Shown here one piece after another: positions 1-34,111 of a stretch of 34,111 bases of DNA; position 1 is the stretch's first letter; each line of letters opens with the position of its first letter. The notes below the pieces were generated by a model that was not told where the DNA came from, made no database searches, and was given only the letters and a program-made list of their open reading frames with translations. Source of the stretch: Gammaproteobacteria bacterium (GTDB taxonomy: Bacteria > Pseudomonadota > Gammaproteobacteria > Steroidobacterales > GCA-2729495); assembly GCA_029245525.1 (NCBI GenBank), contig JAQWPD010000066.1, forward strand, positions 1-34,111, written 5' to 3'. A program made the translations under genes and the position numbers.

Positions 1-1119
1 ACCTGTGTGCCTAATCATCCCAAGGGTATTATTTATGCCGGGTACAAAAATGCTTTGTATCAGTCTGAGGTTAAAGACGGTATCAAGGTTTATCGCTTGC
101 TGACTTGGTTGGCTCCAAACGCTGGATTTCTGAAGCGAATTTGTAACTATCTTGCTTATATGTTTATGGTTATTTTTGCGGCACCATTTTTACCGAAAGC
201 GGATATGGTTATATCGACTTCACCGCAGTTCTTTGCAGGTTTTGCGGGCTATTTTGTTAGTCGGATAAAGCGTGCGCGCTGGGTTCTGGAAATTCGGGAT
301 TTGTGGCCTGAATCGGTCATTGCTGTGGGCGCTATCAAGAATGAAAAGCTGGTTAAGTCTGCTGAAGCGCTCGAGTCATTTATGTATCGCAAGGCTGATG
401 CTGTTGTGTCTGTTACCGACTCTTTCGTTGCTCATATATCAGCCCGGGGTGTTCCTGAAAGTCGCATTCATGTCATTAAGAATGGTGTTGATCTCGCCTT
501 TTATAACTTCGAGGTGTCGCGTGATGCCGCAGCCGTTGATAATCGTCTGGAAGGCAAATATGTAGCTGCCTATGTGGGCACTCATGGCATGGCTCATGCG
601 CTGAATACAGTTCTGGAGGCTGCCAATATTCTGAAAGAGCGCAGCGACATTGTCTTTCTTATGGTCGGTGATGGTGCAGATAAGAAACGACTCGTAAAGC
701 TGTGTGGCGAAATGCAGCTGCAGAACGTTGTTATGCTTGACCAAAAGCCAAAAGAGGCCATGCCTGCTATTTGGGCAGTCACTGACGTTAGTTTGGTTTT
801 GTTGAAGAAGGAAGACTTGTTTAAGACGGTACTGCCGTCCAAAATTGTTGAGAGCATGGCTATGAAGCGCCCTATTGTACTTGGGGTGCAGGGTGAAGCG
901 CAGGCGATGGTAGAGAATGCAACAGCAGGAATTTGTATTGAACCCGAAAATGCGGCCGAGTTAGCAGCTGCAGTAGTTGCATTGGCTGACGACCGTGATC
1001 GTGCCGCAGCGTATGGTGAAGCTGGCCGAGTATTCGTGGAGGCTCGGTTTAATCGCCGCAAGCTGGCAAGTAAAATGGAAAGGGTACTTCTGGGGCTTGT
1101 TGGGGAAAGGGCGGATTAA
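1..1119 (+). CDS. Glycosyltransferase family 4 (WbuB-like), 5'-truncated by window edge
   Basis: The frame is open from base 1 and the visible protein (about 370 residues) begins inside the N-terminal Rossmann-like domain, so the true start lies upstream and roughly 40 residues are missing. The visible part starts at the family's PNHPKG segment, then has DLWPES, typical of WbuB/WcaI-like GT4 enzymes. The C-terminal GT-B domain carries MVGDGADK and LPSKIVESMA, the region that binds the nucleotide-sugar phosphates in GT4 proteins. Such enzymes add a sugar to a lipid-linked glycan at the cytoplasmic face of the inner membrane. The next gene starts 1 base after the stop, so it shares an operon with the exosortase, and with wecB it suggests exopolysaccharide assembly. 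Donor and acceptor cannot be told from sequence. Family is secure, specificity is not. Confidence 0.88.
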   Translation, partial: TCVPNHPKGIIYAGYKNALYQSEVKDGIKVYRLLTWLAPNAGFLKRICNYLAYMFMVIFAAPFLPKADMVISTSPQFFAGFAGYFVSRIKRARWVLEIRDLWPESVIAVGAIKNEKLVKSAEALESFMYRKADAVVSVTDSFVAHISARGVPESRIHVIKNGVDLAFYNFEVSRDAAAVDNRLEGKYVAAYVGTHGMAHALNTVLEAANILKERSDIVFLMVGDGADKKRLVKLCGEMQLQNVVMLDQKPKEAMPAIWAVTDVSLVLLKKEDLFKTVLPSKIVESMAMKRPIVLGVQGEAQAMVENATAGICIEPENAAELAAAVVALADDRDRAAAYGEAGRVFVEARFNRRKLASKMERVLLGLVGERAD

Positions 1120-1120
1120 C

Positions 1121-2746
1121 ATGACTGACTCGGTAGCGCCCGCTGCACAGACGGATGAAAAAAAACCAGAGTCTTCGTCATGGCTGGCGATCGGGATAAC
1201 ACTCATAGCGCTGGCTCTCGTGGGTTTCTTATTCCGTGATGCCTTGTCTCTCATGGAGCACTGGTGGTCACAAAAAGAAGAATATAATCATGGCTACTTG
1301 ATTCCTGTTGTTGCGGCCTATTTGTTATTGCTGCGTGCAGATCAATTTAAATCGATGCGGGCAGAGGCATCTTGGCTTGGTCCGATATTGATACTGTTTA
1401 GTGTCTTTGCGTATGTTCTTGGAGAGCTCAGCGCTGTCTATGTTATTGGTCAGTATGGGTTTTTATTGGCTATTTGGGCGCTGGTGGTTACTGCTACCGG
1501 CCTGAAGGGTCTGAAGCTGTTCTGGGTGCCTCTAGTGTATCTGGTGTTCATGATACCGCTGCCTAACTTCCTCTATAACAGCCTGTCCAGCGATCTGCAG
1601 CTTATTTCGTCGCAGATGGGCGTATTCTTGGTTAGAGCCGCAGGCATAAGCGTGTATCTTGAAGGTAATGTAATTGACCTTGGCGAGTTTCAGTTGCAGG
1701 TTGTTGAAGCCTGCAGTGGTCTGCGTTATCTGTTCCCTTTAATGAGCTTCGGCTTTCTTTGTGCCAGTTTGTATGTGGGTAAAACTTGGCACAGAATAGT
1801 GATCTTCCTCTCGAGCATTCCGATTACAATTTTTATGAACAGTTTTCGGATCGGCGTGATCGGGATTCTGGTTGAGCACTATGGTATTTCGATGGCGCGC
1901 GGCTTTCTGCATGATTTTGAAGGCTGGGTTATCTTCATGGCTTGTGTCGGTCTGTTGTTTTTAGAAATGGCGGCTTTCGCTAAATTCAGTGGCCGGCGGT
2001 TGATGGATGTATTCGCTGTTGATGTCCCTCCATTGGGTTATTTTGCTGCATTTATTCCGCGTGGGAGAGTTCCTGTGCAGGCGTGGGTTGCTGTGGCAAT
2101 CCTGGCTGCGGCTTGCGTGTACTCGCTGAATACCGAGTCTCAGGTTGAGCAGATTCCTGATCGTCCTTCATTGAGCTCGTTTCCGCTGACCATGGGCGAT
2201 TGGCGGGGCAATGAAACGGCTATGGAGCAGGAATTTATTGATGTATTAAAGTTTGACGATTATTTGTTATCGAACTACTGGCGTCCTGCCGACGATTTTG
2301 CGGTAAATCTTTATATTGCGTACTACGATTCTCAGCACAAGGGCGCATCCATCCACTCGCCTAAAGCGTGTTTGCCCGGCGGTGGATGGCAACTGGAGTC
2401 GTTCGATCAATACTCCATTCCGGATGTTGGTCCGGAAGGCAAACCGTTGCAGGTGAACCGCTCGGTTGTTGCTATGGGCGATGATCGTCAGGTTGTCTAC
2501 TACTGGTTTGAGCAGCGCGGCCGTAACCTGACTAATGAGTATCTGGTTAAGTGGTATATGTTCTGGGATGCTCTGAGTATAAGCCGGACTGATGGCGCGC
2601 TTGTGCGCTTAACGGTTCAGGTTCGTGATGTATCGGAGATTGATGAGGCAGACGAGCAGTTGGCTGCGTTTTTGCGTGATATATACCCCACAATTTACTA
2701 CTACATTCCTCAGGCTGAGACTGCAATGCGGTCAGTGGAGCGTTAG
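1121..2746 (+). CDS. Exosortase with fused C-terminal EpsI domain
   Basis: Protein of 541 residues. I chose the ATG at 1121, right after the upstream stop and preceded by GGAAAGG; earlier in-frame starts lie inside the glycosyltransferase gene. Residues 20-310 form a polytopic membrane domain with the exosortase catalytic residues: Cys198 in EACSG, Arg243 in NSFRI and His264 in LHDFEGW. After a further hydrophobic segment near residue 330, residues about 350-535 match EpsI, with HSPKACLPGGGW. Exosortases are inner-membrane transpeptidase-like enzymes that recognise C-terminal PEP-CTERM-type signals and process the proteins for export with exopolysaccharide. The fusion resembles XrtA/XrtD-type systems, but I cannot assign the subtype. 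The glycosyltransferase, wecB and PrsT neighbours support this. No protein in the window ends in a PEP-CTERM-type tail. Confidence 0.92.
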   Translation: MTDSVAPAAQTDEKKPESSSWLAIGITLIALALVGFLFRDALSLMEHWWSQKEEYNHGYLIPVVAAYLLLLRADQFKSMRAEASWLGPILILFSVFAYVLGELSAVYVIGQYGFLLAIWALVVTATGLKGLKLFWVPLVYLVFMIPLPNFLYNSLSSDLQLISSQMGVFLVRAAGISVYLEGNVIDLGEFQLQVVEACSGLRYLFPLMSFGFLCASLYVGKTWHRIVIFLSSIPITIFMNSFRIGVIGILVEHYGISMARGFLHDFEGWVIFMACVGLLFLEMAAFAKFSGRRLMDVFAVDVPPLGYFAAFIPRGRVPVQAWVAVAILAAACVYSLNTESQVEQIPDRPSLSSFPLTMGDWRGNETAMEQEFIDVLKFDDYLLSNYWRPADDFAVNLYIAYYDSQHKGASIHSPKACLPGGGWQLESFDQYSIPDVGPEGKPLQVNRSVVAMGDDRQVVYYWFEQRGRNLTNEYLVKWYMFWDALSISRTDGALVRLTVQVRDVSEIDEADEQLAAFLRDIYPTIYYYIPQAETAMRSVER

Positions 2747-2801
2747 TTTAAGCGGTTTCGTTTAAAAGGCATAAAAAATTTAGCAATAGGAATACATCAT
2801 T

Positions 2802-3923
2802 ATGGCTTCAATGATTCATCTGATAGCGGCTGCGCGCCCCAACTTCATGAAGGTGGCACCGCTGTATCATGCACTTAAGGCGGCCCCGGATTTTGAAGTG
2901 AAACTTATTCATACCGGGCAGCACTATGATGCCAATATGTCTGATGCATTTTTTACTGACTTGGGATTGCCGCGGCCCGACTACCATCTTGAGGTTGGCA
3001 GTGGAACGCATGCGCAGCAAACAGGCAATGTGATGATTAAGTACGAAGATGTTGCTATGAACAATCGTCCTGATTGGACTGTTGTTGTTGGTGATGTTAA
3101 TTCGACAGCGGCAGTGGCTATGGTTTGTGCAAAGCTGCACATTCCGGTGGTTCATCTTGAGGCTGGTTTGCGCAGCGGCGATCGCAGCATGCCTGAAGAA
3201 ATCAACCGCCTGGTTACTGATGCAATTAGCGATCTCTTGTGGACTCCTTCGCCTGATGGTGATGTGCATCTTGCGGCGGAGGGTGTGCCCGCGTGGCGAG
3301 TGGAGCGTGTTGGTAATATTATGCTCGACTCATATGAGTTGATGAGCGAAAAAATTTCGGCTGATACCACTATGGGCGATCTTGGGTTAATAGAAGGTGA
3401 GTACGCTGTCGTCACTCTGCATAGACCGTCTAACGTTGACGATAAGGAAACCTTGACCCTGTTGGTTGATGAGTTTGAGAAGGTTTCAGCATCTGTGGCC
3501 TTAGTTTTTCCGGTGCATCCTCGAACGCGTGGCAATATGGAAAAATTTGGCCTGCTTGAGCGAGTTAAAGGTATTAAAGGCATCCGCTTGATTGACCCCC
3601 TGGGGTATATCCAGTTTATGAATTTGGTGAAGTCATCAGCGCTGGCTATTACCGATTCTGGGGGGTTGCAGGAAGAGACCACGTATCTCGGGTTGCCGTG
3701 TTTGACACTGAGGCCTAATACTGAGCGCCCTGCGACAATTACCGAAGGCACGAATAAATTGGTTAAGCCGGCGCACCTATCAGCTGAAGTGGCAAAAGCA
3801 CTGGCAGGAGACTGGCCTACTGGCCGCCGTCCTGATCTATGGGATGGCAAGACTGCCGCACGTTGTATTGAGAGTCTGCGTGCATGTATCGCAGTCGGTC
3901 CGACTAACTTGCAAAGCCGCTAA
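2802..3923 (+). CDS. wecB: UDP-N-acetylglucosamine 2-epimerase (non-hydrolysing)
   Basis: Protein of 373 residues, the normal length for WecB/MnaA. It interconverts UDP-GlcNAc and UDP-ManNAc in the cytoplasm, supplying ManNAc-type sugars for surface polysaccharides. Visible motifs are AARPNFMK (Arg12), GDVNST (Asp98), HLEAGLRSGD (Glu120), MPEEINR (Glu132/133), TLHRPSNVD (catalytic-region His), and SGGLQEE and LRPNTERP in the UDP-binding C-terminal domain. These correspond to the known catalytic Asp, two Glu and His of the E. coli enzyme. The ATG is preceded by AGGAA about 8 bases upstream. It lies 55 bases after the exosortase gene and is followed by a hairpin terminator, so it probably ends the first polysaccharide transcript. 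Activity is secure from motifs; the polymer it serves is inferred. Confidence 0.95.
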   Translation: MASMIHLIAAARPNFMKVAPLYHALKAAPDFEVKLIHTGQHYDANMSDAFFTDLGLPRPDYHLEVGSGTHAQQTGNVMIKYEDVAMNNRPDWTVVVGDVNSTAAVAMVCAKLHIPVVHLEAGLRSGDRSMPEEINRLVTDAISDLLWTPSPDGDVHLAAEGVPAWRVERVGNIMLDSYELMSEKISADTTMGDLGLIEGEYAVVTLHRPSNVDDKETLTLLVDEFEKVSASVALVFPVHPRTRGNMEKFGLLERVKGIKGIRLIDPLGYIQFMNLVKSSALAITDSGGLQEETTYLGLPCLTLRPNTERPATITEGTNKLVKPAHLSAEVAKALAGDWPTGRRPDLWDGKTAARCIESLRACIAVGPTNLQSR

Positions 3924-3945
3924 TCGATGGCGCTGGGAACTAAAA

Positions 3946-3968
3946 ACTGCACTGTTCGAGTTTGCAGT
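3946..3968. repeat. Short inverted repeat after wecB
   Basis: ACTGCA at 3946-3951 is repeated as its complement TGCAGT at 3963-3968 around an 11-base spacer. It lies in the 165-base gap between wecB and prsT, upstream of the terminator. It could be a hairpin in the wecB 3' UTR or an operator for prsT; nothing else supports either reading. Confidence 0.3.
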
Positions 3969-4018
3969 CTATCTGTATGAGATGTCGCTCATAGGTATGC
4001 GCCATCCTTGCGGTCACA

Positions 4019-4042
4019 AGAGCCTGAAGGCTCTCCTGTTTT
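4019..4042 (+). terminator. Rho-independent terminator after wecB
   Basis: A perfect 6-bp stem, AGAGCC and GGCTCT, closes on a TGAA tetraloop and is followed by CCTGTTTT. It sits about 100 bases after the wecB stop and 46 bases before prsT. This suggests that prsT is at least partly transcribed separately. Confidence 0.6.
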
Positions 4043-4088
4043 GTTAGGCAAGCAATTGTCTTGCTGAAGAGATTAAAGGAAGTAACGA

Positions 4089-6482
4089 ATGATCATTAAA
4101 CGAGTATCCGCGCTTGTTCTATGTTTAGCCACAGCTTGGTTGGCTGTCGCCTGTACTTCTCCTGAAGAGCGCGCCGCAACTTATTTGGCAGAAGCGCAGC
4201 AGTTTTTCGATGAGGGCGACACCACTAAGGCGATGCTTGATGTAAGAAACGCTATTCAGATAGAGCCAAATAATGCTGATGCACGAATTCTTTTGGCAAA
4301 GATTCTTGAGGAAGATGGCGACTTTCAGGGTGTATTTGAGAACCTCCGTATTGCTGTTGACGTGGACCCGACTAAGGTTGAGGCCCGCATTCAACTGGGG
4401 TCTTTATACGCTGCGGCCAGAATGTTTCCCGAAGCGCAGATCGAAGTGGATGCTGCTTTGTTGCAAGCGCCGGATAACCTTGATGCTCAGATACTGAGTG
4501 CGCGGCTGTTTGCGCAGGCAGGTCAGTTTGAACAGGCGGAGCTTGTTCTGCGTGACGTTCTGGAGAGAGATCCTGCAAATAACGATGCGTTGTTGCTGCT
4601 GGTTGGCATTTCGGTCAATCAGGATCCGGAAGCCGCATTAGTGTTGCTCGATGAGGGCATGGAGAATGCCGAAGATACCCGTGCCCTGCGAATATTGCGC
4701 ATTGAAATATTGCAGCGACTCGATCGTGGCAGTGAGATTGAGCCTGAATATCGTGCTTTAATTGATGATTATCCCGAAGACAATGCGTTTCGCTTTCGCT
4801 TGGCTCAGTATTTATTAAGTCAGGGGCGGGTTGATGATGTCGAGCAGTTGCTGCGCGATATCGTTGATACAGACCCTGGCGACGCATCTACACGATTGGC
4901 ATTGGTGCAGTTTTTAGCCAATGTTCGTGGTCAGGAAGTTGCCGAGCAGACGTTGCTGCAGTTCGTAAATGACCTGCCTGAAAACTATGAGCTTCAGTTG
5001 GCATTGGCTCGCCTTTACGAGGCAACTGATAATCTCGACATGGCAAGGCAAACCTACACAAACATTGCAGCAGCAGCAGAGAACGACGACATCGGTTTGA
5101 CGGCGCGCAATCAGTTGGCCCGTATGCTAATTCAAGACGGTAATGTTGATGAGGGGCGTGAGTACATCAATGAGGTTTTAGCTGTTGATTCAACCAATAT
5201 TGAAGCGTTAATGATGCATGGCGGATTGGCTCTGGTTGATGGTGAGTACCGCGATGCTATTAATGATTTTCGAAATGTCTTACGCAAAGAACCATCCCAA
5301 GAGCGCGCGCATTATTTATTGGCAAGAACGCATTTGCAGGCAGGCGATAGGGTGCTGGCTAAGGACGCATACCGTCGGGTCTTGGAGCTTAATCCTGACA
5401 ATGGGATTGCCACTATGGAGCTGGCACAGATTTTATTTGCCGATCAGCAATTTGCCGCGGCCGAATCTTTGCTTCGCAGTCGTTTGTTGGTTGCTCCGGG
5501 TGATGTGCGTGCATCGCAGATGCTAATAGGCCTGTTGGTCAACGATAATCAATACGTGAATGCTGAAGCTGAAGCGAGACGGTTGCTCTCGGTTACTGAT
5601 GAGAGTGCGATGGCTGATTATTTGCTGGGTAGCGTGCTGCAGATTCAAGGCAAACCGGAGCCCGCAATGGAGTACCTCACCAAGGCGCTTGATAAAGCCC
5701 CGGAGTCGCCAGAGGCTCTGCAGGGCTATGTCACAGGTCTTAAAGAGACCCAAGGTCAGGTCGCGGCAGAGCGTTATTTGAAGGCTCATGTGGAGAAATA
5801 CCCCGAACAGTTACATGCCATCGCGTTGCTAAGCCAGGTTCAGGCGGGCCTGGGAGACACTCAGGGTGCGGGGCAGACGTTGCAGGCTGCGCTCGAGAAG
5901 AATGAAGCCTGGTTGCCAGCGTACACCGGTCTTGCGAGCATGCAGGCGGGGGATATTAGTAAGCAGATCGAGATTTTTGAAGAGGGCATGCAGGCTATTC
6001 CTGGTAATCAGCAGCTTGGGTTGCTGTTGGGGACAGCTTACGAGCGTGAAGGCCGGATCGATGATGCCATTGAGATGTATGAGGCCTTGTTGGCACAGAA
6101 TCCCGATCTGCCTGCAGTGGTCAATAATCTGGCTGCATTGATTGCAGACTTTCGTCAGGATCCGGCAAGTCTTAAGCGGGCGATGACGTTGGTTGAAGAG
6201 CAAAAAATGGCAGAAACGGAGAACCCTGCATTCCTAGACACTGTCGGTTGGTTGCACTACCGCCTTGGTAACTACAAAGAGGCGCTTCCATACCTTCAGC
6301 AGGCTGTTGCCGCAGCCGGACAGGTTCCAGTGCTGCGCTATCATTTGGGCATGGCCTATCTTGCATTGGGCAACAAGGCGGGTGCCCAGGAGGAGCTGAG
6401 TATTGCTGTGAGCAAAGCAACCAGTGATTTTACCGGCATAGAAGATGCTCGCAGCACCCTTGAAAATATCAATAATCCTTAG
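4089..6482 (+). CDS. prsT: PEP-CTERM system TPR-repeat lipoprotein (PrsT-like)
   Basis: Protein of 797 residues. The N-terminus is a lipoprotein signal with hydrophobic residues 6-18 and lipobox AVAC, giving lipidated Cys22; Thr23 predicts outer-membrane sorting. From residue 27 the protein is almost all tetratricopeptide repeats of about 34 residues, with recurring A, L, Y and P positions; clear examples start at AATYLAEAQQ, ARILLAKILE and AHYLLARTHL. This matches PrsT lipoproteins, which occur with exosortase genes. The family is usually somewhat longer, about 900 residues. It probably acts as a periplasm-facing scaffold in exopolysaccharide or PEP-CTERM protein export. The start is supported by AAAGGAAG ending 5 bases before the ATG. 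The TPR lipoprotein assignment is secure; PrsT identity rests on the exosortase context. Confidence 0.85.
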   Translation: MIIKRVSALVLCLATAWLAVACTSPEERAATYLAEAQQFFDEGDTTKAMLDVRNAIQIEPNNADARILLAKILEEDGDFQGVFENLRIAVDVDPTKVEARIQLGSLYAAARMFPEAQIEVDAALLQAPDNLDAQILSARLFAQAGQFEQAELVLRDVLERDPANNDALLLLVGISVNQDPEAALVLLDEGMENAEDTRALRILRIEILQRLDRGSEIEPEYRALIDDYPEDNAFRFRLAQYLLSQGRVDDVEQLLRDIVDTDPGDASTRLALVQFLANVRGQEVAEQTLLQFVNDLPENYELQLALARLYEATDNLDMARQTYTNIAAAAENDDIGLTARNQLARMLIQDGNVDEGREYINEVLAVDSTNIEALMMHGGLALVDGEYRDAINDFRNVLRKEPSQERAHYLLARTHLQAGDRVLAKDAYRRVLELNPDNGIATMELAQILFADQQFAAAESLLRSRLLVAPGDVRASQMLIGLLVNDNQYVNAEAEARRLLSVTDESAMADYLLGSVLQIQGKPEPAMEYLTKALDKAPESPEALQGYVTGLKETQGQVAAERYLKAHVEKYPEQLHAIALLSQVQAGLGDTQGAGQTLQAALEKNEAWLPAYTGLASMQAGDISKQIEIFEEGMQAIPGNQQLGLLLGTAYEREGRIDDAIEMYEALLAQNPDLPAVVNNLAALIADFRQDPASLKRAMTLVEEQKMAETENPAFLDTVGWLHYRLGNYKEALPYLQQAVAAAGQVPVLRYHLGMAYLALGNKAGAQEELSIAVSKATSDFTGIEDARSTLENINNP

Positions 6483-6492
6483 GTGTTTATAT

Positions 6493-6526
6493 CAGTCCCT
6501 GCTGCAGACCCACATCGGGGCTGTTT
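6493..6526 (+). terminator. Possible terminator after prsT
   Basis: CAGTCCC at 6493-6499 pairs with GGGGCTG at 6517-6523 (one G-U pair) across a 17-base loop, followed by TTTCTT. It starts 10 bases after the prsT stop. The loop is long and the T-run short, so this is weak. Confidence 0.35.
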
Positions 6527-6561
6527 CTTCCAGCCATTGGTCAGTGGCAAATCAAAGTGAA

Positions 6562-6585
6562 ATTACTCGGTCGATACTGAGTAAT
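6562..6585. promoter_or_regulatory. Perfect 7-bp inverted repeat, possible operator
   Basis: ATTACTC at 6562-6568 and GAGTAAT at 6579-6585 are perfect complements separated by 10 bases. The site lies 55 bases upstream of a TATAAT hexamer in the gap before the FAD-linked oxidase gene. The size fits a dimeric regulator site, but no cognate regulator gene is adjacent. Confidence 0.4.
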
Positions 6586-6594
6586 ATGGTGATG

Positions 6595-6623
6595 GCTGCT
6601 GCCAGGCGTTAGCCGCGAGCAGC
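6595..6623. repeat. Inverted repeat / hairpin upstream of FAD oxidase gene
   Basis: GCTGCT at 6595-6600 pairs with AGCAGC at 6618-6623, and an inner GGC-GTTA-GCC can pair within the loop. It lies just upstream of the TATAAT at 6640. No T-run follows, so it is not a terminator. Confidence 0.3.
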
Positions 6624-6639
6624 GGGTGACTTTGCCTTA

Positions 6640-6645
6640 TATAAT
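6640..6645 (+). promoter_or_regulatory. Candidate -10 hexamer for FAD-linked oxidase gene
   Basis: A perfect TATAAT lies 131 bases before the ATG at 6777. I find no good -35 hexamer at 16-18 bases, so the promoter would need an activator or another sigma factor. The inverted repeat at 6562-6585 is close to where an activator could bind. Confidence 0.35.
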
Positions 6646-6776
6646 GGATCGTTTGCTACCCTTACTGTATCCCGATTAAGTTTTTCGCCGCTGGTATTGC
6701 TGTCTTAAAGCCAGAGAGCCGCCTTTGTCGGTGCCTTGTTACGCGCTGATCCGATCAATCTAATAGAGAAAGAACT

Positions 6777-8363
6777 ATGAATGAGCCGACATCCAGCACT
6801 TTGGCCCCCAATTTGTTAGAACAGCTGGAGGCCCTGCTAGGCGCAGAGAACGTATTGTCTGATGAAGCCTCGAGGCGTTTTTATTCCACAGACGTTTATC
6901 GGGAAGCAAAGTCTCTTGCGGCAGTGGTGGCGCGACCTGCGGATGTTGATCAGTTGCAGGAATTGGTAAAGCTCTGCGGCCAGCATTTGGCCCCTATGGT
7001 GGTTCGTGGTGGTGGTGCTTCATACACCGATGGTTATCTTCCTGTGCGAGAAGGAACCGTCAGTATTGATACTTCTCGTATGAAGCTAATCGACATTAAT
7101 GCCGATGATATGTTTGTTACTGTGGATGCTGGTGTTACTTGGGAAGAGATGAACACAGCACTAAAGAAGCAGGGGCTGCGTACGCCCATGTGGGGCCCGT
7201 TTTCGGGTCTGGCTGCTACGGTGGCCGGATCGATGTCGCATTACGCAGTAAACTACGGTTCGGGTACTTATGGTATTTCTGCGGAAACTCTGACTGGCAT
7301 GGATGTTGTTCTGGCCAGTGGAGAGTTGTTGTCGACTGGCTCTGGCGGAGGTATCAACGCCAATGCTTTTTATCGCTACTACGGACCTGACCTTACCGGC
7401 TTATTCGTTGGCGAGGCAGGCGTATTGGGTGTGAAAGCGCGCATGAGTCTAAGGCTTATCAAGCGGCCAGAGGGTTTTGCAGCGGCCTCGTTTGGTTTTC
7501 CCGATGGTGAGAGCGCATTGAGCGCGATGATTGAAATTGCTCGTTTGGGGGTGGTGGCGCAGAGCTTTGGCCTGGACCCGCGTCAGCAGAAAACCGCACT
7601 CACCCGCATGGAATCGGCCAATCCGTTTGAGGCGGTAAAGTCGGTGTTCCTCTCAGCGAAAAACCCGCTGGACGGTGCGGTGCAGGTTGCCCGTATGGGC
7701 TTGGCCGGTCGTAATTTTTTGAAGAAAGCGAATTACTCCGCGCATTTCAGTTGCGAAGGTGTGAGTGATGCGGAAGCAAAGGCGAAACTTGCGGCAGTGC
7801 GTGCTGTTGGCCGTCGTTATGGCGCCGAGGTGGCCAATTCTATTCCTACTTATTTCAATGCCGAGCCTTTTATGCCGTTATTGCCTATTCTTGGTCCTAA
7901 TGGTGAGTTATGGAAGCCTACCCATGGTGTGTTGCCATTATCCAAAGTCATAAAGCATCATCGTGAGTTTGAAGCATTAAAGGATGAATATCGCGACCGC
8001 ATGCAAAAACATCGCGTGCAACTCACCCGGATGCTTATGGCCTTTAGCACGAACGCGTTTATTTATGAGCCTACATTTTTGTGGGAAGACGCGCGCAGCG
8101 TTTATCATGAGCGTGAGTATCCGGCCGAACTTCTTGCCAGCGTGCCTGTGCATCCCGAAAATCCGGAAGGTCGTGCATTGGTCAAGGAGATCAAGGGGCG
8201 AATTCAGGAGCTTTGCACCCAGAACGGAGCAATCCATATGCAAATAGGCAAGGACTATCCCTACTTACAGACCCGTAAACCCAACACGGCAGCTTTGGTG
8301 AAAGACCTGAAGCAGACTCTGGACCCCGATGGGTTGATGAATCCGGGTGCTCTCGGACTGTAA
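6777..8363 (+). CDS. FAD-linked oxidase (VAO/PCMH-type)
   Basis: Protein of 528 residues. Residues about 45-225 form a PCMH-type FAD-binding domain with VVARPADVDQLQELV, VVRGGGASYTDGY (pyrophosphate-binding loop) and GPFSGLAATVAGSMSHYAVNYGSG. The rest is an FAD-oxidase C-terminal domain ending in DPDGLMNPGALGL, the usual closing motif of glycolate oxidase GlcD, D-lactate dehydrogenase and vanillyl-alcohol oxidase relatives. It should oxidise a hydroxy acid or alcohol using non-covalent or covalent FAD. The substrate cannot be read from sequence. The ATG has GAGAAAG 5 bases upstream. The EamA exporter gene begins 10 bases after its stop, so the two are probably co-transcribed. Family secure, substrate unknown. 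Confidence 0.88.
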   Translation: MNEPTSSTLAPNLLEQLEALLGAENVLSDEASRRFYSTDVYREAKSLAAVVARPADVDQLQELVKLCGQHLAPMVVRGGGASYTDGYLPVREGTVSIDTSRMKLIDINADDMFVTVDAGVTWEEMNTALKKQGLRTPMWGPFSGLAATVAGSMSHYAVNYGSGTYGISAETLTGMDVVLASGELLSTGSGGGINANAFYRYYGPDLTGLFVGEAGVLGVKARMSLRLIKRPEGFAAASFGFPDGESALSAMIEIARLGVVAQSFGLDPRQQKTALTRMESANPFEAVKSVFLSAKNPLDGAVQVARMGLAGRNFLKKANYSAHFSCEGVSDAEAKAKLAAVRAVGRRYGAEVANSIPTYFNAEPFMPLLPILGPNGELWKPTHGVLPLSKVIKHHREFEALKDEYRDRMQKHRVQLTRMLMAFSTNAFIYEPTFLWEDARSVYHEREYPAELLASVPVHPENPEGRALVKEIKGRIQELCTQNGAIHMQIGKDYPYLQTRKPNTAALVKDLKQTLDPDGLMNPGALGL

Positions 8364-8373
8364 CAGCGCTGCA

Positions 8374-9267
8374 ATGACAGGGAAAACATCTTGGTGGCTG
8401 GTATTGGCCGCGCTCACCGTAATGTGGGGCTCCTCCTATCTGTTGGTTGAGTTCGCATTGTTGGGGTTTATGCCATCGCAATTGGCGGCAATCCGTATTT
8501 CTCTTGCTGCAGTATTGCTGGGAGTGCTCCTGCTATTTACCCGTGTCAGCCTTCCTCGCAGTCGCCGAAGTTGGGCATACCTGACTGCAATAGCCGTTAT
8601 CGGCAATTGCCTCCCGTTCACTCTTATCGCATGGGGTCAGCAGCAGGTTGAGTCGGGCTTGGCGGGAATTTTGGTGGCGGTGACGCCCCTGTGTGTCGTT
8701 GGGCTGGGACATATCTTTTTACCGGACGGCCGATTGAAACCATCACAAATGCTGGGTTTCGCTATCGGGTTTGCCGGTGTCGTTATTCTCATGGGTCCCG
8801 AGTCTTTGCTGGCGTTGGGCGGAGACCTCACTCAGCTATTATCGCAATTGGCAATTCTTGGTGCCGCCTTTTGCTATGCCCTTGCCACTGTATTGACGGC
8901 GCGAATGCCTGCAGTCAAGCCTCTGGTGGCATCAGCAATCGTTATGTGGATAGCAGCTGTGCTGATGCTTCCGGTCACTTTGACGACAGTGCCACAACTC
9001 ATAAGCGCTCCTGTTAATGCCCTCCTCGCCCTGCTATTGCTTGGCATAATGGGTACCGCCTTAACTTCGATGCTTTATTTTTGGCTCGTGGCTCGTGCCG
9101 GAGCCCGATTTACATCATTATTCAATTATCTGGTTCCGATGTGGGCGGTATCTTTGGGTATAGTAGTGCTGAATGAGCAGATGAGATTAGCGAGCTTTGC
9201 CGCTCTGACGCTCATCATTGGCGGCGTACTGCTGACTCAAATGCAGTCCGGCAAAGCAGCCGACTGA
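8374..9267 (+). CDS. EamA/DMT-family transporter
   Basis: Protein of 297 residues with about ten hydrophobic segments in two EamA (DUF6) halves of five, the standard size for drug/metabolite exporters. The N-terminal half has LTVMWGSSYLLVEFAL and AAIRISLAAVLLG; the repeat begins near residue 150 (LAILGAAFCYALATVLTAR). I chose the ATG at 8374 because an earlier in-frame GTG lies within the preceding gene. No strong ribosome-binding site is visible; the 10-base gap to the oxidase stop suggests translational coupling. It would export a small metabolite across the inner membrane, possibly linked to the neighbouring oxidase. The family is clear; the cargo is unknown. Confidence 0.88.
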   Translation: MTGKTSWWLVLAALTVMWGSSYLLVEFALLGFMPSQLAAIRISLAAVLLGVLLLFTRVSLPRSRRSWAYLTAIAVIGNCLPFTLIAWGQQQVESGLAGILVAVTPLCVVGLGHIFLPDGRLKPSQMLGFAIGFAGVVILMGPESLLALGGDLTQLLSQLAILGAAFCYALATVLTARMPAVKPLVASAIVMWIAAVLMLPVTLTTVPQLISAPVNALLALLLLGIMGTALTSMLYFWLVARAGARFTSLFNYLVPMWAVSLGIVVLNEQMRLASFAALTLIIGGVLLTQMQSGKAAD

Positions 9268-9268
9268 C

Positions 9269-9277
9269 TGTTATAAT
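9269..9277 (+). promoter_or_regulatory. Extended -10 promoter for glnS
   Basis: TGTTATAAT is a perfect extended -10 (TG-N-TATAAT), starting 1 base after the EamA stop codon. No -35 match lies at the right distance, which extended -10 promoters can tolerate. A start near 9284 would leave about 27 bases before the ATG at 9311 and only about 9 before the GTG at 9293. Confidence 0.55.
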
Positions 9278-9310
9278 CTTGCCCGCAAAACAGTGCCGGA
9301 TACACACGCA

Positions 9311-11002
9311 ATGAAAGAAGAAACGACATCAGCTGGAAAAGACTTTATCCGTCAGATTATCGATGCTGACCTCAAATCGGGTAAGTGCTCTGACGGCATT
9401 ATTACGCGATTTCCCCCTGAGCCTAATGGCTATTTGCATATCGGGCACGCGAAGTCTATGTGCCTTAACTTCGGTATTGCTGCTGAGTATAACGGCTCAT
9501 GTATTCTGCGCTTCGATGATACGAACCCTGTTAAAGAAGATCAGAAATTCGTTGACTCCATTATTCGAGATATCCGCTGGCTGGGCTTTGACTCCGAGAG
9601 TCGACTGACGCATGCATCGGATTACTTCGAAAAATTTTACGACTGCGCTGTTACCTTGGTTAAAGATGGTAAGGCTTATGTTGATAGTCTAAGCGCTGAA
9701 GAGATTCGTGAGTTACGCGGTACTCTCACCGAGCCAGGCAAGCCAAGTCCATACCGTGAGCGCAGTATCGCAGAGAACCTGGACCTGTTTGCGCGCATGA
9801 AATCTAATGAGTTTTCTGATGGCGAGCATATTCTTCGGGCAAAAATTGATATGGCATCACCCAATATCAATTTACGTGATCCGGCTATATATCGAATTCG
9901 TAAGGTTGCTCACCAACGTACAGGCAATAACTGGTGCATTTATCCGATGTATGATTTTGCTCATGCCGCTACAGATGCCCTTGAATCCATAACGCATTCT
10001 TTGTGCACGCTCGAGTTCGAAGATCATCGTCCGTTGTATGACTGGGTCATTCAAAATCTCAATTTATCTTCCGAACCGCATCAATATGAGTTCTCGCGGC
10101 TGAACCTGGCTTACACAATTACTAGCAAGCGCAAGCTTGCAACCTTAGTTGATGAGCGGAAGGTTGTTGGCTGGGATGATCCACGAATGCCTACTATTGC
10201 TGGTATGCGTCGACGCGGGTATCCGGCGCCGGCAATCAGAGACTTTTGTGGCCGCATTGGCATAACAAAAAAAGAAAATATTATCGAGATGGGCGTTTTG
10301 GAAAATTCGGTGCGGGAGCACCTGAATCCTATCGCTCACCGGGTGTTAGCTGTATTGAAGCCTCTGAAGGTTGTTATAACTAATTATCCGGAAGGTCAGG
10401 AAGAGGTTCTGATTGCTGATAATCATCCGATGGACTCCGAGGCTGGGCAGCGTGAATTGCCATTTTCGCGTGAGATCTATGTTGAGCAGACTGACTTCAT
10501 GGAGGAGGCCCCACGTAAGTTTTTCCGTCTGAAGCCCGGCGGTGAAGTGCGATTGCGCTATGCTTACATTATTCGTTGCGATGAAGTTATTAAGAACGCA
10601 GCGGGCGAGGTTACCGAGTTGCATTGCAGTTATGACCCTGCTACCAAGAGCGGTATGCCAGATGCTAATCGTAAGGTAAAGGGTACGATTCACTGGGTCA
10701 GTTGCGATAAATCTTTACCAGCAGAAGTTCGCCTTTATGATCGACTATTTTCCGTCGCCAGACCAGGCGGCGGTGACACCAATTTTCTGGAACACCTCAA
10801 CCCTGAATCATTGGAAGTATTGCATGGTGCTCGTGTTGAGCCCTCAGTAAAAGGTATCAGTACTGATGTGCCTGTTCAATTTGAGCGCAACGGATATTTC
10901 GTTGCTGATTCTGAGAACAGCAGCTCGGAACAATTGGTGATTAATCGGGTTATTACCTTGCGTGACTCTTGGCTGAAGCAAGAAAAGGCCGATAGGGCCT
11001 AA
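9311..11002 (+). CDS. glnS: Glutaminyl-tRNA synthetase
   Basis: Protein of 563 residues, close to E. coli GlnRS (about 554). This class I synthetase charges tRNA-Gln with glutamine in the cytoplasm. Visible motifs are FIRQIIDADL, RFPPEPNGYLHIGHAKS with the HIGH signature at residues 43-46, LRFDDTNPVKED, the WCIYPMYDFAH segment that binds glutamine, and TSKRKLATLV as the KMSKS-equivalent loop. The C-terminal beta-barrel anticodon-binding domain is complete. I prefer the ATG at 9311 over a GTG at 9293 because it fits the E. coli N-terminus and leaves a normal leader behind the promoter at 9269. The Shine-Dalgarno sequence is poor. The gene ends in a terminator shared with the convergent SAM hydroxide adenosyltransferase gene. 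Confidence 0.97.
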   Translation: MKEETTSAGKDFIRQIIDADLKSGKCSDGIITRFPPEPNGYLHIGHAKSMCLNFGIAAEYNGSCILRFDDTNPVKEDQKFVDSIIRDIRWLGFDSESRLTHASDYFEKFYDCAVTLVKDGKAYVDSLSAEEIRELRGTLTEPGKPSPYRERSIAENLDLFARMKSNEFSDGEHILRAKIDMASPNINLRDPAIYRIRKVAHQRTGNNWCIYPMYDFAHAATDALESITHSLCTLEFEDHRPLYDWVIQNLNLSSEPHQYEFSRLNLAYTITSKRKLATLVDERKVVGWDDPRMPTIAGMRRRGYPAPAIRDFCGRIGITKKENIIEMGVLENSVREHLNPIAHRVLAVLKPLKVVITNYPEGQEEVLIADNHPMDSEAGQRELPFSREIYVEQTDFMEEAPRKFFRLKPGGEVRLRYAYIIRCDEVIKNAAGEVTELHCSYDPATKSGMPDANRKVKGTIHWVSCDKSLPAEVRLYDRLFSVARPGGGDTNFLEHLNPESLEVLHGARVEPSVKGISTDVPVQFERNGYFVADSENSSSEQLVINRVITLRDSWLKQEKADRA

Positions 11003-11009
11003 ATTTTTT
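10986..11009. terminator. Bidirectional terminator between glnS and SAM hydroxide adenosyltransferase gene
   Basis: AGGCC at 10986-10990 pairs with GGCCT at 10996-11000, followed on the plus strand by AAATTTTTT and on the minus strand by TTTTCTT. The stem overlaps the glnS stop codon. The position between convergent genes fits use in both directions. Confidence 0.55.
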
Positions 11010-11015
11010 GGGGAA

Positions 11016-11807
11016 TTAGCGTTCAGTAATGCTGAGCGGAGCCCCTAAACCTAAGCTCAGGAACTGAGCAGCGTTGCCCTCTGCGCGCGCTATTTCAAGC
11101 ATGCCGAACGAGTTAATTAATGCGAGCAGTTCTCCGGGTTGGCTGCGTCCATAGGTGTCTTGCAGAAGCAGATTGCGTCCGCCACAGTTGATTGTCGGCT
11201 GATTGAGTTCGCTGAGTGCTGTGCGGCTGACATTACTGATGAGATTGCCGAAGCTATCAACAGCAACAATGGTGCCCTGCAGACGCGAACCCAGTTTCTC
11301 AGGGCCTTCAACCAATGAAGGCACAATGTCGCGAGTACTTGAACCCATGGCATTTACGCCAATCCGTCCGGAAGCAATTTCTGCGGCCAACGGTGCGAAT
11401 ACATCGCGCCCGTGAAAAGTAGCGCTGATCTTTCCCGGATTAAGTGATTGCAGAATCGCTTCGTTCAGACGATAGCAGGGCGTATCGGTTCGTGCGCCGA
11501 TAACGTCTGAAAGTATGCCATTGTCTGGAGCCAGAAAAACATGCCCATCAAGTTCGCAGCCGAGGATGTCACGTTCCGTGCCAACGCTGGGATCTACTAC
11601 AGCCACATGTACCGTGCCAGTGGGAAAGTTCCGATATGAGTGTGCCAGCCAGAATCCTGCTTCGGCGGGCCAATGAGCCTGAACTTCGTGGGTGAGATCC
11701 ACAATGGTCGCAGTCGGAAGCCGACTAAGGATGACACCCTTCATAACACCAACAAAAGGGCCTTTATGACCGAAATCAGTGGTTAAGGTGATAATCGCCT
11801 GGCTCAT
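11016..11807 (-). CDS. SAM hydroxide adenosyltransferase (DUF62 family)
   Basis: Protein of 263 residues, a typical length. The family converts S-adenosylmethionine to adenosine and methionine using water-derived hydroxide, and is related to fluorinase and chlorinase. Signature stretches are LTTDFGHKGPFVGVMKG near the N-terminus, VDPSVGTERD, APDNGILSDV and FHGRDVFAPLAAEIASG, which include the conserved Asp and His positions of the active site. A C-terminal domain of about 80 residues follows. I chose the ATG at 11807: it lies 22 bases after the upstream stop and has GCGAGC before it, whereas an earlier start would overlap the transporter. It is downstream of the YhhQ-like transporter in the same direction, probably one transcript. 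The physiological role of the family is unsettled. Confidence 0.9.
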   Translation of the reverse strand: MSQAIITLTTDFGHKGPFVGVMKGVILSRLPTATIVDLTHEVQAHWPAEAGFWLAHSYRNFPTGTVHVAVVDPSVGTERDILGCELDGHVFLAPDNGILSDVIGARTDTPCYRLNEAILQSLNPGKISATFHGRDVFAPLAAEIASGRIGVNAMGSSTRDIVPSLVEGPEKLGSRLQGTIVAVDSFGNLISNVSRTALSELNQPTINCGGRNLLLQDTYGRSQPGELLALINSFGMLEIARAEGNAAQFLSLGLGAPLSITER

Positions 11808-11829
11808 CGATAGCTCGCAGTTGAAGACG

Positions 11830-12585
11830 TTAGTGAACCGACCTGGCATCATTTGCGCCCGGACCATTCTTCCAGCTGCACGCCCAGTAGATGAATGGAG
11901 TATCTATCGCAGCAATACCCAGTTTAAAGACATACTTTACTGCACCGAGCGCGAGTGCGGTCTCAAGATCAACGAGACCCCACCATACTACGAGAGAGTA
12001 GATCAGAGTATCGATAGTTTGCGACAGCATTGTCGATACATTATTGCGCAGCCACAAATACTTGCCCTTTGTTTTCTTTTTAAGTTTGTGGAAAATATAA
12101 ACATCAAACCTCTGGCTGATTAGGTATGCCAGCAGTGAACCAAATACAAATCGTGGTGTGAAGTCAACAATCGTTATAAAGGCATCTTGCACTTCTCTTG
12201 AAAAAACCGCCGTAGCAGGTTGTGTTGAGGGCTGAAACAGCAATGAGATACTTAGCATCAGCAAAACAATAATACTGATGAAGAAACCAATCATTACTGC
12301 CCGATTGGCTTCCGCTTGACCCCATCGTTCGTTTAATAGGTCGGTTGCGAAAAAAATACCAGAATAAAAGATGATACCCAGTGTCGTCTGGAAGCCGAAG
12401 ATGGTGGTGATTTTTGGCCCCTGAAGATTGGCTAGCAAAATGGCTAGTACGATACACGCAATCAATCCTTCACGACCGAACAGCCGGTATATGACGACAG
12501 TAAAGGTAAGGTCTAAGCAGAGCGTTATCAGCCAAAGGAGGTTCTGATGATCGATGAAATACTGTTGTACAAATTCTGGAAACAT
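11830..12585 (-). CDS. yhhQ: Queuosine-precursor transporter, VUT family (YhhQ-like)
   Basis: Protein of 251 residues with about six hydrophobic segments, matching the VUT/TIGR00697 family. Recognisable parts are the LANLQGPKITTIFGFQTTLGII region, FYSGIFFATDLLNERWG, which carries the family's acidic DLLNE motif, and the late LGAVKYVFKLGIAAIDTPFIY helix. E. coli YhhQ imports queuosine precursors such as preQ0 and preQ1 for tRNA wobble-base modification. It lies 74 bases downstream of the RND pump gene with a weak possible terminator between, and 22 bases before the SAM hydroxide adenosyltransferase. The family is clear; the substrate is carried over from E. coli. Confidence 0.88.
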   Translation of the reverse strand: MFPEFVQQYFIDHQNLLWLITLCLDLTFTVVIYRLFGREGLIACIVLAILLANLQGPKITTIFGFQTTLGIIFYSGIFFATDLLNERWGQAEANRAVMIGFFISIIVLLMLSISLLFQPSTQPATAVFSREVQDAFITIVDFTPRFVFGSLLAYLISQRFDVYIFHKLKKKTKGKYLWLRNNVSTMLSQTIDTLIYSLVVWWGLVDLETALALGAVKYVFKLGIAAIDTPFIYWACSWKNGPGANDARSVH

Positions 12586-12632
12586 TGCGGCAGCTTACCC
12601 TCTACAGAGCTTGATTAGAAACAAGTAGGTCG

Positions 12633-12657
12633 AAAAAGACAGGCTGCATTTGCTGCC
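12633..12657 (-). terminator. Weak terminator after RND pump gene
   Basis: On the minus strand GGCAGC-AAAT-GCAGCC forms a 5-bp stem with one A-A mismatch, followed by TGTCTTTTT. It lies immediately after the RND stop. It may only attenuate transcription into the transporter gene downstream. Confidence 0.35.
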
Positions 12658-12659
12658 GA

Positions 12660-15600
12660 TCAGATTGCTTCGGTAGCGTTATCAGCCGCTGCATTCCTGC
12701 TCTGTCGGCGCTTACGGAAGTGGGCAGCAACATTGGCCTGAATCATTAGCAGGGCTGGCGTTAGCAGCAACGTTAGAATAGTTGCAAAAAGCAGCCCACC
12801 AACAATCGACGATGCCATTTGTTTCCACCACTGTGTGCTCGGCCCGCCGAAGTATATATCGCGATTGATCAAGTCGACATTCAGTGCAATAGCCATGGGG
12901 ATTAGCCCTAGAATTGTCGTGATAGTGGTTAGCATGACAGGGCGCAAACGCTGAGCACAGGTCCGCATAATAGCTTCTTTGACGTCAGCAGTTTGTTTTC
13001 TGACACTATTGAATGTGTCGATAAGCACAATATTGTTGTTGACCACAATGCCAGCGAGTGCGATGGCGCCGATTCCGCAGTTAACCAAACTGAATACCTG
13101 ATTGGTCATGAGCAGACCCAACAACACACCACCGGTGGAGAAGACCACTGCAGTCAGAATGAGCAGACATTGAAAGAGGTTGTTGAATTGCGTCACTAGA
13201 ATAATAGCCATCAGAGTTAATGCCATGATGAAGGCCTTGGTAAGAAACGCGATCGTTTCGGCCTCATCACGAGCTCCGCCTTTGAAGCGTAACTGAACTT
13301 GATCTTGATTTAGGTCAAGATTTTCAATACGTTGCTGTAACTCATCCAGTACGGGTGCAAGTAAGACGCCATCATCCAGGTCAGACTGCACCAACAGCGT
13401 CCGTTTTCGGTCTGTGCGCATAATTGTGCGGGTCGCATCCTGCGGTTCGTAAGTCACAAAGGTGCTGATAGGCACGTTGCCGTTGCCGGTAGGGATTCTC
13501 AGTTCGCCGAGGCGTTGCAGGCTTCGCTCATTCGCAGGGAAGCGGACCCTGATATCCATCTCTTCATCAGCATCGTCAGGGCGATACTCCGCGACTTTAA
13601 TACCATTGGTCACCAGCTGGATTATGCTGCCGACGAGTGAGACATCGGCGTTGAACTTTGCGGCTTCCGCACGATTCACTTTGAGCTGCCATTCAATGCC
13701 GGGTAATGGGCGAGTATCCTCGGCATTAATGACGCCGGGAATGGTTTCAAGCTCCTGGCGCAGTCGATTAGCGGTATCACGGAGTATATTCATGTCTTCG
13801 GCAGCCACTTCAATATCTATCGGCTTTCCTGTGTTGGGTGTAGGCCCTTGCAGTCGCACTTCCACCACAATGCCTGCTATATCCTTGGTTCGGTTTTGGA
13901 TATCTGCGGCAATTTCCTTGGCTGGACGACGGGTGCGCCAGTTGGCAAAGTTAAGCCGGATTGCGCCAATCATGTCAGGCGAAGAGCCGCGGGCCATCTT
14001 TCCACTTTTAACATAGAGATGTTCGATGCCATCCACATCCAGCACGCGTTCTTCGACCAGACGGACTAAGTCATCTTTTTCTTTTGCTGAAAGATCACCC
14101 CGAGCGCGAATGTCGATACTGCCATTGGTAGGATCAATGTACGGAAACATGTTAATGCCATTACCGAATGTACCGTAGGCCCAATAGATGGTAATTAACA
14201 GGGTTGTGATGATCCCAAGCGTCTTGGTGGGATGATTAAGACTCGATTTTAGTACCTTGAGGTACTTGCCTGTCGATCCGGAAATCTTGTTCAGGTCGCC
14301 AGATTCCGCGGCAATCAGATCGCTGCGGATTTGCTCATTAAAAAGGCCAGGCCTACCGAAGATAGTCCCCAGAGTTGGCACAAATAATAGCGCCATCGCG
14401 AGCGATGAGGTGAGCACAAAAATAAGTGTAATGGGCATGAACTTAAGGAAGCTGCCGGTAAGTCCAGGCCAAAATACCAAAGGAACGAACGCTGCCAGGG
14501 TTGTCGCTGTAGAGGCGATAATCGGCCAGGCCATGCGTTTTGCAGCCGCTGCATAGGCTTGGCTGCGGTGCACGCCTTCGGCCATTTTCCGGTCGGCAAG
14601 TTCGGTAACCACAATGGCGCCGTCAACCAGCATACCCACAGCAATAATCATCGCGAATAACACCACCATATTTATGGTTTGGCCCGTGGCATTAAGTAGA
14701 ATAAACGCGGCACAGAATGACCCTGGAATAGATAACCCCACCAGCAGTGCATTTTGCAGCCCCAGAATGCCGATAAGCACGATGAACACCAAGACTACGG
14801 CAGTGGCAACATTATTCATTAGTGTCGAGATGTTGCGCTCGATATAGTATGACTTATCTCGCGTGAAGGTTGCTTCAACACCGGGGGGCCATAATGGGGA
14901 CGACTCAGTCACAATCTCCCTGACAATACGGGCAGTATTCAGCATGTTGTCCCCGTTGCGAGCGACAATCTCGAGTGCTACCGCAGCCTGACCATTTAGC
15001 CGAGCCTGACTTTCGCGATCTTTGAACGTGCGTTTGACAACGGCAAGGTCACGAAAATGGACGACGTTACCGCGGTCCACTTTAATCGGCAGGTTAAGCA
15101 CGTCTTCAGGGCTTTCAATAACACCCGGAACCTTTACGGCAAATCGACCCTGATCACTTTGCAGTGCGCCTGCTGCGATTAATCGGTTGTTGCTCTCAAC
15201 GAAATTCAATATGTCGGCGGGAGAGAGGTCATAGCTCTCCATAGTTAATGGATCAATGGTGATTTCGAGTAACTCTTCACGAGAACCCACAATATTGACT
15301 TCCATAACGCCGGTAAGACCTTCGACTTGCTCCTTGAGCTTTTCAGCAACGGCTTGCAGGGTTCGTTCCGGCGCATCACCATTGAGTAACAGCACCATCA
15401 TAGGGTCAAACTTCGAAAATTTAACTTCGAAAACTCGAGGCTCATCTGCGTCGGCGGGCAGTTTTGATTTAGCGAGGTCAACCCGCTCACGAACATCAAT
15501 TAGCGCCTTTGCCACATCAACGGTAGGTTCAAATTCTAATGTCACGCTGGCGCTATTCTCGCCTGCAGACGAGATCATTTCTTTCATGCCATCGACATCA

Positions 15601-15818
15601 CGCAGTTCCTGCTCCATTGGTCGTGCGAGCAATCGTTCGGCATCTTCCGGCGAAACGCCTTCAAGAAATATTTGTACGTAGATGTAAGGGAACGAGACAT
15701 CAGGCTCAGCCTCTTTGGGGATCGAGTAATAGGAGCTAACACCAGCAATGATAATTGCAATGAATGCAATCATCATCGTACGGCTTCGACCTATTACAGC
15801 ATCAATGATTGCATTCAT
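12660..15818 (-). CDS. RND efflux pump permease (HAE1/AcrB-like)
   Basis: Protein of 1052 residues, full length for an RND permease, with two repeats of six transmembrane helices and two large periplasmic loops. The start at 15818 overlaps the adaptor stop as ATGA; longer reading lies inside the adaptor gene. The N-terminal helix is followed by SIPKEAEPDVSFPYIYVQ, and TM4 contains GMLVDGAIVVTE. Asp399 matches AcrB Asp407, but the second Asp (AcrB Asp408) is Gly400. In TM10, GIVVNNNIVLID places Asn where AcrB has Lys940. This relay differs from AcrB; similar residues occur in other RND groups. It would export a toxic compound using the proton gradient, together with the adaptor. No outer-membrane channel gene is nearby, so a TolC-like protein from elsewhere is expected. 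Confidence 0.93.
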   Translation of the reverse strand: MNAIIDAVIGRSRTMMIAFIAIIIAGVSSYYSIPKEAEPDVSFPYIYVQIFLEGVSPEDAERLLARPMEQELRDVDGMKEMISSAGENSASVTLEFEPTVDVAKALIDVRERVDLAKSKLPADADEPRVFEVKFSKFDPMMVLLLNGDAPERTLQAVAEKLKEQVEGLTGVMEVNIVGSREELLEITIDPLTMESYDLSPADILNFVESNNRLIAAGALQSDQGRFAVKVPGVIESPEDVLNLPIKVDRGNVVHFRDLAVVKRTFKDRESQARLNGQAAVALEIVARNGDNMLNTARIVREIVTESSPLWPPGVEATFTRDKSYYIERNISTLMNNVATAVVLVFIVLIGILGLQNALLVGLSIPGSFCAAFILLNATGQTINMVVLFAMIIAVGMLVDGAIVVTELADRKMAEGVHRSQAYAAAAKRMAWPIIASTATTLAAFVPLVFWPGLTGSFLKFMPITLIFVLTSSLAMALLFVPTLGTIFGRPGLFNEQIRSDLIAAESGDLNKISGSTGKYLKVLKSSLNHPTKTLGIITTLLITIYWAYGTFGNGINMFPYIDPTNGSIDIRARGDLSAKEKDDLVRLVEERVLDVDGIEHLYVKSGKMARGSSPDMIGAIRLNFANWRTRRPAKEIAADIQNRTKDIAGIVVEVRLQGPTPNTGKPIDIEVAAEDMNILRDTANRLRQELETIPGVINAEDTRPLPGIEWQLKVNRAEAAKFNADVSLVGSIIQLVTNGIKVAEYRPDDADEEMDIRVRFPANERSLQRLGELRIPTGNGNVPISTFVTYEPQDATRTIMRTDRKRTLLVQSDLDDGVLLAPVLDELQQRIENLDLNQDQVQLRFKGGARDEAETIAFLTKAFIMALTLMAIILVTQFNNLFQCLLILTAVVFSTGGVLLGLLMTNQVFSLVNCGIGAIALAGIVVNNNIVLIDTFNSVRKQTADVKEAIMRTCAQRLRPVMLTTITTILGLIPMAIALNVDLINRDIYFGGPSTQWWKQMASSIVGGLLFATILTLLLTPALLMIQANVAAHFRKRRQSRNAAADNATEAI

Positions 15819-16957
15819 TGAGGCGCCTCCAGCGTATTGCGAATTCCCGAAGCCATTGCGGTATCGGCGGTCATGGAAACCGAATCGACCTGCTGCCCTT
15901 GAGACACATAGCCCTGACCCACAACGATCAGCTGTACCTTTTTGGGCAGGCCGGATACCCAAGTGCCTTCGTTGCCGGACTGAATGATTTCTACTGGATA
16001 AAACTGCACACGATCGAATTCATCCACAGTATTAACTCCTAATGAACCATCGCCGCTGAGAGAGAGCAGGGCGGGAGACATTTCATGGGCCAATACTTCG
16101 CCAGTTGCAATACGCATTTCGGCGGTTACGCCAGCCGGAAGTGAACCATCGGGATTCGGTATTTCCAATTCAACAACAAACGTTCGAGTTTCTCGTTCTG
16201 CCACCTGTGAGACATAACGAATATTGCCGCTGACATCCTGTCCGGTCACCAGCGTTGCATTAGCGATATCGCCAACTTTTACATTGCCGGCATCGCGCTC
16301 CGCAACGCTGCCGGTGATGATAATAGTATTGTTGTCAACGAATGTGCCCACCGTATCACCAGCGCGCACGAAGTCGCCAATCTCGACAGTCCTGCTCTGC
16401 AACGTGCCACTGAATGGAGCGCGGATAGTCATGTTGGCCAAATCAAGTTTTGCGCGGGTGTATTCGGCCCGTGCGGCTTCTAGTTTCGCGAGTGTTTCGG
16501 CCATTTGGGAGTCGGAAGCATAGCCGTCTTTTTTCAAGCTTTGCTGGCCATCGTAACGTGTTTGGTGCTCGCGCACGCTGGCTTTTGCCTGATCAACGCG
16601 GGCTTGTCGATCACGAATATCGAGTTTTAATATTGGGTCTCCAGCATTAAGACGGTCACCGCGGCGGGCAAAGATTTTTTCTATTCTGCCCTCTGCTTCT
16701 GTGCTCATTTCGACCGTTCTCGCTGGGTTTGAGTTGCCGTAGACCGTAATATAGCGCTGAATATTTTGCGCTTCACGAGCATCTACCTGAACGCGTACAT
16801 CGCCCTCAGAAATCCCGAGTGTTGCGCCTGACTCGGTGGACTGATCTTCTTCACGGTCAACAAAGCCTGATCCCATCCAGATACTGACAATCACCAGAGT
16901 CAGTGCTGCGAGCAGCCATGGTTGTTTAGCGACAATTGATTTAAATTTATTTTTCAT
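15815..16957 (-). CDS. RND efflux periplasmic adaptor (membrane fusion protein)
   Basis: Protein of 380 residues. An uncleaved N-terminal anchor (LLAALTLVIVSIWMGSGF, about 14-31) is followed by a biotinyl-lipoyl-like domain split around a coiled-coil hairpin. The first half has VEMSTEAEGRIEKIFARRGD, the coiled coil runs over about residues 130-190 (RDRQARVDQAKASVREHQ onward), and MTIRAPFSGTLQSRTVEIGD is the second lipoyl half. Beta-barrel and membrane-proximal domains complete it. It bridges the RND permease to an outer-membrane channel. AAGGGAT lies 5 bases before the ATG. It begins 11 bases after padR, and its last codon overlaps the permease start by 4 bases (ATGA), indicating translational coupling. 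Confidence 0.92.
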   Translation of the reverse strand: MKNKFKSIVAKQPWLLAALTLVIVSIWMGSGFVDREEDQSTESGATLGISEGDVRVQVDAREAQNIQRYITVYGNSNPARTVEMSTEAEGRIEKIFARRGDRLNAGDPILKLDIRDRQARVDQAKASVREHQTRYDGQQSLKKDGYASDSQMAETLAKLEAARAEYTRAKLDLANMTIRAPFSGTLQSRTVEIGDFVRAGDTVGTFVDNNTIIITGSVAERDAGNVKVGDIANATLVTGQDVSGNIRYVSQVAERETRTFVVELEIPNPDGSLPAGVTAEMRIATGEVLAHEMSPALLSLSGDGSLGVNTVDEFDRVQFYPVEIIQSGNEGTWVSGLPKKVQLIVVGQGYVSQGQQVDSVSMTADTAMASGIRNTLEAPQ

Positions 16958-16968
16958 GAAGTTATCCC

Positions 16969-17523
16969 TTAACCACCGTGCGCCGGTTCGTCTATTCTTC
17001 CGGGGGCAGTCTCGGTAAGCAGATGCCGGTTGGATTCAATATAGTCAGCACCTGCCTTTGCAATGACTGCGCCAAAGCCGGCGACGAAACGGGCGCCTGC
17101 TGGGGCATTGATACCCATCTCGGTTTCAATGCTGCTGATATGCTCGACAGCATCTTCGAACGCCTCTATGCGGTCGTTTAACAACCGATTGACACGCCTC
17201 TCATCCAACAGTTCCGAAAAATACATAACGGCAAGAAAGTCGGAGCGCAATTTATGTTGGGGCTCATTAGTTTGCAATGCTCTTTCGAAGGCGTTACGGC
17301 CATTGTCGGTTATTTTGTAAACTTTGCGGTCTGGCCTGCCGGTTTGCGGTATTTCGCGGCATTCGACAAGTCCGCTGGTCGCGAGGTCCGCGAGCGCAGG
17401 ATAAATAGAGCCATAGCCTGCAGAGAAAAAATGCTTGAATAAGGACTCAAACTTTTTCTTTAGCTCATAGCCGCAGGCTTCCTTATTGATGAGCATGCCA
17501 AGGCAGAGTGTTTTTACATCCAT
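16969..17523 (-). CDS. PadR-family transcriptional regulator
   Basis: Protein of 184 residues, the usual PadR length. The N-terminal winged helix has GYELKKKFESLF, YGSIYPALADLATSGLV (recognition helix region) and TGRPDRKVYKITDNG, the beta-wing with the family's R-x-Y-x-IT pattern. A helical C-terminal dimerisation domain follows from about residue 85. PadR proteins usually repress nearby detoxification or efflux genes and release DNA on binding a small ligand. It is the first gene of padR-adaptor-RND, with 11 bases to the adaptor, which points to autoregulation of the pump. The upstream region contains TATA-rich sequence but no convincing palindromic operator. Confidence 0.92.
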   Translation of the reverse strand: MDVKTLCLGMLINKEACGYELKKKFESLFKHFFSAGYGSIYPALADLATSGLVECREIPQTGRPDRKVYKITDNGRNAFERALQTNEPQHKLRSDFLAVMYFSELLDERRVNRLLNDRIEAFEDAVEHISSIETEMGINAPAGARFVAGFGAVIAKAGADYIESNRHLLTETAPGRIDEPAHGG

Positions 17524-17547
17524 AGTCTTTTTCTCAACTTAGTGTGT

Positions 17548-17575
17548 CATATATCTTGTTGGGCTGATAAAGCAA
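17548..17575 (-). promoter_or_regulatory. Candidate promoter of padR-adaptor-RND operon
   Basis: On the minus strand TTGCTT (-35, 17575-17570) and TATATG (-10, 17553-17548) are separated by 16 bases and end 25 bases before the padR ATG. Both hexamers are moderate matches. A PadR operator would be expected to overlap here. Confidence 0.3.
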
Positions 17576-17722
17576 AGACCCATAATAAAATCGGTCAATA
17601 TCGCCGGGCGCTGGCCCTGTTGTGATCAATGATCGTGGGTCTAACTATGCTGTGATTTTTTTTCAGTCTTTTGACAGTGATTTCACTTTAGAGGAGCGCT
17701 GTGAACTGTTCCGCCCGGCGGC

Positions 17723-17748
17723 GTAACACCTTGTAACAATTTGTAACA
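17723..17748 (+). promoter_or_regulatory. Three phased GTAACA direct repeats
   Basis: GTAACA occurs at 17723, 17733 and 17743, exactly one helical turn (10 bases) apart. Direct repeats with this spacing are typical binding sites of OmpR/PhoB-family response regulators; the E. coli CpxR box, GTAAA-N5-GTAAA, has the same geometry. The cognate regulator and target are not shown by the sequence. Confidence 0.5.
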
Positions 17749-17797
17749 CATCGGGTTGATACATGGCTTATCCCAAAGCAGACTTTTCAGGCGAATC

Positions 17798-17832
17798 TCG
17801 GCGTTTCTGCATTGCAGTATGCGGAGCGCCGA
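17798..17832. repeat. Long imperfect hairpin in padR-HiPIP intergenic region
   Basis: The arms 17798-17812 (starting TCGGCG) and 17819-17832 (ending CGCCGA) can form 14 pairs with two G-U pairs and one bulged T (17808), closing a 6-base loop. No T-run follows on either strand, so it is not a simple terminator. It may belong to a structured leader, a small RNA or a dispersed repeat. Confidence 0.5.
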
Positions 17833-17984
17833 AATGGCAATTATCGCCAACTAGGTATATTCGCTGATTGAGATAGTGGCAGGATAGAGGGAAGCTTACC
17901 GCGTTATCCTAAGTGAGGCGCCGGACATTTCTGGTAAGCGATCTTTGTGTTTACACGCTGATACAAGTTATAAGGACGATTGAT

Positions 17985-18317
17985 ATGAGTAAAGGAAGCT
18001 ATAGCCGCCGAGCATTTATCAGGACAGCGGCAGTGTCATTGCCGGTGGGCGCATTTTTAATGAACCGCGCAGCAGGTGCTCAGGGCCTGCCTAAGCTGGC
18101 TATCGATGATCCGACAGCAATGGCCTTAGGCTATGTAGAAGATGCCGCTGCAGTTGATGTCGCAAAATACCCGATGTTTAAAGCGGGCAGTAACTGCGCA
18201 AACTGTATGCAGATTCAGGGTGCTGATGGTGCGGCGTTCCGACCTTGCGGTATTTTTCCGGGTAAGGATGTTGCTGCTGCCGGTTGGTGCACTGTTTGGG
18301 TTGCAAAGCCGGTTTAA
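17985..18317 (+). CDS. High-potential iron-sulfur protein (HiPIP), Tat-exported
   Basis: Protein of 110 residues. I chose the ATG at 17985, with ATAAGGA 8 bases upstream, over an earlier GTG. Residues 7-12 (SRRAFI) begin a twin-arginine signal, followed by a hydrophobic stretch to about residue 32; export folded, with cofactor inserted, is expected. The mature part has the four cluster ligands Cys71, Cys74, Cys88 and Cys102 in C-x2-C, RPCG and GWCTVW, the HiPIP arrangement for a high-potential [4Fe-4S] cluster. HiPIPs carry single electrons in the periplasm, for example from bc1 or dehydrogenases to terminal oxidases. It is monocistronic and followed by a terminator. The partner is unknown; the molybdenum-cofactor genes nearby are only suggestive. 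Confidence 0.93.
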   Translation: MSKGSYSRRAFIRTAAVSLPVGAFLMNRAAGAQGLPKLAIDDPTAMALGYVEDAAAVDVAKYPMFKAGSNCANCMQIQGADGAAFRPCGIFPGKDVAAAGWCTVWVAKPV

Positions 18318-18339
18318 TTGCTTATGAGCACAGAGGTGC

Positions 18340-18369
18340 AAAAAAGCCGGAGCATACGCCCGCTTTTTT
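18340..18369. terminator. Bidirectional terminator after HiPIP gene
   Basis: A6-GCCGG at 18340-18350 pairs with CCCGC-T6 at 18359-18369 with one C-C mismatch and an 8-base loop. Because the stem is flanked by A-run and T-run it can act for the HiPIP gene and for the convergent SirB2-like gene. Confidence 0.75.
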
Positions 18370-18387
18370 GTGTCTGTCCTCTTTGCT

Positions 18388-18783
18388 TTAGCCCATACAG
18401 GCCAATGGGCTCCGACAAACGGCAACAGCAAGAACGTAGACGATAGCGGCCATTGCTAGCACGAGGTAAACGATGCGTTGAGATTTGGTTTTGCCGTAAC
18501 GAAGTGCAAATGAACTAAGAACAACATACGCAATGAGCCCAACCAGTTTCGCAGTCAGCCAGGAATCGACGAAGGGCAGCTGTCCGCTGGCATAGCCTGC
18601 TCCCAGTGCTGAGCCAATCAGTAGCGTGTCATTAACGTGGGGAAAGATTTTGACCGGTTTCGCGAACAGCCATTTTGAATCGGTTAACATCCACCATGCC
18701 CGCACTAAAAAGCCGATCAGTGTTGTAGCTACGGTAATCAAGTGAATGTTTTTTAGTAGGATGAAGAGGCTGGTGTTGTCCAC
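18388..18783 (-). CDS. SirB2-family membrane protein
   Basis: Protein of 131 residues with four hydrophobic segments: about 7-27, 51-66, 74-92 and 103-121. Its order and motifs (LLKNIHLITVATTLIGFLVR, then KIFPHVNDTLLIGSALGAGY, then WLTAKLVGLIAYVVLSSFAL) match the SirB2 family. The His in PHVNDT and the Lys in WLTAKL are family hallmarks. Despite the historic name (Salmonella invasion regulator), the biochemical role is unknown. The start is a GTG with AAGGA 6 bases upstream. It is divergent from mobB and has no obvious functional link to its neighbours. Confidence 0.85.
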   Translation of the reverse strand: MDNTSLFILLKNIHLITVATTLIGFLVRAWWMLTDSKWLFAKPVKIFPHVNDTLLIGSALGAGYASGQLPFVDSWLTAKLVGLIAYVVLSSFALRYGKTKSQRIVYLVLAMAAIVYVLAVAVCRSPLACMG

Positions 18784-18809
18784 GGTGAGTCCTTAAGGCT
18801 TTATGCAAT

Positions 18810-18839
18810 TAGGCTTGAGTAGATCAGCATCTTAGCCTA
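18810..18839. repeat. Inverted repeat between SirB2-like gene and mobB
   Basis: TAGGCT at 18810-18815 and AGCCTA at 18834-18839 are perfect complements with an 18-base spacer, in the 115-base divergent gap. It could be an operator; no promoter hexamers nearby are convincing. Confidence 0.25.
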
Positions 18840-18898
18840 TGACCAGCAACGGATGCAGAGTTTCTTGGTTTTTAATGAATGCAGGGATATGAGTTTCT

Positions 18899-19402
18899 AT
18901 GGCAAAAGTATTTGGCATTGCCGGGTATAAAAATGCGGGAAAAACCACGTTGATTGTGGCGTTGTTGCAGCACTTTACTGCAAAGGGGTTGCGGGTAGCT
19001 ACGCTCAAGCACGCGCATCATGAATTCGACATTGATCATCCGGGTAAGGACAGCTTTCAGCACAGAGAAGCAGGTGCCGCCGAGGTTATGGTGGTTTCAG
19101 CCAAGCGTTGGGCGCACATCGCCGAGCTGCAGGATGGGCCAGAGCCAACCTTGGATGATTGTGTGGCACGTCTTGGTGATGTTGATCTGGTCTTAGTGGA
19201 GGGTTGGAAGCTTGGCGGGCACCCGCGACTTGAATTGCGGCGCAGCGGGAACGAAGCACCTGAGCTAGCAGGCCATGACAAGGGTATTGTGGCTATCGTC
19301 TCTGATGGTCCGCTGTTAGATAACGATGTGCCGATGTTGCCACGAGATGACGTATCAGCGATTGCCGGATTTATTTTGCATCATGTGCAGTTGGCGCCAT
19401 AG
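18899..19402 (+). CDS. mobB: Molybdopterin-guanine dinucleotide biosynthesis protein B
   Basis: Protein of 167 residues, normal for MobB. The P-loop GYKNAGKT spans residues 9-16, followed by KHAHHEFDIDHPGKDSFQHR, where the His/Asp-rich family signature sits, and VDLVLVEGWKLGGHPRLELRR, with the Walker B-like Asp-Glu. MobB binds GTP and assists MobA in attaching GMP to molybdopterin, making the bis-MGD cofactor used by DMSO-reductase-family enzymes in the cytoplasm. It is convergent with moeA, sharing only about 10 bases between stops. MobA itself is not in the window. The Shine-Dalgarno is modest (GAG 6 bases before the ATG). Confidence 0.93.
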   Translation: MAKVFGIAGYKNAGKTTLIVALLQHFTAKGLRVATLKHAHHEFDIDHPGKDSFQHREAGAAEVMVVSAKRWAHIAELQDGPEPTLDDCVARLGDVDLVLVEGWKLGGHPRLELRRSGNEAPELAGHDKGIVAIVSDGPLLDNDVPMLPRDDVSAIAGFILHHVQLAP

Positions 19403-19414
19403 GCGTATTTTTTT
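19395..19414 (+). terminator. Compact terminator at mobB stop
   Basis: CGCC-ATA-GGCG forms a 4-bp stem over the mobB stop codon, followed by TA and seven T residues that reach into the moeA stop codon. The stem is short, so efficiency is uncertain. Confidence 0.4.
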
Positions 19415-20606
19415 AGTCGAGCAGTGCTATTAATATCTGGTCGCCGGTCATGCACTGCTCATTAGTTTCAGTAAAGATTGCCCAGCAATTTGCCTGCATC
19501 AAAGGACTGATCTTAAAAGACTCCTGTCCGCCAAGCACTTCCACTTCCAGTTCGCCAACCGCACTCACTGCGGATTTCGCTTTAGCGAAAAATCGCAAGC
19601 CAGCGCGCGAACTTGTGTTATTCAGCAGTTTGGCGGTGTTGTATGTTCCGGGCTTTCGCCCCAGCATTAAGCGGATGGCTTCAACAACAAAGAATCGCCA
19701 GCCTACGGCGACAGCCACAGGGTTGCCGGGCAGGCCAAAAATTAATGTGCCGTTTGGCATACGCGCGAAAAGCAGAGGTTTGCCCGGGCGTATAGCAACC
19801 TTGTGAAATAGGATTTCGGCGCCGAGTCGTCGCAGAGCCTCGGGTATATAGTCCATGCGGCCAGCAGAAACGCCGCCTGTCGTGAGGATAATGTCGGCAC
19901 CTGTAGCGGCGTTGCCAATCGCTGTGGCGATTGCGCCGGCTTCATCCGATACTGAGCAGCTGCCGGTCAGCATGGCGCCAGATTGGTTTACAGCGGCTTC
20001 GAGATAGGGGCGATTGCTGTCGAGGATGATGCCCTTCACATTATCCGCATTTTTCGATGAAATTTCGTTGCCAGTCGTAATTATTGACACTTTCGGTTGC
20101 TGATAGGCAGAAATCTGGTCAATGCCAAGTGCCGCTAAACCCATAATGATCTCTGGGGTAACTGCTGTGCCTATATTCATAGCCTGCATCCCCATGTCGA
20201 AGTCTTCCCCGGGGTTACGAATGTTGGCACCGGGTAACGGTGATGCCTGAAGTTCAACGGTATCATTGCATCTGGTGGTTTTCTCAAGTGGAATGACAGC
20301 GTCATAACCGTCAGGAACAGGCGCGCCGGTCATAATCTCCCATGCGGTACCCGTCTGTGCCGTACCAGTGGGTGCGGACATGCCAGCAGTAATGGTCCCG
20401 AGAACATCGAGTTGGCTTGTTCCAGAGGCGCCATCGGCAGCGATAACGGCAAAGCCATCCATGGCGGAGTTGGCAAAGCCGGGCAGGTCGACCGGACTTG
20501 TTACGGGAGTCGCGCAGACTCTGCCGCAAACGGGCACAATGCTTTCGATTTCCATAGCCTGCGTGTTGGCCGCAATAATGCTGAGTGCTTCTTGATAAGT
20601 AATCAT
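19413..20606 (-). CDS. moeA: Molybdopterin molybdenumtransferase
   Basis: Protein of 397 residues, slightly shorter than E. coli MoeA (411). It inserts molybdate into adenylylated molybdopterin to complete the molybdenum cofactor. Motifs in order are LPGFANSAMDGFAV in domain III, IMTGAPVPDGYDAVIPLE, GNEISS, DSNRPYLEAAV, ILTTGGVSAGRMDYIPEAL (the MPT-binding signature) and HKVAIRPGKPLLFARM, then GLPGNPVAVAVGWRFFV in the active-site domain. The C-terminal beta-barrel domain IV is present. It is a single gene running towards mobB. With mobB and the TorD-like chaperone it marks a molybdoenzyme-supporting locus. Confidence 0.96.
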   Translation of the reverse strand: MITYQEALSIIAANTQAMEIESIVPVCGRVCATPVTSPVDLPGFANSAMDGFAVIAADGASGTSQLDVLGTITAGMSAPTGTAQTGTAWEIMTGAPVPDGYDAVIPLEKTTRCNDTVELQASPLPGANIRNPGEDFDMGMQAMNIGTAVTPEIIMGLAALGIDQISAYQQPKVSIITTGNEISSKNADNVKGIILDSNRPYLEAAVNQSGAMLTGSCSVSDEAGAIATAIGNAATGADIILTTGGVSAGRMDYIPEALRRLGAEILFHKVAIRPGKPLLFARMPNGTLIFGLPGNPVAVAVGWRFFVVEAIRLMLGRKPGTYNTAKLLNNTSSRAGLRFFAKAKSAVSAVGELEVEVLGGQESFKISPLMQANCWAIFTETNEQCMTGDQILIALLD

Positions 20607-20917
20607 GGTGTTTTGTTTTGTCCGAAATTCTGTGATCTAAAGTAATACAACTGGCTCGTTTCGTTCACCGCCCGAATGGTCAGTTTAAATCAGCTTTCTT
20701 ATCGCTGCTTGGCTTTGCCACAGCGCCCGTCGTAATTGATTATTGTTGCTATTCATATTGACCTTTAGGCCCAATCTGTTAATGCTATAAGCTTGTCTCT
20801 CCAGCGACTCGGTTCAACTTGGTGTGTCACGCATTTAAGCTGGCGCCACACCGGACGTGCAGAGGGTAAGCTGTGATGTTTTTAACGTCGTAGACGGATC
20901 ACCATGAGAAAAGCAAT
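20607..20917. other. 311-bp divergent intergenic region between moeA and TorD-like gene
   Basis: No gene is visible. The clearest structure is a hairpin at 20821-20852: GGTGTG pairs with CACACC, and an inner CGC pairs with GCG after a bulge. I looked for an FNR box (TTGAT-N4-ATCAA) and found only half-like sequence near 20736. No recognisable molybdenum-cofactor riboswitch fold was evident by eye. Confidence 0.4.
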
Positions 20918-21613
20918 ATGAGCAAGCAGAAGCATCCCGTGAGCATTGATTCTGGCGATAGAGTTGTTAGTGGCCGAGAGCTGAGTGCTGCAGTTTCTCG
21001 CTGTATGGCTTATGCCGTCATGTCCGATCTGTTGGCCTCACCCCACGATGTGGAATCGGTGGTTTATAACAATAGCGATGCTATTGATTTATCGGGTCTG
21101 CCCTATGCAGTGAACGGTTTAGAGGAGTTGATTGCCGATTATCGTGCAGCGCCTTTGCTGGAATTAAAGCGGGCATACAGTTCCATGTTTGAGGTGGGCA
21201 GTGATGGACCGCCGGTGCCGATTCGTGAAGATTTGCAGTTGGGCCAAAAGTCTGGCGTGCGCGAAGAGTTGGTGCGCTTTTACGATTTTTTTGGTTATAC
21301 GCTGAGCGAGAAGTTCGCTTGGGCGCCGGATCATTTATCGCTGGAGCTTGAGTTTATGCAGTTTCTTGCTGTCAGTGAGGCTGAGGGGTTGGATCAGTTG
21401 GCAAATGGCGAAACACCAGAAGCCGACCTTGCTTCTTTTCAGCTTGGGCAGATTGATTTTCTTCAGCGTCACCTGATCAATTGGGTACCCATCGTGCTGC
21501 ATGCAGTAGAAGAACAAAATAGCAATTCTTTTTATTATCGTGTGGTATCGGTGCTGCGTGACTTTCTGGCCGCAGATTTCGAATGGCAGTCTGGAACTAT
21601 TGCGACGTCTTGA
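20918..21613 (+). CDS. TorD/DmsD-family molybdoenzyme chaperone
   Basis: Protein of 231 residues, all helical in character. Helix segments carry family signatures: SRCMAYAVMSDLLASP, ELKRAYSSMFEVGSDGPPVP, REELVRFYDFFGYTLSEKF and APDHLSLELEFMQFLA, the last being the TorD-type E/PDHL motif. Members bind the Tat signal and apoprotein of DMSO-reductase-family enzymes in the cytoplasm and help cofactor insertion. The PPVP and RFYDFFGY segments resemble chaperones of the dimethylsulfide/ethylbenzene dehydrogenase group more than TorD itself, by eye only. GAGAAAAG precedes the ATG. No molybdoenzyme catalytic subunit lies in the window, so its client must be elsewhere or lost. Confidence 0.82.
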   Translation: MSKQKHPVSIDSGDRVVSGRELSAAVSRCMAYAVMSDLLASPHDVESVVYNNSDAIDLSGLPYAVNGLEELIADYRAAPLLELKRAYSSMFEVGSDGPPVPIREDLQLGQKSGVREELVRFYDFFGYTLSEKFAWAPDHLSLELEFMQFLAVSEAEGLDQLANGETPEADLASFQLGQIDFLQRHLINWVPIVLHAVEEQNSNSFYYRVVSVLRDFLAADFEWQSGTIATS

Positions 21614-21744
21614 GTCCCGGAAGGTCTCGATGATCGCCTGATGTTCAAAAATGGATAGATGTGCAATGGAGTTATGCATCATTGTTCTATTTGCTTGAAG
21701 ATAGAGCAATTACAAATAAAATGAGCTATTGAGGAGAGCGGTAC

Positions 21745-21825
21745 ATGGTCTCCCGAAACTCTTGCTGTTTTTTCCGCATTGGTGGGCTGCGTTGTGAGCC
21801 TCTATGGTGCCGATGGGTTTCGTGA
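21745..21825 (+). CDS. Possible 26-residue leader peptide before cytochrome c gene
   Basis: An ATG at 21745 follows GAGGAGAG at a spacing of about 7 bases, one of the better ribosome-binding sites here, and opens a 26-residue frame rich in Cys and Arg. It ends 20 bases before the cytochrome c start. It could be a coupled leader peptide. Alternatively the signal belongs to a frame-shifted remnant, because the next frame over (21725-21916) reads more like protein. No homology is recognised. Confidence 0.2.
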   Translation: MVSRNSCCFFRIGGLRCEPLWCRWVS

Positions 21826-21845
21826 AGTCACCGCCGAGAATGTTT

Positions 21846-22385
21846 ATGAACTTACGACGTTATTTAGGTTTTGGCGCCATTGCGATTGCAGTGGTTATTA
21901 TTGGGCTCTGGAGTAGTCAGTCTCCCGATTACACTGATGCAGCTCTGGTCGAAGCCGATGCAGTAGATGATACGCATCCCCTTAAAGACAGCTCGGTTGG
22001 TGGCTCTTACAATAAAGATGGCGTAGCACCTTTTGGAATGGTGCAGCGTTTGCCCAAACAGCTTGACGGCGTCGCAGTTGTTGCTGTTGCTGCAGAGGTC
22101 CCTGGAGTTGAGGTTGTGATGGCGGACCAGAACGCACTTTTCGGCGTTCACTGCGTTGCGTGTCATGGGCGTGACGGGCTCGGTGTCGAGCCGCTCGGCG
22201 TGGGTCTGGTGGACTCATCGTTCGTACAGAGTAAATCGACTGCTGAGCTCGTAGAGATGTTGAAAGTCGGACGAATGCCAGACAGTGCTGACAGCGTCAA
22301 AGGTCGTGTTATGCCGGGTTTCGCCTGGATGGGTGACGATCAGCTTACCGAGTTAGCCGTGTTCCTGCAGGCGCAAAACCCTTAG
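21846..22385 (+). CDS. Membrane-anchored class I c-type cytochrome
   Basis: Protein of 179 residues from the ATG at 21846. Upstream ATGs at 21840 and 21804 are possible, but GAGAA at 21836-21840 suits 21846. An uncleaved hydrophobic N-terminus (about 7-22) anchors it, with a periplasmic low-complexity linker to residue 95. The single haem site is C103-V-A-C106-H107, followed by GRDGLG, and Met156 in RVMPGF is the likely axial ligand. The fold resembles the small cytochromes fused or partnered to periplasmic dehydrogenases. It should pass electrons from a periplasmic enzyme to the respiratory chain. It is 232 bases after the TorD-like gene, with a strong terminator after it. Partner unknown. 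Confidence 0.87.
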   Translation: MNLRRYLGFGAIAIAVVIIGLWSSQSPDYTDAALVEADAVDDTHPLKDSSVGGSYNKDGVAPFGMVQRLPKQLDGVAVVAVAAEVPGVEVVMADQNALFGVHCVACHGRDGLGVEPLGVGLVDSSFVQSKSTAELVEMLKVGRMPDSADSVKGRVMPGFAWMGDDQLTELAVFLQAQNP

Positions 22386-22411
22386 GCCGCTTTCTGCTGA
22401 GCGCATGGGTT

Positions 22412-22442
22412 AAAAAGCCGCTGCACTGCCAGCGGCTTTTTT
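22412..22442 (+). terminator. Strong rho-independent terminator after cytochrome c gene
   Basis: A perfect 12-bp stem, A5-GCCGCTG with CAGCGGC-T5, closes on a 6-base loop and ends in six T residues. It cleanly separates the cytochrome gene from the MFS gene. The A-run on the 5' side also allows function on the minus strand. Confidence 0.9.
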
Positions 22443-22546
22443 GTGCTCCATTAGTTTGAGTACCTGCCGCGCTTTGGTCGCCAGTAGCGCAAATGCTCAG
22501 AATTGGCGCTGTGTCGCATAGGATTGCGGTTCAAGGAGCCTCTGCC

Positions 22547-23896
22547 ATGTCTGAAATGTCTGAATCGATCCAAATACCCGCTAAAACGACCGTCTGGCCT
22601 AAGCCCGCTGTAGCCTGGTGGGCCGTTGCCGTGCTGGTGATGGCTTTTATCTTCTCGATTGCTGATCGCATCATTATTAGTTTACTAGTGGATCCGATTA
22701 AGACCGATCTTAAGCTCAGCGAAACGGACATGGGCTTGTTAATGGGGCTTTATTTTGCCCTGTTTTACGCGCTTATGGGTTTGCCGATTGGGCGTCTTGT
22801 TGATAAATACTCGCGGCGAGCGATTGTAGGCTCAGGCATTTTTATCTGGAGCGTAATGACGGCGCTCTGCGGTTTGAGCAGCACTTTTCTGCAATTGTTT
22901 TTAGCGCGTGCCGGCGTTGGAGTCGGACAAGCTACTTTGTCACCATCGGCATATTCCATGATCGCCGATAGTTTTCCCAAGGAAAAGCTCGGACGTGCAC
23001 TCGGTGTTTATCAGTCTGGTGCGTTTCTCGGAGTAGGCCTTGCACTGATGTTCGGTGGTCTGGCGATTCGTTTTGCGGCGACCGCTGATGATGTGAGTTT
23101 GCCCCTGCTGGGTTCGGTAGCACCGTGGCAATTGGCATTTATTGTAATTGGCTTGCCGGGTATTCTTGTTGCGGCGTTAATGTTCACGGTTAAAGAGCCG
23201 GCGCGTCAGGGCGTGAAGGCGGCAGCCACTGCTGAGATCAGTGTAGGCCAGGCTATTGGTTTTGGCGTTAAGCGCTGGCGTGTGTTCCTTGCGCATTTCA
23301 CCGGATTTGCTTTGCTGGCTTTGCCGATGACAACACTGGCAACCTGGGTGCCCGCCTACTTCATGCGCGTTGTCGGTATGTCGCCACCTGAGACGGGTTT
23401 TAAGCTCGGAATCATTATTCTCATTTTTTCACCGATTGGCGTGATTGCCGGCGGCTGGCTGTCGGACACACTGCTAAAGCGCGGTGTTACTGATGCACCG
23501 TTGCGGGTTGCCGTTATGGCGGCTGTGTTCATGGTGCCTGTATCTGTCCTCGCCACCACTATTAAAGACCCCTTGTGGGTGCTTATGATTGCGTGTCCCT
23601 TTGCTTTTGGTGCCAGTATTACGATGGGACTCGCGGCAACGGCATTGCAGCTGGTTACACCCAACCGATTGCGCGGCCAGATTGCCGCGGTCTGGATGCT
23701 GTTTTTAAATATCATTACTGCGGGTTTAGGTCCTACAGCTGTTGGTATGGTCACCGGCATGGTGTTTAAAGACCCGATGGCGGTTGGTTTATCGGTGGCC
23801 ACGGTTAATACCGTTGCGGTAGTTTTGGGCGGATTAATTCTGTTCACAAGCTGGAAACCTTATCGTGAAGCTGTGGCGCTAGAGAACGCGGCTTGA
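22547..23896 (+). CDS. MFS transporter
   Basis: Protein of 449 residues with twelve predicted transmembrane segments. I chose the ATG at 22547, preceded by AAGGAG 8 bases upstream; an earlier ATG at 22493 lacks a site. The loop between TM2 and TM3 has the MFS motif GRLVDKYSRR, TM1 includes IADRIIISLL, and TM4-TM5 have RAGVGVGQATLSPSAYSMIADSF. This pattern is that of spinster-like/COG0477 carriers often found next to catabolic genes in marine and hydrocarbon-degrading bacteria. It lies alone between a terminator and a convergent operon. Cargo cannot be inferred. Confidence 0.9.
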   Translation: MSEMSESIQIPAKTTVWPKPAVAWWAVAVLVMAFIFSIADRIIISLLVDPIKTDLKLSETDMGLLMGLYFALFYALMGLPIGRLVDKYSRRAIVGSGIFIWSVMTALCGLSSTFLQLFLARAGVGVGQATLSPSAYSMIADSFPKEKLGRALGVYQSGAFLGVGLALMFGGLAIRFAATADDVSLPLLGSVAPWQLAFIVIGLPGILVAALMFTVKEPARQGVKAAATAEISVGQAIGFGVKRWRVFLAHFTGFALLALPMTTLATWVPAYFMRVVGMSPPETGFKLGIIILIFSPIGVIAGGWLSDTLLKRGVTDAPLRVAVMAAVFMVPVSVLATTIKDPLWVLMIACPFAFGASITMGLAATALQLVTPNRLRGQIAAVWMLFLNIITAGLGPTAVGMVTGMVFKDPMAVGLSVATVNTVAVVLGGLILFTSWKPYREAVALENAA

Positions 23897-24128
23897 TCTG
23901 CGACCTGGTCTTTCATGGCAAAGATGATCATTGGGTTGCAGGCAAACCTGGCGGGTTAACCCTGGATTAATCGCAGTGCGGCGAGCAGAAGCAGACGTCA
24001 TTTCGGCAGGTAAGAACGGTCTGGACAGGGCGCCGATGATAAGCTCAAATCGACGGGCTCTGATGCGCTTGCGCGCACAGCAACACAACGCGGTCGACAA
24101 AACAACAACCAGGGTGCGCCCGCCTTAA
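23897..24128. other. 232-bp convergent intergenic region, no gene seen
   Basis: The gap lies between the MFS gene and the convergent aldo/keto reductase gene. It contains a 10-base palindrome GGGTTAACCC at 23953-23962 and no clear terminator on either strand. Small open frames here have no ribosome-binding sites or recognisable sequence. Confidence 0.4.
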
Positions 24129-25070
24129 CTAAGCTGCACTGATTCGGTCGATTTCCGCCAATTCGTCAGTGCTCAGGCTAACATTGCCTGCAGCCGCATT
24201 GGCTTTGACCTGTTCCGGTTTGGTGACGCCCGCAATCACACTGCCGACATAGTCGCGATTGGTGAGTCCGCTCATGGCGATGTCCAGAATGCTTTTGCCT
24301 ATGCTCTCACCGTAGCTGATCAGCTGTTCTACCTTCTCCAGCCGTTCATCGGTTTTAAATGAGCCGCCCCACGCCGCCAGGCGTGAACCTTCAGGGTCGG
24401 GCTGGCCTTTGCGGTACTTGCCGGTGAGCAAGCCTGATTCGAGGGGGAAGTAGGGAATAATGCTGATGTTGTCTTTCTCGGCGACGGGCAGTAGATCATC
24501 CTCAATAGTGCGGGTGAACAGGCTGTACCAGTTCTGCGCGGAGATGTAAGGGCTGGTCCCCGCAGCATCAGCGGCTGCTGCTGCTTCGGCTAACTGGGCG
24601 CCATTCATGTTGGAGCAACCAATGTGTCGTACCTTGCCCTGTTGGATAAGGTCTTCCAGTGCGCGCAGGGTTTCTTCAGCCGGTGTATTGATATCGGGAA
24701 AGTGATATTGGTACAGGTCGAGGTAATCGGTGTTTAGCCTTGAGAGACTTTCCTCAATCTTCGTCATGATGTAGCCGCGGGTGCCACCATTCTCAATACT
24801 GCCGCCACGACCGCCAGAGTTGGCGCCGAATTTAGTTGTAAGCACAATATCTTTGCGCTTAGCACCCAGTGCTTTGGCCAAATACTCCTCCGATGAGCTG
24901 GGGCTTTTACCGTAGATATCGGCCGTGTCAAAAAAGTTAATGCCGGCATCGAGCGCCGCATTGACGCAGGCGGTGGTTGCATCCTGATCAACCATCGAGC
25001 CAAACATCATGCAGCCGAGGCCCACTACTGAAACCTGAAGGTCCGAATTTCCCAGTTGTTTTTTTCTCAT
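24129..25070 (-). CDS. Aldo/keto reductase
   Basis: Protein of 313 residues with a complete (alpha/beta)8-barrel pattern. The catalytic tetrad is visible: Asp48 and Tyr53 in FFDTADIYG, Lys80 in LTTKFG and His123 in YQYHFPD. The NADPH-binding C-terminal end has SVIAGVTKPEQV. The family reduces aldehydes or ketones to alcohols, or runs the reverse, using NADP(H). GLGCMMFG near residues 17-24 is typical of the MocA/YajO-type AKRs. The ATG overlaps the upstream MFS stop as ATGA, so translation is coupled. It is the last gene of the tetR-dioxygenase-MFS-AKR series. Substrate is unknown. Confidence 0.93.
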   Translation of the reverse strand: MRKKQLGNSDLQVSVVGLGCMMFGSMVDQDATTACVNAALDAGINFFDTADIYGKSPSSSEEYLAKALGAKRKDIVLTTKFGANSGGRGGSIENGGTRGYIMTKIEESLSRLNTDYLDLYQYHFPDINTPAEETLRALEDLIQQGKVRHIGCSNMNGAQLAEAAAAADAAGTSPYISAQNWYSLFTRTIEDDLLPVAEKDNISIIPYFPLESGLLTGKYRKGQPDPEGSRLAAWGGSFKTDERLEKVEQLISYGESIGKSILDIAMSGLTNRDYVGSVIAGVTKPEQVKANAAAGNVSLSTDELAEIDRISAA

Positions 25071-26398
25071 TGTGAGCTGTCCTGAACAGAGGCGGTTATG
25101 GGTTGATATTTACCGTGGCGCAAGCGAATCCATAAAGCATAAAACATCAACGCCGCATTCAGTATGCCCATCATTACAAATGGTGCGGTAGGGCTGATGC
25201 TGTCGTAAATTTCGCCACCAACCTTCGACGCAAATAAAATACCAATCGCGCCGACGAGCCCGAATACGCCGACTACCGAGCCACGAATTTTCTGTGGGGC
25301 TTGTTGACCCAGTAGTGCGCCTGCGGAAATAATGACGCTGATTTCACCTATGCCGAGAATGACACACATCAAATAGATGTTGCTGCCAAATGGGTCTGCC
25401 ACCGTACCCATGAGTGTGTAGCCGACCGCAGCAATAAATAAACCGAGCGCCATGCTGGATACCCGGTCAAATTTGTCAGAGATTATGCCCATAAATACAG
25501 CCCAGCCCATGGCCGAGAGCTGAATAAGGCCAAACAGCATACCGGCTTTGGCAAGACTGTCGCCGGTGCTCATGCCCACCTCGATGCCGAGTTGAACAAT
25601 CCACAAAGAAAAGAAGGTGCCGATAACCACCAGATCACCCCGACCGATAAATGCCGACATAAAGGCCAGCGCCATGCGGGGCCGCTTACCCTCGCGCAAA
25701 CCGGCTTTAAGCTGCTGTGTTAAAGGAACTTTGGCTTTGGTCTTGCCGCCGCCGCCGGGCTTCAAACCGAAGCTAAGTACTGCCGCAGCGACCAAACAAA
25801 CTGCCGTTGCTGTCCAATAAGCATAGCGTCCAGCAGCTATCGGATCGGCGCCGTATTCCAGATACATGGCAGGTGTTTTTGCCAGTAGTGTTGCCATAAT
25901 AACCACGCCGAGGCCATTGCAAATTGAGGTAACGCCGAGCCATCGTGCGCGAGAGAACTCCTGAATATAGTCGACAATACAGGCGCTGAGCATGACCGGG
26001 ACAACGGCAGCGCCAACACCGAACAGGCAACGAAATATATACAGTTGAGCCACTGAGTTAGCGAGAGGGTAAATCAGATAGCCGGCTGCCAGGAGCAGGA
26101 AACCGCTGACAAATATCAGTTTTCTGCCGGTGCGGTCAGAAAGGGCGCCAGCGACGCCCATAACCATAATAACAACCACCTCCTGAACAGCGGCAAGATT
26201 GCCGGTAAGGGCGCCTTGTTCGGCTTGGGGTATGTGAAGGATTTCGGTTAGCAGATAGGGTTGAATGAAGCCCATGTAAGCAATAGCCGAGATGCTGGTT
26301 AAGCAGGCAAACAGCAAGGTAAAAACATTCATGCCCGAATAGCCGGGAATGAACCATAGGGGACCGATTTTTAGTCCGGCAGTGTCCGGTTTCAGCAT
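25067..26398 (-). CDS. MFS transporter of the dioxygenase/AKR operon
   Basis: Protein of 443 residues with twelve hydrophobic segments and a central loop (about residues 210-240) containing PGGGGKTKAKVP. The MFS motif A region is GALSDRTGRKLIFVSGF, with a related GIISDKFDRVSSMALG in the second half. It is divergent in sequence from the MFS protein at 22547-23896. The start ATG has no good Shine-Dalgarno, but N-terminal residues before TM1 (IGPLWFIPGYSGMNVFTLLF) look family-like. It lies 45 bases after the dioxygenase gene and overlaps the AKR by 4 bases. It probably imports the substrate or exports a product of this module. Confidence 0.9.
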   Translation of the reverse strand: MLKPDTAGLKIGPLWFIPGYSGMNVFTLLFACLTSISAIAYMGFIQPYLLTEILHIPQAEQGALTGNLAAVQEVVVIMVMGVAGALSDRTGRKLIFVSGFLLLAAGYLIYPLANSVAQLYIFRCLFGVGAAVVPVMLSACIVDYIQEFSRARWLGVTSICNGLGVVIMATLLAKTPAMYLEYGADPIAAGRYAYWTATAVCLVAAAVLSFGLKPGGGGKTKAKVPLTQQLKAGLREGKRPRMALAFMSAFIGRGDLVVIGTFFSLWIVQLGIEVGMSTGDSLAKAGMLFGLIQLSAMGWAVFMGIISDKFDRVSSMALGLFIAAVGYTLMGTVADPFGSNIYLMCVILGIGEISVIISAGALLGQQAPQKIRGSVVGVFGLVGAIGILFASKVGGEIYDSISPTAPFVMMGILNAALMFYALWIRLRHGKYQPITASVQDSSQ

Positions 26399-26443
26399 CT
26401 TAAAACCACTCGCGCGAATAAATTTTTGAAGGTCTAGCCTAAC

Positions 26444-27316
26444 TTATACAGGGCGTTTTGTATCGGCAATAGCAACGCGATGCATCAGGCGGTGAGCGGG
26501 GAAGAAATCACTGATGCCACGATGGGCAGTGCAACGATTGTCCCAAAAAGCCACTGAGTGTTTTTCCCAGCGGAACCGGACCATGTACTCTTCTTGGGTC
26601 ATGTGTTCATAAAGCATGTCGAGAAGGGTTTTGCTTTCTGGGTCAGATAAACCTTTGATCCGGAAGGTCATCAGCGGGTTAACCAGCAAGCATTTTTCCT
26701 TGGTTTCTGGGTGAGTACGGATTATCGGATGCTCAACCGGTGGGGTTGACTCACGAAATTTCTGCCAGCGGTCCGGGCCATATTGCTTGAGCACACCCGG
26801 CCCCATGGTTTCCACCAGGTCATGGATGGCGGTGAGTCCGAGTAAGAAGTCCTGCATAGGCTTAGAGAGACCTTCATACGCCGCTGCCATATTCACCCAT
26901 ACCGTATCACCCTTTCCGATGGGTACATCTAGAGCATGCAGCACAGAGCATTTGGAGGGGATCTCAAGGAAAGTATCATCGGTATGCCAATTAATGTCAC
27001 TGCTTACCGCGCTGTATTCGTTCATTTCCTGGCGACGAATTTGTGGATAGCCATCAAGCAACGGCACAAAGCCCGGCTTTTGGACTTCATCACCGAAGTG
27101 CATAGCAAAGGCAATGTGTTGTTCGGGAGTCAGATCCTGATCGCGGAAGAACAGAACTTTGTATTGAAGAAAAAGTTCTTTCAGAACCTTTACTGCATCG
27201 TGATCAAGTTCGCTGGTCAGGTCTATATTAAGGACTTCAGCGCCCAGCGCATTGGTCATGGGCTTGACGATAATGCCGGAAGCCGCTGAAACTCTAGCTG
27301 ACTGAGCGTTTGACAT
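26444..27316 (-). CDS. TauD/TfdA-family Fe(II)/2-oxoglutarate dioxygenase
   Basis: Protein of 290 residues. I chose the ATG at 27316, which has AAGGAG about 8 bases upstream; an earlier frame start lies inside tetR. The iron-binding triad is seen as His111 and Asp113 in NWHTDDTF and His265 in TAHRGISDFF. Arg280 (HRLMHRVAI) is at the position that binds 2-oxoglutarate, 15 residues after the distal His as in TauD. The N-terminal LGAEVLNIDLTSEL and VLFFRDQDLTPEQH are family hallmarks. These enzymes hydroxylate substrates such as taurine, 2,4-D or alkyl sulfates with O2. The start overlaps the tetR end by 23 bases. Substrate is not inferable. Confidence 0.95.
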   Translation of the reverse strand: MSNAQSARVSAASGIIVKPMTNALGAEVLNIDLTSELDHDAVKVLKELFLQYKVLFFRDQDLTPEQHIAFAMHFGDEVQKPGFVPLLDGYPQIRRQEMNEYSAVSSDINWHTDDTFLEIPSKCSVLHALDVPIGKGDTVWVNMAAAYEGLSKPMQDFLLGLTAIHDLVETMGPGVLKQYGPDRWQKFRESTPPVEHPIIRTHPETKEKCLLVNPLMTFRIKGLSDPESKTLLDMLYEHMTQEEYMVRFRWEKHSVAFWDNRCTAHRGISDFFPAHRLMHRVAIADTKRPV

Positions 27317-27974
27317 GGCGTAACTCCTTATAAGTGGTGTCTGATATCGGTGCAGAGAGCGCACCTGTTAGGCAATCGACCAGGTTGGCTGCAAATAGGG
27401 CGCCATACTTTTGAAAATCAATAGCTGGGTTATTGCGTAAGCGTTCGCGGTCGGCCAATGCATGAATTATTTGTGCAACAGCCAAGCCGAATCTCTGGCC
27501 GAGAATATCGGCAGGCAGATCGCTCATTAGCGCTTCTATTTTTTTGAGGATGGTATTTAGCGCTGAACCGTGTGTGCTTGACCAGAGGGCTTGCAGATCT
27601 ACCGAAGGGCTGCCAATCATTTGGGAGAGAAAACGAACATAATGCTGGCCGCCCTCGCTCCCATCGATTTCATCAACAATCGGGTACACCATAGCCTCGA
27701 CAAGTGATTGCAGGTTGCCGTCAAGGTCAGCGCCTTCCAGCGCCCTAAGGCGTCGCCGATTAACGTTTTCCATGCGATAGTCGTAAATTGCGTTGATCAG
27801 CGTTTTTTTATTGCCAAAGTGGTAGTGGGTGGCTGACGAGTTCTTTTGCCCTGCTTCTATGTTGATCTGCCGCAAAGAGACGGCATCGATGCCTTGGTCG
27901 CCGAAAAGGCGTTCAGCCGCAAGAATGATTTTTAGGAGGGTGCGTTCGCTAGCGGAATTGATCTTGGTTACCAT
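27294..27974 (-). CDS. TetR-family transcriptional regulator
   Basis: Protein of 226 residues. The N-terminal helix-turn-helix covers about residues 12-60: LLKIILAAERLFGDQGIDAVS, then LRQINIEAGQKNSSATHYHFGNKKTL. The C-terminal ligand and dimer domain is not closely recognisable. The HTH form SSATHYHFGNK is common in regulators of catabolic or efflux genes. It is the promoter-proximal gene ahead of the dioxygenase, so it probably represses the dioxygenase-MFS-AKR genes and itself. No Shine-Dalgarno precedes the ATG and the best -10 ends 8 bases before it, suggesting a leaderless or near-leaderless transcript. The last 23 bases overlap the dioxygenase start. Confidence 0.93.
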   Translation of the reverse strand: MVTKINSASERTLLKIILAAERLFGDQGIDAVSLRQINIEAGQKNSSATHYHFGNKKTLINAIYDYRMENVNRRRLRALEGADLDGNLQSLVEAMVYPIVDEIDGSEGGQHYVRFLSQMIGSPSVDLQALWSSTHGSALNTILKKIEALMSDLPADILGQRFGLAVAQIIHALADRERLRNNPAIDFQKYGALFAANLVDCLTGALSAPISDTTYKELRHVKRSVS

Positions 27975-28059
27975 AAATTAAATCATGTGCTTTATTTAGG
28001 CGGTGTGTCAAGTGCTAAAAAATTTATTATTTATTATCAGTAGCTTATGTTTAATTTAT
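27973..28059. promoter_or_regulatory. Paired ATAAATTAAA inverted repeats flanking tetR promoter
   Basis: ATAAATTAAA at 27973-27982 recurs as its exact complement TTTAATTTAT at 28050-28059. The two copies bracket the tetR promoter region. They could be operator half-sites for TetR, but the surrounding DNA is very A+T-rich, so chance is possible. Confidence 0.3.
27982..28011 (-). promoter_or_regulatory. Candidate tetR promoter
   Basis: On the minus strand a perfect TTGACA (28011-28006) is followed after 18 bases by CATGAT (27987-27982), four of six matches. Initiation would fall at or next to the A of the tetR start codon at 27974. Confidence 0.5.
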
Positions 28060-28064
28060 TGCTT

Positions 28065-29600
28065 CTATTTGGTTGATTCTAGTGATTTCACCGCAAAAAC
28101 CCGGCCAAAATAATTATCGATAGATGCTTCGAGCACGGTCGCCGTTTCACTGGGGATTCCTGCTAGCGCGCGTGCCAGCTGTTTTTTATAGTCAAGCTGC
28201 ATGGCGCGGCCAATCTGTATTCGCTGAGCCTGAGGTGATCCGGCACCATGCATTGATTCGGTGAGGTAGCCAACCGCGTTACGCCCCAGTGTCATGTTCT
28301 CAATGAGGCGAAGAATCCGTACTCTATTTTCTGTAGGAATATCGGCGCGACCTTGCAGATATTTTTCGATAAGTGGACCCGCTTCCGGATGCTTCATGTC
28401 GGCCTCTGAGGGCAGTGTTACCATCAGGCCGCCGGCGAGATCCTGAGCAAGTCTGCTCAGTTCATAGGGCATCTTAGTGACATGATGCTTGCAGACATTC
28501 GCCAGCATCTCATCAGCGAGATAGGCGCCTGAGCGGGTTTTGCTCGCCTGATAACTGGCGGCAATTCCAGTGCTGTAGATGGTCTCATTAAGATGAGTCA
28601 TCTCGACTAATTTATCTTTGATGTGCGAGGCTCGCTCGACACCGTTGTATTCGGCAACAGTGGCGGCAGCACCAATAAGAACATCGCCAACGCCCGATTT
28701 ACAGACATAACTGCGGCGGTGATAGCAGGTGAATCGCTCCACAAGCATGGCGGCGAAATCGTGTTCGCCATTCATAAAGATTTTGTCATGTGGAATAAAT
28801 ACGTTGTCGAACACAATCATCGCTTCCTGGCCAGCGAACTGTGCGTTACCGGCATCAATGTCTCCATCCGCACTGCGGGTGTCACAGGACTGTCGACCAT
28901 AGATATAGGTTATGCCATCAGCATCGACAGGAATAGCGCCAACCAGTGCGAAGTCTTTATCGGCTTCTCCCAAGCGGATGGTGGGCATAACCAGTAACCA
29001 GTGCGAGTTAATGCAACCGGTTTGGTGCGCCTTTGCCCCGGTAACATAAACGCCTGCCTTCGTGCGCTTAGTGACATGCAGATACATATCCTGATCAGCT
29101 TGTTCATGCGGTGCCTTGCTGCGATCGCCTTTGACGTCGGTCATAGCACCACCAATAACGTAGCCCTTGCTTTGAGTCATGCCGATGAAGTCTTTCAGCA
29201 GTTGATGGTAGTTAGTGCTGTGTTGTTCATCGATTTCATAGGTCACAGAGAACAGTGAATTCAATGCATCCATACCGACGCAGCGTTGAAAACAGGTCCC
29301 GGTGAGTTGGCCCAGTCGTCGTTGCATTTTGTTCTGGTTAATGAGGTCTTCAGGACTCTCGGCAATGTGCAGGAAACGGTTAACGCGTTCGCCGGTAAAT
29401 GGCGACAAAGCCGTTGCGATATCCGGGTTAGATTGCGCAAGGTCGTAGGTGGCAGCAACAGCATTTATAGAAGGGCGGATGATCGGATGATCAACCGGCT
29501 CATCAATCAACTCACCCAACAAAAATATCTTGAGCTCGCGGCTTCTGAGGCTGGCGATATAGTCGGCGCCGGTTTCGATTTTGGTTGCGTTGTTTGCCAT
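28065..29600 (-). CDS. 4-hydroxybutyryl-CoA dehydratase-like [4Fe-4S]/FAD protein (HpaB superfamily)
   Basis: Protein of 511 residues of the 4-hydroxyphenylacetate 3-hydroxylase (HpaB) fold, but much closer to 4-hydroxybutyryl-CoA dehydratase/vinylacetyl-CoA isomerase (AbfD). Fe-S ligands are present: Cys103 and Cys107 in CFQRCVGMDALN, and His294 and Cys300 in YHRRSYVCKSG. In Clostridium aminobutyricum the ligands are Cys99, Cys103, His292 and Cys299, so here one residue is missing between His and the last Cys. Other active-site positions match: Glu259 (GQEAMIVFDN), Tyr298, Lys301, Thr194 (AHQTG) and Glu448 (TESMHGAGSPQAQR). The family dehydrates hydroxyacyl-CoA through a flavin radical. No CoA ligase or transferase is adjacent. 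It is 90 bases upstream of tetR, same strand. The start lacks a clear Shine-Dalgarno. Confidence 0.88.
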   Translation of the reverse strand: MANNATKIETGADYIASLRSRELKIFLLGELIDEPVDHPIIRPSINAVAATYDLAQSNPDIATALSPFTGERVNRFLHIAESPEDLINQNKMQRRLGQLTGTCFQRCVGMDALNSLFSVTYEIDEQHSTNYHQLLKDFIGMTQSKGYVIGGAMTDVKGDRSKAPHEQADQDMYLHVTKRTKAGVYVTGAKAHQTGCINSHWLLVMPTIRLGEADKDFALVGAIPVDADGITYIYGRQSCDTRSADGDIDAGNAQFAGQEAMIVFDNVFIPHDKIFMNGEHDFAAMLVERFTCYHRRSYVCKSGVGDVLIGAAATVAEYNGVERASHIKDKLVEMTHLNETIYSTGIAASYQASKTRSGAYLADEMLANVCKHHVTKMPYELSRLAQDLAGGLMVTLPSEADMKHPEAGPLIEKYLQGRADIPTENRVRILRLIENMTLGRNAVGYLTESMHGAGSPQAQRIQIGRAMQLDYKKQLARALAGIPSETATVLEASIDNYFGRVFAVKSLESTK

Positions 29601-29792
29601 GAGAGTTGTCTTTTATAGCTGATTGGCGAGTAGGAAGACCTGCTGACCATGCTGGAAAATATTTTGTGTGCTTTAGTTTATCATGCCAGCTATTGCGCCG
29701 CAGTTGATGGCGGCAGGGTGAGTTGTTGCCATTGGTATAAGCTCTAAGATCAGGTATTGTCTGGTCATATTCACTATTGCGGTATCTGTACT
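29601..29792. promoter_or_regulatory. 192-bp divergent region between dehydratase-like gene and His-tailed MFS gene
   Basis: On the minus strand, TATAAA about 15 bases before the dehydratase ATG is a possible -10 without a good -35. A 10-base palindrome AAAATATTTT lies at 29656-29665, flanked by GCTGG (29651-29655) and CCAGC (29686-29690). It could hold a shared operator, but no regulator can be assigned. Confidence 0.3.
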
Positions 29793-31175
29793 ATGTCATC
29801 TTCTCCATTTCGCCATTCCAGTTTTCGCCGTTTGTTTTCAGCTCAGGTTATTGCATTGGTTGGCACCGGTCTGACCACGGTGGCGCTTACCTTGCTAGCC
29901 TATGACCTTGCCGGAGGCAATGCGGGAATCGTTCTAGGAACAGCGCTGGCCTTTAAAATGGTGGCCTATGTTATTTTCTCCCCCATTTTGGGCGGCTTGG
30001 CACACCGGTTTCCCCGCAAAGCATTGCTCATTATTCTGGATGTGATCCGCGCTGCCGTAGTACTGGCAATGCCGTTTGTTACAGCCGTCTGGCAGGTTTA
30101 TCTATTGATTTTTTTGCTTAATTTATTTTCTGCTGGTTTTAAGCCGGTGTTTGCTGCCAGCATTCCCGACGTGTTGCCCTCCGAAGAGGAATACACCAAG
30201 GCGCTATCGTATTCTCGCCTCGCTTACGATTTAGAGTCGCTGCTGAGTCCGTTGTTCGCGGGCTTGGCACTGTTGTATTTCAGTTACACAGCATTGTTTC
30301 TGGGTAACTCCGTGGCATTTCTGATTTCGGCTGTATTGATTATGGGTTGTGTGCTCCCGCACGCAACCCAGCCGGAGCGCAGCAACAGTATTTGGGAAGA
30401 AATTACCTTTGGGCTGCGTTCCTATATGGCCACTCCGAGATTGCGTGCGTTGCTGACCCTTTACGCCGCCGTAGCGGCAGCGAGCGCCATGGTTATTGTG
30501 AATACCGTGGTGTTTATCCGGGAGAACATGGGCCTTGAAGATTCGGATGTTGCTATGGCGTTTGCGGCTGCCGGCCTAGGTTCAATGATTGCTGCTTTGC
30601 TTGTGCCTAAGGCTCTTGAGTTCGTTAATGATCGCGCTTTGATGATTGGTGGTTCAGTATGCATGGGGGTCGGGCTATTGCTTACGGCGACTGATCTGTC
30701 ATACCCGCAGTTGCTGCTCGTGTGGTTTTTTGTCGGGCTCGGCTTGTCATTGGTGCAAACCCCCGCGGGCCGTATTGTAAACCGTTCTTCATCGCCGGAG
30801 GATCGACCTGCGTATTTCTCCGCGCAGTTTGCTTTATCCCATGCCTGTTGGCTCATTGCTTATCCGGTGGTCGGAATGCTTGGCGCAACGCTTGGTGTGG
30901 TATCTACTGCTGGTATTATGGGAGGAGTTGTATTGGCGTTTACGGCGCTGGCATACGCAATGTGGCCGCGTGGGGATGGAGAGTCGCTAACGCACTTGCA
31001 TACCGAAATGAATCATCTTCATCCGCATAAGCATGGTTCGCATCACGAGCATGCGCATGAAGGTTGGGAAGGCCCGGAGCCCCACGTTCATGAGCATCGG
31101 CATCGACCGATTAGGCACCTTCATCGCTTTGTCATTGACGACCATCATCGGCATTGGCCAGAAGCCCAGAACTGA
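29793..31175 (+). CDS. MFS exporter with His-rich C-terminal tail (NreB-like)
   Basis: Protein of 460 residues. The first 390 or so hold about twelve transmembrane segments of the MFS_3/EntS type; FRHSSFRRLFSAQVIALVGTG, GGLAHRFPRKALLIILDVIR and FSAGFKPVFAASIPDVL are characteristic. The last 71 residues contain 19 His, in clusters such as HLHPHKHGSHHEHAHE and HVHEHRHRP. NreB of Achromobacter xylosoxidans and cyanobacterial NrsD are MFS nickel-resistance exporters with similar His-rich tails, so Ni(II) or another divalent metal efflux is likely. The start ATG at 29793 has only a weak Shine-Dalgarno; an earlier TTG at 29757 is less likely. It is convergent with the TonB-dependent receptor, 36 bases apart. 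Metal identity is inferred. Confidence 0.85.
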   Translation: MSSSPFRHSSFRRLFSAQVIALVGTGLTTVALTLLAYDLAGGNAGIVLGTALAFKMVAYVIFSPILGGLAHRFPRKALLIILDVIRAAVVLAMPFVTAVWQVYLLIFLLNLFSAGFKPVFAASIPDVLPSEEEYTKALSYSRLAYDLESLLSPLFAGLALLYFSYTALFLGNSVAFLISAVLIMGCVLPHATQPERSNSIWEEITFGLRSYMATPRLRALLTLYAAVAAASAMVIVNTVVFIRENMGLEDSDVAMAFAAAGLGSMIAALLVPKALEFVNDRALMIGGSVCMGVGLLLTATDLSYPQLLLVWFFVGLGLSLVQTPAGRIVNRSSSPEDRPAYFSAQFALSHACWLIAYPVVGMLGATLGVVSTAGIMGGVVLAFTALAYAMWPRGDGESLTHLHTEMNHLHPHKHGSHHEHAHEGWEGPEPHVHEHRHRPIRHLHRFVIDDHHRHWPEAQN

Positions 31176-31211
31176 GTGGAAGATGACGGCTGGCAAAGTG
31201 CTTCTGCAGAT

Positions 31212-33839
31212 TTAGAATTTGTAGAGTAAATCCAGTCCGTATTGTCTGCCGCGCGAGGGCGCGAACGCGGCGGTTTCAATGCCGGTTCGACAGGGCCCGC
31301 CGCCACAGTTTTTTCCCCAGTTGATGTTTGATGGTGTGCCGGAGAAGTATAAGAAGCTCGGTGCAGATTGTGGCGTTTCATCGTTCAGAATATTGCTAAC
31401 GTAGCCTGTTATAGCCCAGTCATCTGATTCGAGTCCGAGTCTGCCGTTCCATATGGTGCGAGCCGGCAATACCAGGAAGTTAGCCGCCCCGGTGTAGCGT
31501 TTTGATTCCCAGACCGCATCCGTGCGGGCAAACCAGTCGATAGCACCTTTTAATTGATGGGTATAAGCCAGCGAGCCAACCACTGACTGTTTCGGGCTAA
31601 ATGGGATGCTATTTCCCGCAGCGTTGTTTGCATTTGGGTCCAGCGTGGCCGTGCCGGGGATAAGGCCTTCGCCCGTTGTAAAGGCAATTAAGTCGCTGTT
31701 GAAACGCTTGTATTTACCATCAGCGAGGCCGTAAGACATGCTTGCTATTAGGTTATCTGTTACAGCGAATGAGCTTTCCAGTTCCAAGCCGATTACTTCA
31801 GAGCGACCTGCATTACTTTGGGTGGTGGCAATGATGTTGCCAAGATCAATGGTCTGGAACACGGTTTGGTTTTGCCATTCAATGGCGAATACCGATAGGT
31901 TGAACAACGCTCGACCATCAAGCCACGTGGTTTTAGTGCCGGCCTCATACGTCCATGCTGTTTCTTCCTTGGTTTGTGTAAGGCCTTGGGCTCTAGCTTC
32001 CAATGTAGCGCAAGGGTCATCCTGCACCGTGGCACGGAAATAGGCGTCATTGAATTCAGCGGGCTTGTTGCCTTTAGCCGCCAATGCGTAAACCATGATG
32101 TCGTCGGTGGCCTGCCAGCTTAGTGTGATACGAGGTGTTAGCGCGTCGTTATCAGTTGCATCATTAAGCTGCTGACCGTTGTATGGGCTGGCAGGGTCCT
32201 CGCAGAAGTAGGGAGAGTCGATGGTCTTTTTATCTTTTGCGTAACGAGCTTCCAAGCTGAGAGTTAGGTCTGAAGTAATATCCACGTCGATTGTTCCGAA
32301 TACAGAACGGTTACGGATAGTTTTTTGTAGCGGTTGTTCGAACTGCCCTAAGCCGCTTCCGGGCGCAAAGCCCCAGTAGCCAACATAACGACGCGAGGAG
32401 TTAGTTTGATCGGAGTTAAATGCATAGACGCCAAGCGAGCCGCGTACCGGAACATTCTGTGGTGAGCTAACGATGAGTTCTAATGATTTATCCTTAACCT
32501 CGAGTATTTGTTCCGTGGTAAAGACACCACCAATGGGGCGGGTTTCGCGTTGATCCAGATCATAAGCTGTACGGAATTCATCCTTGTTGTATGCCACACG
32601 GGCGCTTAATTCCCATTCACCAAGGCCTTGATCAATAGTGAGTAAGCTGCGCTTCTGTTCGCGATCGCTGCCGGGCCGGGTTGGTGCTGCCGTCAAGGTA
32701 GGGTCGCTTGTATTGAGTAATGTCATTCCATTACGGAAGTCGGGCAGGTTGAAGCGTGACTGACGTGCTCCGCCGTTCAGTGGTGCACCCGGAATATAAG
32801 GGCCGGCAAACGGGTTGCCATTGGCATAAGTCACCTGATTGAAATCAACTTCGCCACAATACGCGCCCTGACTGGTGTTGTACCAAACTTCATTGCTGTT
32901 ATCGGCAGTGCCATTGGTGCCTTTAGTCGGCAGGTAGCAGTTGAGCTCGCCGGGTTCCAAAATTAACTGAGCGTAGTGATCATCGCGCGCTTTGGTGTAG
33001 CCAAGCTTCAAACCAATTTCAGTGGTTTCGGTGGCGTTCCAGAGCAGTTTGCCGACGAAGTCTTTCGTTTCTGTTCCGCCCAGTTTGCTGCTGTCGCCAT
33101 ATTGGGGTGGGTCAATGAATGCTCCTGTCGTCGCTTGATTGGCTTTTAGATCGTTATTCCACTCACCGCCATATTGATCGTAACCTGCGGCAATGAAGTA
33201 GGTGAGTGTGTCCTCAATAATCGGCCCGCTTGTCCAGCCACTGAGCTGAAGAGTGTCGTTGGTGGCCGTTAGCAGGCGCACTTCCCCTTCTTGTTCATTG
33301 GTCGGTTTTCGCGTTATGTAGTTTACGGCGCCGGCAAAGGTAGCACGACCAAATTGGGCCGACTGCGGACCCCGTAAGATTTCCACCTGTTCAACCGGCC
33401 CCAGCGTAGCACTTGAGATACTGCCCGAGACAAAAACACCGTCAATAAAGTATGAGGCATTGGCTTCGCCACCGACAGAAGGACCTGATTGACCACGGAT
33501 AACCGGACGATCGAGGCGTCGTCCAAGCTGTTGATTGGTGCTGAAGTTTGGAGTGATTAGTGCCACATCGTAGTTATTTGTTGCACCGACCTTTTGCAGT
33601 TGGTCAGCGGACCAGGCGCTAATTGATAATGGCGTATCCTGCAGAGACGTAGCACGCTTCTTGGCAGTGACAGTAATTTCTTCGAGTCCTCCACCGGTCC
33701 ACTGATTGCCCGTGGCTTCGAGTGGGGTCTCTTGAGTGAAGTTTTCATCATCGCTTTGAGCGTTACTTTGTAGAGGAAGCAACATGGCGCTTGCTATTGC
33801 AGCAGTGAATACTTTCGATAGAGGATGAGAAGGATGCAA
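31212..33839 (-). CDS. TonB-dependent outer-membrane receptor
   Basis: Protein of 875 residues. A signal peptide (about 1-28, ending SNAQ) precedes a TonB-box-like LEEITVTAKKR (52-62) and a plug domain with RPVIRGQSGP (111-120), YFIDGVFV and VEQVEILRGPQSAQFGR (149-165). The remainder is a 22-strand beta-barrel pattern ending in aromatic YGLDLLYKF. Extracellular loops contain Cys pairs such as NCGGGPC near the C-terminus. The start is TTG, preceded by GGAG 7 bases upstream; no better start follows. It imports a large or scarce ligand across the outer membrane using TonB energy. The ligand is unknown; the adjacent metal exporter is only a hint. A putative phase-variable promoter lies just upstream. 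Confidence 0.93.
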   Translation of the reverse strand: MHPSHPLSKVFTAAIASAMLLPLQSNAQSDDENFTQETPLEATGNQWTGGGLEEITVTAKKRATSLQDTPLSISAWSADQLQKVGATNNYDVALITPNFSTNQQLGRRLDRPVIRGQSGPSVGGEANASYFIDGVFVSGSISSATLGPVEQVEILRGPQSAQFGRATFAGAVNYITRKPTNEQEGEVRLLTATNDTLQLSGWTSGPIIEDTLTYFIAAGYDQYGGEWNNDLKANQATTGAFIDPPQYGDSSKLGGTETKDFVGKLLWNATETTEIGLKLGYTKARDDHYAQLILEPGELNCYLPTKGTNGTADNSNEVWYNTSQGAYCGEVDFNQVTYANGNPFAGPYIPGAPLNGGARQSRFNLPDFRNGMTLLNTSDPTLTAAPTRPGSDREQKRSLLTIDQGLGEWELSARVAYNKDEFRTAYDLDQRETRPIGGVFTTEQILEVKDKSLELIVSSPQNVPVRGSLGVYAFNSDQTNSSRRYVGYWGFAPGSGLGQFEQPLQKTIRNRSVFGTIDVDITSDLTLSLEARYAKDKKTIDSPYFCEDPASPYNGQQLNDATDNDALTPRITLSWQATDDIMVYALAAKGNKPAEFNDAYFRATVQDDPCATLEARAQGLTQTKEETAWTYEAGTKTTWLDGRALFNLSVFAIEWQNQTVFQTIDLGNIIATTQSNAGRSEVIGLELESSFAVTDNLIASMSYGLADGKYKRFNSDLIAFTTGEGLIPGTATLDPNANNAAGNSIPFSPKQSVVGSLAYTHQLKGAIDWFARTDAVWESKRYTGAANFLVLPARTIWNGRLGLESDDWAITGYVSNILNDETPQSAPSFLYFSGTPSNINWGKNCGGGPCRTGIETAAFAPSRGRQYGLDLLYKF

Positions 33840-33860
33840 AGCTAGGCTCCGGTGGCGTTT

Positions 33861-33890
33861 AAAATAAACAAACCAAGGGGGGGGTGCAAA
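33861..33890 (-). promoter_or_regulatory. Candidate TonB-receptor promoter with C8 spacer tract
   Basis: On the minus strand TTTGCA (33890-33885) and TATTTT (33866-33861) are 18 bases apart, and eight of these are C (plus-strand G at 33877-33884). Each hexamer matches four of six. Initiation near 33854 would leave about 15 bases before the TTG start and include its GGAG. Confidence 0.35.
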
Positions 33891-33967
33891 AGCGCTTGGG
33901 CAAAGCCTCTGGGTGAGACCTCGCGAACGAAACTTCCCCCGAGGCTCCCCCCTCAGGCTGAGTCTAG

Positions 33968-33995
33968 ATTAAAGCAAATACATTAATTATTGCAA
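33968..33995 (-). promoter_or_regulatory. Second candidate promoter upstream of TonB receptor
   Basis: On the minus strand TTGCAA (33995-33990) and TTTAAT (33973-33968) are separated by 16 bases in an A+T-rich stretch. It would give a leader of about 120 bases. The leader would include an imperfect tandem repeat of AGCCT plus G-run at about 33934-33958 and a CCTGAG/CTCGGG hairpin (33938-33957). Confidence 0.4.
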
Positions 33996-34111
33996 GAACC
34001 ATTTTTTCGCACAGCTGCAAGCGTATAGGGGTCTATCCTGAGACGTCCGGAAATAAAGGGCTAAAGGCGAGGTTAAGCTAATAATGGTAAGGTTTCTGCA
34101 GAGGGATCAAG

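Follow-up and report, generated by a model that had tools for sequence, protein, structure and literature searches.

A gammaproteobacterial homologue of thaumarchaeal-type 4-hydroxybutyryl-CoA dehydratase carrying the short iron-sulfur ligand loop of its subfamily

The window analysed here, a stretch of 34,111 nucleotides from a gammaproteobacterium, contains a gene for an AbfD-like radical dehydratase in which the His and Cys ligands of the iron-sulfur cluster are one residue closer together than in the Clostridium enzyme. The question raised by this locus is whether the shortened loop is peculiar to one protein or marks a wider group, and what it could mean for the enzyme and its host. The preliminary description of the sequence treated the loop as an unusual trait of the window protein; it is instead standard in the thaumarchaeal-type 4-hydroxybutyryl-CoA dehydratase (4HBD) and is present in a solved structure (PDB 6vjr). 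The loop is thus a real, clade-defining feature of a known subfamily. The gene and the residues discussed below are as follows.

28065..29600, minus strand: AbfD/4HBD gene (Pfam HpaB_N and HpaB; phmmer matches to 6vjr and 1u8v; AlphaFold2 model)
29280..29294, minus strand: C103-x3-C107 (CFQRC), two Cys ligands of the [4Fe-4S] cluster (aligned with clostridial C99/C103)
28824..28826, minus strand: E259, the equivalent of clostridial E257 (alignment; invariant in the H-x5-C clade)
28698..28721, minus strand: H294-RRSYV-C300-K301, the shortened ligand loop (H-x5-C) with Y298 and K301 (sequence; alignment with 1u8v and 6vjr; clade)
28257..28259, minus strand: E448, the equivalent of clostridial E455 (alignment; invariant in the H-x5-C clade)

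The open reading frame occupies exactly 28065-29600 on the minus strand and is complete, encoding 511 amino acids with 0 internal stops, in agreement with the intact frame reported previously. Pfam HpaB_N and HpaB domains were detected, and both Pfam and an AlphaFold2 model (mean pLDDT 83) indicate an HpaB-type acyl-CoA-dehydrogenase-like fold over the full length of the protein. The top two phmmer matches among solved structures were 6vjr (E 3e-238), the 4HBD of N. maritimus, and 1u8v (E 3e-171), that of C. aminobutyricum, and the same two led the structural matches of the model (Z 54.8 and Z 50.2), followed by HpaB monooxygenases near Z 37. The HpaB 4-hydroxyphenylacetate 3-monooxygenases (2yyg, 6qyh) share the Pfam domains, fold and FAD-binding with the window protein but are about 21% identical to it, with no C-x3-C ligand pair aligned in 9lft. 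Identity as such a monooxygenase was ruled out by the Fe-S ligands and by the curated NCBIfam cut-offs, the HpaB equivalog models giving 159.9 bits against a cut-off of 480.2 and 94.7 against 885.2.

Alignment with 1u8v and 6vjr bore out both the AbfD assignment and the presence of all four cluster ligands, with C103, C107, H294 and C300 of the window protein corresponding to clostridial C99, C103, H292 and C299; the C103 and C107 pair is invariant in all 43 H-x5-C and 34 H-x6-C rows of the tree described below. The other active-site residues, Q105, M153, T194, E259, Y298, K301 and E448, match one-to-one with Q101, M149, T190, E257, Y296, K300 and E455, which we take to have catalytic roles in the clostridial enzyme, and the active-site Tyr and Lys indeed lie within the loop. 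The loop codons CAC CGC CGC AGT TAT GTC TGT AAA encode H294, R, R, S, Y298, V, C300 and K301, so that the H-x5-C spacing first noted for His294 and Cys300, against H-x6-C in Clostridium, is exact. The change of Tyr-Gly-Gly-Cys to Tyr-Val-Cys is seen in the aligned loops, HRQSYGGCK of C. aminobutyricum having one residue more than HRRSYVCK of the window protein. By the secondary structure of the model, helix 280-296 ends shortly after His294 and helix 300-318 begins with Cys300, and the deletion would therefore shorten the link between the two helices. A full-text literature search on the ligand residues found no discussion of His-Cys loop spacing.

Judged by its sequence, the window protein is a 4HBD homologue of the 6vjr-type (thaumarchaeal-type) subfamily, with the HRRSYVCK loop, the diagnostic substitutions and a position inside the 6vjr clade. 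It shares with the N. maritimus enzyme the identical loop, all ligands and catalytic residues, and 67-70% identity, but differs from it in its bacterial host, its other gene neighborhood and a role probably outside a CO2-fixation cycle. The C. aminobutyricum enzyme has the same fold, ligands and catalytic residues at about 54-56% identity, whereas its loop is of the H-x6-C type and most of the diagnostic substitutions are absent; C. aminobutyricum is a strict anaerobe. Assignment to the clostridial type, with H-x6-C and Gly-Gly before the Cys, was rejected, the window loop reading YVC and being one residue shorter. The crenarchaeal-type 4HBDs (putatively from Sulfolobales and related archaea, in a score band near E 1e-165) belong to the same family and have the four ligands, but carry H-x6-C loops (HRQGYAGCK, HRQGYGGCK) and form a separate clade. 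The best named match to the window enzyme is from a 'Chromatiales bacterium' MAG (96% identity), and the next named one in the GTDB contig collection is from Woeseiaceae.

The preliminary description had considered that all close relatives might carry H-x6-C, which was not so. HRRSYVCK was found in each of the 29 relatives with loci that were read, most of which belong to the window's own genome family, and without exception in the best 80 matches from the GTDB contig collection, among them Thaumarchaeota, Woeseiaceae, Bradyrhizobium, Chloroflexi, Saprospiraceae, Planctomycetes, Myxococcota and others; a loop peculiar to this genome was thereby ruled out. The best 80 are the sequences nearest to the window protein and are biased when taken alone, and genomes were therefore drawn evenly from the archaeal phylum of one locus (L054), the phylum of a Chloroflexi genome and the phylum of a Deltaproteobacteria/Myxococcota genome. 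Both loop types are present in these phyla. Among the sequences read, the top-scoring archaeal group has HRRSYVCK throughout, and H-x6-C occurs in lower-scoring archaeal, Chloroflexi and myxobacterial-phylum proteins as well as in Fusobacterium and Cetobacterium (plasmid collection). Beyond its family the gene is rare in the window's phylum (at E 1e-60, 3 of 299 genomes including the window's own), and a close match (at least 69% identity) occurs in 36 of 59 other near genomes, most of them in one family. One genome of the window's family (L031, G034:C43) has both a close copy of the window enzyme and a distant H-x6-C copy (HRANYGGCK). The Bradyrhizobium genome of L049 has an intact AbfD-like gene and, beside it, pieces of another that is interrupted by in-frame TGA codons and is probably a decayed copy (G359:C38:467151-468181). 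Three AbfD-like genes of archaea (G425:C27:29326-30759, G468:C34:5627-7054 and G477:C1:6122-7561) contain one or two in-frame stops and are either decaying or affected by assembly errors.

Phylogenetic analysis of 82 sequences (43 main-group H-x5-C, 1 odd H-x5-C, 34 H-x6-C and 4 without ligands), with the loop columns removed, answered the earlier question of whether H-x5-C defines a clade: the 43 diverse HRRSYVCK sequences fall into a single clade supported at 100/100, in a bootstrap that is still rough and not fully settled. The clade holds ammonia-oxidising archaea together with bacteria of many phyla, and two changes of the H-x5-C label are needed on the tree, against 27 with shuffled labels. 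The short-loop variant was already known structurally, since 6vjr, released in 2021, has the identical loop; what is new is that the H-x5-C spacing marks a widespread subfamily of archaea and many bacterial phyla. The ligand-less relatives retain the longer spacing (e.g. HRFTAISYK), which makes the short loop derived and H-x6-C the ancestral length. A second H-x5-C loop, HRQSYACK, stands amid the H-x6-C part of the tree in a Chloroflexota locus (L202, about 2377-2400, in a 1.6 Mb genome, G859); it fell outside the main H-x5-C clade in all 200 bootstrap trees examined and is thus probably a separate loss. The loop belongs to a larger package of substitutions: about 18 positions are near-fixed in the H-x5-C clade and rare in H-x6-C proteins, the diagnostic residues including Q89, N90, G150, C196, W201, R209, C239, T291, R296, V299, Q386, R440 and N441, and the clade also has a 2-residue deletion after residue 57.

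Oxygen-sensitive iron-sulfur radical enzymes restrict where pathways can operate, and oxygen tolerance is a plausible correlate of the short loop on account of the archaeal enzyme, for which 6vjr is entitled 'Oxygen tolerant Archeal 4hydroxybutyrylCoA dehydratase (4HBD) from N. maritimus'. The thaumarchaeal 4HBD has also been named O2-tolerant elsewhere (PMC11494057; PMC7554672), and the last common ancestor of ammonia-oxidising archaea was suggested to have acquired the enzyme (PMC7554672). By analogy, the window protein may be oxygen tolerant as well. Heme-copper oxidase (PF00115), used as a proxy for an aerobic host, was found in 38 of 39 H-x5-C hosts and in 16 of 25 H-x6-C hosts (Fisher p 0.0005). 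This p value should not be taken as independent evidence: within the sampled clade the loop has essentially a single origin, and the counts reflect one evolutionary event, not independent trials. H-x6-C and oxidases occur together in large genomes from the myxobacterial-phylum search and in Sulfolobales-like archaea, and a PF00115 search of the L202 host genome (G859) found no heme-copper oxidase; aerobic life thus does not require the short loop, nor does the loop reliably indicate it.

An interpretation with nearly even odds is that the short loop is a neutral lineage marker, in which the deletion was tolerated with Val in place of Gly-Gly, any oxygen tolerance of the bacterial enzymes came from other substitutions on the branch, and the identity of the enzyme was unchanged. 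Accompanied as it is by some 18 near-fixed substitutions and another deletion, the loop cannot be singled out among them, and the H-x6-C aerobes and the H-x5-C protein of L202 likewise fit neutrality. On the other hand, V299 is invariant in 43 of 43 clade rows across archaea and many bacterial phyla, so the loop is under some kind of selection. It is a more tentative proposal that loss of the residue between His and Cys, together with its companion substitutions, made the enzyme air-stable, and that the dehydratase, having arisen once in this form, was thereby able to spread to aerobic archaea and to bacteria of many phyla. As the H-x5-C and the H-x6-C form are each represented by a solved structure, loop swaps can test what underlies oxygen tolerance in 4HBD.

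The reading preferred here, at a probability of about three in four, is that the window gene encodes a 4HBD of the 6vjr subfamily in which one codon was lost once and the chemistry was kept, with a package of changes that likely serves survival in air and a role that is probably catabolic in this host. The enzyme would use FAD and a [4Fe-4S] cluster to convert 4-hydroxybutyryl-CoA to crotonyl-CoA by flavin-driven radical chemistry. One codon of the loop would have been lost once in the ancestor of the subfamily (Tyr-Gly-Gly-Cys to Tyr-Val-Cys), a loss accompanied by nearby and distant substitutions, while the cluster ligands and catalytic residues are all retained; because they are kept, the protein is predicted to work like the known enzyme. 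The most likely benefit of the package would be a cluster that survives air, suiting aerobic hosts. Nothing in the analysis supports a changed substrate or cluster type. It is improbable that the altered loop directs the enzyme to a different hydroxyacyl-CoA or makes it mainly a vinylacetyl-CoA isomerase: residues that differ on the branch, such as W201 for E and C196 for A/V, could accommodate such a change, and the neighboring TauD, aldo/keto reductase and, in relatives, carbon-nitrogen hydrolase genes are compatible with other substrates, but the N. maritimus enzyme, a 4HBD by PDB title and pathway role, is 70% identical and has the same loop and all catalytic residues.

The genes around that for the dehydratase are as follows.

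24129..25070, minus strand: aldo/keto reductase, a candidate semialdehyde reductase (PF00248; cluster c1, 9 loci)
25067..26398, minus strand: MFS transporter (cluster c3, 8 loci)
26444..27364, minus strand: TauD-family 2-oxoglutarate dioxygenase (PF02668; cluster c26, only the window and L251, within the genus)
27294..27974, minus strand: TetR-family regulator, the next gene downstream, in an order kept in several relatives (NCBIfam PsrA-like TetR; cluster c8, 6 loci)
29757..31175, plus strand: MFS transporter, divergent from AbfD (TIGR00900; cluster c4, 8 loci)
31212..33839, minus strand: TonB-dependent receptor (PF00593/PF07715; cluster c5, 8 loci)

Neighboring genes were clustered across 41 bacterial loci and then again across 31. 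The order TonB-MFS-AbfD-TetR-MFS-aldo/keto reductase largely recurs in L251, L252, L254 and L255 and partly in L270, in some cases with a carbon-nitrogen hydrolase. This set is common to only part of the window's family and neighbors differ widely beyond it, and a conserved operon that would name the substrate was therefore rejected. The neighborhood is more in keeping with the breakdown of an imported C4 compound than with CO2 fixation, and the role is probably catabolic. Under the preferred reading, a C4 compound would be taken up through the TonB-dependent receptor and MFS transporters and a semialdehyde reduced by the aldo/keto reductase, followed by CoA activation, dehydration to crotonyl-CoA and beta-oxidation; a CoA-activating enzyme for this putative route was not identified in the analysis.

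A role in the HP/HB (CO2-fixation) cycle was judged distinctly unlikely. The enzyme is of the archaeal type, and the cycle has been proposed from gene content for the SBR1093 bacterium (PMC4195664). Methylmalonyl-CoA mutase is also present in the genome, but it is widespread in heterotrophs, and the neighbors are uptake and redox genes rather than genes of the cycle. Furthermore, an ADP-forming acyl-CoA synthetase of the N. maritimus type was not found in the genome (G000, 98% complete), in which the only PF13607 match is a short SucD-like protein of the size of succinyl-CoA synthetase. Where thaumarchaeal 4HBD genes serve as a marker of CO2 fixation by archaea, PCR primers or sequence searches may also recover bacterial genes that share the loop and encode proteins about 70% identical.

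Removal of the codon by a sequencing or assembly error is refuted, in line with the one-codon evolutionary deletion favored at the outset, because the same loop is found in a solved structure and in independent genomes, two of the same genus (L002, L003) having it with synonymous codon differences and all other close relatives sharing it.

Two further loci were observed in the window. At 18899-22385, genes for MobB, MoeA, a DMSO-reductase type II chaperone and a cytochrome c lie close together, and a catalytic molybdoenzyme subunit was not identified among the window proteins scanned. At 977-2746, a gene for an exosortase EpsH-DUF3485 fusion lies beside glycosyltransferase and UDP-GlcNAc 2-epimerase genes, forming an exosortase/exopolysaccharide locus.
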